NCBI RefSeq assembly: GCF_002941025.1
Contig: NZ_PTJS01000001.1
Span: forward strand, 5,461,472 to 5,525,471
DNA from: Streptomyces sp. QL37
GTDB lineage: Bacteria > Actinomycetota > Actinomycetes > Streptomycetales > Streptomycetaceae
Direction of reading: 5' to 3'
Length of the DNA: 64,000 nt
A program made the translations under genes and the position numbers. Every line of letters starts with the position of its first letter. Within the stretch, counting starts at the first letter, position 1. The notes under the pieces were generated by a model. That model was given only the letters and a program-made list of their open reading frames with translations. It made no database searches and was not told the DNA's origin. This document shows positions 1 to 64,000 of this stretch, one piece after another.

Positions 1-300
1 GTTCGCTACAGACAGGCAAAAACGCGGGGCTCTTCCGGTGCGCGAACTGCCGTGGTGACGTCCGGGAAGGGCGTCAGATCACAGAAGGAAGGCGTCGTGC
101 GGAAGGGCGGTTGGTACTGCACGGTCGACTTGGATCCACCGCAGCCCCACCTCCTCCGGCCGGTCCCCCGTGGGGGATCACGTGTTGTCAGGACTGAGAG
201 CGCGCTCCGCGTGCTGTCCCGACCGACGCCTCAGGCTATCAGCCGGTCGAGGAGCCAATCCCTTTCTGTTCCCATTCCTTACGCGATCTATGCTCGCGGG
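1..300. other. Upstream region without recognised gene
   Basis: No gene could be recognised here on either strand; reading frames that enter it are upstream extensions without family-like sequence. A short hairpin (TCCCCC at 164-169, GGGGGA at 172-177) may end a transcript coming from outside the window. The last 40 bases hold the promoter of the next gene. Confidence 0.5.
289..294 (+). promoter_or_regulatory. -10 box of a leaderless promoter
   Basis: TATGCT fits TAnnnT and lies 6 nt before the ATG at 301. No Shine-Dalgarno sequence precedes that ATG, so the transcript probably starts at or next to the start codon. The -35 region (about 265-270) is poor. Confidence 0.45.
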
Positions 301-885
301 ATGGGAGAAATTCTTGATCTGGTCGAGGCCCGGCTCCGTACGGCGCTGGGGGAACCGGACGCACGCGCCGATGTGACGTTCCTCGGCACGGACCGCATCG
401 AGGTGCTCCGCTTCATCGACGGCGATGTCGTGCGCTACGCCACACTCGGCATGTCCGCCCAGCCGATGGCCGACCCGACCGCGCCGCTGGCCGACCCCGT
501 GAAGGGCCCGCGCGCCGAACTGGTCCTGTCCGTGCGGGTGGGGCTCGCCGACACTGACCAGGTGCTGCGGCCCCTCGCGGTGCTGGCGGCCTCCCCGCAG
601 GTCGAGGGGCTGATCGTGGCCCCCGGTGCGTCACTGGACCTCGGGCAGCCGCTGTGGCCGGGGGCGCCCTTCGGCTCCGTCCTGGTCGCCGAGCCGGGCG
701 GCCTGGTGGAGGACCTCGAACTCGACGCGCCGATGGACCCGGTGCGCTTCCTGCCGCTGCTGCCGATGACCCACAACGAGGCGGCCTGGAAGCGTGTGAG
801 GGGCGCGCAGGAGCTCCAGGAGCGCTGGCTCTCGCAGGGCACCGACCTGCGGGACCCGCTGCGCGCGTCCGTGCCGCTGGACTGA
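301..885 (+). CDS. Suppressor-of-fused (SUFU) domain protein
   Basis: This 194-residue protein resembles the bacterial SUFU-domain family, small soluble proteins of unknown role found widely in Streptomyces and often linked to immunity or contact systems elsewhere. It begins MGEILDLVEARLR and ends DLRDPLRASVPLD, with the family-like stretch LPMTHNEAAWKR near residues 155-166. No signal peptide or membrane segment is visible. I chose the ATG at 301 over GTG codons further upstream because the upstream extension is Arg/Pro-rich and unlike the family, and because a -10 box sits 6 nt before this ATG. It stands alone, convergent with the MFS transporter downstream. The family call is from recalled similarity; the function is unknown. 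Confidence 0.75.
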   Translation: MGEILDLVEARLRTALGEPDARADVTFLGTDRIEVLRFIDGDVVRYATLGMSAQPMADPTAPLADPVKGPRAELVLSVRVGLADTDQVLRPLAVLAASPQVEGLIVAPGASLDLGQPLWPGAPFGSVLVAEPGGLVEDLELDAPMDPVRFLPLLPMTHNEAAWKRVRGAQELQERWLSQGTDLRDPLRASVPLD

Positions 886-963
886 CCCCCGGGGCGAGGG
901 AAGCCCCGCCGCGCGGCCAGGAGGGGGGAACCGCGGGCGGGGCCGGCGAAGGGAGGCCGGAGG

Positions 964-2196
964 TCAGTCGGCGAAGACGGTGACGCCGTCCTCCGTGGCG
1001 TGACGCGGCTCCAGCTCCTCCGCCTCGTGAGTGAGCGCCGCGCGCCGGATCCAGACGACCACCGCACCGACGAGGGCCGCGACGGCGGCGACGACGAACG
1101 GCGTGTGGATGTCGCTCCACTCCTCGATCTTCGGTGCGAGGTAGGGCGCCGCGGCCGCGGCGAACCAGCGGACGAAGTTGTAACCGGCGCTCGCCACCGG
1201 GCGCGGCGCGTCGGAGACACCGAGGGCCAGTTCGGTGTAGACGGTGTTGTTCATGCCGATGAAGGCGCCCGAGACGATGGTGCAGACGACGGCCGTCGTG
1301 TGATTGCCGTAACCGAGGATCACCAGGTCCGCGGCGAGCAGCACCAGGGAGCCGCCGACCACCTTCAGCGAGCCGAAGCGCCGTTGCAGACGCGGAGCCA
1401 CGAGCACCGAGAAGACGGCGAGCAGCAGGCCCCAGGCGAAGAACACCGCCCCCGACCTGTACGGCGACATGTTCAGCACGAACGGCGTGAAGGCCAGGAT
1501 CGTGAAGAACGCGTAGTTGTAGAAGAACGCCGACGTGGCGACCGAGGCCAGTCCGCCGTGGCCGAGCGCCCTCAGCGGGTCGAGCAGTGAGGTCTTCCTG
1601 GCCGGCTTGGGCTGTTCCTTGAGGAACGCGGTGATGCAGACGAACCCGATCGCCATCAGGGCGGCGGTGCCGAAGAACGGGTAGCGCCAGCTGGCGTCGC
1701 CGAGCAGGGCGCCGACCAGCGGCCCGCACGCCATGCCGAGGCCGAGCGCCGACTCGTACAGGAGGATCGCCGCCGCGCTGCCTCCGGCGGCGGCGCCGAC
1801 GATCACCGCGAGGGCGGTGGAGACGAACAGGGCGTTGCCCAGGCCCCAGCCCGCCCGGAAGCCGACCAGTTCGGCGACCGACGAGGAGGTTCCGGAGAGC
1901 GCGGCGAAGACGACCACCAGTGCCAGGCCGGCCAGCAGCGTCCTGCGCCCCCCGATGCGGCTGGAGACGAAGCCGGTCACGAGCATCGCGACGGCGGTGA
2001 TCAGGAAGTACGAGGTGAACAGCAACGACACCTGGCTGGGTGTCGCCTCCAGCCCCTTGGCGATGGACGGCAGGATCGGGTCCACCAGGCCGATCCCCAT
2101 GAAGGCGACGACCGAGGCGCCCGCCGTGGCCCAGACGGCCTTCGGCTGGCGCAGGATGCTGGTCGCCCCTTCGTCGAACGGATCCTCTGCCGGCAT
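964..2196 (-). CDS. MFS transporter (drug/metabolite efflux type)
   Basis: A 410-residue major facilitator superfamily permease with about 12 hydrophobic segments, expected in the cytoplasmic membrane and driven by proton antiport. The loop after the second helix reads SSRIGGRRTLL, a form of the MFS motif A, which places it near the 12-helix exporters. The ATG at 2196 follows a GAGAG-type ribosome site; a GTG at 2214 would add six residues and cannot be excluded. The gene is single and divergent from the DUF6758-type gene. An AT-rich segment with two inverted repeats lies just upstream and suggests control by a small-molecule-responsive repressor, but no regulator gene is adjacent. The substrate cannot be read from the sequence. 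Confidence 0.85.
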   Translation of the reverse strand: MPAEDPFDEGATSILRQPKAVWATAGASVVAFMGIGLVDPILPSIAKGLEATPSQVSLLFTSYFLITAVAMLVTGFVSSRIGGRRTLLAGLALVVVFAALSGTSSSVAELVGFRAGWGLGNALFVSTALAVIVGAAAGGSAAAILLYESALGLGMACGPLVGALLGDASWRYPFFGTAALMAIGFVCITAFLKEQPKPARKTSLLDPLRALGHGGLASVATSAFFYNYAFFTILAFTPFVLNMSPYRSGAVFFAWGLLLAVFSVLVAPRLQRRFGSLKVVGGSLVLLAADLVILGYGNHTTAVVCTIVSGAFIGMNNTVYTELALGVSDAPRPVASAGYNFVRWFAAAAAPYLAPKIEEWSDIHTPFVVAAVAALVGAVVVWIRRAALTHEAEELEPRHATEDGVTVFAD

Positions 2197-2220
2197 GGGT
2201 CTCTCGCTCTCCACTAGGCC

Positions 2221-2276
2221 GTTGCGTTATACACAGAATAAGTTAGACAAGCTAATAGATGCAACCCACATCTATT
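2221..2276 (-). promoter_or_regulatory. Operator-like palindromes and promoter of the MFS gene
   Basis: This AT-rich patch is unlike its GC-rich surroundings. It holds TTAG-N5-CTAA (2243-2255) and an 8-bp inverted repeat AATAGATG-N7-CATCTATT (2254-2276). On the minus strand TATAAC (2224-2229) could be a -10, with TTAGCT 18 bp before it, so the first palindrome would cover the -35. This looks like a MarR- or TetR-type operator (inference). Confidence 0.5.
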
Positions 2277-2352
2277 TTTGCCGGTCAAAGCCGCGCTGCG
2301 GACGGGTGATCGTCCTTGACGCGGCGACGACCGGGGAGGACCGTTGGGCGTT

Positions 2353-2997
2353 ATGAGGGGCGAACCCAGTTGCCCGAAGTGCGGTGGCCGGGTCAGGGCG
2401 CCCGGCCTTTTCGCCGATGCCTGGCAGTGCTCCGCACACGGCCAGGTGCACCCGATGCAGCCGGTGGTCCCGCCCAGCGTCGAGGCGCTGGGTGTGGTGG
2501 TGCACCGGGCGCAGGTGCCGGTGTGGATGCCCTGGCCGCTCCCGGTGGGCTGGCTGTTCACGGGCGCGGCGTACGCGGGCGACGACCGCAGCGGCGGCCG
2601 GGCCACCGCCGTCGCGTGCTCGGGCCCCGGCCCCCTCGGAGGCATGGGGGAGCTGCTGCTCATCGCCGAGGAGCTCGGCGTCGGGCTCGGTGCGCGTTAC
2701 GCGGGTATCGACGGCCCCGACCCCGGCTCCGGACTGGCCGTCGAGGCCGCCCCCGACGCCAAGGTGCTCGCGGCGGGACGCCCCGCCCCGCTCTGGCACG
2801 TCAGGAACGCGCCCGCCGACCGTGCGGTCTTCGCGGGCGAGGCCCGTGGCCTGTGGCTCTGGGCGATCGTCTGGCCCGAACAGTCCGGGCTGCTGATGTA
2901 CGACGAACTGGTGCTGACCGACCTGCGCGACGCCGGAGGGGAAGTGGACCTCCTGCCGTGCGGGGCGCTCACCCCGCGGCTGCTCACACCGCCCTGA
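2353..2997 (+). CDS. DUF6758-type conserved protein with N-terminal zinc ribbon
   Basis: A 214-residue cytosolic protein conserved in Streptomyces, without a known reaction. Near its N-terminus CPKCGGR and a later CSAHG (Cys at about residues 7, 10 and 28, plus His) form a probable zinc ribbon. The rest is a mixed alpha/beta domain rich in Gly and Ala with LWLWAIVWPEQSG late in the sequence. The ATG at 2353 begins MRGEPSCPK; a TTG at 2344 is only 3 nt behind GGGGAGGA and is less likely. It precedes the PHP gene by about 90 bp in the same direction. The family name is from memory of similar proteins. Confidence 0.65.
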   Translation: MRGEPSCPKCGGRVRAPGLFADAWQCSAHGQVHPMQPVVPPSVEALGVVVHRAQVPVWMPWPLPVGWLFTGAAYAGDDRSGGRATAVACSGPGPLGGMGELLLIAEELGVGLGARYAGIDGPDPGSGLAVEAAPDAKVLAAGRPAPLWHVRNAPADRAVFAGEARGLWLWAIVWPEQSGLLMYDELVLTDLRDAGGEVDLLPCGALTPRLLTPP

Positions 2998-3038
2998 CCC
3001 GGCGGCGGGAAGGGGCCGGACGGGGCACACCCGGCGGT

Positions 3039-3044
3039 TATCCT
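3039..3044 (+). promoter_or_regulatory. Possible -10 box before the PHP gene
   Basis: TATCCT matches TAnnnT about 42 nt before the GTG start at 3086. The matching -35 is weak, so this is a low-confidence call. Confidence 0.25.
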
Positions 3045-3085
3045 TGAGCGTCCCCTGTCCGCCCGCCAGCACTGGAGTACGCGTC

Positions 3086-3952
3086 GTGCGCATCGATCTG
3101 CACACCCACTCCACCGCCTCGGACGGCACGGACACCCCTGCCGAGCTGGTGGCCAACGCGGCGGCGGCCGGCCTCGACGTCGTCGCGCTGACCGACCACG
3201 ACACGGTGGGAGGCCACGCGGAGGCGCTGGCCGCCCTCCCCGAAGGGCTCACGCTCGTCACCGGCGCCGAACTCTCCTGCCGCGTCGACGGCATCGGCCT
3301 GCACATGCTGGCCTACCTCTTCGACCCGGCCGAGCCCGAGCTCTCCCGTGAGCGCGAGCTCGTCCGGGACGACCGGGTACCGCGGGCGCAGGCCATGGTG
3401 CGCAAGCTCCAGGAGCTGGGCGTCCCGGTCACCTGGGAGCAGGTCGCGCGGATCGCCGGGGACGGCTCGGTCGGCCGCCCGCACGTCGCGACCGCGCTCG
3501 TGGAGCTCGGCGTCGTCGACACCGTCTCCGACGCCTTCACCTCGGCCTGGCTCGGCAACGGCGGACGGGCGTACGCCGGAAAGCACGAGCTCGACCCGTT
3601 CGACGCGATCCGGCTGGTCAAAGCTGCGGGCGGCGTCACCGTCTTCGCCCACCCGCTCGCCGTCAAGCGCGGCGAGGTGGTCCCGGAAGCCGTGATCGCG
3701 AAGCTGGCCGAGGCCGGGCTCGACGGCATCGAGGTCGACCACATGGACCACGACGAGCCCACCAGGGCCCGGCTGCGGGGGCTCGCCGCCGATCTGGGGC
3801 TGCTGCCCACCGGGTCCAGCGACTACCACGGCACCCGTAAGACCGTCCGGCTCGGGGAGTACACCACCGACCCCGAGATCTACGGCGAGATCACCCGGCG
3901 CGCCACAGGAGCGTTCCCCGTGCCGGGCGCCGGCGGACCGGTCCCCGCGTAA
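3086..3952 (+). CDS. PHP-domain metal-dependent phosphoesterase
   Basis: A 288-residue PHP-superfamily hydrolase, likely acting on phosphate esters such as nucleoside 3',5'-bisphosphates or oligonucleotides. The metal ligands are visible in order: DLHTHSTASDGT at the N-terminus, LTDHDTV near residue 45, the Glu of TGAELSC, the His of FAHPLA, the HMDHDEPTR segment, and a final GSSDYHG. The GTG at 3086 is preceded by GGAG at 8 nt spacing and puts the first metal motif at residue 4, as in the family. Length and motif order fit the TrpH/YciV-type subfamily. It is cytosolic and lies upstream of a MarC-family gene in the same direction. The exact substrate is not determinable. Confidence 0.88.
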   Translation: MRIDLHTHSTASDGTDTPAELVANAAAAGLDVVALTDHDTVGGHAEALAALPEGLTLVTGAELSCRVDGIGLHMLAYLFDPAEPELSRERELVRDDRVPRAQAMVRKLQELGVPVTWEQVARIAGDGSVGRPHVATALVELGVVDTVSDAFTSAWLGNGGRAYAGKHELDPFDAIRLVKAAGGVTVFAHPLAVKRGEVVPEAVIAKLAEAGLDGIEVDHMDHDEPTRARLRGLAADLGLLPTGSSDYHGTRKTVRLGEYTTDPEIYGEITRRATGAFPVPGAGGPVPA

Positions 3953-4066
3953 CGGGTTTCTCCCCTCTCCTTCCTTTCCCCGTCGCACCCCGCGCCCGGG
4001 CGTCCTCATGGCGTGCCCGCGCGGGCATCCCCCTGTTCGGCCCGCTCCTCTCTCGCAAGGCTCACC

Positions 4067-4672
4067 GTGTTCGACATCGCTGTCTTCGGATCCCTCTTTC
4101 TCACCCTTTTCGTGATCATGGATCCGCCCGGAATCACCCCGATCTTCCTGGCCCTCACCGCGGGCCGCCCCGCCAAGGTGCAGCGCAGGATGGCTCTGCA
4201 GGCCGTCACCGTCGCCTTCGGCGTGATCGCCGTCTTCGGTCTGCTCGGCCAGCAGATCCTCGACTATCTGCATGTCTCCGTACCGGCGCTGATGATCGCG
4301 GGCGGGCTCCTCCTGCTGCTCATCGCGCTGGACCTGCTCACCGGCAAGACGGACGAGCCGACGCAGACCAAGGATGTCAACGTCGCCCTCGTGCCGCTGG
4401 GCATGCCGCTGCTCGCCGGGCCCGGCGCGATCGTCTCCGTGATCCTCGCGGTGCAGAACGCCGACGGTACGGCCGGTCAGATCTCGGTCTGGTCGGCGAT
4501 CGTCGCCATGCACGTCGTGCTCTGGGTGACCATGCGGTACTCGCTGCTGATCATCCGTGTCATCAAGGACGGCGGTGTGGTCCTGGTGACCCGCCTCGCC
4601 GGGATGATGCTCTCCGCCATCGCCGTACAGCAGATCATCAACGGCGTCACCCAGGTCATCCAGAACTCCTGA
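4067..4672 (+). CDS. MarC family integral membrane protein
   Basis: A 201-residue protein of the MarC (UPF0056) family with about six membrane helices, starting FDIAVFGSLFLTLFVIMDPPG, where the Asp-Pro-Pro-Gly element is typical of the family, and a second family-typical stretch PLGMPLLAGPGAI near residue 110. Members were once linked to multiple antibiotic resistance, but no transport function has been proved. The GTG at 4067 has AAGG at 6 nt spacing; upstream codons give a non-hydrophobic, Arg-rich extension. It may be co-transcribed with the PHP gene 114 bp upstream. A strong hairpin terminator follows. Confidence 0.85.
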   Translation: MFDIAVFGSLFLTLFVIMDPPGITPIFLALTAGRPAKVQRRMALQAVTVAFGVIAVFGLLGQQILDYLHVSVPALMIAGGLLLLLIALDLLTGKTDEPTQTKDVNVALVPLGMPLLAGPGAIVSVILAVQNADGTAGQISVWSAIVAMHVVLWVTMRYSLLIIRVIKDGGVVLVTRLAGMMLSAIAVQQIINGVTQVIQNS

Positions 4673-4695
4673 GGCCCGCCCGGTCCGGACACCAC

Positions 4696-4730
4696 AGCGC
4701 CCCCGCGCGGGCATTCCGTGCGGGGGCGCT
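4696..4730. terminator. Bidirectional hairpin terminator
   Basis: An 11-bp perfect stem, AGCGCCCCCGC (4696-4706) with GCGGGGGCGCT (4720-4730) and a 13-nt loop, lies between the convergent MarC gene and the small ORF on the minus strand. It can serve both. Confidence 0.75.
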
Positions 4731-4786
4731 TCGTCTTCAGCTCATGTCATCCGCTCGAAACCAGCGACGCCGAGCAATACAAGGTG

Positions 4787-4939
4787 TTACGAAGCCGACG
4801 TGTCGGCCGGCCGGATGTAGATGCGCTGGCCCATTGCCGCGGCCTGCTGCACGATCCGGTTGACGGAGGCGGCGTCCACGACGGTGCTGTCCACGGCGGT
4901 ACCGTCGACATCGTCGAGTCGCATGATCTCGAAGCGCAT
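4787..4939 (-). CDS. Conserved 50-residue hypothetical protein
   Basis: This short ORF encodes MRFEIMRLDDVDG... ending IYIRPADTSAS, 50 residues. It has no membrane segment or known domain; the centre (VDAASVNRIVQQAAAMGQRI) looks like an amphipathic helix. Support for it being real: a good AAGGGAAG ribosome site, a recognisable promoter about 140 bp upstream, a terminator behind it, and recall of very similar small proteins in other Streptomyces. The same frame stays open upstream to 5074, but that extension is basic and unlike a family member. Function unknown. Confidence 0.65.
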   Translation of the reverse strand: MRFEIMRLDDVDGTAVDSTVVDAASVNRIVQQAAAMGQRIYIRPADTSAS

Positions 4940-5079
4940 ATGGCTTCCCTTCGTCTGATCCTCCTGCTGGAGAACTACTGGGAGGACGGGCTTGCCGTCC
5001 GCAAGGATGGGGAGCGCAAGGCGTCTGCGTCTCGCGCTCCTCAGGGGGTACAACGGCTTGCCTACTGCAAACATTCCCT

Positions 5080-5107
5080 ACGCTAAGGAAATTTTTTGGA
5101 TGTCTAA
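5080..5107 (-). promoter_or_regulatory. Housekeeping-type promoter of the small ORF
   Basis: Reading the minus strand, TTAGAC (5102-5107) and TAGCGT (5080-5085) are separated by 16 bp in a locally AT-rich stretch. This would give a leader of about 135 nt before the 50-residue ORF. Confidence 0.4.
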
Positions 5108-5149
5108 GTACCCGTCGGTAATCAGCCATGCGCAGACAATGAGGCCCGT

Positions 5150-6061
5150 ATGAGCCACCCGGACACGAGGCCGGACGAGGGACCGGACATCCGTGAACAG
5201 CTGGACCGCACCAACGAGCTGCTCCAGCGCGTACTCGCCGAGGTGTCGAAGACCCCCTCCACCCACGCGATCTTCGTCGACGCGGGTTACGTCTACGCGG
5301 CGGCCGGATTGCTCGTCACCGGCACGGAGGACCGGCGGTCGTTCGACCTGGACGCGGAAGGGCTGATCGAGGCATTCATCGACAAGGCCCGCACGATCTT
5401 CGCGGACAGCAGGCTGCTGCGCGTGTACTGGTACGACGGGGCCAGGCGCCGGATCCACACCGTCGAGCAGCAGTCCATCGCCGAACTCCCCGACGTCAAG
5501 GTCAGGCTCGGCAACCTCAACGCCAACAACCAGCAGAAGGGCGTCGACTCACTCATCCGCACCGACCTCGAGTCGCTCGCCCGGCACCGCGCCATCAGCG
5601 ACGCGGCGCTCGTCGGAGGCGACGAGGACCTCGTCTCGGCCGTCGAGGCCGCACAGGGCTACGGTGCCCGCGTCCACCTCTGGGGCATCGAGGCGGGCGA
5701 AGGCCGCAACCAGGCCGAGCCGTTGCTCTGGGAGGTCGACAGTCAGCGCACCTTCGACCTCGACTTCTGTCGCCCGTACGTGACCCGGCGTTCCGTCACG
5801 ATGTACGAGGACGACAGTCCGGCGCCCGCCCGCGAGGACGTCCGCTTCGTCGGTGCCCAGATCGCCGCCGGATGGCTCTCCTCGCGCGGCCGCGACGCCC
5901 TCGCCGACCTGCTGCCCGGGCACCCCTATCTGCCGGGCTCCGTCGACCAGGACCTGCTCGTCGAGGCCGAACGCCTCCTCCAGCACTCGCTGCGCGGCCA
6001 CGCCCATCTGCGCCGGGCGTTGCGCGACGGCTTCTGGCAGCACCTCCAGGCGCAGTACTGA
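5150..6061 (+). CDS. NYN-domain (PIN-like) putative ribonuclease
   Basis: A 303-residue protein with a NYN/PIN-like nuclease fold between about residues 38 and 190. The acidic metal-binding residues are seen as FVDAGYVYAA (first Asp), KGVDSLIRTDL (central Asp) and GGDEDLVSAV (C-terminal acidic pair). A short N-terminal region (REQLDRTNELLQRVL) is a likely coiled coil. The C-terminal third is less conserved and ends in LRDGFWQHLQAQY. NYN proteins usually cut RNA; the target here is unknown. The ATG at 5150 has GAGG 5 nt before it. The gene is single and convergent with the hydrolase downstream. Confidence 0.82.
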   Translation: MSHPDTRPDEGPDIREQLDRTNELLQRVLAEVSKTPSTHAIFVDAGYVYAAAGLLVTGTEDRRSFDLDAEGLIEAFIDKARTIFADSRLLRVYWYDGARRRIHTVEQQSIAELPDVKVRLGNLNANNQQKGVDSLIRTDLESLARHRAISDAALVGGDEDLVSAVEAAQGYGARVHLWGIEAGEGRNQAEPLLWEVDSQRTFDLDFCRPYVTRRSVTMYEDDSPAPAREDVRFVGAQIAAGWLSSRGRDALADLLPGHPYLPGSVDQDLLVEAERLLQHSLRGHAHLRRALRDGFWQHLQAQY

Positions 6062-6098
6062 CGCCCGCCGCCGCGGCGGACCGGTCCCTCCGCGCGGG

Positions 6099-6953
6099 TC
6101 AGACGCTCTTCCAGAACGAGACGAGGGCCGCCGCGGTCTCCTGGGGCCGGGCCGTGTTGGGGGAGTGCTCGGCGCCCTCGATCACGGTGCGGTGGGCGCC
6201 GAGCCGCTCCGCCATCCGGTCGAGCGACGGAACCGGCCATACGTCGTCGCGCTCGCCCGAGACCACGTGGACGGGCAGGGAGAGCGCGGCGAGCTCGTCC
6301 ACCCGGTCCGGTTCGGACGACAGCTGTGCGCCGGTGGCGATCAGCTGGGCCGGGTCGTGAAGCATCCAGCGGCGGCGCAGATCCTCGCCGTCACCCGTGT
6401 CCGCGTCCTCGGGCGGGTCCATCGCCCGCATCATCTGCCAGACCTGGTCCATGCTCCAGCGGCTCAGCGCGTCACCGAGCAGCCGCGCCTTCTGCTGCTG
6501 CGCGGGGTCGATCTCTGCGGGTCCCGACGACATCAGGGTCAGTGAACGGAAGGGCGTGGCGTCGAGCAGCACCGCCGCGCGGGCGATCTGGCCGCCGAGG
6601 GAGTGCCCGAGCAGATGGATCGCGCCGGGCAGTGCGGTGTCGTCGGCGGCAGCGGCCTGAGCCAGCACGTCACGGGCCAACTCCTCTTGCGTATAAACAT
6701 TCTGACGGTTCGTCCGCTCGGTTTCGTACTGCCCGCGCCCGTCGACGGACAGCACGCGGAACCCGGCGTCGGCGAGGGGTTCGAGGAGCGCGATGAAGTC
6801 CTCCTTGCTGCCGGTGTACCCGGGCAGCAGGAGGGCGGTGGAGTGCGCGCCGGCGGGCGGTGCGGCGTCCAGCACGGCGAAGTCCCCGCGCCCGGTACGC
6901 AGTACGCGGGCACGGGCACAGGGGGGCGGGATGAAGGTGGGCGGCCGGCTCAT
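6099..6953 (-). CDS. Alpha/beta hydrolase
   Basis: A 284-residue serine hydrolase of the alpha/beta fold. The nucleophile elbow GHSLGG is at about residue 116, the acid is likely the Asp in SGERDDVWP near 235 and the His in EGAEHSPN near 262. An oxyanion-type LLPGYTGS segment lies near residue 43. There is no signal peptide, so it should be cytosolic. Codons around the NVYTQEE segment (about 6690) are AT-rich compared with neighbours. A large hairpin lies between this gene and the DEAD-box helicase upstream of it on the same strand. The substrate is unknown; an esterase or lipase role is the usual guess. Confidence 0.8.
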   Translation of the reverse strand: MSRPPTFIPPPCARARVLRTGRGDFAVLDAAPPAGAHSTALLLPGYTGSKEDFIALLEPLADAGFRVLSVDGRGQYETERTNRQNVYTQEELARDVLAQAAAADDTALPGAIHLLGHSLGGQIARAAVLLDATPFRSLTLMSSGPAEIDPAQQQKARLLGDALSRWSMDQVWQMMRAMDPPEDADTGDGEDLRRRWMLHDPAQLIATGAQLSSEPDRVDELAALSLPVHVVSGERDDVWPVPSLDRMAERLGAHRTVIEGAEHSPNTARPQETAAALVSFWKSV

Positions 6954-6995
6954 GGGCCGAGGGTAACGCCGGGTGCCCGGCCACGCCCGGGCAGA

Positions 6996-7038
6996 CGTAC
7001 GGCCCCGGCCCCCGCAGAGCGGGAACCGGGGCCGTACG
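6996..7038 (-). terminator. Terminator of the DEAD-box helicase gene
   Basis: A 13-bp stem, CGTACGGCCCCGG (6996-7008) with CCGGGGCCGTACG (7026-7038), encloses a further CCCGC-AGA-GCGGG hairpin. It lies directly downstream of the helicase stop on the minus strand. Confidence 0.75.
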
Positions 7039-7060
7039 GAGGTGAAGCGGTGGCCGGAGA

Positions 7061-9112
7061 TCAGCCCTCGGTCGTCTCGGCGGCTGCCGCCGCGCGGGAC
7101 CGGCGCCTACGGGGCTTCGCGGGCGCCTCGCCGTCCGACACGGCCTCGGTGACCGCGGCGGTCTCCGCCTTCTCACCGGCCGCCGCGCGCGGCCGGCGAC
7201 GGCGCGGCTTGGTCTCCGCGGTGTCCTCGGCGGTCGCCGTGGAGGCCACGGCCTCGGCCTTCGGCTTGGTGGCGGCACGCGGACGACGGCGCGACTTGGT
7301 CTCGGTCACCGGCTCGGAGGCCGGGGCGATCTGGAAGTCGACCTCGTCGGCCGGCTTCACGACCCGGGTACGGCGGCGCGGCTTGGTGGCCACGGGCTCC
7401 GCCGCGGGCGCGGCGATGGCCACGGTCTGGAAGTCGACCACGGGCTCGACGGCCGGGGCGGGCGCGAGGGCCGGCTCGGCGGCAGCGGCGGTCGTCGTGG
7501 CACGCGCACGGCGACGGCGCGGCTTCGCCTCCGGGGCCGGCTCGGCCTCGGCGACGGGCGCGGGCTCGGCGACCGGGGTCTCGGCCACGGCCACCGCGGC
7601 CTCGGTCACGACCTCGGGGGCGGCCGCACGGGTACGGCGCCGACGGCGCGGGGTACGCGGCTCGGAGGCGTCCTCACCGGTCGCCTCGGCGGCGGGGGCG
7701 GGCACGGTGACGGCGGCGGCCTCGTCGGTGACGCTGCCGCCCCTCGTGCGGCGACGCTGGCGCGGCGTGCGCGGCGGACGCTCCTCGCGGGATGCCGGGG
7801 CGGAGGCGGCGGACTTGCGGCCGCGGCCGCCGGTCTCGCCGAGGTCCTCGATCTCCTCCGCGCGCAGACCGGCACGGGTCCGCTCGGTGCGCGGCAGGAC
7901 ACCCTTGGTGCCGGCCGGGATGCTGAGGTCCTCGTACAGGTGCGGGGACGTGGAGTACGTCTCCGGCGGGTCCGGGAACTTCAGGTCCAGAGCCTTGTTG
8001 ATCAGCTGCCAGCGCGGGATGTCGTCCCAGTCGACCAGCGTGATCGCGATGCCCTTGGCGCCCGCGCGGCCGGTACGGCCGATGCGGTGGAGGTACGTCT
8101 TCTCGTCCTCCGGTGACTGGTAGTTGATGACATGCGTCACACCCTCGACGTCGATGCCGCGCGCGGCGACATCGGTGCAGACGAGGACGTCCACCTTGCC
8201 GTTGCGGAAGGCGCGCAGCGCCTGCTCACGGGCGCCCTGGCCGAGGTCGCCGTGGACCGCGCCGGACGCGAAACCGCGCTTCTCCAGCTGCTCCGCGATG
8301 TCGGCGGCCGTCCGCTTCGTACGGCAGAAGATCATCGCCAGTCCGCGGCCGTCGGCCTGCAGGATGCGGGAGACCATCTCGGGCTTGTCCATCGAGTGGG
8401 CACGGTAGACGTGCTGCACCGTGTTCTTGACGGTCGTGCCCTCGTCGTCGGGCGAGGTGGCGTTGATGTGCGTCGGCTGCGACATGTAGCGGCGCGCGAG
8501 GCTGATGACGGCACCGGGCATGGTGGCCGAGAACAGCATCGTCTGGCGCTTCGGCGGCAGCATGGTGATGATGCGCTCGACGTCGGGCAGGAAGCCCAGG
8601 TCGAGCATCTCGTCGGCCTCGTCCAGGACGAGGACGCGGATGTGCGAGAGGTCGAGCTTGCGCTGGCCCGCCAGGTCGAGCAGGCGACCCGGGGTGCCGA
8701 CGACGACGTCGACGCCCTTCTTGAGCGCCTCGACCTGGGGCTCGTACGCCCGGCCGCCGTAGATCGCGAGAACGCGGACGTTACGGGCCTTGCCGGCGGT
8801 CAGGAGGTCGTTGGTGACCTGCTGGCACAGCTCACGGGTGGGGACGACGATCAGAGCCTGCGGCGCGTCCGTCAGCTTCTCGGGCGCGGCGCGGCCCGCC
8901 TCGACGTCGGCGGGGACGGTCACCCGCTCCAGGAGCGGAAGACCGAAGCCGAGCGTCTTGCCGGTGCCGGTCTTGGCCTGGCCGATGACATCCGATCCGG
9001 AGAGCGCTACGGGGAGCGTCATCTCCTGGATGGGGAAGGGGGACGTGATGCCGACCGCCTCTAGGGCTTCGGCCGTCTCGGTAAGGATTCCGAGTTCGCG
9101 GAACGTAGTCAG
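7061..9112 (-). CDS. DEAD-box ATP-dependent RNA helicase with long basic tail, CTG start
   Basis: A 683-residue RNA helicase. Core motifs appear in order: Q motif GITSPFPIQ (about 22-30), Walker A AKTGTGKT (46-53), PTREL, GTPGR, DEAD (164-167), SAT in LFSATMPG, and HRIGRTGRAG. After about residue 425 a low-complexity Ala/Glu/Val tail carries seven Arg-rich modules such as KPRRRRARA. The next in-frame ATG (9022) would delete the Q motif that DEAD-box enzymes need. Upstream of it the frame has no ATG, GTG or TTG before a stop, but a CTG at 9112 follows AGAAGAGG at 7 nt and starts LTTFRELG. I therefore place the start at CTG. Such helicases act in RNA decay or ribosome assembly; the tail probably binds RNA. 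Confidence 0.88.
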   Translation of the reverse strand: MTTFRELGILTETAEALEAVGITSPFPIQEMTLPVALSGSDVIGQAKTGTGKTLGFGLPLLERVTVPADVEAGRAAPEKLTDAPQALIVVPTRELCQQVTNDLLTAGKARNVRVLAIYGGRAYEPQVEALKKGVDVVVGTPGRLLDLAGQRKLDLSHIRVLVLDEADEMLDLGFLPDVERIITMLPPKRQTMLFSATMPGAVISLARRYMSQPTHINATSPDDEGTTVKNTVQHVYRAHSMDKPEMVSRILQADGRGLAMIFCRTKRTAADIAEQLEKRGFASGAVHGDLGQGAREQALRAFRNGKVDVLVCTDVAARGIDVEGVTHVINYQSPEDEKTYLHRIGRTGRAGAKGIAITLVDWDDIPRWQLINKALDLKFPDPPETYSTSPHLYEDLSIPAGTKGVLPRTERTRAGLRAEEIEDLGETGGRGRKSAASAPASREERPPRTPRQRRRTRGGSVTDEAAAVTVPAPAAEATGEDASEPRTPRRRRRTRAAAPEVVTEAAVAVAETPVAEPAPVAEAEPAPEAKPRRRRARATTTAAAAEPALAPAPAVEPVVDFQTVAIAAPAAEPVATKPRRRTRVVKPADEVDFQIAPASEPVTETKSRRRPRAATKPKAEAVASTATAEDTAETKPRRRRPRAAAGEKAETAAVTEAVSDGEAPAKPRRRRSRAAAAAETTEG

Positions 9113-9496
9113 GGTGCTGCCTCTTCTGTGAGACGCGGCCCGAGGCGAACGCTGGGGGTCGTACCGTGCCGGGGTTGGTCATCCGGCCGTGGATGGGCCG
9201 GGTGGCGCGGGACCACTGCCGTCGCTCGAGCGCTCGTGCCGCTGAGGGGGCCCCTCATCTGCGGTCGTACGTGGTGTACGCCCGGCGTGGAGGGCTGTCG
9301 GGTCGGAGCCGATCGGGCCACCGACCGGGCATCCTCATTCAAGGTCGCGCTCCTGGCACAGCAAAATGCTCAGTAAGCGCAATACCACTGTACCCCGGAT
9401 TCGCGCATGCGTGTTGGGTGAATTCATCGGATCGGTGTGATGCCTCCCGCTGAGCAGGCCCTTCGGCCCCCGGCGGGGCGGGCTATTCTGCGCTCC
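9113..9496. other. Divergent intergenic region
   Basis: This 384-bp gap separates the divergent helicase and ferritin-like genes and holds no convincing ORF. It contains a short palindrome TGAGGGG-G-CCCCTCA (9243-9257), an AT-richer patch at 9355-9395 with AGCA-AAA-TGCT (9360-9370), and the -10 box of the rightward gene. The long helicase 5' leader could be regulatory, as in cold-inducible helicases, but nothing specific is seen. Confidence 0.4.
9484..9489 (+). promoter_or_regulatory. -10 box of a leaderless promoter
   Basis: TATTCT lies 7 nt before the ATG at 9497 and no ribosome site is present. A weak -35, TTCGGC, is 16 bp upstream. Confidence 0.45.
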
Positions 9497-10231
9497 ATGG
9501 AGACGCCTGACAACGCCACTGAAGCACCCGCACCTACCGGTATCGCCGCCCAGGACTGGGCAACCGCGTCCGAGGACCCGCAGTACCGCGCCGCGGTCGT
9601 GGATCTGCTCGGCGCGCTCGCCTACGGGGAACTCGCGGCCTTCGAGCGGATCGCCGAGGACGCGAAACTCGCGCCGACACTCGGCGACAAGGCGGCACTG
9701 GCGAAGATGGCGTCCGCCGAGTTCCACCATTTCGAGCAGCTGACCGACCGGCTCACGGCCGTCGGCGAGTCGCCGGCCGCCGCCATGGAGCCGTTCGCCA
9801 AGGCACTGGACGACTTCCACCGGCAGACGGCCCCGTCGGACTGGCTGGAAGGCCTGGTCAAGGCGTACGTCGGCGATTCGATCGCCAGTGACTTCTACCG
9901 GGAGATCGCCGCCCGTCTCGACACGGACACCCGCTCCCTCGTCCTCTCCGTGCTCGACGACACGGGCCACGGGAACTTCGCGGTCGAGAAGGTGCGGGCC
10001 GCGATCGAGGCGGAGCCCCGTGTCGGCGGCAGGCTCGCCCTGTGGGCGCGCAGGCTGATGGGCGAGGCGCTCTCGCAGGCGCAGCGGGTGGTCGCGGACC
10101 GCGACGCGCTTTCCACGATGCTCGTGGGCGGCGTCGCGGACGGCTTCGACCTGGCCGAGGTCGGCAGGATGTTCTCCCGGATCACCGAGGCGCACACCAA
10201 GCGGATGGCCGCGCTCGGCCTCGCCGCCTGA
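9497..10231 (+). CDS. Ferritin-like fold protein (MiaE-like)
   Basis: A 244-residue, mostly helical protein of the ferritin-like superfamily, related to the tRNA hydroxylase MiaE type. Helices carry possible di-iron ligands: GELAAFERIAEDA (about 40-52), EFHHFEQL (about 75-82), and YVGDSIASDFYREIA in the second half. Clear ExxH pairs are incomplete, so catalysis is uncertain. The ATG at 9497 is supported by the leaderless promoter; a GTG frame extension upstream is not. It is convergent with a small membrane protein gene. Role unknown. Confidence 0.7.
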   Translation: METPDNATEAPAPTGIAAQDWATASEDPQYRAAVVDLLGALAYGELAAFERIAEDAKLAPTLGDKAALAKMASAEFHHFEQLTDRLTAVGESPAAAMEPFAKALDDFHRQTAPSDWLEGLVKAYVGDSIASDFYREIAARLDTDTRSLVLSVLDDTGHGNFAVEKVRAAIEAEPRVGGRLALWARRLMGEALSQAQRVVADRDALSTMLVGGVADGFDLAEVGRMFSRITEAHTKRMAALGLAA

Positions 10232-10247
10232 TACCGGACGGCAGGTC

Positions 10248-10520
10248 CTACTGCGCCGCCGCTGATCGCACCGTCCGGCCGGAGCGCGGGCGGATCAGCA
10301 GGGACAGGGTCACCGCCCCGACCAGCACGGCGCCGACGGGCGTGGCCAGGACATGGCCGGAGCCCAGCGTCGAGTGCGTCAGATACGCGCCGAAGAGGGC
10401 ACCCAGTCCGCCCGTGACGAACACCACGCGGGAGGACGGGAGCCGGCCGGGCAGGGAGCGGAGCACGACCCAGGACAGGACGAGTCCGAGCACGACGGCG
10501 CTGATGGATTCCCAGAGCAC
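10248..10520 (-). CDS. Small integral membrane protein
   Basis: A 90-residue hydrophobic protein with two or three membrane helices: SISAVVLGLVLSWVVL, FVTGGLGALFGAYL and ATPVGAVLVGAVTLSLL. The C-terminus is basic (RPRSGRTVR), which should face the cytoplasm. I chose GTG 10520 because GAGGTGA lies 5 nt before it; a GTG at 10529 overlaps that site. It follows the DUF3107 gene on the same strand. No known domain; conserved in streptomycetes as far as I recall. Confidence 0.6.
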   Translation of the reverse strand: MLWESISAVVLGLVLSWVVLRSLPGRLPSSRVVFVTGGLGALFGAYLTHSTLGSGHVLATPVGAVLVGAVTLSLLIRPRSGRTVRSAAAQ

Positions 10521-10661
10521 AGGGGTCACCTCGCTGCTGATTGCGCGGCGGTCGGTCGGTCGTAGGCCGTCCTACCCGGGGCTCGCGGAATACAACCCTC
10601 CCCGGCCGCTGTGAACCCCACCGAGGGAAGAACACCGAGCCGATCCGGAGAAGAAAAGGTG

Positions 10662-10691
10662 GAGGCCCGGCGGACGATTCCGCCGGGCCTC
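10662..10691 (-). terminator. Intrinsic terminator of the DUF3107 gene
   Basis: A 12-bp perfect stem (GAGGCCCGGCGG at 10662-10673, CCGCCGGGCCTC at 10680-10691) with a 6-nt loop is followed on the minus strand by CCTTTTCTTC, a rare proper T-tract for this genome. Confidence 0.85.
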
Positions 10692-10715
10692 ACCTCTGCT
10701 GCCGTGTCGCGCGGG

Positions 10716-10943
10716 CTACAGCGCGCCGAATCCCACCCGTCGGGTGCTGGGCTCGCCGATCTCCACGTAGGCGATCCGGTCGGCCGGCACCAGGACCTTG
10801 CGGCCCTTGTCGTCCGTGAGGCTGAGCAGCTGCGCCTTGCCGTTGAGCGCCTCGCCGACCGCGCTCTCGACCTCTTCGGCGGAAAGTCCGCTCTCCAGAA
10901 CGATCTCGCGGGGCGTGTGCTGCACCCCGATCTTGACCTCCAC
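10716..10943 (-). CDS. DUF3107 protein
   Basis: A 75-residue protein starting MEVKIGVQHTPREIVLES, matching the actinobacterial DUF3107 family, which has no established function. The sequence predicts a compact beta-alpha fold with KVLVPADRIAYVEIGEP near the C-terminus, full length for the family. GTG 10943 is preceded by GGAGG at 9 nt. A TetR-type gene lies upstream on the same strand and a good intrinsic terminator lies downstream. Cytosolic. Confidence 0.85.
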   Translation of the reverse strand: MEVKIGVQHTPREIVLESGLSAEEVESAVGEALNGKAQLLSLTDDKGRKVLVPADRIAYVEIGEPSTRRVGFGAL

Positions 10944-11078
10944 GGCTATGTCCCTCCGACGGTCCGTCTCTGCGCGGTGAACCGCGCCGTACGCAGCACA
11001 CATTAGCCCGGTGAAGGGACGGACCACGGGTCGACCGGCAACGCCCGCAGCGAACACCGGCCGCGGCTCACGCGGTGC

Positions 11079-11720
11079 TCAGTGCTGATCGGCGCCGTGC
11101 AGCGGGAATCCGGCGATGCCCCGCCAGGCCAGCGACGTCAGCAGCTGTACGGCGGAGTCGCGCGGAATGCCGGACGGGCTGGAGAGCCAGTAGCGCGCCA
11201 CGACCTGGGAGACGCCGCCGAGGCCGACCGCGAGCAGCATCGATTCGTCCTTGGACAGGCCCGTGTCACCGGCGATGACGTCGGAGATGGCCTCCGCGCA
11301 CTGCAACGAGACCCGGTCGACCCTCTCGCGGACCGCCGGCTCGTTGGTCAGGTCGGACTCGAACACCAGACGGAAGGCGCCGCCCTCGTCCTCCACGTAC
11401 GCGAAGTAGGCGTCCATCGTCGCCTCGACGCGCAGCTTGTTGTCCGTGGTCGAGGCGAGCGCCGTACGCACCGCCTGGAGCAGCGACTCGCAGTGCTGGT
11501 CGAGCAGGGCGAGGTAGAGCTCCAGCTTTCCGGGGAAGTGCTGGTAGAGCACCGGCTTGCTGACGCCGGCCCGCTCGGCGATGTCGTCCATCGCCGCGGC
11601 GTGGTAGCCCTGGGCGACGAAGACCTCCTGGGCGGCGCCCAGCAGCTGATTGCGTCGGGCACGGCGGGGCAGCCGGGTGCCCCGCGGGCGCGCCGCCTCT
11701 GTCTGCTCGATGGCTGTCAC
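11079..11720 (-). CDS. TetR/AcrR family transcriptional regulator
   Basis: A 213-residue repressor-type protein. The N-terminal helix-turn-helix spans about residues 20-65 (RNQLLGAAQEVFVAQGYHAAA followed by MDDIAERAGVSKPVLYQHF), and the C-terminal ligand domain includes YWLSSPSGIPRDSAVQLL. GTG 11720 has GGAGG 5 nt before it. The neighbours, DUF3107 downstream and a small acidic protein upstream, do not reveal a target. TetR regulators usually bind palindromes near their own gene; none stood out here. Likely cytosolic homodimer. Confidence 0.88.
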   Translation of the reverse strand: MTAIEQTEAARPRGTRLPRRARRNQLLGAAQEVFVAQGYHAAAMDDIAERAGVSKPVLYQHFPGKLELYLALLDQHCESLLQAVRTALASTTDNKLRVEATMDAYFAYVEDEGGAFRLVFESDLTNEPAVRERVDRVSLQCAEAISDVIAGDTGLSKDESMLLAVGLGGVSQVVARYWLSSPSGIPRDSAVQLLTSLAWRGIAGFPLHGADQH

Positions 11721-11888
11721 GCCGCCTCCCAAATTCGTGATCGAACACAGCCGTACCGTGAACGCTGCGCCGTCGGGCCATCGTACTTTTGAGTAACCCG
11801 GGTGTGCGCGGCGCGGACGCAGAATTTCACGGACCGGACGGCTGCGGAAGCCGCAGAAACGTCGGCCCATGCCGCAAAGCGGTGCGTT

Positions 11889-12104
11889 TTACCGGTAATC
11901 GTCCTCATCTTGTGTGACAACGCGGGCCTGCTCCGCCGCATCCGCCTCGTTCGCGGTGGAGCGGTCGATTCCGGTGAGCGGTTCGTCGCGCTCCGGCCGG
12001 ACGGCCGCCTGCTGCTCGGCGGTGTCGGCTTCCGGGGCTTCGGGGTCCGGGTCGTCCGGCTGCGCATCCTCGAATGTCTCCGGGTCGCTCGGGTCGACCG
12101 TCAT
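11889..12104 (-). CDS. Small acidic hypothetical protein
   Basis: A 71-residue, strongly acidic, low-complexity protein (MTVDPSDPETFEDAQPDDPD at the start, VVTQDEDDYR at the end). It should be intrinsically disordered. The ATG at 12104 has a GGGAG site 7 nt upstream inside a purine-rich stretch, and the gene diverges from the hydrolase at 12219, both of which favour it being real. No domain and no function can be assigned. Confidence 0.55.
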   Translation of the reverse strand: MTVDPSDPETFEDAQPDDPDPEAPEADTAEQQAAVRPERDEPLTGIDRSTANEADAAEQARVVTQDEDDYR

Positions 12105-12206
12105 GATGGCTCCCTTCCTTCCTTCCCTTGCAGCCTAGGAGTAAGGGCCCGGGGGCGCGATGCGGCCTGTGACCGCGAACACACGAACCATCGCGTGATC
12201 GTCTCG

Positions 12207-12212
12207 TAACAT
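12207..12212 (+). promoter_or_regulatory. -10 box of a leaderless promoter
   Basis: TAACAT is 6 nt before the ATG at 12219 with no ribosome-binding site between. Confidence 0.45.
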
Positions 12213-12218
12213 TGCCCC

Positions 12219-13184
12219 ATGTCTTCGACCGAGCTGCCCGGTATCAACGCCGCCGCCGCGGCGGTGGCACCCACGGTCAGTGCCGTCCGGGTCGCGGAGG
12301 GTGAGGAGCTGCGCTCCGTCGCGCTGCCCGGCCTCACCCTGACCGTCCGTTCCCGCCCGCCGGAGACGGAGGGGCAGGCGCCCGCCCTCTTCGTGCACGG
12401 ACTGGGCGGTTCCTCCCAGAACTGGTCGGCCCTGATGCCGCTGCTGGCGGACACGCTCGACAGCGAGGCGGTCGACCTGCCCGGCTTCGGGGACTCCCCG
12501 CCGCCGGACGACGGCAACTACTCCGTCACCGGACACGCCCGGGCGGTGATCCGGCTGCTGGACGCCGGCGGGCGCGGTCCCGTTCACCTTTTCGGTAATT
12601 CCCTGGGTGGCGCTGTTGCCACCCGGGTCGCGGCCGTCCGGCCCGATCTGGTGCGCACCCTGACGCTGATCTCCCCGGCCCTGCCCGAGATCCGGGTCCA
12701 GCGGCCCGCCGTGCCGACCGCACTGCTCGCACTCCCGGGCGTCGCATCCCTGTTCGTCAGGCTCACCCGGAACTGGACCGCGGAGCAGCGCACCCGCGGC
12801 GCCATGGCACTCTGTTACGGCGATCCGGCACGAATCTCCGACGAAGCCTTCCGTCACGCGGTGGCCGAGATGGAGCGCCGGCTTGAACTGCCGTACTTCT
12901 GGGACGCCATGACCCGCTCGGCGCGGGGCATCGTCGATGCCTACACGCTGGGTGGACAGCACGGGCTGTGGCGCCAGGCCGAGCGGGTGCTCGCACCGAC
13001 CCTGCTGGTGTACGGCGGACGGGACCAGCTGGTCTCGTACCGGATGGCACGCAGGGCGTCCGCGGCCTTCCGCGAGTCGCGCCTGCTGACACTGCCCGAG
13101 GCGGGGCACGTGGCGATGATGGAGTACCCGGAGGCGGTCGCCCAGGCGTTCCGGGAACTGCTCGACGAACGTGGCAGGAGCTGA
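12219..13184 (+). CDS. Alpha/beta hydrolase
   Basis: A 321-residue alpha/beta-fold hydrolase, probably cytosolic. FVHGLGGSSQNW near residue 58 forms the oxyanion-hole segment, GNSLGG near 128 is the nucleophile elbow, the Asp of YGGRDQLVS near 267 is the acid and the His of EAGHVAMMEYP near 297 completes the triad. This pattern fits lipase/haloperoxidase-like enzymes. The ATG is supported by the leaderless promoter. The DUF3152 gene starts 8 nt after its stop, so the two are probably one transcript. Confidence 0.82.
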   Translation: MSSTELPGINAAAAAVAPTVSAVRVAEGEELRSVALPGLTLTVRSRPPETEGQAPALFVHGLGGSSQNWSALMPLLADTLDSEAVDLPGFGDSPPPDDGNYSVTGHARAVIRLLDAGGRGPVHLFGNSLGGAVATRVAAVRPDLVRTLTLISPALPEIRVQRPAVPTALLALPGVASLFVRLTRNWTAEQRTRGAMALCYGDPARISDEAFRHAVAEMERRLELPYFWDAMTRSARGIVDAYTLGGQHGLWRQAERVLAPTLLVYGGRDQLVSYRMARRASAAFRESRLLTLPEAGHVAMMEYPEAVAQAFRELLDERGRS

Positions 13185-13192
13185 TCCGGGGC

Positions 13193-14536
13193 GTGGGACG
13201 ACACAGCCGAAAGGGCCCCGAGGCCATCCGGCGCGACACCGGGACCGCGGCGGGAACAGGTGCGGAGCGCGGCACCGGCCGGCGCGGGCGGGACCCCCTC
13301 GCACCGCCGCCGCGGGACGGTCACGGCCCGTCCCACGACGCCCCTCGGGTGCGCGGCGGCCACCCCGAGCAGCGTGAGCCGGGCGGCGGCTGGGGGACGG
13401 GCCCGCAGCCGAGGTACGACGGCGGGCGGGACCCGGAGGGTCCCGGCGCCCAGGAGCTCTTCCGGGCCAGGCAGGACGCCGTGGCGCGGCAGCGGGCCGC
13501 GCAGCAGGCGGCCGGGCGGCGCACGGCCGGGCCGCAGACCGGCGGTGCCGCGCTGATACCGGGCCCGCGCAGGGAGTTCCTGGAGGCCTTCGACACCGCT
13601 CCCTCGCGCCCCGTGCCCCCGGCCCCGCCCGAGGACACGGACCGGGCCCCCGCGGAGCCCGGTGGACCGGAGGGGACCCCGGGCGAACGGGACACCCCGG
13701 ACGGCCAGGACACCCCGTCGGCCAAGGGAGGCAAGGGGCGGGCCTTCACCGGGATCGCGGCTGCCGCCGTGACCACGGTGCTCGCGGTCGTGGTCGCCGG
13801 ACAGGTGGCCCAGGACTCCGGGAGGACGGCGGACGGCCCGCAGACCACCGGCGTCGACCGGCAGGACTCCGAGGACGCCTCCCGTTCGGTGGACCGGGCG
13901 GCCCCCGAGGTGCGGCGGCAGGAGGTCAAGACCCTGTCGTACGCGCAGAAGATGGCCACCGCCTTTCCGCTGGCGCCGGACCTCGAGGCGTCCGGGAAGT
14001 TCGAGGCGGTACCGGGGCTGGCGAAGGCTCCGGGCAAGGGGCACAAGTACCGGTACCGGATCGATGTCGAACAGGGGATGGGTCTAGACGCGGGACTGTT
14101 CGCCGAAGCGGTGCAGAAGACGCTGAACGACGACCGCAGCTGGGCGCACAACGGCGCCATGACCTTCGAGCGGATCTCCTCCGGCGAACCCGATTTCGTC
14201 ATCACTCTCGCGAGTCCGGGGACCACGGGTGTCTGGTGCGCGAAGTCCGGCCTGGACACCACCGAGGACAACGTCTCCTGCGACTCCGCCGCCACCGACC
14301 GCGTGATGATCAACGCCTACCGCTGGGCGCAGGGCGCCTCGACCTTCGGGGCGGACAAGCTCCTGGCCTACCGTCAGATGCTGATCAACCACGAGGTCGG
14401 CCACCGGCTGGGACACAACCATGTGAGCTGCCGCACCCCTGGCGCCCTCGCGCCCGTGATGCAGCAGCAGACCAAGACCCTGGACCTGGACGGCATCAAG
14501 TGCCGCCCCAACCCCTGGGTGCATCCCGGTAGTTGA
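13193..14536 (+). CDS. DUF3152 membrane-anchored metalloprotease-like protein
   Basis: A 447-residue protein in three parts. Residues 1-180 are a Pro/Gly/Arg-rich disordered cytoplasmic region. A single membrane helix lies at about 183-207 (GIAAAAVTTVLAVVVAG). The remainder is an extracellular DUF3152 domain ending with HEVGHRLGHNHVSC at about 400-413. That motif fits HExxHxxGxxH metzincin-like zinc binding with an extra His. Cysteines in WCAKSG, NVSCDS, VSCRTP and IKCRP may form two disulfides. The GTG at 13193 is the first start after the hydrolase stop; in-frame upstream codons overlap that gene. The substrate is unknown; protease activity is inference. Confidence 0.75.
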   Translation: MGRHSRKGPEAIRRDTGTAAGTGAERGTGRRGRDPLAPPPRDGHGPSHDAPRVRGGHPEQREPGGGWGTGPQPRYDGGRDPEGPGAQELFRARQDAVARQRAAQQAAGRRTAGPQTGGAALIPGPRREFLEAFDTAPSRPVPPAPPEDTDRAPAEPGGPEGTPGERDTPDGQDTPSAKGGKGRAFTGIAAAAVTTVLAVVVAGQVAQDSGRTADGPQTTGVDRQDSEDASRSVDRAAPEVRRQEVKTLSYAQKMATAFPLAPDLEASGKFEAVPGLAKAPGKGHKYRYRIDVEQGMGLDAGLFAEAVQKTLNDDRSWAHNGAMTFERISSGEPDFVITLASPGTTGVWCAKSGLDTTEDNVSCDSAATDRVMINAYRWAQGASTFGADKLLAYRQMLINHEVGHRLGHNHVSCRTPGALAPVMQQQTKTLDLDGIKCRPNPWVHPGS

Positions 14537-14589
14537 GCCGCCTCCGAGGCCGTTCTGTCCGTATGGCGGGACGTCCGTCTCAGCGCGCG

Positions 14590-14618
14590 TTGACATCGGG
14601 AGAGGGGTCGTCCATATT
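14590..14618 (+). promoter_or_regulatory. Promoter of the leader peptide / opp operon
   Basis: A perfect -35 TTGACA (14590-14595) and CATATT (14613-14618) are spaced 17 bp apart. CATATT ends 7 nt before the leader ATG at 14626, so the transcript should start at the ATG. Confidence 0.6.
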
Positions 14619-14625
14619 TCTCCGC

Positions 14626-14721
14626 ATGTCACGCAGCCCCGCATTCTCCGAGCGCGCCGCCCTTGAGCTGGCGCTCCTCGGCGTGGCCGGGCACTGCGTA
14701 GCCGACGTTCTCTGTCGCTGA
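14626..14721 (+). CDS. Putative leader peptide of the oligopeptide transport operon
   Basis: A 31-residue ORF, beginning MSRSPAFSERAALEL and ending GHCVADVLCR, lies in the leader of the ABC transport operon. It has no ribosome site but sits exactly where a leaderless start is expected after the TTGACA promoter. Its two cysteines (24 and 30) lie close to the stop, and the final Cys-Arg resembles the cysteine leader peptides annotated in front of sulfur-assimilation genes in Streptomyces. Hairpins at 14753-14769 and 14833-14860 follow. I infer a translation-dependent attenuator sensing Cys supply; this is not proved. Confidence 0.55.
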   Translation: MSRSPAFSERAALELALLGVAGHCVADVLCR

Positions 14722-14752
14722 CGCCTGCTCGAGCGCGCGTCGGCCCCCTGAC

Positions 14753-14769
14753 GAGCCCTTTTCGGGCTC
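14753..14769 (+). promoter_or_regulatory. Leader hairpin A, possible attenuator element
   Basis: GAGCCC (14753-14758) pairs with GGGCTC (14764-14769) around a TTTTC loop, 32 nt after the leader stop. GCCCGG (14790-14795) downstream could alternatively pair with CCGGGC (14687-14692) just before the Cys24 codon. Confidence 0.35.
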
Positions 14770-14832
14770 CTCGGCCCCTTCTTCGCCGCGCCCGGGCGTA
14801 CTCCGTCCGCAGGCGCGGCATTTCGGTATCCG

Positions 14833-14860
14833 GTCCCACTCCCCGTCACCGGGGCGGGAC
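14833..14860 (+). promoter_or_regulatory. Leader hairpin B, possible attenuator or terminator
   Basis: GTCCC (14833-14837) and CCCCG (14841-14845) pair with CGGGG (14850-14854) and GGGAC (14856-14860). The hairpin lies between the leader peptide and the lipoprotein gene and lacks a T-tract. Confidence 0.35.
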
Positions 14861-14923
14861 CCGCCGCGCCCGCGGGACATGTCTCCTCCTCCCCGCCGCA
14901 GCACACCGAGAGGTCATCTTCCG

Positions 14924-16654
14924 ATGAGTCAGCCGTCCGTCATATCCCGCCGTGTGGCGACCACCGCCGCTGTCAGCCTTGCCCTGGCCGCCGGCCTCGC
15001 GGCCTGCGCAGGGCCCCAGGACGACGGGGGAAGCGGCGGCGGCTCCGGCGCCTCGGGCAAGCCGCAGAAGGGGGGCACGCTCACGGTCCTCAACAGCAAC
15101 CCGCAGGAGGACTTCGACCCGGCGCGGCTCTACACCTCCGGCGGCGGCAACGTCCCCTCCCTGGTCTTCCGGACGCTCACCACCCGCAACCGGGAGAACG
15201 GTGCGGCGGGGGCCGAGGTCGTCCCCGACCTGGCCACCGACCTGGGCACTCCCAGCAAGAACGCCACGGTCTGGACGTACACCCTCAAGGACGGACTGAA
15301 GTACGAGGACGGCACCGCGATCACCAGCGCGGACATCAAGTACGGCATCGAGCGGTCCTTCGCCGCCGAACTCTCCGGCGGCGCGCCCTACCTGCGCGAC
15401 TGGCTGATCGGCGGGGCCGACTACCAGGGCCCCTACAAGGACAAGAAGGGCCTCGACTCGATCGAGGTGCCGGACGAGAAGACCATCGTCTTCCACCTGA
15501 ACAAGCCCGAGGGCGAGTTCCCGTACCTCGCCACCCAGACCCAGACCACCCCGGTGCCGCAGGCCAAGGACACGGGCACCAAGTACGAGGAGCACCCCGT
15601 CTCCTCCGGGCCGTACAAGGTCGTCTCGAACGAGAACGACGGCGAGCGGCTCGTCCTGGAGCGCAACGAGCACTGGTCGGCGGAGACCGACGAGGAGCGC
15701 AAGGCCTACCCGGACAAGATCGACGTACGCTCCGGCCTGGACTCCGCCGTCATCAACCAGCGGCTCTCCGCCTCGCAGGGCGCCGACGCCGCGGCCGTCA
15801 CCACCGACACCAACCTCGGCCCGGCCGAGCTCGCCAAGGTGTCCGGCGACAAGAAGCTCGCCGCCCGCCTCGGCACCGGCCACTTCGGCTACACGAACTA
15901 CATCGCCTTCAACCCGAAGGTGAAGCCGTTCGACAACCCGAAGGTGCGCCAGGCGATCGCGTACGCCGTCGACCGCTCCTCGGTGATCAACGCGGCGGGC
16001 GGCTCCTCGCTCGCCGAGCCCGCCACCACCTATCTGCCGAACCAGAAGTCCTTCGGCTACACGCCCTACGACCACTTCCCGGCGGGCGAGACCGGCAACG
16101 CTGCGAAGGCCAAGGAGCTGCTGGAGGAGGCCGGTTACCCCAAGGGCCTGAAGGTCACCCTCACGCACTCCAACGACAAGGACTTCGAGACCAGCCCGGA
16201 GATCGCCACGGCGCTCCAGGCCGCCCTGAAGAAGGCCGGCATCACCGTCGAGCTCAAGGGGCTGGAGGGCAACGACTACTCCGACACCATCCACAGCGCG
16301 TCCAAGGAGCCGGGCTTCTTCCTCGCCCACTGGGGTGCCGACTGGCCCTCCGGCGGACCGTTCCTCGCGCCGATCTTCGACGGCCGCCAGATCGTGAAGG
16401 ACGGCGCCAACTTCAACACCGGCTTCCTGAACGACGCGTCGGTCAACAAGGAGATCGACGAGATCAACAAGCTCACCGACCTGGACGCCGCCGCGGTGCG
16501 CTGGGGCGCGCTCGACAAGAAGATCGGGGAGAAGGCGCTGACGGTGCCGCTCTTCCACCCGGTCTACAAGCGGCTCTTCGGCCAGGACGTCAAGAACGTG
16601 GTCATCAGTGACTGGACCGGCGTCCTCGACATCTCCCAGACCGCGGTCAAGTAA
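14924..16654 (+). CDS. Oligopeptide ABC transporter substrate-binding lipoprotein
   Basis: A 576-residue extracytoplasmic solute-binding protein of family 5 (peptide/nickel type). The signal peptide ends in a lipobox LAAC with Cys28 as the lipidated residue, followed by a Gly/Ser linker. The mature start GGTLTVLNSNPQEDFDPARL is characteristic of the family, and length is normal. The ATG at 14924 follows GAGAGG at 10 nt; an upstream GTG would bury the signal peptide. It is the first structural gene of a four-gene operon with two permeases and a fused ATPase. The ligand should be a peptide; the leader peptide hints at control by cysteine. Confidence 0.9.
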   Translation: MSQPSVISRRVATTAAVSLALAAGLAACAGPQDDGGSGGGSGASGKPQKGGTLTVLNSNPQEDFDPARLYTSGGGNVPSLVFRTLTTRNRENGAAGAEVVPDLATDLGTPSKNATVWTYTLKDGLKYEDGTAITSADIKYGIERSFAAELSGGAPYLRDWLIGGADYQGPYKDKKGLDSIEVPDEKTIVFHLNKPEGEFPYLATQTQTTPVPQAKDTGTKYEEHPVSSGPYKVVSNENDGERLVLERNEHWSAETDEERKAYPDKIDVRSGLDSAVINQRLSASQGADAAAVTTDTNLGPAELAKVSGDKKLAARLGTGHFGYTNYIAFNPKVKPFDNPKVRQAIAYAVDRSSVINAAGGSSLAEPATTYLPNQKSFGYTPYDHFPAGETGNAAKAKELLEEAGYPKGLKVTLTHSNDKDFETSPEIATALQAALKKAGITVELKGLEGNDYSDTIHSASKEPGFFLAHWGADWPSGGPFLAPIFDGRQIVKDGANFNTGFLNDASVNKEIDEINKLTDLDAAAVRWGALDKKIGEKALTVPLFHPVYKRLFGQDVKNVVISDWTGVLDISQTAVK

Positions 16655-16656
16655 CC

Positions 16657-17664
16657 ATGTCCGAAGTGCTTCTGGTCCAGGAGGCGGGAGCGGCGCCGGT
16701 CGCCGCCCCCGCCTCGGGGGCCCGGCAGTTCTGGCGGCGGCTGCGCGCCCAGCGCGCGGCCACCGCGGCGGCGGCCGTGGTCCTCCTGCTCTTCCTGACC
16801 GCGATCTGCGCGCCCCTGCTCGCCGCGCTCGCGGGACAGGACCCCGACACCTACCACCCCGGCCTCGTCGACTCGGCGGCCGGCGGGGTCCCGATCGGCT
16901 CCTTCGGCGGCATCAGCGCGGACCACTGGTTCGGCGTGGAACCGCAGACCGGCCGCGACCTCTTCGCCCGTGTCGTCTACGGGGCCCGGGTCTCGCTCGG
17001 TGTGGCCGTCGCCGCCACCGTCCTCCAGGTCGCCATCGGTGTGGCCGTAGGGCTCGCGGCCGCCCTGGGCAACCGCTGGGTCGACCAGGTCCTCAGCCGG
17101 ATCACCGACATCAACGTCGCCCTGCCGCTCATGGTCATCGCCCTGGGCCTGCTCGCGATCGTGCCGGCCTCCTTCCCCCGGCCCGTCCTGATCGCGCTGG
17201 TCATCGGCGGCATCAACTGGGCGGGGACGTCGAAGATCGTGCGCGCCCAGGCGCTCGCGCTGAAGTCGCTCGACTTCGTCTCCGCCGCCCGGCTCGGCGG
17301 CCGCGGACGGTGGAGCATCGCCCGGCGCGAACTGCTGCCGTCCCTCGCCGCGCCCGTCATCACGTACGCCGCGCTGCTCTTCCCCGCCAACATCACCGTC
17401 GAGGCCGCCCTGTCCTTCCTCGGCGTCGGCATCAAGCCGCCCACGCCCTCCTGGGGACAGATGCTCACCGAGGCCGACACCTGGTACCAGTCGGCCCCCA
17501 CCTATCTCCTGCTGCCCGCCGGACTGCTCTTCGTCACCGTGCTCGCCCTGACCGTCCTCGGCGAGGGCGTCCGTACGGCACTCGACCCACGGGCCGCGTC
17601 CCGGCTGCGGATCGGCACCGGACGCAAGGAGCGCGAGGAACGTACGAAGGAGCAGGCATCGTGA
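16657..17664 (+). CDS. ABC transporter permease, OppC/DppC type
   Basis: A 335-residue inner-membrane permease of the binding-protein-dependent transport family. Six membrane helices are predicted, with an N-terminal helix (AAAAAVVLLLFLTAICAPLLA), a long extracytoplasmic loop, and the EAA-type cytoplasmic loop SAARLGGRGRWSIARRELLPS near residue 210 that docks to the ATPase. It starts 2 nt after the lipoprotein stop and lacks a good ribosome site of its own, so it should be translationally coupled. The order C-type before B-type permease is the reverse of the classical opp operons. Confidence 0.88.
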   Translation: MSEVLLVQEAGAAPVAAPASGARQFWRRLRAQRAATAAAAVVLLLFLTAICAPLLAALAGQDPDTYHPGLVDSAAGGVPIGSFGGISADHWFGVEPQTGRDLFARVVYGARVSLGVAVAATVLQVAIGVAVGLAAALGNRWVDQVLSRITDINVALPLMVIALGLLAIVPASFPRPVLIALVIGGINWAGTSKIVRAQALALKSLDFVSAARLGGRGRWSIARRELLPSLAAPVITYAALLFPANITVEAALSFLGVGIKPPTPSWGQMLTEADTWYQSAPTYLLLPAGLLFVTVLALTVLGEGVRTALDPRAASRLRIGTGRKEREERTKEQAS

Positions 17665-18650
17665 CCGGATTTCTGCTGCGGCGGCTCGGCGGCGCCGTCT
17701 TCGTGCTGCTCTCCCTGACCGTCATCCTGTACGCGGTCTTCTACGTGGCCCCGGGCGACGTCGCCCAGATCGCCTGCGGTCCGCGCTGCTCGCCCGCCCA
17801 GGTCGCCCAGGTGACCGAACAGCTCCGGCTCGACGACCCCGTGTACACGCAGTACTGGCACTTCCTCCAGGGCATCGCCGTCGGACGGGACTTCTCCACC
17901 GGCACCGGCGTGGAGCACTGCTCCGCCCCCTGCCTCGGCGTCTCGTACCAGAGCGACCAGCAGGTCATGCGGCTGATCCTGGCCAAGCTGCCGGTCACCG
18001 GCTCGCTCGTCGTCGGGGCGTTCGTCCTGTGGATCCTGCTCGGCGTCGGCACGGGCGTGCTGTCCGCCTGGCGGCGGGGCCGGATCACCGAGCGGGTCCT
18101 CACCTGGCTGACCCTGGCGGGGACCGCCACACCGGTCTTCGTCACCGGGCTGCTGCTCATCATCATCTTCTGCTCCACGCTGCAGTGGCTGCCGTCGCCC
18201 ACCTATGTGCCCTTCGGCGAGAACCCCGAGCAATGGGCCTGGGGGCTCCTGCTGCCCTGGGTGGCCCTGGCGCTCCTCGAGTCCGCCAAATACGCCCGGC
18301 TCACCCGCAGCTCCATGCTGGAGACGCTCGCCGAGGACCATGTGCGCACCTTCCGCGCCTACGGCGTCAGCGAGCGCGCCATCATCGGGCGGCACGCGCT
18401 GCGTGGTGCGCTCGCACCCGTGATCGCGCTCAGCGCCCTGGACTTCGGCTCCATGTTCGGCGGCGCCGTCCTCACCGAGTCCCTCTTCGGGATCCCGGGC
18501 ATCGGGCGCGAACTGGTCCACGCCGTCAAGGTCGTCGACCTGCCCGTGGTCGTCGGCATGGTGCTGGTGACCGGCTTCTTCGTGGTGCTCGCCAATGCCG
18601 TCGCGGACATGCTGTACGCGCTGGCCGACCGACGGGTGGTCCTGTCATGA
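17661..18650 (+). CDS. ABC transporter permease, OppB/DppB type
   Basis: A 329-residue permease, partner of the OppC-type subunit. It begins MTGFLLRRLGGAVFVLLSLTVILYAVFYVAPGD, typical of OppB. The EAA loop is RTFRAYGVSERAIIGRHALRGA near residue 235. The first external loop has four cysteines in two pairs (CGPRC and CSAPC), which may form disulfides. GTG 17661 overlaps the previous stop by 4 nt and has AAGGAG at 8 nt. A later ATGA overlap couples it to the ATPase gene. Confidence 0.88.
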   Translation: MTGFLLRRLGGAVFVLLSLTVILYAVFYVAPGDVAQIACGPRCSPAQVAQVTEQLRLDDPVYTQYWHFLQGIAVGRDFSTGTGVEHCSAPCLGVSYQSDQQVMRLILAKLPVTGSLVVGAFVLWILLGVGTGVLSAWRRGRITERVLTWLTLAGTATPVFVTGLLLIIIFCSTLQWLPSPTYVPFGENPEQWAWGLLLPWVALALLESAKYARLTRSSMLETLAEDHVRTFRAYGVSERAIIGRHALRGALAPVIALSALDFGSMFGGAVLTESLFGIPGIGRELVHAVKVVDLPVVVGMVLVTGFFVVLANAVADMLYALADRRVVLS

Positions 18651-20287
18651 CAACGCCACTGGTCCAGGTCGCGGACCTCACCATCGACTTCGGCACCGTC
18701 CGCGCCGTGGACGGGCTCTCCTTCACCCTGGAGGCGGGCGCGGCCCTCGGCGTCGTCGGCGAGTCGGGCTCGGGCAAGAGCGCCTCCGCCTCCGCGCTCC
18801 TCGGGCTGCACCGCGGCACCGGGGCCCGGGTCACCGGGACCGTCCGGGTCGCCGGCACGGACGTGGGCGCGGCGGACGAGGCCGGGCTGCGGGAGCTGCG
18901 GGGCGCGAAGGCCGCGATGGTCTTCCAGGACCCGCTCTCCTCGCTCGACCCTTACTACACGGTCGGCGACCAGATCGCCGAGGTGTACCGGGTGCACAAC
19001 TCCGTCTCCCGGCGCGCCGCCCGGGCCCGGGCCGTCGAGGTGCTGGACCGGGTGGGCATCGCGGACGCGGCCCGCCGCGCCCGGTTCCGGCCGCACGAGT
19101 TCTCGGGCGGGATGCGGCAGCGGGCGCTCATCGCGATGGCCCTGGCCTGCGAACCCCGCCTGATCGTCGCGGACGAGCCGACCACCGCCCTCGACGTCAC
19201 CGTGCAGGCCCAGATCCTGGACCTGCTGCACGACCTGCGCCGCGAGACCGGCATGGGGCTGCTGCTGGTCACCCACGACGTGGGCGTCGCGGCGGAGAGC
19301 GTGGACGACATATTGGTGATGCAGCACGGCCGCGCGGTGGAGCGCGGCCCGGTCGCCGAGGTGCTGGGCACCCCCCGGCAGCCGTACACCCGCGAACTCC
19401 TGGCTTCCGTGCCGAGGATCGACGAGAAGCGGGCCGGCGTCCCCGGCCCGAGGACCGTGCCCCGGGACGCCGTGCCGCTCCTGGAGGCGGACGGTCTCCG
19501 GCGCGAGTTCGGCCGGGGCTCCGGCCGTGTCACCGCCGTGGACGGCGTCTCGCTCACCGTCCACGCCGGTGAGACCCTCGGCATCGTGGGGGAGAGCGGG
19601 AGCGGCAAGACGACGCTCGGGCGCATGCTGGTGCGGCTGACCGACCCGACGGCGGGCCGGCTGCGGTACGCCGGCAGGGACATCGGCTCGCTCCCGGAGA
19701 GGGAACTCCGTCCGTTCCGCCGCGAGCTCCAGATGGTCTTCCAGGACCCCGTCGCCTCGCTCAACCCGCGCCGCTCGATCGGTGAGTCCGTGGCCGATCC
19801 GCTCCGTGCCGCCGGCGGGACCGACGAGGCCCGGATCCGGGACCGCGTGCGCGAACTGCTGGAAAGGGTCGGCCTCGACGCCGGCCGCTACGACCGCTAT
19901 CCGCACGAGTTCAGCGGTGGTCAGCGCCAGCGGATCGGCATCGCGCGCGCTCTCGCCGCCGAGCCGAAGCTGATCGTGTGCGACGAGCCGGTCTCCGCGC
20001 TCGACGTCACGACCCAGGCCCAGGTGATCGCACTCCTCGCGGAGCTCCAGCGGGAGCTCGGCATCGGACTCGTCTTCATCGCCCACGATCTGGCCGTCGT
20101 ACGGCAGGTCAGTGACCGGGTGGCGGTGATGCGCCAGGGCCGGATCGTCGAGCAGGGCGTCGTCGACGAGGTCTACGGATCGCCGCGGGACCCTTACACG
20201 AAACAGCTTCTGGCGGCGGTCCCCGCGCTCGATCCCGCACACGCCGCGGCCCGCCGTGCGACCCGCTCGGAGCTGGCCGCAGCCTGA
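18647..20287 (+). CDS. Fused double ATPase of the oligopeptide ABC transporter (DppD-DppF type)
   Basis: A 546-residue protein with two complete ABC ATPase domains. Domain 1 has Walker A GESGSGKSAS near residue 38, signature FSGGMRQR and Walker B LIVADEPTTALD. Domain 2 has GESGSGKTT near residue 315, signature FSGGQRQR and LIVCDEPVSALD. Each domain has the oligopeptide/dipeptide-type C-terminal extension (RQPYTRELLASVP and RDPYTKQLLAAVP). One protein thus replaces the usual OppD and OppF pair and powers the two permeases. The start ATG overlaps the stop of the permease gene. The operon ends in a strong hairpin. Confidence 0.9.
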   Translation: MTTPLVQVADLTIDFGTVRAVDGLSFTLEAGAALGVVGESGSGKSASASALLGLHRGTGARVTGTVRVAGTDVGAADEAGLRELRGAKAAMVFQDPLSSLDPYYTVGDQIAEVYRVHNSVSRRAARARAVEVLDRVGIADAARRARFRPHEFSGGMRQRALIAMALACEPRLIVADEPTTALDVTVQAQILDLLHDLRRETGMGLLLVTHDVGVAAESVDDILVMQHGRAVERGPVAEVLGTPRQPYTRELLASVPRIDEKRAGVPGPRTVPRDAVPLLEADGLRREFGRGSGRVTAVDGVSLTVHAGETLGIVGESGSGKTTLGRMLVRLTDPTAGRLRYAGRDIGSLPERELRPFRRELQMVFQDPVASLNPRRSIGESVADPLRAAGGTDEARIRDRVRELLERVGLDAGRYDRYPHEFSGGQRQRIGIARALAAEPKLIVCDEPVSALDVTTQAQVIALLAELQRELGIGLVFIAHDLAVVRQVSDRVAVMRQGRIVEQGVVDEVYGSPRDPYTKQLLAAVPALDPAHAAARRATRSELAAA

Positions 20288-20366
20288 CCCTGCGTCACGA
20301 GGCGCCCGCTCGTCGCAACAGAACGCGACTGAGGCGGGAAAGTTACGCCGGTTCACCCCTTTCGGT

Positions 20367-20394
20367 GGTGCGACGGACAACCGTCCGTCGCACC
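20367..20394 (+). terminator. Terminator of the opp operon
   Basis: GGTGCGACGGAC (20367-20378) pairs perfectly with GTCCGTCGCACC (20383-20394) around a 4-nt loop, about 80 nt after the ATPase stop. There is no T-tract, as usual in Streptomyces. Confidence 0.75.
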
Positions 20395-20471
20395 CCCCAT
20401 GTGTCCGCATACGGTCGTCCCCGCTGCGAGTCGCCGATCAACGGCGGCTGCCCACAAGGGAGATCGGGGGT

Positions 20472-22286
20472 GTGCTCGTGCGGATCGGACTCCTCACGGA
20501 CGGTGGCTATCCGTATGCGACCGGTGAGTCCAGACTCTGGTGCGACCGCCTGGTGCGCGGTCTTCCCCAGCACGAGTTCGACCTCTTCGCGCTCAGCCGC
20601 TCCGCGGACCAGGAACAACAGGGCTGGGTCAGGCTCCCCGACCGGGTCGGCCGGGTGCGGACGGCGCCGATGTGGACGCACGAGGAGGCCCCCCGGCACA
20701 CCGACCGGCCCAGAGGCCTGACGGGCCGGATCGCCACCGGTCTGGGGCGCTCGTACGGACGACGGGACCGGCGGCGCTTCACGGCGCACATGACGGCGCT
20801 CGTCGGCGCGGTCTGCGCAGGCACGGAGACGGGGCCGGACTCCGAGGGCGCGGACGCCGAGGCGGCGGCCCGCCTCTTCACGGACGGGCTCTACGGTCTC
20901 GCCGAACTGGCCCGGGAACGCGGCGGACTGCACCACGCCCTGCGCTCCGAGACGGCCGTACGCATCGTGGAGGCGGCCTGCCGCGCTCCGGGCACCGGGC
21001 GGACCGTCCACAGCGCCACCGTCCCCGACTACCTGGCCTTCGCGGCCGAGCTGGAGCGCACCCTGCGCCCCCTCTCCCTCGACTGGTACGACGAGGACGG
21101 CCTCGGCGCGGTCGACCTCTGCCACGCGGCCTCCGGCGGCGCGGCCGCTCTGCCGGGACTGCTGGCCAAACGCTTCTTCGGCGTGCCGCTGCTGGTGACG
21201 GAGCACGGTGTGCCGCTGCGGGCCCACTACCTCGCGGCGCCCGAGGCCGCGCTCGGTGCGCCGGTGCGCGCCCTGCTGGCCAACTTCCACGGGCTGCTCG
21301 CCTCCGAGGTCTACCGGCAGGCCGCGCTGATCACCCCCGGCAACACCCATGTCCGCCGCTGGCAGGAGCGGTTCGGTGCCGACCGCGGCAAGCTGCGCAC
21401 GGTCTACCCGGGCATGGAGGCGGAGCGGTTCGGCGCCGTGGGGGAGGGGGACGACGACGGCGGCCCCGGCACGCTGGTGTGGATCGGGCGGATCGAACCC
21501 GCCAAGGACCTGATCGCCCTGCTCCACGCCTTCGCCGAGGTGCGCAGGGCCGAACCCGACGCACGGCTGCGCATCTTCGGCGCGCCCGTCCAGGGGGGCG
21601 AGGGCGTCACCTACCTCGCCCACTGCAGGGCGCTGGCCGCCCAGCTCTTCCCCGACGAGGCCACGGACGCGCACGCCGTCGGCGACAACCCGGTCACCTT
21701 CGAGGAGATCGGCGGTCCCGAGGTGCCCGACCTCGCGGAGGCCTACGCCGCGGGTGGCGTCGTCGTGCTCTCCAGCGTCGTCGAGGGCTTTCCCATCAGC
21801 CTGGTCGAAGCGATGTTCTGCGGCCGTGCCACCGTCTCGACGGACGTGGGCGCCGTCGTCGAAGTCGTCGGCGGTACGGGGCTGGTGGTGCCCCCGCGCA
21901 ATCCGCGGGCGCTCGCCGACGCCTGTGTCGCGCTCCTGCGTGACCCGGAGCGCCGCGCACGCCTGGGCGCGGCAGCGCGCGCCAGGGCGCTCGAACTCTT
22001 CACCGTCGAGCAGAACCTCACGGCATTTCGCGGCATTTACCTCGACCTGGTGGGCCACGCCCCGGCCCGCTGGGCGACGCCGCCGGATCCTCAGGACCCG
22101 GCCGGCCCGCCGCGCCCCTTCGCCACACCTCCGGAGGCCCATGTGCTGGGTGACCCGCCCTCCGGACGGATGGCCCCGGCGCTGCCCGCCGGGGTCGCCG
22201 GGGGCGCCTCCCGGGTGCCGAGCTGGGCGCTCGGCGAGCGGGGCGTGTACGCGGGCGCACGCGGGGCGGGTGACGGCGATGCGTGA
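20472..22286 (+). CDS. GT4 glycosyltransferase with DUF3492 domain (PelF-like)
   Basis: A 604-residue cytosolic glycosyltransferase. The N-terminal half is DUF3492-like (RIGLLTDGGYPYATGESRLW at the start, VTEHGVPLR near residue 240), the architecture of PelF. The C-terminal half is a GT-B, family 4 domain with GRIEPAKD near residue 340 and the EX7E motif in EGFPISLVE near 438, ending in a nucleotide-sugar site. The tail is Pro-rich. GTG 20472 has AAGGGAG at 9 nt; GTG 20478 is a second option. It opens a four-gene cluster with a membrane protein, an epimerase and a spherulin-4-type protein, suggesting exopolysaccharide synthesis. Sugar specificity is inferred only from the PelF likeness. Confidence 0.82.
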   Translation: MLVRIGLLTDGGYPYATGESRLWCDRLVRGLPQHEFDLFALSRSADQEQQGWVRLPDRVGRVRTAPMWTHEEAPRHTDRPRGLTGRIATGLGRSYGRRDRRRFTAHMTALVGAVCAGTETGPDSEGADAEAAARLFTDGLYGLAELARERGGLHHALRSETAVRIVEAACRAPGTGRTVHSATVPDYLAFAAELERTLRPLSLDWYDEDGLGAVDLCHAASGGAAALPGLLAKRFFGVPLLVTEHGVPLRAHYLAAPEAALGAPVRALLANFHGLLASEVYRQAALITPGNTHVRRWQERFGADRGKLRTVYPGMEAERFGAVGEGDDDGGPGTLVWIGRIEPAKDLIALLHAFAEVRRAEPDARLRIFGAPVQGGEGVTYLAHCRALAAQLFPDEATDAHAVGDNPVTFEEIGGPEVPDLAEAYAAGGVVVLSSVVEGFPISLVEAMFCGRATVSTDVGAVVEVVGGTGLVVPPRNPRALADACVALLRDPERRARLGAAARARALELFTVEQNLTAFRGIYLDLVGHAPARWATPPDPQDPAGPPRPFATPPEAHVLGDPPSGRMAPALPAGVAGGASRVPSWALGERGVYAGARGAGDGDA

Positions 22287-22320
22287 CGACATGAGCGGAC
22301 GTGGACACGGAGGAATCCCG

Positions 22321-23520
22321 ATGGGCAGACCGAACGACGCCCCGGCCCAGGGCGCCGGGGGCGAGCCGGCGGACGAGAGCCCGGGTGCGGTCCGTGCCGC
22401 CGTCCGGGCACCCGAGATCGCCTACCACCCCGCCCGCGGGTCCGTGGTCCGGCGCGGGCCCGCGGACCCCGTGAAGGCGCTCATGCACCGGCACCGGGAC
22501 CTCTGCGAGCGCGCCGTCGACCCCCTGGAGATCGCCGCCGGTCTGGAGGCGCACGGGCTCACCGACCGGACCGCCGCGCGCTACCGGCACCGTGACGTCT
22601 TCTCGCTCGCGGAGGAGCTCTACGCCCGCGTCCCCGGTGCGGGCAGGCCCGTCCCCCGCACCCCCGGGCCGTGGCCGGGCCCCGGCAAGGAGGCGCGGGC
22701 CGGATGGACGCTCCCCGCGCTGCTCCCCGGCGCCGCCTGCCTCGCGACCGCCGGGGCGCTCAGGGCGACGGAGGGGGTGCTCGGCGGTGAGGCCCGTTGC
22801 GCGGTGACCGCCGTCGGGGCGGTGCTCGTCCTCCTCGGGCTCCGGCTCGCTCTGCACGGCGGTCCGCTGCGCGCCCCGGACGGCACCGGCGGCGTCACGC
22901 TGTACGTCTGCTGGCTTCTCGGCTACGTCGTGTACGGCGACGACCTGCTCGCCCAGGTCATCAGCGGCGGGCCCGACGGCCACTGGACCGCCGCACCCGC
23001 CCCGCTGCTCGGGCTCTCACTGGCCCTGGCGCCCGCGGCATGGTGCGCCCACCTGTTCGCGGTGCACGCGCGCCGCCGGCTCGCCGGATCCCACGGTCTG
23101 TCGGACTTCGGCGCCGGCGTGCGCCCCCTGCTCTTCGGCGTGCTCGCGCTCTTCCTCTGCGCGCTGGCCGCGCTGCTGCTCCTCGCCGACCTCGGCCACC
23201 CCGGCGAGGGAGGAGGCCTCGTGGGTCCCGCCGCCCTCGGCGTCCTGCTCTTCCTGGCCCGGCTGCTGGCCGTCCACGGCTTCCCCGAACCCGCGGCCAC
23301 CGGACTCGCCGCCGCGTGCGCCGTGGAAGTGGCGGCCCCCTTCCTGGTCCTGGCCGGGCGGCTGCCCGGTCTCGGCCTCCTCGCCCGGCCGGTGGACGCC
23401 GTGGTCGTCGCGGCCGGACCCGGCGGTGTGCCCGTGCTCGCCTGCGGCATCGCCGCGTTCGGGCTGCTGGTCCACGCATCGGTCGCCCTCACCCGGGCAT
23501 CCGCCCACGCCACGGCCTAG
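22321..23520 (+). CDS. Polytopic membrane protein of the polysaccharide cluster
   Basis: A 399-residue protein I cannot assign to a family. Residues 1-120 are cytosolic, with a helical stretch ADPVKALMHRHRDLCERA. About eight membrane helices follow, between residues 125 and 395. The ATG at 22321 has an excellent GGAGG at 7 nt; ATGs at 22279 and 22291 are upstream alternatives that overlap the glycosyltransferase stop. Its position between a PelF-like glycosyltransferase and an epimerase suggests a role in polymer export or membrane assembly of the synthase. It is shorter than the PelG-type flippases and shows no motif I can match. Confidence 0.7.
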   Translation: MGRPNDAPAQGAGGEPADESPGAVRAAVRAPEIAYHPARGSVVRRGPADPVKALMHRHRDLCERAVDPLEIAAGLEAHGLTDRTAARYRHRDVFSLAEELYARVPGAGRPVPRTPGPWPGPGKEARAGWTLPALLPGAACLATAGALRATEGVLGGEARCAVTAVGAVLVLLGLRLALHGGPLRAPDGTGGVTLYVCWLLGYVVYGDDLLAQVISGGPDGHWTAAPAPLLGLSLALAPAAWCAHLFAVHARRRLAGSHGLSDFGAGVRPLLFGVLALFLCALAALLLLADLGHPGEGGGLVGPAALGVLLFLARLLAVHGFPEPAATGLAAACAVEVAAPFLVLAGRLPGLGLLARPVDAVVVAAGPGGVPVLACGIAAFGLLVHASVALTRASAHATA

Positions 23521-23602
23521 CCGGGGCCCCAGTTCCCGCCCCGCGGAGCCGACGCCGCGGGTCTCCCGTACCGCACACACCTTCCTCAAGGAGACACCGG
23601 AC

Positions 23603-23662
23603 ATGACCCCCCAATCCCCCGCACCGGCAGCTCGCCGTCGGCACCGAGGGGGCGCGCGATGA
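23603..23662 (+). CDS. 19-residue coupling ORF before the epimerase gene
   Basis: MTPQSPAPAARRRHRGGAR is preceded by AAGGAG at 9 nt, the best ribosome site in this operon, and ends in an ATGA overlap with the epimerase start. Its peptide is Pro/Arg-rich with no domain. It probably serves translational coupling rather than making a functional peptide. Confidence 0.45.
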   Translation: MTPQSPAPAARRRHRGGAR

Positions 23663-24624
23663 GGGTTCTGCTGCTCGGAGCGAACGGGTTCCTCGGGCGC
23701 TTCGTCGCCGACCGGCTGCTCGCCGACCCGGCCGTGCACCTCACGGCGCTCGGCCGCGGCGACGACGCCGACGTGCGCTTCGACCTCGCGGGCGGCAGCC
23801 CGGGGGCGCTCACCCGCTTCCTGGACGCCGTCCACCCCGGGGTCGTCGTCAACTGCGCGGGCGCCACCCGCGGTGGGGCCCGGGACCTGACCCGCCACAA
23901 CACCGTCGCCGTGGCCACCGTCTGCGAGGCCATGCGCCGCAGCGGATGCAGCGCACGGCTCGTCCAGGTCGGCTGTGCCTCCGAGTACGGGCCCTCGCAG
24001 CCCGGCTCGTCCACCGCCGAGGACGCCGTACCCCGGCCGGGAGGCCCGTACGGCGTCAGCAAGCTCGCCGCCACCGAACTGGTCCTCGGCTCCGGCCTGG
24101 ACGCGGTCGTGCTGCGGGTCTTCTCGCCGGTGGGCCCCGGCACCCCGGCCGGCTCCCCGCTCGGCCGGCTCGCCGAGACCATGCGCCGGGCCATGCAGAC
24201 GGGTGACCCCGAGCTCAAGCTCAGCGGCCTCGGGGTGCAGCGCGACTTCGTCGACGTACGGGACGTGGCGCGCGCCGTGCACGCCGCCTCGCTCTCCGCC
24301 GCCCAGGGGGTCGTCAACATCGGCACCGGCCGGGCCGTACGGCTGCGTGACGCGGCGGCGGTCCTCGCCAGGGTCGCCGGATACGCCGGCGCGCTGCACG
24401 AGCTCGACACGCCCCCCGGCCGGCTCCCCATCGGCGCCCCCCGCGCCTCCTCGGAATCGGTCGTGGAACACCTGGCCGCGACCCCGTCCCCCTACCCCGA
24501 CGGCTGCGGCGCCTGGCAGCAGGCCGATGTGCGCACCGCCCGGGACCGGCTCGGCTGGCGTCCCCGTATCAATCTGGAGGAGTCCCTCGCGGACATCTGG
24601 ATGGAGGCGGCGTGCCGTATCTGA
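23659..24624 (+). CDS. NAD-dependent epimerase/dehydratase
   Basis: A 321-residue extended short-chain dehydrogenase. The nucleotide-binding GANGFLG (residues 7-13) is at the N-terminus and the YGVSK catalytic pair (Tyr and Lys) is near residue 131. RDFVDVRDVARAV near 195 is the usual sugar-epimerase segment. It likely interconverts a nucleotide sugar such as UDP-GlcNAc and UDP-GalNAc, but could be a dehydratase. It starts inside the stop of the 19-residue ORF and has its own GAGGG site at 8 nt. Its stop overlaps the following gene, so the four main genes form one operon. Confidence 0.82.
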   Translation: MRVLLLGANGFLGRFVADRLLADPAVHLTALGRGDDADVRFDLAGGSPGALTRFLDAVHPGVVVNCAGATRGGARDLTRHNTVAVATVCEAMRRSGCSARLVQVGCASEYGPSQPGSSTAEDAVPRPGGPYGVSKLAATELVLGSGLDAVVLRVFSPVGPGTPAGSPLGRLAETMRRAMQTGDPELKLSGLGVQRDFVDVRDVARAVHAASLSAAQGVVNIGTGRAVRLRDAAAVLARVAGYAGALHELDTPPGRLPIGAPRASSESVVEHLAATPSPYPDGCGAWQQADVRTARDRLGWRPRINLEESLADIWMEAACRI

Positions 24625-25439
24625 CCAGCACCGGCTCCACCCTGCGGACCGGCGCGGCCGAACAGCTCGGCGTCGGTGTGCCCGGATACGCGCACCCGCT
24701 GCTCGCGCCCGCCGAATGGGCCGGGCTCAGCCGGCCGGGCACGCCGCTGCACTGGGCCGTCCTCAACATCGACGACGGGCCGGGCGCCCGCCCGGACCCG
24801 CACTGTCTGGAGGCCGCCGGGCGACTGCGCAACGCCCGCGAGCGGGCTCTGCACGGAGAGGCACCCGAGGACACCGTCCGGGCCTCGGGGGGCAGGCTGC
24901 TGGGCCACCTCGACCTGGCCTTCGGCGGCCGTCCCTTCGATGAGCTGATCGCCGACGCGCAGTCCTACACCGACTGGTACCGCGTCGGCGGCTTCTATCT
25001 GGACCGCTGCCCGGACGGACGTGACGGGCTCCAGGCGGTCCGCCGGCTGACCAGCACCCTCTCCGCCCTGCTGGCCGACAGCGACAGCGCGGACGAGGAG
25101 GGCGGCCGGCTGGTCCTGGGCCACGGCACCCACCCGCACCCCGGCTACGCCGAGGCCGCCGACCAGCTGGTGACCTTCCGGGGGCCGTGGGCCGACTACC
25201 GCTGGTCCCAGGTGGCCGAGTGGACCGCCGCGTACGAGCCGGGCCGCTTCGCGCACTTCGTCCACGGGGTCCCGCGCACGCATCTGGAGGAGGCCATGCG
25301 CATCGCCCGCTGGCAGGGCGCGGGCACGATCTTCTTCACGGACCGGGACGGCGCGAAGGGGCAAACCGATCCATTTGCGGCACTGCCCAGCTACTGGGAC
25401 GAATTCGTCTCGCGGATCGGACCTGGTATCTCGGAATGA
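24612..25439 (+). CDS. Spherulation-specific family 4 (spherulin-4) protein
   Basis: A 275-residue protein of the spherulin-4 family, a TIM-barrel group that includes the GH135 glycosidase Sph3 acting on fungal galactosaminogalactan. Recognisable segments are GVPGYAHPLLAP (strand 1), AVLNIDDGPG, LLGHLDLAFGGRPFDEL and SYTDWYRVGGFYLDRCP, which match the conserved barrel elements. The usual acidic residue after the FYLD segment is Arg-Cys here, so activity may differ. No signal peptide is seen, which is odd for a secreted hydrolase and suggests cytosolic action or an unusual route. GTG 24612 has GGAGG at 4 nt and overlaps the epimerase gene. Confidence 0.75.
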   Translation: MPYLTSTGSTLRTGAAEQLGVGVPGYAHPLLAPAEWAGLSRPGTPLHWAVLNIDDGPGARPDPHCLEAAGRLRNARERALHGEAPEDTVRASGGRLLGHLDLAFGGRPFDELIADAQSYTDWYRVGGFYLDRCPDGRDGLQAVRRLTSTLSALLADSDSADEEGGRLVLGHGTHPHPGYAEAADQLVTFRGPWADYRWSQVAEWTAAYEPGRFAHFVHGVPRTHLEEAMRIARWQGAGTIFFTDRDGAKGQTDPFAALPSYWDEFVSRIGPGISE

Positions 25440-25472
25440 GGAGCGGCGTGGCAGTGTTACGGGAGAACAACC

Positions 25473-25493
25473 GTACGTAGATGAAGTACGTAG
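25473..25493. promoter_or_regulatory. Direct repeat upstream of moeZ
   Basis: GTACGTAG occurs at 25473-25480 and again at 25486-25493, a 13-bp period, about 30 bp before moeZ. It may be a regulator site or overlap the promoter; no regulator is known for it. Confidence 0.3.
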
Positions 25494-25523
25494 AAACCGA
25501 CCACCTGCATTGTTGAGGTTCCT

Positions 25524-26702
25524 GTGTCGCTGCCACCCCTGGTCGAGCCAGCTGCTGAGCTCACCGTCGATGAGGTCCGCAGGTACTCCCGCCATCTGAT
25601 CATCCCCGATGTCGGGATGGACGGACAGAAGCGGCTGAAGAACGCGAAGGTGCTCTGTGTCGGCGCCGGCGGCCTCGGCTCGCCGGCTCTGATGTACATG
25701 GCCGCGGCCGGTGTCGGCACGCTCGGAATCGTCGAGTTCGACGAGGTCGACGAGTCGAACCTGCAGCGTCAGGTCATCCACAGCCAGGCCGACATCGGCA
25801 AGTCCAAGGCCCAGTCGGCCAAGGAGACCGTGCAGGGGATCAACCCCCTGGTGAACGTGGTCCTTCACGAGGAGCGGCTCGAAGCCGACAACGTGATGGA
25901 CATCTTCGCCCAGTACGACCTGATCGTGGACGGCACGGACAACTTCGCCACCCGCTATCTCGTCAACGACGCCGCGGTCCTGCTGAACAAGCCGTACGTC
26001 TGGGGCTCGATCTACCGCTTCGACGGCCAGGCGTCCGTCTTCTGGTCCGAGCACGGCCCCTGCTACCGCTGCCTCTACCCGGAGCCGCCGCCCCCCGGCA
26101 TGGTTCCCTCCTGCGCCGAGGGCGGTGTCCTGGGTGTGCTCTGCGCGTCCATCGGCTCCATCCAGGTCAACGAGGCCATCAAGCTGCTCGCCGGTATCGG
26201 TGACCCGCTGGTCGGCCGTCTGATGATCTACGACGCGCTGGAGATGCAGTACCGCCAGGTCAAGGTCCGCAAGGACCCCGACTGCGCGGTCTGCGGCGAG
26301 AACCCCACCGTCACCGAGCTCATCGACTACGAGGCCTTCTGCGGCGTCGTGTCCGAGGAGGCCCAGGAGGCGGCTGCCGGTTCCACGATCACTCCCAAGC
26401 AGCTCAAGGAGTGGATCGACGGCGACGAGAAGATCGAGATCATCGACGTCCGCGAGCCGAACGAGTACGAGATCGTCTCGATCCCGGGCTCCCGGCTGGT
26501 CCCGAAGAACGAGTTCCTGATGGGCACCGCCCTCCAGGACCTTCCGCAGGACAGGCGCATCGTCCTGAACTGCAAGACCGGCGTCCGCAGTGCCGAGGTC
26601 CTCGCGGTCCTCAAGTCGGCGGGCTTCGCCGACGCGGTGCACGTCGGCGGCGGCGTCATCGGCTGGGTCAACCAGGTCGAGCCCGAGAAGCCGGTCTACT
26701 AG
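25524..26702 (+). CDS. moeZ: Adenylyltransferase/sulfurtransferase MoeZ
   Basis: A 392-residue two-domain protein. The N-terminal ThiF/MoeB-type E1 domain has the ATP loop GAGGLGSPAL near residue 46, the DESNLQRQV segment, zinc cysteines in CYRC and later CAVCG, and a VPSCAEGG loop. The C-terminal rhodanese domain has the active Cys350 in CKTGVRS. It adenylates and sulfurates the C-terminal Gly of small carrier proteins (MoaD-, ThiS- or CysO-type), feeding molybdenum cofactor, thiamine or cysteine synthesis. The GTG has GAGG just upstream. A strong palindromic terminator follows. moaE lies 32 kb away in this window. Confidence 0.92.
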   Translation: MSLPPLVEPAAELTVDEVRRYSRHLIIPDVGMDGQKRLKNAKVLCVGAGGLGSPALMYMAAAGVGTLGIVEFDEVDESNLQRQVIHSQADIGKSKAQSAKETVQGINPLVNVVLHEERLEADNVMDIFAQYDLIVDGTDNFATRYLVNDAAVLLNKPYVWGSIYRFDGQASVFWSEHGPCYRCLYPEPPPPGMVPSCAEGGVLGVLCASIGSIQVNEAIKLLAGIGDPLVGRLMIYDALEMQYRQVKVRKDPDCAVCGENPTVTELIDYEAFCGVVSEEAQEAAAGSTITPKQLKEWIDGDEKIEIIDVREPNEYEIVSIPGSRLVPKNEFLMGTALQDLPQDRRIVLNCKTGVRSAEVLAVLKSAGFADAVHVGGGVIGWVNQVEPEKPVY

Positions 26703-26719
26703 ACCTGCGACGTGGCGTA

Positions 26720-26753
26720 CGAAGGGGCCGGCTCCGCGGAGCCGGCCCCTTCG
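26720..26753. terminator. 34-bp perfect palindrome, terminator of moeZ
   Basis: CGAAGGGGCCGGCTCCG (26720-26736) is the exact complement of 26737-26753. It lies 18 nt after moeZ and between convergent genes, so it can stop transcription from both sides. Confidence 0.75.
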
Positions 26754-26813
26754 CGTATCCGGCCCCTTCGCGTATCCGGCCCCTTCGCGTATCCGGCCCC
26801 TTCGCGTATCCGG
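26742..26813. repeat. 17-bp tandem repeat, 4.2 copies
   Basis: The unit CCGGCCCCTTCGCGTAT is repeated without mismatch at 26742, 26759, 26776 and 26793, with a partial CCGG at 26810. The first unit is the right arm of the terminator palindrome, so the array looks like a tandem expansion of that arm. Each unit could still pair with the left arm. Confidence 0.9.
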
Positions 26814-26816
26814 ATC

Positions 26817-28364
26817 TCAGGAACAGACGCGTCCGTCCGCCGGGACCTTCCCCCCGAGGAAGTAGGCGTCGACGAGCGAGGTCACGCATTCGCTTTCGCC
26901 GTAGGAGCCGTGTCCCTCGCCCTTGTTGGTCACCATGACGCCGACCCCCTCGCCCAGTTCGTCCGCCATCCGCCGCGCGCCCTCGTACGGGGTCGCCGGG
27001 TCGCCGGTCGTGCCGATGACCAGGATCGGGGCGGCTCCCGGGGCGCTCGCCTCCGGTGTGTCGTGCTCCCCCTCGACCGGCCACCCCGCGCACCAGCCTG
27101 CCGTGTCCCAGGCCAGGAACGGGCCGAAGACCGGTGACAGCTTGCGGAATTCGGGGAGCAGCGCCCGGGCCTCGGCAGCCGTCGGCCTCGCCTTGGCGTC
27201 GGCGCAGGAGATCGCCCGCTGGGAGTGGCTCTGGGTGTCGTAGTGCCCCTTCCCGTCGCGGCCGTTGTACGAGTCGGCCAACCGGAGGAGCCCGTCGCCC
27301 GTGCCCCTGTCCTCCGCCTCGTCGAGTGCGGCCGTCAGGGTGGGCCAGCCGCTCTTCGAGTAGAGGGGGGCCACGATGCCGGTGACGGCGAGCGATTCGT
27401 TGAGCTCGCGCCCGGAGGAGGTCGGCAGCGGGTCCCGGTCGATCCGCTCCAGCAGCCGCGCTATCCGCCGGGTGCCCGCCGCCGGGTCCTGGCCACGGTC
27501 CTTCAGATAGTTCTCCAGGGCCCGCTGGAATCCCGTGGCCTGATTGCGGGCGTGGCCCACCGAGTCGGCCGTCGGGTCGACGACCGCGTCCAGCACGACC
27601 CTTCCCACGTGCTCCGGGAAGAGGTGCGCGTAGGTGCCGCCGAGCTCGGTGCCGTACGAGATGCCGAAGTACGACAGCTTCTCGTCGCCCAGGGCCCGGC
27701 GGATCGCGTCCATGTCCCGGGCGGCGTTCACCGTGCCGACGTGGGGCAGCACCGCGGGGGAGAGGCGCTCGCAGCCGGCGCCGAAGTCCCTGCTGTCCCC
27801 GATGAACGCGGCCTCCTCCGCCGGGGTGTCCGGGGTCATGTCGATCTCCCGGTAGGCCGTCTCCTGCTCCTTGTCGCCGCGGCAGCGGACCCCCGCGCTG
27901 GCCGCGACGCCGCGCGGATCGAAGCCGACCAGGTCGTAACGGGTGTTGAGCTCCCTGTACGAAGCGGCGGCGCGCGGCAGGATGCCGACCCCTGAACCGC
28001 CGGGACCGCCGAAGTTGAACAGCATCGAACCGAGCCGCTCGCTCTTCTCCGTGGCCGCCTTGCGGATCAGCGCGATGCCGATCGTCTTCCCGTCCGGCCG
28101 GGCGTGGTCCAGGGGGACGTCGAGCGTGGCGCAGCGCCAGGCGGGGCCCGGCGCGGTGCCGCCCTCAGGGGCGTCGCAGCGCTTCCAGTCCAGGGGCCGG
28201 GCGGAAGCCTGCGGGTTCTGCGGCTCCTGCGGCTCCTGCGTCTCCTGGGGCGAGGAGCCGTTCGACGACCGGGGTGGTGCCGGGTCCTCGTCGCACCCCG
28301 TGAGGACCGCCGTCATCAGCAGCAGGGCCGCCCCGGCGAGCGCCACCCCTCCACGTACACGCAT
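26817..28364 (-). CDS. Secreted lipoprotein alpha/beta hydrolase, tripeptidyl aminopeptidase type (copy 1)
   Basis: A 515-residue extracellular peptidase of the Streptomyces Tap/Slp family. The signal peptide ends in lipobox LTGC (Cys24). Family landmarks are NFGGPGGSG (oxyanion), FDPRGV, GISYGTELGG (nucleophile Ser), TGDPATPYEGA (acid Asp) and GEGHGSY (His). A Gln/Pro/Glu linker follows the lipid anchor. It probably removes tripeptides from protein N-termini outside the cell. A close paralog lies 95 bp upstream on the same strand, indicating tandem duplication. Its 3' end meets the moeZ repeats. Confidence 0.87.
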   Translation of the reverse strand: MRVRGGVALAGAALLLMTAVLTGCDEDPAPPRSSNGSSPQETQEPQEPQNPQASARPLDWKRCDAPEGGTAPGPAWRCATLDVPLDHARPDGKTIGIALIRKAATEKSERLGSMLFNFGGPGGSGVGILPRAAASYRELNTRYDLVGFDPRGVAASAGVRCRGDKEQETAYREIDMTPDTPAEEAAFIGDSRDFGAGCERLSPAVLPHVGTVNAARDMDAIRRALGDEKLSYFGISYGTELGGTYAHLFPEHVGRVVLDAVVDPTADSVGHARNQATGFQRALENYLKDRGQDPAAGTRRIARLLERIDRDPLPTSSGRELNESLAVTGIVAPLYSKSGWPTLTAALDEAEDRGTGDGLLRLADSYNGRDGKGHYDTQSHSQRAISCADAKARPTAAEARALLPEFRKLSPVFGPFLAWDTAGWCAGWPVEGEHDTPEASAPGAAPILVIGTTGDPATPYEGARRMADELGEGVGVMVTNKGEGHGSYGESECVTSLVDAYFLGGKVPADGRVCS

Positions 28365-28459
28365 GCGCGCTCCCTCCCCCGTGCCCGATGGCCCTGTGCC
28401 CGGATGCCGCCCGGAGCGGCGGCCGGGCTGTCACCCGTGTCCGGCCGTTCAACGAGCGG

Positions 28460-30058
28460 TCACTCGCAGACCGTTCCCGACTTCGGGACCTTCCCTTCGA
28501 GCAGGTAGGCGTCCACGGCCCGCTGCACGCAGGTGCTGCCGCCGTTGTACGCCCCGTGACCCTCGCCCTTGTACGTCAGCTCGACCCCGACCCCCTTGCC
28601 GAGCTCGGTGGCCATCGCCTTCGCGCCGGCGTACGGCGTCGCCGGGTCCCCGGTGTTGCCGATGACCAGGATCGGGGCCGAACCGGGTGCGCTGACGTCC
28701 GGGGTGTCCCAGGCGCCCGCGACGGGCCAACCGGTGCAGGCCATCAGCCCCCAGCCGAGGTAGTCGCCGAACACGGGGGAGGCCTTGCGGAATTCGGGGA
28801 GCGCCTTCCTGGTCTGCTCCAGGGTGAACCGCTGCTCGGAGTCCGCGCAGTTGATGGCGGTGTTGGCGGCGTTCGAGTTGTCGTAGTGCCCGTCCTCGGA
28901 GCGGCCGTTCAGGGAGTCGGCGAGGGCGAGAAGTAGGCCGCCGTTGTTGCCGTCCGCCTCGTCGAGGCCCTGTTCGAGCAGCGGCCAGGTCTCCTTGGAG
29001 TAGAGGGCCGACGCGATGCCGGTGGTCGCCTGCGTCTCGGTCAGCTTCCGTTCGCCGAGCCCCGGGACGGGCTTCTTCTCCAGCTTGGCGAGAAGCGCGG
29101 CGATCCAGTCCTGGACCTCCTTCGAGGTGGCCCCGGGAAGCTTGCAGTCGTCGCGCTCGGCGCAGTCGGCGGTGAAGTTGTCCAGGGCGAGCTGGAAGCC
29201 CTCCGCCTGGCCGAGTGAGGACTTCAGGGAGTCCTCCGTAGGGTCGACCACCGCGTCCAGGACCGCCCGGCCGACCCTCTTGGGATACAGGTGGGCGTAG
29301 ACGCCGCCCAGTTCGGTGCCGTACGAGATCCCGAAGTAGTACAGCTTGTCGTCACCGAGCACCTGGCGCAGCAGATCCATGTCCCGGGCCGCGTTCGTCG
29401 TGCCGACGTAGGGCAGTTCGTCCCCGGAGTTCTCCTCGCAGTCCGCGATGTAGGACTTCTGGTCCTCGACGAACGCCTTCTCCTCCTCGGCGTCGTCCGG
29501 GGTCCCGTCCTGCTCGTAACGCTTGTCCAGTGTGCTGTCGTCCGAGCACTCGACGCCTTCGCTGCGGCCGACCCCGCGCGGGTCGAAGCTCACCAGGTCG
29601 TAGCGGGTGCGGAGCGCGTCGTAGGCGGTGCCGAACGACGGCAGCGTGGCGACTCCGGAGCCCCCGGGGCCGCCGAAGTTGAAGATCAGCGAACCGATCC
29701 GCCGGTCCTTGTTCCGGGCGGCGGCGCGGATGAGCGCCAGTTCGATGGTCCGGCCCTCCGGGTCCGCGTAGTCGAGGGGTACGTCCATGAAGGAGCACTC
29801 CCAGGACGTTCCGCCCGGCAGCGGCGAGGGCGTCGTGCCGCTGCCCTGGGCCTGGTTGGGGGCCGTGCACGGCTTCCAGTCCAGCTTCTGGGAGGACAGC
29901 TCCTCGGCCGTCGCCGTGGGGGACGCCGTCGACGCGGCGGACGGCCTCGCACTCCCCGTACCTCCGTCGTCCCCGTCGTCCGAACAGGCGGCCAGTGGCA
30001 GCAGCACGGTGGCGGTGGCGGCGAGGGCGGCGGCACGCAGAGCGGGGGAGGTCCTCAT
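28460..30058 (-). CDS. Secreted lipoprotein alpha/beta hydrolase, tripeptidyl aminopeptidase type (copy 2)
   Basis: A 532-residue paralog of the downstream gene. The lipobox LAAC has Cys25. NFGGPGGSG, FDPRGVGRSEG, GISYGTELGG, TGDPATPYAGA and GEGHGAY keep the serine triad. Cysteines such as DCAERDDCK are additional and may make disulfides. The ATG at 30058 starts MRTSPALRAAALAATATV, a proper signal peptide; the frame stays open upstream but that part is unlike a secreted protein. It is the first gene of the pair and could be co-transcribed with copy 1. The membrane pseudokinase-flippase gene lies upstream. Confidence 0.87.
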   Translation of the reverse strand: MRTSPALRAAALAATATVLLPLAACSDDGDDGGTGSARPSAASTASPTATAEELSSQKLDWKPCTAPNQAQGSGTTPSPLPGGTSWECSFMDVPLDYADPEGRTIELALIRAAARNKDRRIGSLIFNFGGPGGSGVATLPSFGTAYDALRTRYDLVSFDPRGVGRSEGVECSDDSTLDKRYEQDGTPDDAEEEKAFVEDQKSYIADCEENSGDELPYVGTTNAARDMDLLRQVLGDDKLYYFGISYGTELGGVYAHLYPKRVGRAVLDAVVDPTEDSLKSSLGQAEGFQLALDNFTADCAERDDCKLPGATSKEVQDWIAALLAKLEKKPVPGLGERKLTETQATTGIASALYSKETWPLLEQGLDEADGNNGGLLLALADSLNGRSEDGHYDNSNAANTAINCADSEQRFTLEQTRKALPEFRKASPVFGDYLGWGLMACTGWPVAGAWDTPDVSAPGSAPILVIGNTGDPATPYAGAKAMATELGKGVGVELTYKGEGHGAYNGGSTCVQRAVDAYLLEGKVPKSGTVCE

Positions 30059-30135
30059 GACCCCATCGTGCGGCGGGGCGCGGTGGACCGCGCGGGGCGT
30101 CGTCCATGCGGGTGGCGCGCCCTCGCGCGCGTGTT

Positions 30136-32955
30136 CTAGAGCTCGCCCTTGCGGGTCAGCTGGTTGAAGCAGATCCAGCCGGGGAGGACCGGCAGCCAGA
30201 GCGTCATCACGCGGTACAGCAGCACGGCCGGAGCCGCGACCTCCTTCGGCAGCCCCACCGCGATCAGACCGAGGGTCAGGGCGCCCTCGACCGCGCCCAT
30301 GCCGCCCGGGGTGGGCGCCGCGGACCCTAGGGCGTTGCCCGCGAGGAAGACCACCGCGATGCTGGCGTAGCTGAGCTGGGGGACGTCGGGACCGCTGAAC
30401 GCGCGGATCGACGCGTCGAGGCACAGCACGAACAGCCCGGTCAGCAGCAGCATGCCGCCGATGCCGGTGACCAGCTTCTGCGGGCGCTGCACCACGTCGA
30501 GCATGCGGGGGACGACGCCGGCGAACAGCGACCGCACCCGGGTGACGACGAACTTCCGCAGGAACGGGATCGCGGTCACCACCAGCACGAGCACGGCGAC
30601 CGTGAGCAGGCCCGCGATGACCGTCCTGGACGGGGTGAGCGAGTCCGGGGTCTTCTCCGTGCCGGTCAGATAACCGAACAGGGCGAGCAGCAGGATGTGG
30701 CAGCCGAGACCGAACAGCTGGGAGGCGCCCACGCTCGCGACGGCGAGCCCCGGGCGCACCCCGGCGCGTTGCAGGAAGCGCGTGTTCAGCGCCACACCGC
30801 CGACCGCGGCCGGCGCCACGATCTTCACGAACGAGCCGGCCACCTGTGCCAGCACGGTCTTCCCGAAGGCCACCCGCTCGGGCACGAAGCCGAGCAGGCT
30901 CATGGCCGCGGCGACATAGCTCAGGGCCGAGAAGCCCAGCGCCGCCGCGACCCAGCCCCACTCCGCCTGCTCCACGACCGTGCCGAAATCGGCCTCGGTG
31001 ACCTGGGAGATCAGGAAGTACGCGGCGATCGAACCCGCGATGAAGCTGAAGAGGGTGCGCGGCTTGATGCGCTCCAGCCGGACCGGTTCGACCGGCGCCT
31101 GCGGCCTGATCAGCAGCACCTGGCGGCGGATCTGGGCCAGCATGTCCTCCTCGCGGGCCTCTTCCAGCGCATCGTCTATCGCCCGCTTCTCAGCCTGCTT
31201 CTCCGTGCGCAGCGACTTGCGGACGGCCTTGCGGTCACTGGTCTCCGAGCCCTGTTCCTCCGCCTTGTCCTGCTTCGCCGCCTGCGAGGCCTCCAGCACC
31301 GCCTCACGCTCGCGCTGCGAACGCTCCCGGGCGATCCTGCGCAGCGTCGCCCGGGTGGAGCGGCTCAGCGCGATCGGCTGGAGCAGCGGCAGGCAGTCGG
31401 CGACGGCGTCGGGCCCGAGCACGGCGAGTGCCCCCTCGACGGCCCGTTCGGCGCCCACGCGCAGACCGGTGGTGGTGAGCAGCTGGGCGACGTCCATGCG
31501 AAGGACCAGGTCGCCGGCGGCGATCTCGCCGCCCCGCAGATCGGTGACGAACACCTTGCCGGAACCGTCGACCAGAATGGCGTCCCCGGTGAGCCTGCGG
31601 TGCGCGATCCGGCGCGACTGGAGCGCCTGCACCTGACGCCAGGCACCCCGCACCAGGTCGTCGGTGATCTCCTCGTCCTCCATCGCGTCCAGCGAGCGCC
31701 CGCCGATGTGCTCGTACACGAGCATCACGGCGTCGGGGCCGAGCTCGGACGTGGCGATCAGCTTGGGCGCGTTGGCCCCGGCGGCGATCGCCGCGTACGC
31801 GAGGAGCGCCTCCTGCTCCAGGGCCTGGCGCAGGGACAGGATGGAGCGGCGCTGGGTGATGCTGCGCAGGGTGAGCCGGCGCCACACCCGGTAGAAGAAC
31901 CCCTGGGCCTGTTGTTCACGGTCGACGACCGTGACGTCCAGGGGTGGCCCGTCCTCCAGGGTCACCAGATAGCGGCGGCCCCGGTCGCTCTGGTCGATGT
32001 TGTCGGGGGCGTCCTCCGTGCGCATCGCGGCGACCGGACGGAAGCCGACGTGGCGCAGACCGGCCATCAGGTGCTGGCCGGTCGGACGGACGTTCGGGGA
32101 GCCGACCGCGTACAGCGTGCCGTACGCCACCGTCCAGCCGATCAGCACGGTGAGGACGATCGAGAACGGGGTGGTGTAACCACCGACCAGCATCGCGAAG
32201 GCGTCCAGGAGCAGCACCACCCACAGGACGACCCGCCAGCGCGGCCTGCGGGCCATTCCGACCGCCGTCATATAGGCGATGACGGGAGCGAGATACCCGT
32301 GCACGGGGTCGGTGAGCGCGTCACCGGGCTGGGGCTGGGTCAGGGCGTCCCGGATCGTCCCGGACGCCGACCTGGCGACCCAGAGGTCGGTGGCCAGGGT
32401 CACCCCGTGGGCCAGCACGGCGGCGAGCACCCCGTCCGCGATCCGCAGCCCGTCGCGTTTCACCAGACGTTCGATGGCGAAGGCGACCGGCACGAGGAGC
32501 ACGGCGATGCTGGACACCAGGCCCGCGAGCTTGATCAGCAGATCGGGGGCCTGGTCGGTGCCCTTGGAGATGTCGTCCTCGAGGCCGGTGGTGGTCCCCT
32601 GGGCGAACGCGGCGATGGAGAACAGCAGTGCGATCGCGAGGACCCCGATGAGCAGCCGCAGCAGATCGGAGGGGCGGTGTACCCGGGCGGGCAGCAGGGG
32701 CTCGTCGCCGGATACGCGGTCCGTCAGTTCCGTGCCGGCCGACGCGAGGGTCGAGCCCGCGAGGTGCTCCCCGGGCTTTCCGGGGGTCTCCCCGGACGTC
32801 CTGGGGGTCTTCTCCGCGTCGGGTGCTCCGGGGGCGCCGGCCCCAGGGGCGTCGGGCGCGTCCGGGCGTGGCTCGGCGTCAGAGGCGCCCGCCGCCTTCG
32901 GTGGCTGCACGCCCTGCTCCTTAGCCTCTGACGAATCTTCGTGTTCTCGTATCAC
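30136..32955 (-). CDS. Large membrane protein: kinase-like domain fused to UPF0104/AglD-type flippase domain
   Basis: A 939-residue protein. Residues 1-95 are Pro/Ala/Glu-rich and disordered. Several membrane helices lie at about 98-300. A cytosolic kinase-like domain follows (about 325-540), including LRQALEQEALLAYAA and AHRRLTGDAILVDGSG, which mimics the catalytic loop but lacks the HxD/N residues; DLRGG replaces DFG. It is probably a pseudokinase. A charged coiled coil (545-610) leads to a C-terminal domain with eight helices of the lysylphosphatidylglycerol synthase/UPF0104 flippase type, with APTPGGMGAVEGAL near residue 885. The GTG start has only a weak ribosome site. Lipid or lipid-linked substrate transport is inferred. 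Confidence 0.75.
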   Translation of the reverse strand: MIREHEDSSEAKEQGVQPPKAAGASDAEPRPDAPDAPGAGAPGAPDAEKTPRTSGETPGKPGEHLAGSTLASAGTELTDRVSGDEPLLPARVHRPSDLLRLLIGVLAIALLFSIAAFAQGTTTGLEDDISKGTDQAPDLLIKLAGLVSSIAVLLVPVAFAIERLVKRDGLRIADGVLAAVLAHGVTLATDLWVARSASGTIRDALTQPQPGDALTDPVHGYLAPVIAYMTAVGMARRPRWRVVLWVVLLLDAFAMLVGGYTTPFSIVLTVLIGWTVAYGTLYAVGSPNVRPTGQHLMAGLRHVGFRPVAAMRTEDAPDNIDQSDRGRRYLVTLEDGPPLDVTVVDREQQAQGFFYRVWRRLTLRSITQRRSILSLRQALEQEALLAYAAIAAGANAPKLIATSELGPDAVMLVYEHIGGRSLDAMEDEEITDDLVRGAWRQVQALQSRRIAHRRLTGDAILVDGSGKVFVTDLRGGEIAAGDLVLRMDVAQLLTTTGLRVGAERAVEGALAVLGPDAVADCLPLLQPIALSRSTRATLRRIARERSQREREAVLEASQAAKQDKAEEQGSETSDRKAVRKSLRTEKQAEKRAIDDALEEAREEDMLAQIRRQVLLIRPQAPVEPVRLERIKPRTLFSFIAGSIAAYFLISQVTEADFGTVVEQAEWGWVAAALGFSALSYVAAAMSLLGFVPERVAFGKTVLAQVAGSFVKIVAPAAVGGVALNTRFLQRAGVRPGLAVASVGASQLFGLGCHILLLALFGYLTGTEKTPDSLTPSRTVIAGLLTVAVLVLVVTAIPFLRKFVVTRVRSLFAGVVPRMLDVVQRPQKLVTGIGGMLLLTGLFVLCLDASIRAFSGPDVPQLSYASIAVVFLAGNALGSAAPTPGGMGAVEGALTLGLIAVGLPKEVAAPAVLLYRVMTLWLPVLPGWICFNQLTRKGEL

Positions 32956-33126
32956 CGGTCACCGCCCGCATGATGGTGGCACGGCCTGCAGACAGAGGGG
33001 GGCATCAGGGTGCATTGCGCGGGCGCGATGCGCAACATACGCGGCTTCGACGGCGCGCGCACGGTGCGTGACCGGGACGACCCGGCACAGCCCCGGTTGT
33101 CGGTGGCGTACGGCAGGATGGGGCGG

Positions 33127-33540
33127 ATGAGCGAAGACCGGACGAGAGGCAGCGGCCGGACCGGGGCCGTGCCGCCCCGCCCTGTGATCGCCGAGCTGCC
33201 CGTCTACGCCGAGCGGGTCCTGGACGTGGCGGACCTGATCCCGCCCGGCCGGGTGATGACGTACGGCGATGTCGCGGAGTGGCTCGGTGACGGCGGGCCG
33301 AGACAGGTCGGCCGGGTGATGGCCCTGTACGGCTCCGCGGCGCCCTGGTGGCGGGTCGTGCGCGCCGACGGGCTGCTGCTGCCGGGCCATGAACTGCGGG
33401 CGCTCGGCCACTACCGCGAGGAGGGCACGCCGCTGAGAGCGACCCCGCGCGCCGCGGAAGGCCATGTCCCGCGTCTCGACATGAAGCGCGCCAGATGGGA
33501 CGGCGTGACCGGTGGTCCGGGCGACGAAGCTCACACCTGA
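33127..33540 (+). CDS. Alkyltransferase-like protein (MGMT family, no active Cys)
   Basis: A 137-residue protein with the DNA-binding domain of O6-alkylguanine-DNA alkyltransferases. VADLIPPGRVMTYGDVAEWL (about 34-53) and GPRQVGRVMA (57-66) are the DNA-binding elements with the Tyr and Arg finger. The methyl-acceptor motif PCHRV is PWWRV (73-77), so it cannot transfer alkyl groups. Such ATL proteins flag alkylated guanine for nucleotide excision repair. ATG 33127 is preferred, ATG 33118 is possible. It lies just upstream of adnA and adnB, consistent with a DNA-repair neighbourhood. Confidence 0.85.
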   Translation: MSEDRTRGSGRTGAVPPRPVIAELPVYAERVLDVADLIPPGRVMTYGDVAEWLGDGGPRQVGRVMALYGSAAPWWRVVRADGLLLPGHELRALGHYREEGTPLRATPRAAEGHVPRLDMKRARWDGVTGGPGDEAHT

Positions 33541-33831
33541 CAGCTTCCGCCGTCGTGCCCCGCCGGGACAGGCGGCCGGCCAGTGTCCGGGGCGCACCGC
33601 TGGGCCCGTGTGTGACGGGCGACGCGTCTCACCGCCCGCTGTCCGTCCCGCCGCTGGCGTAGCGTCGTCCACACGCGGCACGCTCCACTCCCTCATCCGT
33701 CCGTCCGTTCCCGTCCCGACCGGGCCGCCCCCACCGGGGCCGTCAGGCACCCGCAGCCGTCACACCCGGGCCGTCACCCCATGGCCGGCCACCGCGCAGA
33801 CCGAGTACACCCACCAGGACCGGCGATCCAC

Positions 33832-36800
33832 GTGAGCTCCTCCTTCACCACCCGGAACGGCCCGCACCGTCAGGCACGGCGGCGGGCCCCGGGCGCGTAC
33901 CGGCTGGTGCGCACGCCGCCGGGATCCGTGGACCCCCCTCTCCTGGACGCACCGCAGCGGGCCGTGGTTGACCACCGGGACGGCCCGCTGCTGGTCCTCG
34001 CCGGACCCGGCACGGGGAAGACCACGACGCTGGTCGAGACGGTGGCCCGGCGCGTGGCCCGCGGGACCGACCCCGCGCGCATCCTCGTCCTCACCTTCAG
34101 CCGCAAGGCGGCCGTCGAACTCCGCGACAGGATGGCCGCCCGGCTCGGCGGCACCCGGGGCCCGCAGGCCACCACCTTCCACTCGTACTGCTACGCCCTG
34201 GTCCGTGCCCACCAGGACGCCGACCTGTTCGCCGATCCGCTGCGCCTGCTCTCGGGGCCCGAGCAGGACGTCACCGTCCGTGAACTCCTCGCCGGACAGC
34301 TCGGCCTGGAGCAGGCGGGGCTGGCCCATGTCCGCTGGCCCGACGAGCTGCGGGCGTGCCTGACCACCCGGGGCTTCGCCGACGAGGTGCGCGCGGTGCT
34401 GGCCCGCAGCCGCGAGCTGGGGCTGGGCCCGGACGCGCTGGCCGCCTTCGCCCGCCGCACGGGCCGACCCGACTGGGGCGCCGCCGCCCAGTTCCTCGCC
34501 GAGTACCTGGACGTCCTCGACGCCCAGGGGGTCCTCGACTACGCGGAACTGGTCCACCGCGCGGTCCTGCTCGCCGAGCGGCCGGAGGTGGCGGCGGAGC
34601 TGGCCCGGAGCTACGACGCGGTACTCGTCGACGAGTACCAGGACACGGACCCCGCCCAGGTGCGGCTGCTGCACGCGCTGGCCGGGAACCGGGGCGCCGC
34701 CGCACCGGGCACCGGCGGGGGCCGGACGCTGATCGCCTTCGGCGACCCCGACCAGTCGATCTACGCCTTCCGGGGCGCCGATGTGAACGGCATCCTCGAC
34801 TTCCCGGACACCTTCCGCCGGGCCGACGGCGCTCCCGCACCCGTCGGGGTCCTCACCACCTCCCGCCGCTCCGGCGCGAAGCTGCTGGAGGCCACCCGGC
34901 TGCTCACCCGCCGGATGCCGCTCACCCGCCTGCCCTCGGCCAAGGTCCGCGCCCACCGCGAGCTGTCCGCCGTGCGCGGAGGCGGCCGTGTCGAGGCGTA
35001 CACCTATCCGACGCCCTCCACGGAGCTGGAGAACATCGCCGACCTGCTCCGGCGCGCGCACCTCGAAGAGGGAGTGCCCTGGAGGGACATGGCGGTCCTC
35101 GTACGCGCCGGCGGACGTTCCATCCCCGCCGTGCGCCGGGCGCTCACCTCCGCGGGAGTCCCTTTGGAGGTGGACGGCGACGATCTTCCACTGCGCCACG
35201 AGCCGGCGGTCGCCCCGCTCCTGACCGCCCTGCGCACCGTCGCCACGGCGGCGATGACCCCCGCCGTGCCCGAGGATCCGCACGACGGGTCCGGGAGCGG
35301 CCAGGAAGCGCGCGGCCCGAACCCGGACGACGGAGCCGGCGGGGAAGCGCGCGGACCGCTCGACACCGAGACCGCCCTCGCCCTCCTCACCTCGCCGCTC
35401 GGCTCCATGGACGCCGCCGACCTGCGCCGTCTCGGCCGGGCCCTGCGCGACGAGGAGCGGGCCGCCGGGAACCGCGTACCGCCGCCCTCCGGGGAGCTGC
35501 TGGCCCGGGCGCTCGCCGAGCCCGAGCGCCTGGCCACACACGATCCGGCGTACGCCCGCGGAGCGCAGCGCCTCGGCGCGCTCCTGCAGAGGGCCCGCGA
35601 ACTCCTGGAGAGCGGCGGCACCGCGGAGGAGGCCCTGTGGATCCTGTGGAACGGCACCCCCTGGCCCGGCCGTCTCGAGCGGGCGGCGCTGCGCGGCGGT
35701 GCGGGCGGCCGGAACGCCGACCGGGACCTCGACGCCGTATGCGCCCTGTTCGACACCGCGGCACGCGCCGAGGAGCGCACCGGCGGACGCGGCGCGCTCA
35801 ACTTCCTGGAGGAGGTCGACGCCCAGGACATCGCCGCCGACACGCTGTCCCGGCGGTCCGTGCGGCCCGACGCCGTGCGCCTGATGACCGCCCACCGCTC
35901 CAAGGGCCTGGAGTGGCGCCTGGTGGTCGTCGCCGGTGTCCAGGAAGGGCTCTGGCCCGACCTGCGCCGCCGGGGATCGCTCCTGGAGGCGGACCGCATC
36001 GGGCGCGACGGCCTGGCCGAACCGCTCACCCCGGGGGCGCTCCTGGCCGAGGAGCGCCGCCTGTTCTACGTGGCCGCGACCCGGGCCCGTGAACGCCTGA
36101 TCGTCACCGCCGTCAAGGCCCCCGCCGACGACGGCGACCAGCCCTCCCGCTTCCTCACCGAGCTCGGCACCGAGCCCCGGGACGTCACCGGACGCCCCCG
36201 CCGGCCGCTCGCGGTGGCCTCGCTCGTCGCCGAGCTCAGGGCGACGACCGTCGACCCCGCCGCCTCGGAGGCCCTGCGCGACGCCGCCGCACAACGGCTC
36301 GCCCGGCTCGCGGCGCTCACCGACGACGAGGGCCAGCCGCTCGTGCCCGCGGCCCACCCCTACCGCTGGTGGGGGCTGGACGAGCCGACCCGCTCCGAGG
36401 TCCCGCTGCGTGACCGTGACCGCCCGGTCGCGCTCTCCGGAAGCGCGCTCGACCAGCTGGCCAACACCTGCGCCCTCCAGTGGTTCCTGGGCCGGGAGGT
36501 CAAGGCCGACGCCCCGGCGACGGCGGCCCAGGGATTCGGCAACGTGGTCCACGTCCTCGCGGACGAGGTGGCCTCCGGGCGTACGGGCGCCGACCTGGAC
36601 GTCCTCATGGAGCGTCTGGACTCCGTATGGGACGGCCTGGTCTTCGACGCACCCTGGAAGTCGCAGCAGGAGAAGGACCAGGCGCGCGACGCCCTGGAAC
36701 GCTTCCTGCGCTGGCATGTCATGGACCGCGGGGGCAGGACCCCCACCGCGAGCGAACACGACTTCGACGTCACCCTCGAAGCGGGCGAGTACGCCGTGCG

Positions 36801-37227
36801 CATCCGGGGCTCGATGGACCGGGTCGAACAGGACACCGAGGGCCGGGCCTACGTCGTCGACTTCAAGACGGGCAAGGGGGCGCCGACCAAGGACGAGGTG
36901 GCGTCCCACCCTCAGCTCGCCGTGTACCAGCTGGCGGTCAGGGAAGGCGCCGTCGACGAGGTCTTCGACGGCCGCCGCCCCGAGGCCGGCGGCGCCGAGC
37001 TCGTCCAGCTGCGCCAGCCCGCCCCCAAGAAGGAGGGCGGTGACGCCCTTCCCAAGGTGCAGGCGCAGGAACCCCTCTCCGGGGAATGGGTCTCCGACCT
37101 GCTGGCCACGGCCGCCGGCCGGGTCCTGGACGAACGGTTCACCCCCACGACCGGCCAGCACTGCACCCACTGCGCGTTCAAGGCGTCGTGCAGCGCGCAG
37201 CCCGAAGGCCGGCAGATCATCGAATGA
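33832..37227 (+). CDS. adnA: AdnA-type helicase-nuclease subunit (UvrD-like, Fe-S nuclease)
   Basis: A 1131-residue UvrD-family helicase with a C-terminal RecB-like nuclease. Helicase motifs are GPGTGKTTT near residue 59, LVDEYQDTD near 266, GDPDQSIYAFRG and TAHRSKGLEW. The nuclease has VVDFKTGKG near 1008. Cysteines 880, 1111, 1114 and 1120 (C, then CxxC-x5-C) match the 4Fe-4S site of AddB-type nucleases. It should pair with AdnB to resect double-strand breaks, as in mycobacteria. The GTG at 33832 gives MSSSFTTRNG; an ATG at 33781 would extend it. An ATGA overlap may couple it to the next gene. Which partner is A or B is assigned by gene order. Confidence 0.85.
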   Translation: MSSSFTTRNGPHRQARRRAPGAYRLVRTPPGSVDPPLLDAPQRAVVDHRDGPLLVLAGPGTGKTTTLVETVARRVARGTDPARILVLTFSRKAAVELRDRMAARLGGTRGPQATTFHSYCYALVRAHQDADLFADPLRLLSGPEQDVTVRELLAGQLGLEQAGLAHVRWPDELRACLTTRGFADEVRAVLARSRELGLGPDALAAFARRTGRPDWGAAAQFLAEYLDVLDAQGVLDYAELVHRAVLLAERPEVAAELARSYDAVLVDEYQDTDPAQVRLLHALAGNRGAAAPGTGGGRTLIAFGDPDQSIYAFRGADVNGILDFPDTFRRADGAPAPVGVLTTSRRSGAKLLEATRLLTRRMPLTRLPSAKVRAHRELSAVRGGGRVEAYTYPTPSTELENIADLLRRAHLEEGVPWRDMAVLVRAGGRSIPAVRRALTSAGVPLEVDGDDLPLRHEPAVAPLLTALRTVATAAMTPAVPEDPHDGSGSGQEARGPNPDDGAGGEARGPLDTETALALLTSPLGSMDAADLRRLGRALRDEERAAGNRVPPPSGELLARALAEPERLATHDPAYARGAQRLGALLQRARELLESGGTAEEALWILWNGTPWPGRLERAALRGGAGGRNADRDLDAVCALFDTAARAEERTGGRGALNFLEEVDAQDIAADTLSRRSVRPDAVRLMTAHRSKGLEWRLVVVAGVQEGLWPDLRRRGSLLEADRIGRDGLAEPLTPGALLAEERRLFYVAATRARERLIVTAVKAPADDGDQPSRFLTELGTEPRDVTGRPRRPLAVASLVAELRATTVDPAASEALRDAAAQRLARLAALTDDEGQPLVPAAHPYRWWGLDEPTRSEVPLRDRDRPVALSGSALDQLANTCALQWFLGREVKADAPATAAQGFGNVVHVLADEVASGRTGADLDVLMERLDSVWDGLVFDAPWKSQQEKDQARDALERFLRWHVMDRGGRTPTASEHDFDVTLEAGEYAVRIRGSMDRVEQDTEGRAYVVDFKTGKGAPTKDEVASHPQLAVYQLAVREGAVDEVFDGRRPEAGGAELVQLRQPAPKKEGGDALPKVQAQEPLSGEWVSDLLATAAGRVLDERFTPTTGQHCTHCAFKASCSAQPEGRQIIE

Positions 37228-37286
37228 CCGCCCCGGCCGGACCGAGCGGGACCGCGTTGTCGGTGCGCCCGGTTAGCCTCTCTGGA

Positions 37287-40200
37287 GTGTCCTCCCGTAT
37301 CACCGATCCCGAGCAGCTGAAGGAACTCCTCGGGATCCCCTTCACCCCGGAGCAGACGGCCTGCATCACCGCGCCGCCCGCTCCGCAGGTGATCGTGGCC
37401 GGAGCCGGCTCGGGGAAGACGACCGTGATGGCCGCCCGGGTCGTGTGGCTCGTCGGGACCGGGCAGGTCGCCCCGGAGCAGGTCCTCGGCCTGACCTTCA
37501 CGAACAAGGCCGCCGGTGAGCTCTCCGAGCGCGTCCGCAAGGCCCTCGTCGCGGCCGGGGTCACCGACCCCGACGTCATCGACCCGGACAACCCTCCGGG
37601 CGAACCCAGCATCTCGACCTACCACGCCTTCGCAGGCCGCCTCCTCACCGACCACGGCCTGCGGATAGGCCTCGAACCCACCACCCGGCTCCTCGCCGAC
37701 GCCACCCGCTACCAGCTCGCCGCCCGGGTGCTGCGCGAGGCCCCCGGCCCGTACCCGGCTCTCACCCGGTCCTTCCCCACCCTCGTCAGTGATCTGCTGG
37801 CCCTGGACGCCGAGCTCGCCGAACACCTCGTACGGCCCGAGCAGCTCGCCGAGCACGACACCGCGCTGCTCCACACCCTGGAGACGGCCAGGCTCACCAA
37901 CGCCGAGCTGCGCAAGCTCCCCGAGACGGCGGAGGCCCGCCGCGAGCTCCTCCAGCTGACCCGGCGCTACCGGGCGGCCAAGCGCGGCCGGGACCTCCTC
38001 GACTTCGGGGACCAGATCGCCCTCTCCGCCGAGCTGGCACTCACCCGGCCCGAGGTCGGTGCCATCCTCCGCGACGAATTCCGGGTGGTCCTGCTCGACG
38101 AGTACCAGGACACCTCCGTCGCCCAGCGGCTGCTCCTGGCCGCGCTGTTCGGCGGGGGCGGCGGGAGCGGCACGGCGGGGCACGCCGTCACCGCCGTCGG
38201 CGACCCCTGCCAGGCGATCTACGGCTGGCGCGGCGCCTCCGTGGCCAACCTCGACGACTTCCCGCACCACTTCCCGCACGCCGACGGCACCCCGGCCACC
38301 CGCTACTCCCTCAGCGAGAACCGCCGCAGCGGCGGCCGTCTCCTCCATCTCGCCAACGGCCTCGCCGAACCCCTGCGCGCCATGCACGAGGGTGTCGAGG
38401 CACTGCGCCCCGCACCCGGAGCCGAGCGGGACGGCACGGTCCGGTGTGCCCTCCTGCGCACCCACGCCGAGGAGATCGACTGGCTCGGCGACTCGATCGC
38501 CCACCTCGTGCGGACGGGGACGGCACCCGGGGAGATCGCCGTCCTGTGCCGGACCGCGGGAGACTTCCCCCGCATCCAGGCAGCCCTCGTCGCCCGGGAC
38601 ATCCCGGTCGAGGTCGTCGGTCTGTCCGGGCTGCTGCACCTCCCCGAGGTCGCCGACCTCGTCGCCGTCTGCGAGGTCCTCCAGGACCCCGGGGCCAACG
38701 CCTCCCTGGTCCGGCTGCTGACCGGGCCGCGCTGGCGCATCGGGCCCCGGGACCTCGCCCTCCTGGGGCGCCGCGCCCGCCTCCTCGTCCACCGCTCCAC
38801 CGCCGGTGACGAGGCCGACCCGGACCGGCGCCTGGCCGAGGCCGTCGAGGGCATCGACCCCGCCGAGGTGATCTCGCTCGCCGACGCCCTCGACACCTTT
38901 CTGGAGTCCGGCGGGTCCGAGGACGACCAGCTGCCCTTCTCCGCCGAGGCCCGCGTCCGCTTCGCCCGCCTCGCCACCGAGCTCCGCGACCTCCGCCGCT
39001 CGCTGGCGGACCCCCTCATGGACGTACTCCACCGGGTCCTCGCGACCACCGGCCTCGAAGTGGAGCTCTCCGCGTCGCCGCACGCCCTGGCCGCGCGCCG
39101 CCGCGAGACCCTCGCCAACTTCCTGGACGTCGCGGCCGGCTTCGCCGCGGTGGACGGGGAGGCGACCCTGCTCGCCTTCCTCGGCTTCCTGCGCACCGCC
39201 GCGCAGTACGAGAAGGGCCTGGACAACGCGCTGCCCGGCGGCGAGAACACCGTGAAGGTCCTCACCGCCCACAAGTCCAAGGGGCTGGAATGGGACGTCG
39301 TCGCCGTCCCCGGCCTCGTCGGCGGCCAGTTCCCCAGCACACAGTCCCGGGACGCGTGGACCTCGCAGTCCCAGGTCCTCCCGCATGCCCTGCGCGGCGA
39401 CGCGGCCACGCTCCCCGCCCTCCACTCCTTCGACGCCAAGGGCCTCAAGGCGTTCAAGGAGGAGCTGAAGGGCCATCAGCACACCGAGGAGCTCCGCCTC
39501 GGCTACGTCACCTTCACCCGCCCCCGCAGCCTGCTGCTCGGCTCCGGCCACTGGTGGGGCCCGTCCCAGAAGAAGCCCCGCGGACCGTCCGCCTTCCTGG
39601 ACGCGCTGTACGAGCACTGTGCGGCCGGACACGGCGAGATCGAGGTCTGGGCCGACGAGCCCGGGGAGGACGAGGAGAACCCGGCACTCCAGGAGAAGGA
39701 CGCCGACCAGGCCTGGCCGCTCCCGCTCGACGACACCGCCATGGCCCGCCGCCGCGCCGCCCGGGACACCGTGCTGGCGCACCTGGAGGCACTGGCGGCC
39801 ACGCCCGTACCGGATGTGTACGAGGCGCAGGAGCCGCCCCATGACGACGAGCCTCCGTACGAGGACGAGCCTCCGTACGAGGACGAGGTGCCGCCTTACG
39901 ACGAGGAGGACGCCCCGTACGACGACCCGTTCCCGGACGGTGAGCCCGTCGTCTCCACCGTCCGGGCCCCGTCGCCGGACGGCGGCCAGGATCCGGACGG
40001 CACCGGGCCGCCTCCACACGGAACGGCCCCCGCCCCGCACGTGCCGGCCGCCCGTGCCCCGGCGGACGAAGCCCTCACCCCGGAGGAGACCCGTGCCCTC
40101 GCCTCCTGGGACCGGGACCTCGACGCCCTCGCCGGTGAGCTGCGCCGCGCCCGCGCGGCCGTGCGCGACGTCGTCGTACCGGCCACGCTCTCCGCCACCC

Positions 40201-40775
40201 AGCTCCTGCACCTCGCCGACGACCCTGACGGCTTCGCGCGGGAGCTCGCCCGCCCCATGCCCCGCCCTCCGCAGCCCGCAGCCCGCCGGGGCACCCGCTT
40301 CCACGCCTGGGTGGAGTCCCGGTTCGAGGAGCTGCCGCTGCCCATGCTGGGCCCGGACGAACTCCCCGGGGGCGACGACAGCGACGCGGACATCGCCGAC
40401 GAGCGTGACCTCGCCGAGCTCAAGGAGGCCTTCGAGCGCACCGCGTACGCCCGGCGCACTCCGTACCGCGTCGAGACCCCGTTCCAGATCACCCTCGGAG
40501 GCCGGGTGATCCGCGGCCGGATCGACGCGGTCTACCGCACCGGCGACTCGTACGAGATCGTCGACTGGAAGACCAGCAGGCACCGCACGGCCGACCCGCT
40601 CCAGCTCGCCGTCTACCGCCTGGCCTGGGCCGAACTGCACGGTCTGCCGCTGGAAGCGGTCGAGGCGACCTTCCTCTACGTGCGTACCGGCGAGACGTCC
40701 CGCCCCACGGGGCTGCCGGGCCGGGAGGAGCTGGAGAAGCTCCTGCTGGACGAGCCACCTCCCCGGGGCCGATAG
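37287..40775 (+). CDS. adnB: AdnB-type helicase-nuclease subunit
   Basis: A 1162-residue UvrD-like helicase fused to a RecB-family nuclease. GAGSGKTT (about 39-46), LLDEYQDTS (about 268-276), GDPCQAIYGWRG and TAHKSKGLEWD are helicase motifs; GRIDAVY and EIVDWKTSR (about 1077-1094) are nuclease motifs. I chose GTG 37287 because the sequence from SSRITDPEQL is family-like and TAGCCT lies 7 nt before it; an ATG at 37224 overlapping the adnA stop is a good alternative. A linker near residues 850-880 has an acidic Pro/Tyr repeat (DEPPYE units), probably disordered. It forms the second half of the AdnAB motor-nuclease. Confidence 0.86.
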   Translation: MSSRITDPEQLKELLGIPFTPEQTACITAPPAPQVIVAGAGSGKTTVMAARVVWLVGTGQVAPEQVLGLTFTNKAAGELSERVRKALVAAGVTDPDVIDPDNPPGEPSISTYHAFAGRLLTDHGLRIGLEPTTRLLADATRYQLAARVLREAPGPYPALTRSFPTLVSDLLALDAELAEHLVRPEQLAEHDTALLHTLETARLTNAELRKLPETAEARRELLQLTRRYRAAKRGRDLLDFGDQIALSAELALTRPEVGAILRDEFRVVLLDEYQDTSVAQRLLLAALFGGGGGSGTAGHAVTAVGDPCQAIYGWRGASVANLDDFPHHFPHADGTPATRYSLSENRRSGGRLLHLANGLAEPLRAMHEGVEALRPAPGAERDGTVRCALLRTHAEEIDWLGDSIAHLVRTGTAPGEIAVLCRTAGDFPRIQAALVARDIPVEVVGLSGLLHLPEVADLVAVCEVLQDPGANASLVRLLTGPRWRIGPRDLALLGRRARLLVHRSTAGDEADPDRRLAEAVEGIDPAEVISLADALDTFLESGGSEDDQLPFSAEARVRFARLATELRDLRRSLADPLMDVLHRVLATTGLEVELSASPHALAARRRETLANFLDVAAGFAAVDGEATLLAFLGFLRTAAQYEKGLDNALPGGENTVKVLTAHKSKGLEWDVVAVPGLVGGQFPSTQSRDAWTSQSQVLPHALRGDAATLPALHSFDAKGLKAFKEELKGHQHTEELRLGYVTFTRPRSLLLGSGHWWGPSQKKPRGPSAFLDALYEHCAAGHGEIEVWADEPGEDEENPALQEKDADQAWPLPLDDTAMARRRAARDTVLAHLEALAATPVPDVYEAQEPPHDDEPPYEDEPPYEDEVPPYDEEDAPYDDPFPDGEPVVSTVRAPSPDGGQDPDGTGPPPHGTAPAPHVPAARAPADEALTPEETRALASWDRDLDALAGELRRARAAVRDVVVPATLSATQLLHLADDPDGFARELARPMPRPPQPAARRGTRFHAWVESRFEELPLPMLGPDELPGGDDSDADIADERDLAELKEAFERTAYARRTPYRVETPFQITLGGRVIRGRIDAVYRTGDSYEIVDWKTSRHRTADPLQLAVYRLAWAELHGLPLEAVEATFLYVRTGETSRPTGLPGREELEKLLLDEPPPRGR

Positions 40776-40778
40776 GCT
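40773..40778 (+). promoter_or_regulatory. -10 box of a leaderless promoter, overlapping the adnB stop
   Basis: TAGGCT starts on the TAG stop codon of adnB and ends 7 nt before the ATG at 40786. No ribosome site is seen. Confidence 0.5.
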
Positions 40779-40785
40779 CATAAGC

Positions 40786-42180
40786 ATGAGCGACACCCCG
40801 GACAGCGCCGTCCGTACGTACACCGAGCAGCACCGCGCGGCCTTCCTCGACGACCTCGCCGAGTGGCTGCGCATCCCGTCCGTGTCCGCTCAGCCGGAGC
40901 ACGACGGGGACGTACGGCGCAGTGCCGAGTGGCTGTCCGCCAAGCTCGCGGAGACCGGGTTCCCGGTCACCGAGATCTGGGAGACGCCGGGCGCTCCGGC
41001 GGTCTTCGCCGAGTGGCCCTCGGAGGACCCGGACGCACCCGTCGTCCTCGTCTACGGCCACCACGACGTGCAGCCCGCGGCCCGCGAGGACGGCTGGAGC
41101 AGCGACCCGTTCGACCCGGTGATCCGCGACGGCAGGATGTACGGACGCGGTGCGGCCGACGACAAGGGCCAGGTGTTCTTCCACACACTCGGAGTCCGCG
41201 CCCACCTCGCCGCGACCGGCCGCACGGCCCCCGCCGTGCACCTCAAGCTCCTGGTCGAGGGCGAGGAGGAGTCGGGCTCGCCGCACTTCCGCGCGCTGGC
41301 CGAGGAGCGGTCGGCCCGCCTCGCGGCCGATGCCGTGATCGTCTCCGACACCGGCATGTGGGACGAGAACACCCCGACCGTCTGCACGGGTATGCGCGGC
41401 CTCGCGGAGTGCGAGATCGAGCTGTACGGGCCGGACCAGGACATCCACTCCGGGTCCTTCGGCGGTGCGGTGCCCAACCCCGCGACCGCACTCGCCCGCC
41501 TCGTCGCGGCCCTCCACGACACGGAGGGCAGGGTCGCGGTCCCCGGCTTCTACGACGGCGTCGCCGAGCTCACCGAGACAGAACGCGCCCTCTTCGCGGA
41601 GCTGCCCTTCGACGAGGACGTATGGCTGCGCACGGCCGCCTCCCACGCCGCTGAGGGTGAGGCCGGCTACTCCACCCTGGAGCGCGTCTGGGCCCGCCCC
41701 ACCGCCGAGGTCAACGGCATCGGCGGCGGTTACCAGGGGGCGGGCAGCAAGACCGTCATCCCCTCGTCCGCCCTGGTGAAGCTGAGCTTCCGGCTGGTCG
41801 CGGGCCAGGACCCGGAGCGGATCCAGGAAGCGGTCCGCACCTGGGCCGAGGCCCGGATCCCGGCCGGAGTCCGCCACCGGATCACCTTCGCCCCCGCCAC
41901 CCGCCCCTGTCTGACGCCTCTGGACCATCCCGCCCTCCAAGCGGTGGCCCGGGCCATGGGGCGGGCCTTCGGGACGAAGATCCTCTTCACCCGCGAGGGA
42001 GGCTCGGGCCCCGCCGCCGACCTTCAGGACGTACTCGGCGCACCGGTCCTCTTCCTGGGCATCTCCGTACCGTCCGACGGCTGGCACGGCCCCGACGAGA
42101 AGGTCGAACTCGACCTGCTCCTCAAAGGCGTGGAGACCACCGCCCACCTGTGGGGCGAGCTGGCCGACGCACTCCGCTGA
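40786..42180 (+). CDS. M20 family dipeptidase
   Basis: A 464-residue metallopeptidase of the M20/M28-like carnosinase type. Metal ligands are seen in YGHHDVQPA near residue 88, GRGAADDKG near 122, the catalytic Glu pair in LVEGEEESGS near 155, the Asp in VSDTGMW near 187, and the His in DGWHGPDEKV near 435. The dimerisation domain carries the GPDQDIHSGSFGG element near 218. It hydrolyses dipeptides in the cytosol. The start is supported by the leaderless promoter. nudC follows after about 45 bp in the same direction. Confidence 0.9.
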   Translation: MSDTPDSAVRTYTEQHRAAFLDDLAEWLRIPSVSAQPEHDGDVRRSAEWLSAKLAETGFPVTEIWETPGAPAVFAEWPSEDPDAPVVLVYGHHDVQPAAREDGWSSDPFDPVIRDGRMYGRGAADDKGQVFFHTLGVRAHLAATGRTAPAVHLKLLVEGEEESGSPHFRALAEERSARLAADAVIVSDTGMWDENTPTVCTGMRGLAECEIELYGPDQDIHSGSFGGAVPNPATALARLVAALHDTEGRVAVPGFYDGVAELTETERALFAELPFDEDVWLRTAASHAAEGEAGYSTLERVWARPTAEVNGIGGGYQGAGSKTVIPSSALVKLSFRLVAGQDPERIQEAVRTWAEARIPAGVRHRITFAPATRPCLTPLDHPALQAVARAMGRAFGTKILFTREGGSGPAADLQDVLGAPVLFLGISVPSDGWHGPDEKVELDLLLKGVETTAHLWGELADALR

Positions 42181-42224
42181 ATCTCTGAACGCCCGATCCA
42201 CCCCCGGGGGAGTAGGAAGCACCT

Positions 42225-43172
42225 GTGAGCACCTTCGACAACGCCACCGCAGACCGCCCGATCGGTCTCACCGCGCCCAGCGGCATCGACCGCGCCGCGC
42301 ACCACCGGCTCGACGAGGCCTGGCTCGCCGCGGCCTGGAGCCACCCGACGACCAGAGTCTTCGTCGTCTCCGGGGGCCAGGCGCTCATCGACGACACCCC
42401 CGACGGCGGCACCGAGCTCGTCATGACACCCGCCTTCGAGGCGCCCGTCACCGAGACCCACCGCTACTTCCTGGGCACCGACGAGGACGGCGTGAGCTAC
42501 TTCGCGCTCCAGAAGGACTCCCTTCCGGGCCGCATGGACCAGTCCGCACGGCCCGCCGGTCTCCGTGAGGCCGGGATGCTCCTCGGCCCGCGTGACGCCG
42601 GACTGATGGTGCACGCGGTCGCTCTGGAGAACTGGCAGCGGCTGCACCGCTTCTGCTCACGCTGCGGCGAGCGCACCGTCATCGCGGCGGCGGGGCACAT
42701 CCGCCGTTGCCAGGCCTGCGGGGCAGAGCACTACCCGCGCACCGACCCCGCCGTGATCATGCTGGTCACGGACGACCAGGACCGTGCCCTGCTGGGACGC
42801 CAGGTGCACTGGCCCGAGGGCCGCTTCTCGACCCTCGCCGGCTTCGTCGAGCCGGGGGAGTCGATCGAGCAGTCCGTGGCCCGCGAGGTGTTCGAGGAGG
42901 CCGGGGTCGTCATCGGCGAGGTCGAGTACATCGCCAGCCAGCCCTGGCCGTTCCCCTCCAGCCTGATGCTCGGCTTCATGGCGCGCGCCACCTCCTCCGA
43001 GATCGACGTGGACGGCGAGGAGATCGAGGAGGCCCGCTGGTTCTCCCGCGAGGAGCTGACCGCCGCCTTCGACTCGGGTGAGGTCCTGCCCCCGTTCGGC
43101 GTCTCGATCGCGGCGCGTCTGATCGAGCTCTGGTACGGCAAGCCGCTCCCGAAGCCCGGCGCCATCGGCTGA
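42225..43172 (+). CDS. nudC: NAD(+)/NADH diphosphatase NudC
   Basis: A 315-residue NUDIX enzyme that hydrolyses NADH and may remove NAD caps from RNA. The zinc ribbon is FCSRCGERT and RCQACGAEHYPR (about 143-170), followed by the NudC-type YPRTDPAVIML. The Nudix box begins GFVEPGESIEQSVAREVFEEAGV near residue 206 with all catalytic Glu residues. SQPWPFPSSLMLGF matches the SQPWPFPxS motif specific for NudC. Length is normal. The GTG follows a GGAGTAGGA stretch. Probably in one transcript with the dipeptidase gene; a terminator follows. Confidence 0.93.
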   Translation: MSTFDNATADRPIGLTAPSGIDRAAHHRLDEAWLAAAWSHPTTRVFVVSGGQALIDDTPDGGTELVMTPAFEAPVTETHRYFLGTDEDGVSYFALQKDSLPGRMDQSARPAGLREAGMLLGPRDAGLMVHAVALENWQRLHRFCSRCGERTVIAAAGHIRRCQACGAEHYPRTDPAVIMLVTDDQDRALLGRQVHWPEGRFSTLAGFVEPGESIEQSVAREVFEEAGVVIGEVEYIASQPWPFPSSLMLGFMARATSSEIDVDGEEIEEARWFSREELTAAFDSGEVLPPFGVSIAARLIELWYGKPLPKPGAIG

Positions 43173-43193
43173 CGGCCGGGGCGGACAGGGCGA

Positions 43194-43222
43194 CGGCCCC
43201 GGGGGAATTCCGCCCGGGGCCG
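43194..43222. terminator. Terminator between nudC and the GNAT gene
   Basis: CGGCCCCGGG (43194-43203) pairs with CCCGGGGCCG (43213-43222) around a 9-nt loop. It lies between convergent genes and can serve both. Confidence 0.7.
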
Positions 43223-43224
43223 CT

Positions 43225-43783
43225 TCAGCGCAGAGCCAGCAGCATCACGTCGTGGAGATCCGCGCCCTCCCCCCCACGGCCGCGCCTCGCCGACCTTGCG
43301 GTATCCCCACGACCGATAGGCGGCCGACGCCGCCTCACTGCCCGGGTGGACGTTCAACAGCACCCGCTCGGCACCGATGCCGTCGAGCAGCGCCTCGTGC
43401 AGACGACGCGCGACGCCCCGTCCACGCCACGGGCCCCGCACGGCGAGTTCCATGAATCCGAAGGTGCGGTGCCCGTCCTCGCGCCGCATGTCCTCGGGCA
43501 CCGGCTCGGTCAGTTCGTCCCACCAGCCCGTGCCGGGACCGAGCGTGAAGCCGTACGCCATGCCGACCGGCTCGCCGTCCTCGTGGCGGGCCAGGGCGGC
43601 GCGGAAGGTGAGATCGCGAGCCTGGACGGGGAAGCGGCGGAAGGCGGCGGCGACGTCGTCCTCGTCCTCCTCGTAAGGAGGCCCGGCGAACGCCTCGGCG
43701 TAGACCGTCCTGAACGCTTCCTCGGCCCGCACCGCGGCCGGTCCGTCCATGCGCTGAACCGCGACGGTCCCCCGCTGTGTCAT
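43225..43783 (-). pseudogene. GNAT N-acetyltransferase, frameshifted in a C7 tract
   Basis: An acetyltransferase of about 185 residues, starting MTQRGTVAVQRMDG with the acetyl-CoA site VRGPWRGRGVARRLHEAL and a late SAAYRSWGYRKVGEAR. After EARPWG the frame goes wrong at seven Cs (43269-43275; Gs on the coding strand). Removing one base restores a normal ending, EGADLHDVMLLALR and stop at 43225. As read, translation continues about 180 residues into antisense nudC sequence. A homopolymer sequencing error is the likeliest cause, slippage or a real mutation the alternative. Acceptor substrate unknown. Confidence 0.75.
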
Positions 43784-43862
43784 GTGGTCCCCCCCCTCGC
43801 GCGGCCTCGCGGTGCGCCCGCCGCCTTCTCGTTCCGCCCCGGGGACGAACCGGAGTACACGA

Positions 43863-43894
43863 AACCCCCGATCAGCTCCAGGCCGATCAGGGGT
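43863..43894 (-). terminator. Terminator of the mycoredoxin gene
   Basis: Near 43863 AACCCC pairs with GGGGTT near 43889, with a further GATC pairing inside. On the minus strand it ends GGGGGTTTCG, shortly after the mycoredoxin stop. Confidence 0.5.
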
Positions 43895-43909
43895 TGTGCG
43901 GCACGCCGG

Positions 43910-44167
43910 TCAGACGCCGAGCGCCTGCTTCACCTGAGCGAGGCTCGGGTTGGTCATGACGACCTCGGAGCCTCCCTGCGAGGGAACCACCAGGACCGTC
44001 GGAACCGTCTGGTTCCCGCCGTTCGCCTTCTCGACGAAGGCCGCCGACTCCGGGTCCTGCTCGATGTTGACCTCGGTGTACGCGATGCCTTCGCGGTCCA
44101 TCTGCCCCTTGAGCCGGCGGCAGTAGCCGCACCATGTGGTGCTGTACATCGTCACAGTGCCCGGCAT
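43910..44167 (-). CDS. mrx1: Mycoredoxin
   Basis: An 85-residue glutaredoxin-fold protein that reduces mycothiol mixed disulfides. The active site WCGYC has Cys13 and Cys16; the cis-Pro TVPTV near residue 59 is present. It begins MPGTVTMYSTTWCGYC, and ATG 44167 has AAGGAG at 9 nt. Length and motifs are normal for Mrx1. It diverges from uvrD2. Cytosolic, likely active in oxidative stress along with the repair genes nearby. Confidence 0.88.
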   Translation of the reverse strand: MPGTVTMYSTTWCGYCRRLKGQMDREGIAYTEVNIEQDPESAAFVEKANGGNQTVPTVLVVPSQGGSEVVMTNPSLAQVKQALGV

Positions 44168-44343
44168 GTCGTCGGCGCTCCTTCGTCTTGTCCGTCTGAA
44201 CGCGGGACCGTCCGCACGCTCCCGCATGGAGGGAACGCACGGGACCTGACCACCATTCCCCGCGGTCCCCGGCCGGTATGACGAACGGCACCCCCTGTGG
44301 ACAACCGCCGCGGCCGCCCCTCACGACCTGGCAGCATGGCAGG

Positions 44344-46566
44344 GTGACAGCAGCAACGCATTCCACCCTCTTCCCGCAGGTCCCCGACTCCGCGGACGCC
44401 GTGCTGGACGGGCTCGACCCCGAGCAGCGCGAGGTCGCGCTGGCCCTCGGCGGACCCGTGTGCGTGCTGGCCGGAGCCGGGACGGGCAAGACGAGGGCGA
44501 TCACGCACCGCATCGCGTACGGGGTGCGTGCGGGGATCCTCCAGCCGACGACCGTGCTCGCCGTCACCTTCACCAACCGGGCGGCGGGGGAGATGCGGGG
44601 CCGGCTCCGCCAGCTCGGAGCCACGGGTGTCCAGGCGCGTACGTTCCACTCCGCGGCCCTGCGCCAGCTCCAGTACTTCTGGCCGAAAGCAGTCGGTGGC
44701 GATCTTCCACGACTGGTGGAGCGCAAGGTCCAGCTGGTCGCCGAGGCCGCGGCCCGCTGCGGGGTCCGGCTCGACCGCAACGAACTGCGGGACACCACCA
44801 GCGAGATCGAGTGGGCCAAGGTCACGCAGACCGTCCCCGCCGACTACCCGGCAGCGGTGGCCAAGACCCAGCGGGACGTCCCGCGCGACCCGGCCGAGCT
44901 CTCCCAGATCTACGCGATGTACGAGCAGCTGAAGCGCGACAGGTCCGTGATCGACTTCGAGGACGTGCTGCTGCTCACCGTCGGCATCCTCCAGGACCGT
45001 CACGACATCGCCGAGCACGTGCGCCGGCAGTACCAGCACTTCGTCGTCGACGAGTACCAGGACGTCAGCCCGCTCCAGCAGCGGCTCCTCGACCTCTGGC
45101 TCGGAGACCGGGACGATCTCTGTGTCGTCGGCGACGCCGGCCAGACGATCTACTCCTTCACCGGTGCCACCCCCGACCACCTGCTGAATTTCCGCACCCG
45201 TCATCCGGACGCGACGGTGGTCAAGCTGGTGCGCGACTACCGCTCCACACCCCAGGTAGTCCACCTGGCCAACGGCCTGCTGAGCCAGGCCCGGGGCCGG
45301 GCGGCCGAACACCGCCTGGAGCTGGTCTCCCAGCGGGACAAGGGCCCCGAACCCGTCTACACGGAGTACACGGACGAGCCCGCCGAGGCGGAGGGCACCG
45401 CACGCCGGATCCGTGATCTGATCGCCGCCGGCGTCCCGGCCGGTGAGATCGCCGTGCTGTACCGGGTCAATTCCCAGTCCGAGGTCTACGAGCAGGCACT
45501 CGCGGACGCGGGCGTGCCCTACCAGCTGCGCGGCGCCGAGCGCTTCTTCGACCGGCCCGAGGTGCGGGAGGCGGGTGTCGCCCTGCGCGGTGCCGCCCGC
45601 GCGGGAGGCAACGACGCGCTGCTCGACGGCGCCGACGACCTGCCCTCCGAGGTGCGGGCGGTGCTCTCCACCAAGGGATGGACCTCCAAGCCTCCGGCCG
45701 GCTCAGGAGCGGTGCGCGACCGCTGGGAGTCCCTCGCCGCCCTGGTGCGCCTGGCCGAGGACTTCGAACAGGCCAAGCCGGGGGCGACGCTCTCCGATCT
45801 CGTGGCCGAGCTCGACGAGCGGGCCGCCGCCCAGCACGCGCCCACGGTCCAGGGGGTCACCCTGGCGTCGCTGCACTCGGCGAAGGGCCTGGAGTGGGAC
45901 GCCGCGTTCCTCGTCGGGCTGACCGAGGGGATGATGCCCATCGCCTACGCCAAGACGGACGAACAGGTCGAGGAGGAACGCCGCCTGCTGTACGTCGGTG
46001 TCACCCGGGCCCGTTTCCACCTCTCGCTGTCCTGGGCCCTGTCCCGGTCGCCGGGCGGCCGGGGGAACCGCAGGGCGACCCGCTTCCTCAACGGGCTGCG
46101 GCCCGGCTCGGCCGCGCTCGGCACGCGGGGCGGCGCCGGAGGAGGAGGCGGCATCGACCGCGGCTCCCGCGTGGGCACGGGCGGTGCCGGCACGGAGAGG
46201 CCGGTCCGGGCCGGTCGGAGGGGCCCTGTCCGGTGCCGGGTCTGCGGCAAGACGCTCACCGAGGCCGGCGAGATGAAACTGATGCGCTGCGAGGACTGTC
46301 CCTCGGACATGGACGAGGGACTGTACGAGCGGCTGCGCGAGTGGCGCGCGGACCGGGCGAAGGAGATCAGCCAGCCCGCGTACTGCGTCTTCACCGACAA
46401 GACGCTGATGGCGATCGCCGAGGCCGAGCCGGTCAGCGAGGGGGAGCTGGTCGTCATCGCCGGTGTCGGCAACCGGAAGCTGACCAGGTTCGGGGCCGAC
46501 GTGCTGGCCATCTGCGCAGGTCGGACGGTGGGTCAGGAGCTCGGCGAGGGCGACGGCGACGTGTGA
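44344..46566 (+). CDS. uvrD2: ATP-dependent DNA helicase UvrD2
   Basis: A 740-residue superfamily 1A helicase of the actinobacterial UvrD2 type. GAGTGKTR near residue 44, TFTNRAAGEM, VVDEYQDVSPLQ near 235, GDAGQTIYSFTGA and SLHSAKGLEWD are the helicase motifs. A Gly-rich linker leads to a tetracysteine motif (CRVCG...CEDC, about 632-653) and a C-terminal HRDC domain, the layout of mycobacterial UvrD2. GTG 44344 starts MTAATHSTLFP; CAGCAT 6 nt upstream could be a weak leaderless -10. It acts in DNA unwinding and repair. The wblC leader region follows. Confidence 0.9.
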   Translation: MTAATHSTLFPQVPDSADAVLDGLDPEQREVALALGGPVCVLAGAGTGKTRAITHRIAYGVRAGILQPTTVLAVTFTNRAAGEMRGRLRQLGATGVQARTFHSAALRQLQYFWPKAVGGDLPRLVERKVQLVAEAAARCGVRLDRNELRDTTSEIEWAKVTQTVPADYPAAVAKTQRDVPRDPAELSQIYAMYEQLKRDRSVIDFEDVLLLTVGILQDRHDIAEHVRRQYQHFVVDEYQDVSPLQQRLLDLWLGDRDDLCVVGDAGQTIYSFTGATPDHLLNFRTRHPDATVVKLVRDYRSTPQVVHLANGLLSQARGRAAEHRLELVSQRDKGPEPVYTEYTDEPAEAEGTARRIRDLIAAGVPAGEIAVLYRVNSQSEVYEQALADAGVPYQLRGAERFFDRPEVREAGVALRGAARAGGNDALLDGADDLPSEVRAVLSTKGWTSKPPAGSGAVRDRWESLAALVRLAEDFEQAKPGATLSDLVAELDERAAAQHAPTVQGVTLASLHSAKGLEWDAAFLVGLTEGMMPIAYAKTDEQVEEERRLLYVGVTRARFHLSLSWALSRSPGGRGNRRATRFLNGLRPGSAALGTRGGAGGGGGIDRGSRVGTGGAGTERPVRAGRRGPVRCRVCGKTLTEAGEMKLMRCEDCPSDMDEGLYERLREWRADRAKEISQPAYCVFTDKTLMAIAEAEPVSEGELVVIAGVGNRKLTRFGADVLAICAGRTVGQELGEGDGDV

Positions 46567-46579
46567 GAAAAACTCGTCG

Positions 46580-46619
46580 AAAAAATAGTTTGCGCCCACA
46601 GCAGTCGTCACCATAGGTT
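46580..46619 (+). promoter_or_regulatory. wblC promoter with WhiB7-type AT-rich element
   Basis: AAAAAAT (46580-46586) lies just before a -35 TTGCGC (46590-46595), and TAGGTT (46614-46619) follows at 18 bp. An AT-rich patch next to the -35 is the hallmark of WhiB7/WblC-activated sigma-A promoters, so wblC is probably autoregulated. The leader would be about 600 nt. Confidence 0.7.
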
Positions 46620-46733
46620 CTTAACCACGGGAACAGCGACTTCTCTGAAGCCCTGACTCCGTGCTGTACTTATCCGAATACCGCAGGATCGGCCCCGGCC
46701 GGTCCCTTGAGACGCCGAGAGGAGGCGATTGTC

Positions 46734-47057
46734 GTGATCAGCATCATCAACACCATCAAAATGACCGATCCGTCGGTCGTCTCCACCTGCTCGCTCGGCC
46801 TCACCCGCTCTTCGGAGCTCTCGCTTCGTGGCACCGGTGTGTCCGGCATCTCCGTGGTCAGCCCGCTGTCCCTGGCGAGCCTGCCCGTGCGAGAGCGCAA
46901 TGAGCGACCGACCGAGGCACCGGCAGCAGCAGTAGCGAAGGGACAGGCCTCGGCCTATGCCTTTGCGGCAGCCGGTGCCGGAGCCAAGAAGCAGACGACG
47001 CAGCACCACACGATGTGGGCCTTCCGTGGGCCTGAACCCTGGAGTGATCCAGCCTGA
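46734..47057 (+). CDS. Upstream ORF of wblC (regulatory leader peptide)
   Basis: A 107-residue ORF beginning MISIINTIKMTDPSVVSTCS in the wblC leader. GTG 46734 has an excellent GAGAGGAGG site at 8 nt. It has no known domain; the sequence is rich in Ser, Leu and Ala and ends FRGPEPWSDPA. Its stop lies in the 5' arm of a small hairpin (47052-47069) and 24 nt before an intrinsic terminator. whiB7/wblC genes of actinobacteria are known to be controlled by an upstream ORF through antibiotic-sensitive attenuation. I take this to be that element rather than an enzyme. Confidence 0.7.
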   Translation: MISIINTIKMTDPSVVSTCSLGLTRSSELSLRGTGVSGISVVSPLSLASLPVRERNERPTEAPAAAVAKGQASAYAFAAAGAGAKKQTTQHHTMWAFRGPEPWSDPA

Positions 47058-47069
47058 GAGCAATCAGGC
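47052..47069 (+). promoter_or_regulatory. Hairpin over the uORF stop, possible antiterminator part
   Basis: GCCTGA (47052-47057) pairs with TCAGGC (47064-47069). The 5' arm includes the stop codon of the upstream ORF, so a ribosome there would block it. GGCC segments close by could pair with the terminator arms. Confidence 0.45.
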
Positions 47070-47080
47070 CGGCGCCTTCA

Positions 47081-47123
47081 GGGCCGCGGAACCCCACTCG
47101 GGATCCGCGGCCCTTTTGTTTTG
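47081..47123 (+). terminator. Intrinsic terminator (attenuator) in the wblC leader
   Basis: GGGCCGCGGA (47081-47090) pairs with TCCGCGGCCC (47104-47113), followed by TTTTGTTTTG (47114-47123). This is a textbook intrinsic terminator, rare in Streptomyces, placed between the uORF and wblC, where it would abort transcription unless antitermination occurs. Confidence 0.88.
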
Positions 47124-47227
47124 TCCGAACGGATGAGACGAGACGAAGGAGCCTCGGGACAGCAGGACCTGGTACCAGCCGCCAACCGGCCAACAGGCCG
47201 GCACGACCAGACGAGGACAACGCCACC

Positions 47228-47596
47228 GTGCAACTCGAGACGCACGCCCCGTCCGTACCGCCTTCCGACACGATCTCCCCGCCCGGCCTCACGGAGGACT
47301 CCACCTTGATCCCCCTCACCGCGCTCACCGCGCTCGACGACGCCATCGAGAACCTCGGCGTACCCGTCCCCTGCCGTTCCTACGACCCGGAGGTCTTCTT
47401 CGCCGAGTCCCCGGCCGACGTCGAGTACGCCAAGTCCCTCTGCCGGACCTGTCCGCTGATCGAGGCCTGCCTCGCCGGCGCCAAGGAGCGGCGCGAGCCG
47501 TGGGGCGTCTGGGGCGGAGAGCTCTTCGTCCAGGGCGTCGTCGTCGCCCGCAAGCGGCCGCGTGGCCGTCCGCGCAAGAACCCGGTCGCGGCGTGA
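47228..47596 (+). CDS. wblC: WhiB-family regulator WblC (WhiB7)
   Basis: A 122-residue transcriptional activator with a 4Fe-4S cluster that binds sigma-A and turns on intrinsic antibiotic resistance genes. The cluster ligands are Cys49, Cys72, Cys75 and Cys81 (C-x22-CxxC-x5-C). GVWGGELF (93-100) is the WhiB beta-turn, and the C-terminal RGRPRKN (112-118) is the AT-hook specific to WhiB7. GTG 47228 is the only start in front of the conserved region with an AGGA nearby. The leader upstream holds its promoter, an upstream ORF and a terminator. Confidence 0.93.
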   Translation: MQLETHAPSVPPSDTISPPGLTEDSTLIPLTALTALDDAIENLGVPVPCRSYDPEVFFAESPADVEYAKSLCRTCPLIEACLAGAKERREPWGVWGGELFVQGVVVARKRPRGRPRKNPVAA

Positions 47597-47605
47597 CTCC
47601 CGGCC

Positions 47606-47623
47606 TGGGGGTCATGTCCCCCA
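47606..47623 (+). terminator. Small hairpin after wblC
   Basis: TGGGGG (47606-47611) pairs with CCCCCA (47618-47623) 10 nt after the wblC stop. It could be a weak terminator or an RNA-stabilising 3' end. Confidence 0.35.
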
Positions 47624-47688
47624 CACGAACTAAGCGCATCGGAACCATCGACCGTCCCCAGACCCATGACCCCCGGAATCAGGCACCA

Positions 47689-47952
47689 ATGACCACCACG
47701 ACGAGGGAGCCCGTCGGCTCCGCCACCCCGGACGTCACCATCATCGGCGCGAACGACTCGCGCCAGAACAGGACCCGCGAGATGCAACTCATCCCAGAAG
47801 CCCTGGCTCGTGCGCATATGCACGACCGCCTGAGGGAAGCCGAGGAGGGACGTCAGGCAGTACGCCTGATGGCCGCCCGGCGGATGCAGCGCCGTGCGGA
47901 GCGTGCCTCGATGCGCGCCCGCCGCGCGCTCGCCATGGCCGTCATGCACTGA
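47689..47952 (+). CDS. Small hypothetical protein downstream of wblC
   Basis: An 87-residue protein starting MTTTTREPVGSATPDVTIIG. Its second half is a long, strongly basic helix (ARAHMHDRLREAEEGRQAVR, then an Arg/Ala/Met-rich stretch to the end MAVMH), probably a coiled coil or nucleic-acid-binding helix. The ATG at 47689 has an AGG site. It lies 93 bp after wblC in the same direction, and similar small ORFs follow wblC in other Streptomyces as far as I recall. Function unknown. Confidence 0.6.
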   Translation: MTTTTREPVGSATPDVTIIGANDSRQNRTREMQLIPEALARAHMHDRLREAEEGRQAVRLMAARRMQRRAERASMRARRALAMAVMH

Positions 47953-48094
47953 CAGCCGCACCAGCAGTACGGCGCACCACGGCTGCCGGGCCACCGCTCG
48001 GCCCCTGAGGCAGCCACCCTCCCCATCAGCGGGGCCGGCCCGAACAGGCCGGCCCCGCAGTGCGTTGCGGCGCGCGCCGCCCGGCCCGCGGCGT

Positions 48095-48100
48095 TATCGT
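48095..48100 (+). promoter_or_regulatory. -10 box of a leaderless promoter
   Basis: TATCGT is 6 nt before the GTG at 48107 with no ribosome site. Confidence 0.4.
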
Positions 48101-48106
48101 CGCGAG

Positions 48107-48310
48107 GTGGACGAGGAGACCCATCACCCCGCGGACCCGGCCGACGGAGACCTGGCGTGTGCCCGCTGCGGCACCCTCGCCGAGTCGGACCCACCGCCCC
48201 CGACGTGGCTCTGCTCCATGGAGAACGGCGGACGCCAGTACCTCTGCGAGGACTGCGCGCGCACCCACATCAGAGCGATCGAGAGCAGGCTCGACTCCGC
48301 GTGGTGGTGA
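48107..48310 (+). CDS. Small zinc-ribbon-like hypothetical protein
   Basis: A 67-residue protein with two Cys pairs, CARCG (Cys17, Cys20) and CEDCARTH (Cys48, Cys51 and a His), plus a lone Cys at about 36. This looks like a small zinc ribbon. It starts MDEETHHPADPAD at GTG 48107, supported by the -10 box and by the family-like Cys spacing; codons upstream are non-conserved. It is convergent with the kinase-like gene, with only 4 nt between the stops. Function unknown. Confidence 0.55.
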   Translation: MDEETHHPADPADGDLACARCGTLAESDPPPPTWLCSMENGGRQYLCEDCARTHIRAIESRLDSAWW

Positions 48311-48314
48311 GCCG

Positions 48315-49736
48315 CTACACCTCGACCGCCGCCTCCTCCGCCTCTTCCTCTGCGTTGTCGTCGTCCGCTTCGTGCTCCAGGAGGAACCCCGGCAGCCAGG
48401 ACTCCAGTTCGTCGCGGAGACGGACCGTCGCGCCCAGCTGGCAGAGCACCCCGATCGTGCTCAGCGTCACCCGGTGTATCAGCAGGTACGAGGGCGGAAG
48501 GTTCAGCTGCTTCCCCAACTGGTGCGCCGGCGAGCGCGGGTCGGCGATCCGGGCGGCCTGGCTGCGCAGCCAGGAGCGGGTGAAGGTGAACTCGTCGGCC
48601 TGCGCCGGCTCGATGATGGGGATCAGGTAGTCGAGCACGGCATCCGGTTCGAGATCGATCGACTCCTTGACGAAGCCGGCCTCGCGCAGCATCGCGTAGA
48701 CGGCGTCGGCGTCCCCGTCCAACGTCATCCGCAGGGCATCGCCGATGGTCCGCGGCAGACCACCCGGAAGCCGGTCCACCGTGCCGAAGTCCAGCACCCC
48801 CAGGCGCCACAGGCCCGCGTCCCCGTCGAACTCATCGGTGTGCCCGGCGGTCACCTCCGGTGGGGGCAGCAGCCGGAAGTTGCCCGGATGCGGGTCCGCG
48901 TGCAGCAGACCGGTGCGCGCCGGTCCCGAGAAGAGGAAGCGCGCCAGCAGCTGGCCCGCCCGGTCCCGCTGTTCCGTCGTGCCGTCCGCGATCACCTCCG
49001 AGAGCGGAATCCCCTCGATCCACTCCGTGACCAGCACCTGCTCGGACTGGTGGACCACGCCCGGGATCACCACATCCGGATCGTCCTCGAACTCCGCTGC
49101 GTGCTCCTGCTGGGCCCTGGCCTCGAGCTCGTAGTCCAGTTCCTCGGACACCCGGTCGCGGAGCTCCGTGATGAGCGGCTTGATGTCCATCCCGGGTACG
49201 AGCGGACCGAGCAGCCGCGCGAAGCGGCTGAGTTGCGTGAGATCCGAGAGCAACGCCTCACCCGCGCCCGGATACTGCACCTTCACGGCGACGTCCCGCC
49301 CGTCGTGCCACACGGCGCGGTGGACCTGTCCGATCGAGGCAGCGGCCGAGGGAAGGTCCTCGAACTCGGTGAACAGCTCCCGCCAGTCCTCGCCGAGCCG
49401 CTCCGCCAGAACCCCGTGGACCGTGCGGGTCGGCATGGGCGGTGCCGCCTCCTGCAGCTTGGTCAGCGCCGCCCGGTAGGGCCCGGCGACATCCTCGGGC
49501 AGCGCGGATTCGAAGACGGACAGCGCCTGTCCGAGCTTCATCGCACCGCCCTTCAGCTCGCCGAGGACCTTGAAGAGCTGGTCCGCCGTGCGCTGCTGGA
49601 CCTCGCGGGCCACGATCTCGGCGGACTTCCCGCCGATCCGCTTGCCCAGACCCCATGTGGCACGGCCGGCGAAGCCGAGCGGCAGGGCTGCCAGCTTCGC
49701 GGTACGGGTGACCGCCTTCCGGGGAAGATCAGACAT
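48315..49736 (-). CDS. ABC1/AarF/UbiB atypical kinase
   Basis: A 473-residue protein of the UbiB family of ATPases/kinases. It has the diagnostic KxGQ signature in AMKLGQALSVFES (about 67), the Ala-rich loop in AAASIGQVHRAV, the Lys of VAVKVQYPG, the catalytic HADPHPGNF near residue 281 and LDFGTVD near 315. UbiB proteins support quinone or lipid metabolism at the membrane; Streptomyces uses menaquinone, so the role is open. ATG 49736 has GGAGG at 5 nt. The C-terminus is acidic. Single gene, next to the ThiF-like gene on the same strand. Confidence 0.88.
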   Translation of the reverse strand: MSDLPRKAVTRTAKLAALPLGFAGRATWGLGKRIGGKSAEIVAREVQQRTADQLFKVLGELKGGAMKLGQALSVFESALPEDVAGPYRAALTKLQEAAPPMPTRTVHGVLAERLGEDWRELFTEFEDLPSAAASIGQVHRAVWHDGRDVAVKVQYPGAGEALLSDLTQLSRFARLLGPLVPGMDIKPLITELRDRVSEELDYELEARAQQEHAAEFEDDPDVVIPGVVHQSEQVLVTEWIEGIPLSEVIADGTTEQRDRAGQLLARFLFSGPARTGLLHADPHPGNFRLLPPPEVTAGHTDEFDGDAGLWRLGVLDFGTVDRLPGGLPRTIGDALRMTLDGDADAVYAMLREAGFVKESIDLEPDAVLDYLIPIIEPAQADEFTFTRSWLRSQAARIADPRSPAHQLGKQLNLPPSYLLIHRVTLSTIGVLCQLGATVRLRDELESWLPGFLLEHEADDDNAEEEAEEAAVEV

Positions 49737-49800
49737 GTGCCCCTCCATTTCCCAGACTGCCGTGCGGCGTGCGTATCCGGCTCCGCTCCGGCGGCGGCGG

Positions 49801-50943
49801 TCACCCGGCCATTGTGTCCTGAGTGGCGCCGGCCGCGGGGGTGAGCTCCACCTCAGTGTGCCCGGCGGCACCACAGTCGCAGTCGAGGTGGGGGCCCAGC
49901 CGCTCCGACCGCCAGTCCAGCATCGGCATGGCGGCCTCCCACCGCGCCCCCGTGCTGGCGGGCAGCTCTCCGTCGAGAAAGGAGAGCGCGTGGGCCGCGG
50001 CGAGGCCTGCCACCGCGGTCGCCAGACCCAGATCGCAGGCCTGGACGCATGTGCGCCGCCCGGACCTCCACTGCGCGAGCATCCGCGGCCACTGGGGATC
50101 CGCCTCCGCCCGGCGCAGCGCCAGACAGCCCGCGCAGCCGGTGCCTCCGGGCAGCACCAACGGCCCGACGACTCCGGTGGCTTCGATCACTCCCGCATAG
50201 AGGTGCGGCGTACCCGAAGCGATCCACGGGGCGGCGGTATCCGGATCGGGGGCGTACACGGAGAGTCCGTCCCTGGGCGCCACCACGATCAGGGACAGTG
50301 CGGGCTCGCTCCGGGCCGGAGCTTCGGACGCCCCGCCCCGCGGAGGCCCGCCGACCGCGGACCTGCGCACCAGCTGCCGTGCCGCCGTGTCCCGGCGTTC
50401 TCCGACCGAGGCCGCCGGGAGGCCGCCCGGCGCCACGTCCCAGGGCTCGGTGCGGCCTCCGTCGAGCACCTCGACGTGGCCCACCCCTGACCCGGACAGC
50501 ACCGCGGCGACCGCAGCGCCGACCCTGCCCGCCCCGCGCACCTGTACGCGCATCGCGCGCCGGGCCGCGAGCCTGCGCAGCCCTCCGCCGGGCGTCGGAT
50601 GGACCACGGAGAGCGCCGCGGCGTCGGGGCGCTGCCGTTCGAGGGTCTCGGCCCGCCGGCGTAAGGCGTCGGCCTCGGGGCCGCCCGCGTCCGGATCGTC
50701 CAGCAGCCCCGCCTCGGTGAGGCGCGATACGAGAATGTCCACGTGACGGTCCGACAGATCCAGAGCCCGGGCCTCTTCGCGGAGCAGAGGAAGTCCGCGT
50801 GTTCCGTCGAGGAGTTCCAGAAAGCTGCCCGTGGCGATATCCATCGGCCCCAGCGTTACCGCGTGTGCGGGTGTCACACCGAATTGCACGGTGTTCCGTC
50901 CACGCCAGGCGCGGCGGAGTGCGGGCTTCAACATCGGATGCAT
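49801..50943 (-). CDS. ThiF-like E1 protein (orphan)
   Basis: A 380-residue protein. Residues 1-95 look like a winged-helix-type domain (MHPMLKPALRRAWRGRN at the start, then LLDGTRGLPLLREEARAL). The rest is a ThiF/E1-like Rossmann domain with GAGRVGAAVA near residue 130, ending with zinc-type cysteines GCAGC near 265 and CDCG near 362. The usual E1 arginine and adenylation residues are not obvious, so it may bind but not adenylate. Similar layouts occur in leader-peptide-binding E1 proteins of RiPP systems, but no precursor or YcaO gene is here. ATG 50943 has a GGGAGAAG site. Function unknown. Confidence 0.65.
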   Translation of the reverse strand: MHPMLKPALRRAWRGRNTVQFGVTPAHAVTLGPMDIATGSFLELLDGTRGLPLLREEARALDLSDRHVDILVSRLTEAGLLDDPDAGGPEADALRRRAETLERQRPDAAALSVVHPTPGGGLRRLAARRAMRVQVRGAGRVGAAVAAVLSGSGVGHVEVLDGGRTEPWDVAPGGLPAASVGERRDTAARQLVRRSAVGGPPRGGASEAPARSEPALSLIVVAPRDGLSVYAPDPDTAAPWIASGTPHLYAGVIEATGVVGPLVLPGGTGCAGCLALRRAEADPQWPRMLAQWRSGRRTCVQACDLGLATAVAGLAAAHALSFLDGELPASTGARWEAAMPMLDWRSERLGPHLDCDCGAAGHTEVELTPAAGATQDTMAG

Positions 50944-51010
50944 GACTTCTCCCAGGTCGGTGTCGGGGTCCGTTGCCAGAATGCAACATGGCGGCGAAGC
51001 GGGCGGAAAG

Positions 51011-51019
51011 TTATCCACA
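51011..51019. other. DnaA-box-like sequence
   Basis: TTATCCACA equals the classical DnaA box. It is single, in the gap between the ThiF-like and DUF45 genes, and could be a titration site or chance. Confidence 0.25.
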
Positions 51020-51111
51020 GCCTGGGGCATTAGTCGTTCAAACGGTGCGGGACGAGAAGTGGATCAACGACGGACCGTCGAGGGGGCGGGACTTCCCGGA
51101 CCGCCAGCGGG

Positions 51112-51117
51112 TAACGT
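51112..51117 (+). promoter_or_regulatory. -10 box of a leaderless promoter
   Basis: TAACGT lies 6 nt before the GTG at 51124; there is no ribosome site. Confidence 0.45.
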
Positions 51118-51123
51118 CGAGTC

Positions 51124-51747
51124 GTGCCCGCCGATCCCTCTCCCGATCTCGCCGGGGAGACCCCTACGCGCAGCGCCGGACGCCAGCAGCGCGGCGCAGC
51201 CACCCGGCCGCCCCGCGCATCGGTGACGAGCGCGGTCGTGGTCCGCAGAAGCCCCCGTCGCAGCAGAACGGTCTCCGCGTACCGCGAGGGTGATCGCACC
51301 ATCGTGCTCATCCCGGCCCGGATGTCGGAGGCCGAGGAGCAGCGCTGGGTCGGAGTGATGCTCGACAAGCTCGCCGCACAGGAGAGCAGGCGCGTCGTCG
51401 GTGACAGCGAGCTGGCCGGCCGGGCCGAGCGGCTCTCCGGCCAGTACCTCGACGGCAGGGCGCGGCCGGCGTCCGTGCGATGGGTGACCAACCAGAACAC
51501 CCGTTGGGGCTCCTGCACCCCGGCCGAAGGCAGCATCCGCCTCTCGCACCGCCTGCAGGGGATGCCGGAGTACGTCCTCGACTACGTCCTCCTCCACGAG
51601 CTGGCCCACCTGCTGGTTCCGGGCCACGGGCCGCGTTTCTGGAGGCTGCTGGAGGCGTACCCCCGGACCGAGCGCGCGCGGGGCTATCTCGAAGGAGTCG
51701 TGGCGGCCGACCGGCTCCCGCGTCTGCCCACCGCCCGCGAAGAGTGA
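51124..51747 (+). CDS. DUF45/YgjP-type zinc metallopeptidase
   Basis: A 207-residue protein with the zinc motif HELAH in LLHELAHLLVPGHGPRFW near residue 160, followed by the third ligand His in GHG. The upstream element RWVTNQNTRWGSCTPAEGSIRLS matches the YgjP/DUF45 (WLM-like) family. The N-terminal 45 residues are Arg/Pro-rich and disordered. Start at GTG 51124 is supported by the leaderless promoter. It should be cytosolic. It is divergent from the ThiF-like gene and precedes the TerD locus. Confidence 0.82.
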   Translation: MPADPSPDLAGETPTRSAGRQQRGAATRPPRASVTSAVVVRRSPRRSRTVSAYREGDRTIVLIPARMSEAEEQRWVGVMLDKLAAQESRRVVGDSELAGRAERLSGQYLDGRARPASVRWVTNQNTRWGSCTPAEGSIRLSHRLQGMPEYVLDYVLLHELAHLLVPGHGPRFWRLLEAYPRTERARGYLEGVVAADRLPRLPTAREE

Positions 51748-51853
51748 CGTCACCGATTCTGTACCGGGTCTGTACCGGCTTGGCTCGATGTCGTGGTTTG
51801 CGGTTAGCCTGACGCGACGCATTCACCTTCGGGATGGGGGACGGTCGTTACGC

Positions 51854-52486
51854 ATGGCCAGGGAATTTCAGCGCGGCCACAAGGCCAAGATCAGTGATCT
51901 CACGTCAGGGACGGATCTGTACGTAGGTGTGCAGATCGCGGGACCGGGCCTGACGTTCGACATCAGCTGCTTCGGTCTCGACGCCAATGAGCAGCTCTCC
52001 GACGACCGGTATTTCATCTTCTTCAATCAGCCGAAATCGCCGGAGGAGTCCATTCAGCTTCTCGGCGCCCAGGCCGGTGACACCGAATCGTTCCGCGTCA
52101 CCCTCGACCGCATTCCGGCGAACATCCACAAGCTGTCCTTCACCGCGACCCTCGACGGTGCCGGACAGATGTCGCAGGTCGGCCCCGGATACATCCGGAT
52201 CGTCGCGGGCGGCGAGGAAGTGGTGAAGTACGCCTTCACCGGCTCGGAGTTCACCACCGAGCGTGCGGTCATGCTCGGCGACTTCTACCTCAAGGACGTC
52301 TGGCGGTTCGCCGCGGTCGGCCAGGGTTTCGACGGCGGACTCGACGCGCTGCTCAAGAACTTCGGCGGAGAGGTCGCCGAGGAGGCCCCCGCCGCGCCGC
52401 CCCAGGGTGTTCCCGCGGGAGGCGCAGGCCTCCAGGCGGCCCTGCAGCCCTACAAGGAAACGGCCACCGGGCCCGTTTCCTTGTAG
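51854..52486 (+). CDS. TerD-domain protein, 3' part displaced by inverted repeat
   Basis: A 210-residue ORF with a TerD domain at about residues 1-180: MAREFQRGHKAKISDLTSG, GPGLTFDISCFGLDANEQLS, DDRYFIFFNQPKSPE, GDTESFRVTLDRIP and KDVWRFAAVGQGFDGG. TerD proteins bind calcium and act in stress or tellurite resistance complexes. After EEAPAAPP the ORF shares 74 bp with the linker of the next gene, then hits a fold-back and stops at 52484. In related genomes, as I recall, TerD and AIM24 are one polypeptide, so this is probably the N-terminal half of a broken or mis-assembled gene. Confidence 0.75.
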   Translation: MAREFQRGHKAKISDLTSGTDLYVGVQIAGPGLTFDISCFGLDANEQLSDDRYFIFFNQPKSPEESIQLLGAQAGDTESFRVTLDRIPANIHKLSFTATLDGAGQMSQVGPGYIRIVAGGEEVVKYAFTGSEFTTERAVMLGDFYLKDVWRFAAVGQGFDGGLDALLKNFGGEVAEEAPAAPPQGVPAGGAGLQAALQPYKETATGPVSL

Positions 52487-52537
52487 GGCTGCAGGGCCGC
52501 CTGGAGGCCTGCGCCTCCCGCGGGAACACCCTGGGGC
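52399..52537. repeat. 65-bp inverted repeat with 9-nt spacer
   Basis: 52399-52463 is the exact reverse complement of 52473-52537, separated by CCACCGGGC. The left arm plus spacer (74 bp) recurs as a direct copy at 53034-53107, where it encodes the junction between the linker and the AIM24 domain. Confidence 0.95.
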
Positions 52538-52597
52538 ACGCCTTGCGGCATACCGGGCTGCATGCCCGGGGGCTGCTGCCCGTACGGCGCGGGCGCT

Positions 52598-52775
52598 TGC
52601 GGTGCGGGTGCCATCGGGGCCGCGAGGGGCGGGGGGCGGGGCACCCTTGCCCCGGGGCCCTCCCCACTGGGGGGGGTGGGGGGGGCGCCCCCCCCACCCC
52701 CCCCAGTGGGGAGGGCCCCGGGGCAAGGGTGCCCCGCCCCCCGCCCCTCGCGGCCCCGATGGCACCCGCACCGCA
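52598..52775. repeat. 178-bp perfect palindrome
   Basis: The two 89-nt arms are exactly complementary with no spacer; the centre is between 52686 and 52687. The middle reads ACT, eight G, T, eight G, CG, eight C, A, eight C, AGT. The arms carry the coding sequence of the Pro/Ala/Gln linker on opposite strands. Confidence 0.95.
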
Positions 52776-53718
52776 GCAGCAGCCGATGCACGCCGCGCCG
52801 ACCCTCGCGGCCCCGATGGCACCCGCACCGCAAGCGCCCGCACCGCAAGCGCCCGCGCCGTACGGGCAGCCGCCCCAGCCGCCGCAGTTCGGACAGGTCC
52901 CGGGGCAGAGTGCTCCGCCCGCCGCCCCGCCGTACGGGCAGCAGCCCCCGGTCGCACCGCAGTTCGGCCAGCAGGCTCCGGGGCCGTTCGGCCAGCAGCC
53001 CCCGGGCATGCAGCCCGGTATGCCGCAAGGCGTGCCCCAGGGTGTTCCCGCGGGAGGCGCAGGCCTCCAGGCGGCCCTGCAGCCCTACAAGGAAACGGCC
53101 ACCGGGCAGCGCTGGACCTCGCAGAACCAGCAGCTCATGCGCGTCGACCTCACGATGGGCGGCACACCGGTGCTGGCCCGCCAGGGCAGCATGGTGATGT
53201 ATCAGGGCAAGGTCGACTTCGGCTACAAGGGAGCCGGCTTCGCGGGCCGCATGGTCGGCAACGCGACGGGCCAGGAGATGCAGCTGATGCGCTGCAGCGG
53301 CCGTGGCCAGGTCTTCCTCGCCGAGGAAGGATCGCATCTGCATCCGATCGAGCTGCAGGGCGACGGCATCTGCGTCTCCGCCGAGAGCGTGCTCGCCTTC
53401 GACGAGTCCCTGCAGTACGAGGTCCGCAGGATCGAGGGACACGGGATTCCCGGCGGCGCCCTGTTCACCATGCAGTTCCAGGGCACCGGCACCGTCGTCG
53501 TAAAGACCCACGGTGTGCCGGTCGTCCTGCCGGTCACCCCGACCACCTTCGCCGACTGCAACGCCGTGGTGGCCTGGTCGTCGGCGTCCCAGGTGATCAT
53601 CTCCAGTCAGGTCCGGCTGCGCCGCAACGCGTATCCGGGGCACAGCGGGGAGACCGTGAACCTCCAGTTCCGGGGAGCACCCGGCAACTTCATCGTCGTC
53701 CAGCCCTACGAGGTCTGA
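52759..53718 (+). CDS. AIM24-domain protein, C-terminal part of the TerD-AIM24 gene
   Basis: A 319-residue piece starting MAPAPQQQPMHAAP. About 110 residues are a Pro/Gln/Ala linker with YGQ and PQFGQ repeats, then VPAGGAGLQAALQPYKE leads to an AIM24-type beta-rich domain (QRWTSQNQQLMRVDLTMGG, VLARQGSMVMYQGKVDFGY, MRCSGRGQVFLAE, GAPGNFIVVQPYEV). The frame is open upstream to 52543 through the palindrome, so the start at 52759 is arbitrary. Most likely this is the C-terminal half of the TerD fusion. AIM24 proteins are double-psi-like beta proteins of unclear role. Two AIM24 paralogs follow. Confidence 0.7.
   Translation: MAPAPQQQPMHAAPTLAAPMAPAPQAPAPQAPAPYGQPPQPPQFGQVPGQSAPPAAPPYGQQPPVAPQFGQQAPGPFGQQPPGMQPGMPQGVPQGVPAGGAGLQAALQPYKETATGQRWTSQNQQLMRVDLTMGGTPVLARQGSMVMYQGKVDFGYKGAGFAGRMVGNATGQEMQLMRCSGRGQVFLAEEGSHLHPIELQGDGICVSAESVLAFDESLQYEVRRIEGHGIPGGALFTMQFQGTGTVVVKTHGVPVVLPVTPTTFADCNAVVAWSSASQVIISSQVRLRRNAYPGHSGETVNLQFRGAPGNFIVVQPYEV
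53034..53107 (+). repeat. Third (direct) copy of the linker segment
   Basis: These 74 bp match 52399-52472 exactly and include the 65-bp arm that is inverted at 52473-52537. Confidence 0.95.
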
Positions 53719-53729
53719 GGGAGCCCGTC

Positions 53730-54410
53730 ATGAACCAGCAGCTCGCGGGCTTCGCCCCGACCCCCGTCACGGCCCGCATGGAGAACCACGGCCGTACGAT
53801 GCTCAAGGTCGCCATGGCCACCGGCCAGGACCTCTACGCGCGCACCGGCTCGATGGTGGCCTACGAGGGCTTCATCCAGTACGAACCCAACCCGCCGGCC
53901 GTCCGCCAGATCGCGTCCCAGTGGATCACCGGTGAGGGCGCACCCCTGATGAAGTGCGCCGGTGACGGACTGCTCTACCTCGCCGACTACGGCGCCGACG
54001 TGGTCGTCATCAATCTCGACAACGACTCGCTCTCGGTCAACGGCACCAACCTCCTGGCCTTCGACGGTCACCTCTCCTGGGGTGTGGAGCGGGTCAAGGG
54101 GCTGGCCAAGTTCGCCGGCCAGGGCCTGTGGAACGTGGGGATCCAGGGCACGGGATGGGTCGCCATCACCTCGCGCGGCACACCGATCGTGGTCGACTGC
54201 GGGCGCGGCGAGGACGAGACGTTCGTCGACCCCGACGCCCTCGTCGCGTGGTCCCCGAACCTCAAGGTGAAGGGCAAGCGCAGCTTCAAGGCGAGCTCGC
54301 TCATCGGGCGGGGCAGCGGAGAGGCGTACCAGATGGCCTTCTCCGGCCAGGGCATCGTCGTCGTCCAGCCGAGCGAGGACAGTACCGACCGCCTGCGGAT
54401 CCGGAACTGA
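53730..54410 (+). CDS. AIM24 family protein (second unit)
   Basis: A 226-residue AIM24-type protein beginning MNQQLAGFAPTPVTARMENH. It has the repeated beta-strand elements of the family: MLKVAMATGQDLYARTGSMV, PLMKCAGDGLLYLADYGADV, LLAFDGHLSWGVERV and YQMAFSGQGIVVVQPSE. No membrane segment is seen. GAGGGAG lies 6 nt before ATG 53730, 11 nt after the previous stop, so it is co-transcribed with the first AIM24 unit. Similarity to its neighbours indicates tandem duplication. Function unknown; TerD association suggests stress or membrane work. Confidence 0.82.
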   Translation: MNQQLAGFAPTPVTARMENHGRTMLKVAMATGQDLYARTGSMVAYEGFIQYEPNPPAVRQIASQWITGEGAPLMKCAGDGLLYLADYGADVVVINLDNDSLSVNGTNLLAFDGHLSWGVERVKGLAKFAGQGLWNVGIQGTGWVAITSRGTPIVVDCGRGEDETFVDPDALVAWSPNLKVKGKRSFKASSLIGRGSGEAYQMAFSGQGIVVVQPSEDSTDRLRIRN

Positions 54411-54428
54411 GCGGGGGAGGAACACATC

Positions 54429-55184
54429 ATGCAGAGTCCGCTTTTCAACTACACGGAACAGCAGTCGCAGGACCGCTACACGGTCCAGAACCCGCAGCTC
54501 CTGCGGGTCGCGCTGACCGGCCACGACGACGTCCTCGCCCGTAAGGGCGCCATGGTCGCCTACCAGGGGCTCATGGAGTTCGACGGTGAGTACCAGTCGC
54601 ACAGCCAGCGCCGCGCCCGCAGGAACACGGGTGAGGGCCTCGACCTCATGCGCTGCTCCGGCCAGGGAACGGTCTACCTGGCCAACCTCGCGCAGTACAT
54701 CCATGTGGTCGACGTCGACCACGAGGGCATGACGGTCGACAGCGCCTACGTGCTGGCGCTGGACTCCTCGCTGCACACCGAGGTCATCGCGGTGGACAGC
54801 CAGTACGGGATCTCCGGCACCGGCAAGTACCAGCTCAACATCTCCGGGAGCGGCAAGGTCGCCCTGATGACCTCCGGCCAGCCGCTGATGATGCAGGTCA
54901 CCCCCGACAAGTACGTCAATGCCGACGCCGACGCGATCGTCGCCTGGTCGAGCGGTCTGCGGGTGCAGATGCAGGCCCAGACGCATTCCTCGGGAGTCTT
55001 CCGGCGCCGTGGCAACACGGGGGAGGGCTGGGAGCTGAGCTTCCTGGGCCAGGGTTTCGCCCTCGTCCAGCCGAGTGAGGTGCTGCCGCCGCAGAACGCC
55101 CAGATCGGCCAGGGGGCCGCGGCGCAGTTCGGTATGGGGCAGCAGGGCTCGCACGGACAGAACCAGAACAACTCCTGGAACTGA
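54429..55184 (+). CDS. AIM24 family protein (third unit)
   Basis: A 251-residue AIM24-type protein beginning MQSPLFNYTEQQSQDRYTVQ, with QLLRVALTGHDDVLARKGAMVAYQ near residue 25, LMRCSGQGTVYLANLAQYIH near 75 and WELSFLGQGFALVQPSEV near 205. The C-terminal tail is Gln/Gly/Asn-rich. It lies 18 nt after the second unit with a GGGGGAGGA ribosome site. It closes the three-unit operon, followed by a perfect terminator. Role unknown. Confidence 0.82.
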   Translation: MQSPLFNYTEQQSQDRYTVQNPQLLRVALTGHDDVLARKGAMVAYQGLMEFDGEYQSHSQRRARRNTGEGLDLMRCSGQGTVYLANLAQYIHVVDVDHEGMTVDSAYVLALDSSLHTEVIAVDSQYGISGTGKYQLNISGSGKVALMTSGQPLMMQVTPDKYVNADADAIVAWSSGLRVQMQAQTHSSGVFRRRGNTGEGWELSFLGQGFALVQPSEVLPPQNAQIGQGAAAQFGMGQQGSHGQNQNNSWN

Positions 55185-55206
55185 GCCGCGCCGGCTGGGG
55201 CCGGGC

Positions 55207-55256
55207 ACAACGGGTGAGGGGCGGTTTCCCCCGGGAAACCGCCCCTCACCCGTTGT
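55207..55256. terminator. Strong bidirectional terminator
   Basis: A 24-bp perfect stem (55207-55230 with 55233-55256) has a 2-nt nominal loop, between the convergent AIM24 and NUDIX genes. Confidence 0.85.
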
Positions 55257-55802
55257 CTAGCGGCCTTGCTCCAGCCGTGTGCGGGTGCTCGCCAGCAGCC
55301 GCACGACCGAGGCGTCCGCCACCCGCGCCACCTCGTCGTAGGGGAACCAGCGCAGATCCAGGGACTCCTCGCTGATCCGCTCCACCGCCCCGGCCGATGC
55401 CGTCGCCGCGTACTGAACGTCGAGGTGCCAGTGGCAGGGCGCCGGGATGGGATGCCGGTCCAGCCGCACGGGCCCGCCGGGCAGCAGGGTGAGCCCGGGG
55501 ATCCCTGACTCCTCCGTGGCCTCGCGGAGGGCCGCCGTCTCCAGGGTGGCGTCCTGGGGCTCGCAGTGCCCGCCCATCTGCAGCCACATCCGCAGCTTCC
55601 TGTGCAGCGTCAGCAGGACCCTGCCGCGCTTCGGGTCGACGACCAGCGCGCTGGCCGTGAGATGCCCCGCTCCGCACGCCTTCCACATGCCGTCGGGATG
55701 CCCGGCCAGATGGTCCAGGTACGTCCGGCGCAGCGCGGCCTGCTCCGTGTCGCCGTCGTCGTAACCCTTGAGTACCGAAACCGCGTCGTCGTGCAGGCTC
55801 AC
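55257..55802 (-). CDS. NUDIX hydrolase
   Basis: A 181-residue NUDIX enzyme. The Nudix box begins GGHCEPQDATLETAALREATEESGI near residue 77 and matches GX5EX7REUXEEXGU, preceded by RKLRMWLQMGGH. Substrate is unknown, likely a nucleotide or nucleotide-sugar diphosphate. The GTG start at 55802 overlaps the stop of the DUF2342 gene by 4 nt, so the two are coupled. The stop lies right at the strong terminator. Confidence 0.88.
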   Translation of the reverse strand: MSLHDDAVSVLKGYDDGDTEQAALRRTYLDHLAGHPDGMWKACGAGHLTASALVVDPKRGRVLLTLHRKLRMWLQMGGHCEPQDATLETAALREATEESGIPGLTLLPGGPVRLDRHPIPAPCHWHLDVQYAATASAGAVERISEESLDLRWFPYDEVARVADASVVRLLASTRTRLEQGR

Positions 55803-57250
55803 CGGCCGGAGTCGTCCTTGCCGTCGCTCGTCGGGCCCTCGTCGCCGGGCTCGTCCTTGCCCTGCTCCTCGGCGGCGGGCTTCTGCGGGCCCTTCGCCGC
55901 TTCGCCGAGCATCTTGTCGAGCTCGGAGAAGTCCAGCTGCTCGTGGTGGACGAAGCCGTCCGGGTCGTCCAGGTCCTGGGCCGTCGGCAGCATGTCCGGG
56001 TGCTCCCAGAGGCCGTCACGGCCGTCGACGCCCCGGGCGTCCGTGAGCGAGGCCCACAGCCGCGAGGCGTCCCGCAGCCGGCGCGGGCGCAGCTGGAGTC
56101 CGATGAGGGTGGCGAAGGTCTGCTCGGCGGGACCGCCGGAGGCCCGGCGCCTGCGCATCGTCTCGCGCAGCGCGTCCGCCGAGGTCAGCCGGGACTTCGC
56201 GGCCTCGTGCACCACCGCGTCCACCCAGCCCTCGACGAGGGCGAGGGCGGTCTCCAGACGGGCCAGCGACGCCTTCTGCTCCGGGGTGTCCTCGGGCTGG
56301 AACATGCCCTGCTGAAGAGCGTCCTGCAGCTGCTCCGGCTGCGAAGGATCGAACTGGCCGACGACGTCCTCCAGCTTGCTGGTGTCGACCTTGATGCCGC
56401 GCGCATAGGCCTCGACCGCGCCGAACAGATGCGAGCGCAGCCACGGAACGTGGGCGAAGAGCCGCTGGTGGGCCGCCTCGCGCAGCGCCAGATACAGCCG
56501 CACCTCGTCCTGGGGCACGCTCAGGTCCTTGCCGAACCGCTCGACGTTCAGCGGAAGCAGCGCCGCCTTGCCGGACGGCGCCAGCGGGAGCCCGATGTCG
56601 GTCGAACCGACGACCTCGCCGGCGAGCACGCCGACGGCCTGCCCGATCTGCTGGCCGAACATGGCACCGCCCATGGACCGCATCATGCCGATCAGCGGGC
56701 CCGCCATGGCCTGCATCTCCTCCGGCAGGACATCGCCCATGGCCAGGCCGACGCGCTCGGCCACCGGGTCCACCAGCTGCTGCCAGGCGGGCAGCGAGGC
56801 CTCGACCCACTCGGCGCGGCTCCACGCCACCGTCGAGACGGAACCCGAGGGCAGCGACGTCACACCGTCCAGCCAGAGGTCGGCGAGACGCAGAGCCTCG
56901 TCGACGGAGGCTCGCTCGGCGGGTCCGACGCTCGCGTCCTTGCTGCCGTCCGTGGTGCCCTGCGACACCGTCTGGCGTGCGATCTGCTTGGCCATGTCCC
57001 AGTTGACCGGACCGCCCTCGTAACTCAGCATCTGACCGAGCTGCTGGAAGGCCGCCCCCAGGTCGTTCGGGTTCATCGAGCCGAACATCGCGGCGAACGG
57101 GTTGTCACCGCCCGCGCCGGGCGGGAAGCCGAACGGGTTCGCCGGCCCGCCCGAGCCCTGCCCACCACCGGTGGGGTCCTTCTTCTTGCCTTCGTCGCCG
57201 TCTTCCGGCTCCTCCGGCGGAAGGCCGAATCCGAATGGGGTGTCACTCAC
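55799..57250 (-). CDS. DUF2342 zinc-dependent metalloprotease-like protein
   Basis: A 483-residue protein of the actinobacterial DUF2342 (zincin_2) group. The first 60 residues are disordered and Gly/Pro-rich (NPFGFPPGAGGDNPFAAMFG). The helical core has MRSMGGAMFGQQIGQAVGVLAGEV near residue 190 and REAAHQRLFAHVPWLRSHL near 260, which carries the ExxxH-type zinc motif of this family. The C-terminus is acidic. The GTG at 57250 has GAGGA 5 nt upstream. It is upstream of and coupled to the NUDIX gene and diverges from the epimerase-like gene. Activity is inferred from the family only. Confidence 0.8.
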   Translation of the reverse strand: MSDTPFGFGLPPEEPEDGDEGKKKDPTGGGQGSGGPANPFGFPPGAGGDNPFAAMFGSMNPNDLGAAFQQLGQMLSYEGGPVNWDMAKQIARQTVSQGTTDGSKDASVGPAERASVDEALRLADLWLDGVTSLPSGSVSTVAWSRAEWVEASLPAWQQLVDPVAERVGLAMGDVLPEEMQAMAGPLIGMMRSMGGAMFGQQIGQAVGVLAGEVVGSTDIGLPLAPSGKAALLPLNVERFGKDLSVPQDEVRLYLALREAAHQRLFAHVPWLRSHLFGAVEAYARGIKVDTSKLEDVVGQFDPSQPEQLQDALQQGMFQPEDTPEQKASLARLETALALVEGWVDAVVHEAAKSRLTSADALRETMRRRRASGGPAEQTFATLIGLQLRPRRLRDASRLWASLTDARGVDGRDGLWEHPDMLPTAQDLDDPDGFVHHEQLDFSELDKMLGEAAKGPQKPAAEEQGKDEPGDEGPTSDGKDDSGR

Positions 57251-57441
57251 GGGTTTCCTCGGCTCGTAGGGCCGCCGGCTCGAACCGACGGCGACTGCCC
57301 GACATCACCATCCAGCGTAGACACCGAAGACCGCTTGGGCCCTCAGTGCTCCGCCGGCTCCCGGCCTGCGGCAGGATGGACGCCACCTGGTACGTACGCG
57401 TCATTCGGGTACGTACTGAAGACAACCGCTGGAGACGCCCG

Positions 57442-58584
57442 GTGAGTTCCCCAGATCCGCAGGTTCGCGCAGCGCGAAACCTGGCCGACCCCACGACCGA
57501 GAGCAAGCCCACGAAAAATCTTTCCCGAAGCCGAGGCCCCGTCGTCGCGGTCACCGGTGCCGCGACCGGCGTCGGTGAGCTGCTCACCGCCCATCTCGCC
57601 GCATCGGACGAGATCAAGCAGGTCATCGCCATCGACGAGCGCCGGGGCGACGTCTCCGAGGCGACGTGGCACATCCTGGACGTACGGGACCCCGCCATCG
57701 CCGAGAAGCTGCGCGGCGCGGACGTCGTCGTGCACATGGCGCTCGACCTCGACCTGGAGACCGATCCCGCGGCCCGTACCGCGTACAACGTCCGCGGTAC
57801 CCAGACCGTGCTGACGGCGGCGGCGGCCGTGGGCGTCCACCGGGTGGTCCTGTGCACCTCGGCGATGGTCTACGGCGCCCTGCCCGACAACGACCTCCCT
57901 CTCTCCGAGGACGCGGAACTGCGGGCCACGGCGGAGGCCACCGGTGTGGGCGATCTGCTGGAGATCGAGCGCCTCGGCCGCCGCGCACCCCGTGCCCACC
58001 CCGGCCTCAACGTCACGGTCGTCCGGCCCACGGTTCTGGTCGGCGGCACGGACACGGCGCTCACACGGTACTTCGAGTCGCCCAGGCTCCTCGTCGTCGC
58101 CGGATCACGCCCCGCCTGGCAGTTCTGCCACGTCGACGACCTGGTCAGTGCCCTGGAGTACGCGGCTCTCGAAAAGATCGAGGGAGAGTTCGCGGTCGGC
58201 TGCGACGGCTGGCTCGAACAGGAAGAGGTGGAGGAGCTCTCCGGAGTGCGCCGTATGGAGCTGCCGTCCGCCGTGGCCCTCGGCGCGGCCGCACGCCTCC
58301 ACCGGATCGGCCTCACCCCGTCACCCGCGGGCGATCTCGCCTACACCATGCACCCCTGGGTGGTCAGCGTGAGCCGCCTCCACGACGCGGGATGGCGCCC
58401 GAGGTGGACCAACGAGGAGGTCCTGACGGCGCTCCTGGAAGAGGTCGAGGGACGCCACACCGTCGCCGGACGGCGGCTCGGCCGCAAGGACGCCACCGCA
58501 GCCGGTGCCGCGGGAGCGACCGTCGCGCTGCTCGGCACGGCGGCCCTGGTCCGGCGGGCCCGCAAGGCGCGCCGGCGTTTCTAG
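57442..58584 (+). CDS. NAD-dependent epimerase/dehydratase family protein
   Basis: A 380-residue extended SDR-like protein. VAVTGAATGVGELL near residue 36 is the nucleotide site; ADVVVHMALDLDLE, VLCTSAMVYGA and FCHVDDLVSALEY are the usual extended-SDR segments, but the catalytic YxxxK is not evident. The C-terminal ~35 residues include a hydrophobic stretch GAAGATVALLGTAALV followed by RRARKARRRF, so it may be membrane-anchored. GTG 57442 has GGAG at 8 nt. It may be a non-catalytic or atypical family member. moaE follows after 136 bp. Confidence 0.8.
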   Translation: MSSPDPQVRAARNLADPTTESKPTKNLSRSRGPVVAVTGAATGVGELLTAHLAASDEIKQVIAIDERRGDVSEATWHILDVRDPAIAEKLRGADVVVHMALDLDLETDPAARTAYNVRGTQTVLTAAAAVGVHRVVLCTSAMVYGALPDNDLPLSEDAELRATAEATGVGDLLEIERLGRRAPRAHPGLNVTVVRPTVLVGGTDTALTRYFESPRLLVVAGSRPAWQFCHVDDLVSALEYAALEKIEGEFAVGCDGWLEQEEVEELSGVRRMELPSAVALGAAARLHRIGLTPSPAGDLAYTMHPWVVSVSRLHDAGWRPRWTNEEVLTALLEEVEGRHTVAGRRLGRKDATAAGAAGATVALLGTAALVRRARKARRRF

Positions 58585-58720
58585 GCAGCCGTCGGCCAGG
58601 GCGGCCCGCCCGGGCGGAAGCCCCGATCCCCCCGCCTGGTAGGAGGCTCCAAGCCGACCGGCAGGCCACCGGTCGAAAACGCTATTCCGGGATGTGCCCG
58701 CCGTGCGGCACGATGGCCCC

Positions 58721-59182
58721 ATGGCACGCACCCACGACCACCCCGGCGAGCAGGCTGCTCAGGACCCCATCCGGCTCCTGGACATCCGTGACACACCGCT
58801 GTCCGTCGACGAGATCTTCCGCGCGGTCGGGGACGACGCCGCGGGAGGCATGGCGCTCTTCGTCGGCACGGTGCGCAATCACGACGACGGGCAGGACGTC
58901 GGTTCCCTCGGGTACTCCTGCCACCCGACCGCGGGTGACGAGCTCCGCAGAGTGGCGGAGAAGGTGGTGGCGGAGTTCCCGGTACGGGCCCTGGCCGCCG
59001 TCCACCGGGTGGGTGAACTGGGTGTGGGCGATCTGGCGGTGGTCGTCGCCGTGTCCTGCGCCCATCGGGGTGAGGCCTTCGAGGCCTGCCGCAAGCTGAT
59101 CGACGACCTCAAGCACGAGGTCCCGATCTGGAAGCACCAGCGTTTCTCCGACGGCACGGAGGAGTGGGTCGGCGCCTGCTGA
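58721..59182 (+). CDS. moaE: Molybdopterin synthase large subunit MoaE
   Basis: A 153-residue subunit that, with MoaD, adds dithiolene sulfur to precursor Z in molybdenum cofactor synthesis. Family features: ALFVGTVRNHDDG near residue 46, LAAVHRVGELGVGDLAVVVAVS near 93, SCAHRGEAFEACRKLIDDLK near 110 and the catalytic KHEVPIWKHQ near 130. CACGAT 6 nt before the ATG may be a weak leaderless -10. No moaD gene is adjacent; moeZ elsewhere in the window could sulfurate the carrier. Confidence 0.92.
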   Translation: MARTHDHPGEQAAQDPIRLLDIRDTPLSVDEIFRAVGDDAAGGMALFVGTVRNHDDGQDVGSLGYSCHPTAGDELRRVAEKVVAEFPVRALAAVHRVGELGVGDLAVVVAVSCAHRGEAFEACRKLIDDLKHEVPIWKHQRFSDGTEEWVGAC

Positions 59183-59183
59183 G

Positions 59184-59220
59184 CGCAAACCGCCCCAGGG
59201 GGCATCAGCCCCGATTTGCG
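59184..59220 (+). terminator. Hairpin after moaE
   Basis: CGCAAA (59184-59189) pairs with TTTGCG (59215-59220), with an inner GGGGC-ATCA-GCCCC hairpin (59199-59212), directly after the moaE stop. Confidence 0.6.
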
Positions 59221-59309
59221 TAACCGCACCCCTGCCGTGAGCGTTGGTCCTGCAGGTCGTTAATCTTCTGATCGTCAGTTGCGGTCGCTCATGGGGTAGG
59301 GAGGTCGTG

Positions 59310-59480
59310 ATGGCAGCACTCGCTTGGCTCTTGATTCCGCTTATAGCTGCTCTTGGCGCGGCGATATGGGGAGGGTGGGCAGCCCGCAATCGAACGACCG
59401 GCGACGTCACCGAACTCGCCGGCTACGCCAGGTTCCGTGAGGCGATGGAGAAATCGCACTCCGGTTCCGAGGCCGTCTGA
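59310..59480 (+). CDS. Small single-pass membrane protein
   Basis: A 56-residue protein starting MAALAWLLIPLIAALGAAIWGGWAAR, one membrane helix at the N-terminus followed by a soluble tail ending EKSHSGSEAV. The ATG at 59310 has AGGGAGG at 5 nt. The first codons are AT-richer than the neighbours. No domain is known; small proteins of this form are common in Streptomyces. It precedes the Lon-like gene. Confidence 0.6.
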   Translation: MAALAWLLIPLIAALGAAIWGGWAARNRTTGDVTELAGYARFREAMEKSHSGSEAV

Positions 59481-59644
59481 AGACTCCGCAGCTGTACGCA
59501 GTTGCCAACTCCGCACCACCCCCGCTCCTCCTGGACGCAGTCCGCGCAGTGAGCGAATCCGCGGTGCCCCCGGTCCTTCCGGATCCCCTCCGCCGTCCGC
59601 CTCGTACGGACCGGCCCCGACGGTGCACTGACAGGCCGTTCCCG

Positions 59645-59650
59645 TACTGT
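59645..59650 (+). promoter_or_regulatory. -10 box of a leaderless promoter
   Basis: TACTGT lies 6 nt before the ATG at 59657 with no ribosome site. Confidence 0.45.
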
Positions 59651-59656
59651 CGTTCC

Positions 59657-60763
59657 ATGCCACGCCGCACCGCGACGATGCTCGCCTCCACCCTCATCCT
59701 GATCGCGCTGCTCTGCGCAGGCGTGCTGATTCGCGTGCCGTACTCGGAGATGTCCCCCGGCCCGACGGTGAACACGCTCGGCGACGCGCGCGGCGAGCCG
59801 GTGCTGCACATCACCGGGCACAAGACGTATCCGACGTCCGGGAACCTCAACATGACGACGGTGCGCGTCACCGGTGCGGACTACGACATGAACATCGTCG
59901 AGGCCGTCTACGGCTGGCTGGCCCACGACAGCGTGGTCGTGCCGCACGACACCCTCTACCCGGACGGGAAGACCGAGGAGGAGTCGACGCAGGAGAACGC
60001 CGAGGAGTTCAGCCAGTCCCAGGAGAGCGCGAAGGTCGCCGCCCTGGAGGAGCTGAAGATCCCCGTCACCTCCCGCGTCGTCGTCTCCACGGTCGTCAAG
60101 GACAGCGCCGCCGAGGGCGTGCTGCACGCGGGCGACGTGATCAAGGCGGTCGACGGCACGGCGGTCGAACAGCCGGAGGACGTCGCGAAGCTCGTCACGA
60201 AGCACAAGCCCGGCGAGGACGTCGTCTTCACGGTGATCCCGGCCAGGACCGCCGCCGCGGCGGAGAAGGCGGGCAAGGAGCCCGAGGGCTCCCGCGACGT
60301 CACCCTGACCACACGGAAGGCGCCCGAGGACCCCTCGAACCCCTCGGAGGACCGGGCGATCGTGGGGATCCAGGCAGGGACGGACCACACGTTCCCGTTC
60401 GAGATCGACATCAAGCTCGCAGATGTCGGCGGCCCGAGCGCCGGACTGATGTTCTCGCTCGGCATCATCGACAAGCTGACGCCCGACAAGCTGACGGGCG
60501 GCAAGTTCATCGCCGGCACCGGCACCATCGACGACGAGGGCAAGGTCGGCCCCATCGGCGGGATCAACATGAAGCTGGTCGGCGCGCGCGACGCGGGCGC
60601 CCGGTACTTCCTGACCCCGGACGACAACTGCTCCGCGGCGGCCTCCGACACCCCGGACGGCCTCACCCTGGTGAGGGTGAAGACCCTCGACGACGCCAAG
60701 AAGTCCCTGGAGAAGATCCGGGCGGGGGACACGGCCGGCCTGCCGGGCTGCTCGAAGGGCTGA
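59657..60763 (+). CDS. PDZ-containing Lon-like serine protease (YlbL family)
   Basis: A 368-residue membrane-anchored protease. The N-terminal helix is MLASTLILIALLCAGVLI. A PDZ domain lies at about 120-200 (DSAAEGVLHAGDVIKAVDG). The C-terminal Lon-type protease domain has the catalytic Ser in GGPSAGLMFSLG near residue 265 and the Lys in GKVGPIGGINMKLVGARDAGA near 305. The start at ATG 59657 fits the promoter. YlbL in Bacillus degrades a cell-division inhibitor after DNA damage; a similar housekeeping role is possible here. The active face should be extracytoplasmic. Confidence 0.9.
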   Translation: MPRRTATMLASTLILIALLCAGVLIRVPYSEMSPGPTVNTLGDARGEPVLHITGHKTYPTSGNLNMTTVRVTGADYDMNIVEAVYGWLAHDSVVVPHDTLYPDGKTEEESTQENAEEFSQSQESAKVAALEELKIPVTSRVVVSTVVKDSAAEGVLHAGDVIKAVDGTAVEQPEDVAKLVTKHKPGEDVVFTVIPARTAAAAEKAGKEPEGSRDVTLTTRKAPEDPSNPSEDRAIVGIQAGTDHTFPFEIDIKLADVGGPSAGLMFSLGIIDKLTPDKLTGGKFIAGTGTIDDEGKVGPIGGINMKLVGARDAGARYFLTPDDNCSAAASDTPDGLTLVRVKTLDDAKKSLEKIRAGDTAGLPGCSKG

Positions 60764-60822
60764 GGGGCTGTCGGGCGGCCTCGGACACCCGCCGGCCCCT
60801 CAGCCGGCCCCTCCCGGAGGCC

Positions 60823-61392
60823 TCAGGACTCGAAGGTGGCCGCGAGTGCCTCGGCGAGCCCCGGAACCAGTCCGGCGCCGGTGAGGACCTCGGTCGGGGA
60901 GTCCTTCTCCCGCAGGCGCACCGCGGAGTCCCGTGCGCCGTCGCGCAGAACCGCCACGGTCATCCGCACCTCCTGCCGGTCGGGGTGCTCGGCGACCCAC
61001 TTGGTCAGCTGGGCGTCGGACAGTCCGTCCGGTACGGAGGTCTCCGCCGAGGGCGGCAGCATCAGCCGTTCGACGGTCATGGCGCAGCCGACCACGGCGT
61101 CGGGCCAGGCGATCGTGGCGAGGAACTCGTCCAGCGCGGTGCCGGCCGGCAGCTCCTCCTGCTCGACGGGGGTGAGGGTGGCGGTCGTGGAAGAGGTGTC
61201 GTCGAGTCCGAGCTGGGCGGCGAGGCCGGGCTCGTGTGCGCGCAGCCGGGCGGTGTCGACGAGGGCGAACAGCCGGGCCGGCTGGTCCCAGCCGAGACCT
61301 GCGGCGTAGGCGTCGATTTCGAGGACGGCGACGGTGAGGGGACTCGCGGCCATCGGAGGGCCTGAGGGGGAAACGTTGGGCATACCCAACAT
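60823..61392 (-). CDS. PPA1309-type conserved actinobacterial protein
   Basis: A 189-residue cytosolic protein of the actinobacterial PPA1309 family, found beside UPF0182 genes. Landmarks are VLEIDAYAAGLGWDQPARLFALVDT, FLATIAWPDAVVGCAMTVERLMLP and VRMTVAVLRDGARDSAVRLRE. No catalytic motif is known. ATG 61392 is close (4 nt) to AAGGAGG; ATG 61383 is the alternative. It diverges from the UPF0182 gene by 115 bp, so both may share a regulatory region. Confidence 0.8.
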   Translation of the reverse strand: MLGMPNVSPSGPPMAASPLTVAVLEIDAYAAGLGWDQPARLFALVDTARLRAHEPGLAAQLGLDDTSSTTATLTPVEQEELPAGTALDEFLATIAWPDAVVGCAMTVERLMLPPSAETSVPDGLSDAQLTKWVAEHPDRQEVRMTVAVLRDGARDSAVRLREKDSPTEVLTGAGLVPGLAEALAATFES

Positions 61393-61507
61393 CCTGCCTC
61401 CTTCTGCCCCGGGAACGGGAACTAGGTAAAGCCTCAGTAAGTTGCATAGGTGGGCTCTACGATCGCTGGGCCTGCTTCACACGACCGCGAACTTCGAGGT
61501 GCGCACG

Positions 61508-64000
61508 TTGGCTTTCCAGATGCCGGACCGCGGCGGAGGCCCGACCGGGCCACGGATCAGAGTCGGCCGCCCGTCCCGGCGCGTCCGTACCCTGCTCATG
61601 ACATTGGGTGTCCTGGCGGTTCTCGCCATGGCCTTCGTCATGTTCGCCGGGTTCTGGACGGACTGGCTCTGGTACAGGTCGGTCGCGTATTCGTCTGTTT
61701 TCACCACCACTCTGTGGACCAAGATCGGGCTGTTCCTCGTCTTCGGACTGCTGATGGCCCTCGCCATCGGTGTGAACATCTGGCTCGCGCACCGGCTCCG
61801 GCCGCCGCTGAGCGCGATGTCGCTGGAGCAGCAGAGCCTGGACCGCTACAGGATGAGCGTCGCCCCGTACAAGAAGTGGGTGCTGCTCGCGGTCACGGCT
61901 CTCGTCGGTCTGATCGCCGGCGCCTCCGCGTCCGGCCAGTGGCGCACCTGGCTGATGTACGTCAACGGCGTGCCGTTCGGGCAGAAGGACCCCCAGTTCA
62001 AGCTGGATGTGGCGTTCTACGCCTTCGACCTGCCGTGGTACCGCTTCCTGCTCGGATTCGGCTTTGCCGCGGTGGTGCTGTCGCTGATCGCGGCGGCGCT
62101 GACCCACTACCTCTACGGCGGGCTGCGGATCACCAGCCCCGGCGCGCGCGCCACCGGCGCGGCGACGGGGCATCTCTCCGTGCTGCTCGGCGTCTTCGTC
62201 GCGCTGAAGGCCGTGGCGTACTGGCTCGACCGGTACGGCCTGGCGGTGAAGTCCAGTGACTTCAAGGCCACGGACAACTGGACCGGTCTGCGGTACGTCG
62301 ACGCCAACGCCTACCTGCCGGCGAAGACGATCCTCTTCTGCATCGCGGTCATCTGCGCCGTGCTGTTCTTCGCGACGCTCTGGCGCCGCACCTGGCAGCT
62401 GCCCGTGATCGGCTTCGGCCTGATGGTGCTCTCGGCGATCCTGATCGGCGGGCTCTACCCGGCGATCGTGCAGAAGTTCCAGGTCCAGCCCAACGAGCAG
62501 GCCAAGGAAGCGCCGTTCATCCAGAAGAACATCGATGCGACGCGCGACGCCTACGACATCGACGACGCGAAGGTCGACGACTACACGGGCACCAGCACGA
62601 CCGACGACAGCACCAAGCTGAGGGCGAACGCCGACGCGGCCGCAAGCTACCGCGTCATGGACCCGAACGTCGTCTCGCCCGCCTTCCAGCAGCTCCAGCA
62701 GAAGAGGAACTACTACCAGTTCCCCAAGACGCTGGACGTCGACCGCTACAAGGGTGAGGACGGCAAGGAGCAGGACACCGTCGTCGGCCTGCGCGAGCTG
62801 AACCTCCAGGGCCTCCCCAAGAGGAACTGGATCAACGACCACTTCACGTACACCCACGGCTACGGCGCCATCGCGGCGCGGGGGACCACGACGGGCACCA
62901 ACCCGGCGGGATCCCCCGACTTCACGGAGTCGGGACTGCCCACCACGGGCGAACTGGGCAAGTACGAGCAGCGGATCTACTACGGCGAGAAGACCGAGCA
63001 GTACTCCATCGTCGGCGGGCCCCAGAAGGAGCTCGACTACGAGGAGGACGGCGAGAAGACCACCAGCTACGAGGGCGACAGCGGGATCAGTCTCTCCAAC
63101 GCCTTCAACCGGGCTGCCTACGCCGTGTCGTTCAGCGAGCCGCAGATCCTGTACTCGGGAGCCATCGGCGACGGTTCGCGGATCCTCTACAACCGCACCC
63201 CCAAGGAGCGCGTCGAGGCGGTCGCGCCCTGGCTGACGATCGACGGCGACGCCTACCCGGCGGTCGTCGACGGCCGGATCCAGTGGATCGTCGACGCGTA
63301 CACCACGACCAACGGATATCCGTACGCCTCGCGTACGACGCTCGGTGACACCACGGCCGACTCGCTGACCACCAACCAGCGCGCGGTCGTCGCCCAGCAG
63401 AACCAGGTCAACTACATCCGGAATTCGGTGAAGGCCACCGTCGACGCGTACGACGGCAAGGTCAAGCTCTATGAGTGGGACACCGAGGACCCGGTGCTCA
63501 AGACGTGGCGCAAGGCGTTCCCCGGCACGGTGGAGCCCCGGGCGGACATCCCGCAGGAGCTCATGGACCACCTGCGCTACCCGCAGGATCTGTTCAAGGT
63601 CCAGCGTGAGCTGCTGACGCGGTACCACGTCGAGAACCCCGCGCAGTTCTACAGCGGCAGTGACGCGTGGCAGGTGCCGGACGACCCCACCAACAAGGAA
63701 CCCGGGTCCGTTCCGCCGTACTACCTGAGCATGAAGATGCCGGACCAGGACGGCCAGAAGTTCTCCCTGACCACGACCTTCACCCCGAAGGGGCGTCCCA
63801 ACCTGGGAGCGTTCATGGCGGTGGACGCGGACGCGGCCAGCAAGGACTACGGCACGATCAGACTCCTGAGAGTCACCAGCACGGTCAAGGGACCGGGCCA
63901 GGTGCAGAGTGAGCTCAACGGCAACGACGACGTCGCCGAGTTCGTGAGAAACCTCAAGGGCACCGACTCGGACATCGAGTACGGCAACCTGCTGACGGTT
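61508..64000 (+). CDS. UPF0182 family membrane protein (partial, runs off the window)
   Basis: The first 831 residues of a large UPF0182 (COG1615) protein, still open at the window end. About seven membrane helices fill residues 30-340 ([20 protein letters not shown] and others), followed by a large extracytoplasmic domain with [21 protein letters not shown] near residue 440, PQILYSG and [13 protein letters not shown]. The TTG at 61508 has GAGGTG at 6 nt and begins [11 protein letters not shown]; the ATG at 61520 lacks a spaced ribosome site. The function is unknown. A minus-strand ORF in the same DNA is antisense. Confidence 0.9.

Follow-up and report, generated by a model that had tools for sequence, protein, structure and literature searches.

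The stretch of DNA analyzed here, termed the window (64,000 nucleotides, G000:C1:5461472-5525471), derives, judging by its matches, from a Streptomyces chromosome. It belongs to an 8,772,908-base contig, one of the five that make up the assembly, and carries, at positions 51854-53718, a gene of the TerD-linker-AIM24 type (PF02342 and PF01987), which is followed by two more AIM24 genes. The three genes with an AIM24 domain, the TerD fusion and the two single-domain genes, lie in a row (51854-55184), and directly after the third there is a hairpin with 24-nt arms and a 2-nt spacer (55207-55256) that resembles an ordinary terminator. The linker of such fusion genes is usually GC-rich and built of short near-repeats (Pro/Ala/Gln-rich). 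In the window, the TerD domain lies upstream and the AIM24 domain downstream, as expected for the type, but the two do not share one continuous reading frame: they are found in separate ORFs at 51788-52486 and 52543-53718, the second of which starts at a TTG within an inverted copy of the linker. The features of the locus are the following:

51854-52398, forward strand: TerD-domain half (PF02342, E 1.4e-36); its ORF is also readable from 51788, and it is colinear with the relative G029 to 52407
52399-52407, forward strand: 9-nt overlap GCCCCAGGG, connecting the TerD flank with a copy of the linker's far end (the G029 match stops at 52407 and the direct repeat starts at 52399)
52399-52472, forward strand: first forward copy, comprising the last 74 nt of the linker and 100% identical to 53034-53107
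52464-52472, no strand: 9-nt spacer of the first fold-back, from the inverted-repeat search
52473-52686, reverse strand: inverted linker copy, with pieces skipped at short direct repeats, from the repeat search and an exact-block parse
52598-52775, no strand: perfect palindrome of two 89-nt arms without spacer, centred at 52686/52687, from the inverted-repeat search
52629-52744 (limits set by eye), no strand: palindrome core of G/C runs (GGGGGGGGTGGGGGGGG and its mirror), which does not resemble linker sequence and is similar to text at loci L214, L229 and L238
52687-53107, forward strand: third linker copy, in which about 115 nt of the linker of the relative have no counterpart
53113-53718, forward strand: AIM24-domain half (PF01987, E 3.8e-25), now in the frame 52543-53718

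The original prediction held that the linker is present forward, inverted and forward again, and that the gene is thereby cut into two ORFs. Both statements were borne out, the former by a repeat search that recovers the 74-nt direct repeat (52399-52472 and 53034-53107, 100% identity) together with two pairs of inverted arms. The first pair (52399-52463 and 52473-52537) comprises 65 nt around a 9-nt spacer and the second (52598-52686 and 52687-52775) 89 nt with no spacer, both at 100% identity, in agreement with the arms and spacers described beforehand. When the inverted copy is paired with the third over a greater length (52473-52600 and 52971-53098), identity falls to 95%, because the inverted copy skips pieces. 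These missing pieces, also predicted to lie at short direct repeats, amount to 72 nt and 126 nt in a minimal exact-block parse, where the overlaps are 11 and 4 nt; alternative parses through longer linker repeats are possible. The prediction can be refined in that the third copy is incomplete as well, since about 115 nt of the G029 linker (G029:C1:886602-886717) are absent from the window. No natural stem was seen at the 52463/52473 turn.

A comparison with relatives, proposed earlier as a check, reveals that the gene is typically unbroken. Among the 80 named loci, which are the best of 575 confirmed loci and were fetched with the AIM24 segment, 59 encode TerD, linker and AIM24 in one frame with no internal stop or N, and the G029 ortholog is continuous too. 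In 17 of the 80 no TerD is present, the contig breaking off within the linker at 195-430 nt upstream of the AIM24 segment, and in the remaining four the linker is damaged by a frame shift (L043), a direct duplication and an N gap (L048), a 51-nt inverted copy (L059) or an N gap (L073), so that N gaps affect 2 of the 80. The 29 whole-genome loci, some of which are the same records as named loci, include 23 intact genes, one out of frame (L105), four contigs ending in the linker and one locus without TerD (L097). The longest exact inverted repeat in the continuous linkers is at most 16 nt in the named loci and at most 14 nt in the whole-genome loci. A chance repeat within a repetitive linker was rejected on these grounds, given that the similarly repetitive continuous linkers of relatives have no long inverted repeat. 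The same comparison bears on the idea that the palindrome is a functional element within the gene, such as a terminator, a recombination site or a phase-variable switch. The inverted repeat is indeed very strong, but its absence from the continuous linkers of relatives, and the fact that its outer arms are pieces of coding linker, make such a role improbable in the extreme.

The recurrence of such structures was assessed in a sample of the same genome consisting of the window, 40 stretches from its surroundings, 40 more distributed along the contig, and contig C2 (82 stretches, 1,665,851 bases), and in 40 control stretches (800,000 bases) from five other Streptomyces genomes. The former sample is non-random, with 864 kb around the window, and the control stretches occupy different map positions. 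At a minimum arm length of 40 nt and a maximum spacer of 1,000, 58 perfect inverted repeats were found in 18 of the 82 stretches, many of them representing several pairs per site and 20 having a spacer of up to 100, against none in the 800 kb (0 of 40 stretches) of the controls. The fold-back in the window is thus beyond chance, and its kind recurs at unrelated loci of this assembly. When arms of at least 34 nt with spacers of up to 60 are considered, the counts are 19 and zero, the longest control arm being 28 nt and the longest in 109 homologous loci (517 kb) 30 nt (L045); the controls do contain short palindromes of terminator size (arms of 20-28 nt, five in 800 kb). Arms in the genome under study extend up to 748 nt (L129), and neighbouring forward-reverse-forward pairs like those of the window are seen at L129, L133 and L157. 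Perfect fold-backs include L129:8830-10759, L133:3568-4936, L157:16845-18941, L219:6162-6579, L229:7437-7858 and L238:1430-1879, besides others. A scan for imperfect copies (80-nt arms, at least 75% identity, spacer up to 60) returned 20 centres in this genome and none in the controls. Seventeen of these match at 80 of 80 positions, and the remaining three (window 52467, L138 and L220) have perfect arms that are shorter than 80 or separated by a wider spacer. Within the limits of that scan no decayed fold-back copy was seen, which counts against a long-acting process, since such a process should leave decayed copies.

Three other fold-back sites have orthologs in G029, the closest relative compared; these are continuous, as is the orthologous site of the window. 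L157 follows G029 to 70908, runs back over 604 nt of left flank, continues with 403 nt of right flank inverted and resumes at 70838, with about 70 nt missing. L222 runs forward to 278413, back over 340 nt, through 98 nt of the right side inverted and about 110 nt without match, and resumes at 278573, with about 160 nt missing. L131 runs forward to 700264, back over about 300 nt and through about 145 nt without match, and resumes at 700255 with 0 nt missing. In the window, the match to G029 extends on the TerD side as far as 52407 and starts again on the AIM24 side at 52761, the missing sequence being the roughly 115 nt of linker noted above. L129 has only weak matches in G029, the best being 68% over 323 nt of a 3,001-nt query. 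At all three sites with orthologs (L157, L222 and L131) the first turn coincides with the outer end of a hairpin that occurs naturally in G029; the stems measure 11, 9 and 13 nt and the loops 3, 47 and 16, and the spacers in the genome under study are 3, 44 and 13. By comparison, only 0.68% of positions in 200 kb of G029 come as close as 1 nt to the outer end of a stem of 9 nt or more. None of the three resume points (70838, 278573 and 700255) is at a stem of at least 6 nt. The missing pieces are not uniformly hard: taken with 20 nt of flank on either side, their GC content is extreme at the window and at L157 (0.81 in both, a value reached by 1% and 3% of random stretches) but ordinary at L222 (0.71), and unusually strong folding is seen at L157 only.

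A further peculiarity is the text that fills some of these structures. Besides the core of the palindrome in the window, which holds GGGGGGGGTGGGGGGGG and its mirror, a G15 run and a C15 run form the centre of a fold-back at L229, about 150 nt of L214 abound in C runs and G runs interspersed with other bases lie farther along, and L238 presents a stretch that, judged by eye, turns increasingly to G in one direction and is mostly mirrored exactly in the other arm. The sample of this genome contains 27 runs of G or C of at least 9, L214 and L238 together accounting for 18, while the controls, a sample about half as large, contain 2. Degenerate C/G-run stretches resembling failing base calls stand in assembled contigs (L214:2140-2310 and 2968-3120; L238:1821-1915). 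Base calls that fail towards G are known from two-colour Illumina chemistry, and the G-run text probably derives from reads of this kind. A base-by-base degradation of the expected linker was considered for the core in the window, but the comparison was made by eye and is not firm. A 35-nt probe from the palindrome core, allowing up to three mismatches, found only the core itself and its mirror image in the genome, which gives no support to a derivation of the core from a mobile or repeated palindromic element.

Taken together, the recurrence of fold-backs in this assembly, their absence from the controls, the continuous genes of relatives, the sequence missing with respect to G029 and the G-run text indicate, at the level of sequence comparison, that the forward-reverse-forward repeat is very probably an artefact of genome assembly and not a chromosomal rearrangement, and that the organism most likely carries the usual continuous Streptomyces TerD-linker-AIM24 gene. 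The locus resembles the Streptomyces fusion genes (PF02342 and PF01987) in domain order, flanks and linker vocabulary, and departs from them in that its own linker is replaced by forward-reverse-forward text and the gene is read as two ORFs. We envisage that a coverage hole would have arisen in the GC-rich, repetitive linker, where reads presumably failed, and that the hole would have been closed with sequence from the flanks, partly in the wrong orientation. The joins would be held by short false overlaps at direct repeats, hairpin stems and G/C runs, measuring 9 nt to TerD, 11 and 4 nt at the skips of the minimal parse and 9-13 nt for the stems at other sites, and they may have been written by a gap-closing step that accepts short overlaps. 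Several points count against an artefact: the assembly is otherwise good, with one contig of 8.77 Mb and a rating of 100% complete, the resume points are not at a stem, no stem stands at 52463/52473 and the missing pieces are unevenly hard. Long perfect inverted repeats have also been reported in complete bacterial genomes, 'although rare', in a passage of PMC13155455, the authors of which warn, in the same context of counting such repeats, that mis-assembly can affect the count.

Within the artefact interpretation, and as a part of its probability, the fold-backs might have been physical chimeric molecules, formed in vitro when 3' ends snapped back in the course of whole-genome amplification or of end-repair for the library, and the assembler would have followed these molecules where coverage was missing. 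The verdict on the locus would be the same and only the step would differ. This variant is a possibility that we hold to be less likely than joins made by the assembly process. It accounts for first turns at natural hairpin stems in three of the three testable sites. According to passages of PMC1855051, an inversion accompanied by an intervening deletion is the predominant form of MDA chimera (406 of 475, 85%), while a passage of PMC8458033 describes single-stranded fragments that self-anneal at short reverse-complementary stretches and yield inverted chimeras. The MDA chimeras and the FFPE-type chimeric reads, as far as those passages describe them, share with our sites the inverted joins near the source, the short complementary junctions and the intervening deletions, but they are chimeric reads, whereas here we deal with an assembled chromosome that shows G-run text and skips at direct repeats. 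On the other hand, PMC1855051 disfavours, in the part considered here, hairpin self-priming as a major route. Skips at direct repeats are more natural for false overlaps, and the noise-like G runs of L238 and of the window have an exact mirror image in the other arm, as if one read set had been written twice, although this last point is not decisive, because the difference would be masked in an assembly graph in which both strands are merged.

The original prediction had left the choice between double template switching and mis-assembly open. The recurrence, the G-run text and the propensity of the linker to break assemblies favour the latter, and the real, very fresh rearrangement that it also entertained found no support. 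Quasi-palindrome and template-switch mutations in vivo are known to generate a forward-reverse-forward layout, and it is in this layout that the window resembles them. Two recent template switches that cut the gene in two would also fit the perfect arms and the short overlaps at the joins, and the hairpin-primed turns at other sites would suit snap-back in vivo equally. Unlike such mutations, the structure in the window recurs across the assembly, has no decayed copies among those scanned and contains a noise-like core. A rearrangement in vivo would need many recent events in one genome and none in the control samples. It would also have to create G-degenerate text without a second genomic source, as judged from the probe in the window and the similar text at other sites; the probe did not reveal a genomic template for every inserted segment, although an ancestral stretch that has since been lost is possible. 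Moreover, the genome encodes SbcD, two loci, with open frames of 423 and 398 aa, exceeding the family cut-off, and the loss of SbcCD as a cause of tolerated palindromes is not supported by this search on SbcD. The SbcCD complex of E. coli has been described, in a passage of PMC6265447, to remove hairpins and cruciforms in vivo. We thus regard a real, fresh rearrangement of this gene as very improbable. The broader proposition, that the strain truly makes fold-back palindromes by replication snap-back at natural hairpins and has accumulated many fresh and perfect inverted duplications despite SbcD, with the TerD-AIM24 gene as one victim, appears just as doubtful.

The artefact interpretation has consequences beyond this locus. 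The assembly should be flagged, as 18 of the 82 stretches of a non-random sample carry fold-back text, and the other split genes and giant palindromes of this genome should not be trusted unchecked. Furthermore, Streptomyces assemblies break recurrently at the TerD-AIM24 linker. That this linker repeatedly defeats them is seen in the contig ends (17 of 80), in the damaged linkers (4 of 80) and in truncated TerD entries: a search with the truncated TerD protein, a query the length of which favours fragments, gave 283 matches, and among the 120 listed, 89 (counted by eye) are named 'partial', which fits the many 'TerD family protein, partial' entries. The truncated TerD protein of the window is itself the representative of a cluster of three members, the sources of which are hidden, so that copies of the record and an independent assembly are indistinguishable; the 60 relatives compared in the search for an independent copy are of the same genus or more distant. 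When residues 1-120 of the second ORF served as query, only four full-length TerD-AIM24 proteins were found among the 7,988 scored candidates sharing most words. In the literature, our searches found nothing on TerD with AIM24 in Streptomyces, the single match concerning Psychrobacter, and nothing on GC-rich assembly gaps of Streptomyces with hairpins and Illumina.

Some database proteins also look like products of assembly errors in the TerD-AIM24 linker (P0008, P0006 and P0054). In a comparison, on one strand, of 106 protein tails with antisense 7-mers of 79 named loci, P0008, from Streptomyces sp. gb1(2016), gave a run of nine hits to antisense TerD, its tail being antisense TerD. Eight other tails (P0011, P0014, P0054, P0069, P0080, P0088, P0089 and P0107) gave one or two antisense hits each, which are taken as chance. 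In P0080, the single case checked, seven residues correspond to the antisense strand of a region (L011:4844-4864) that lies a long way downstream of the AIM24 segment. The terminal residues are LSLIHI in P0006 and IGRAHV in P0054, which we take to be the translations of the Nextera and the TruSeq adapter, respectively. An independent case at the same spot is provided by L059 (Streptomyces sp. ms191), which has an inverted 51-nt copy of the linker end (2024-2074 and 2448-2498) plus a short duplication. In the one-contig relative G012, the best TerD and AIM24 matches are megabases apart (G012:C1:8848520-8849051 and G012:C1:1673677-1674478), and this split may reflect either a rearrangement or a mis-join with its break in the TerD-AIM24 linker.
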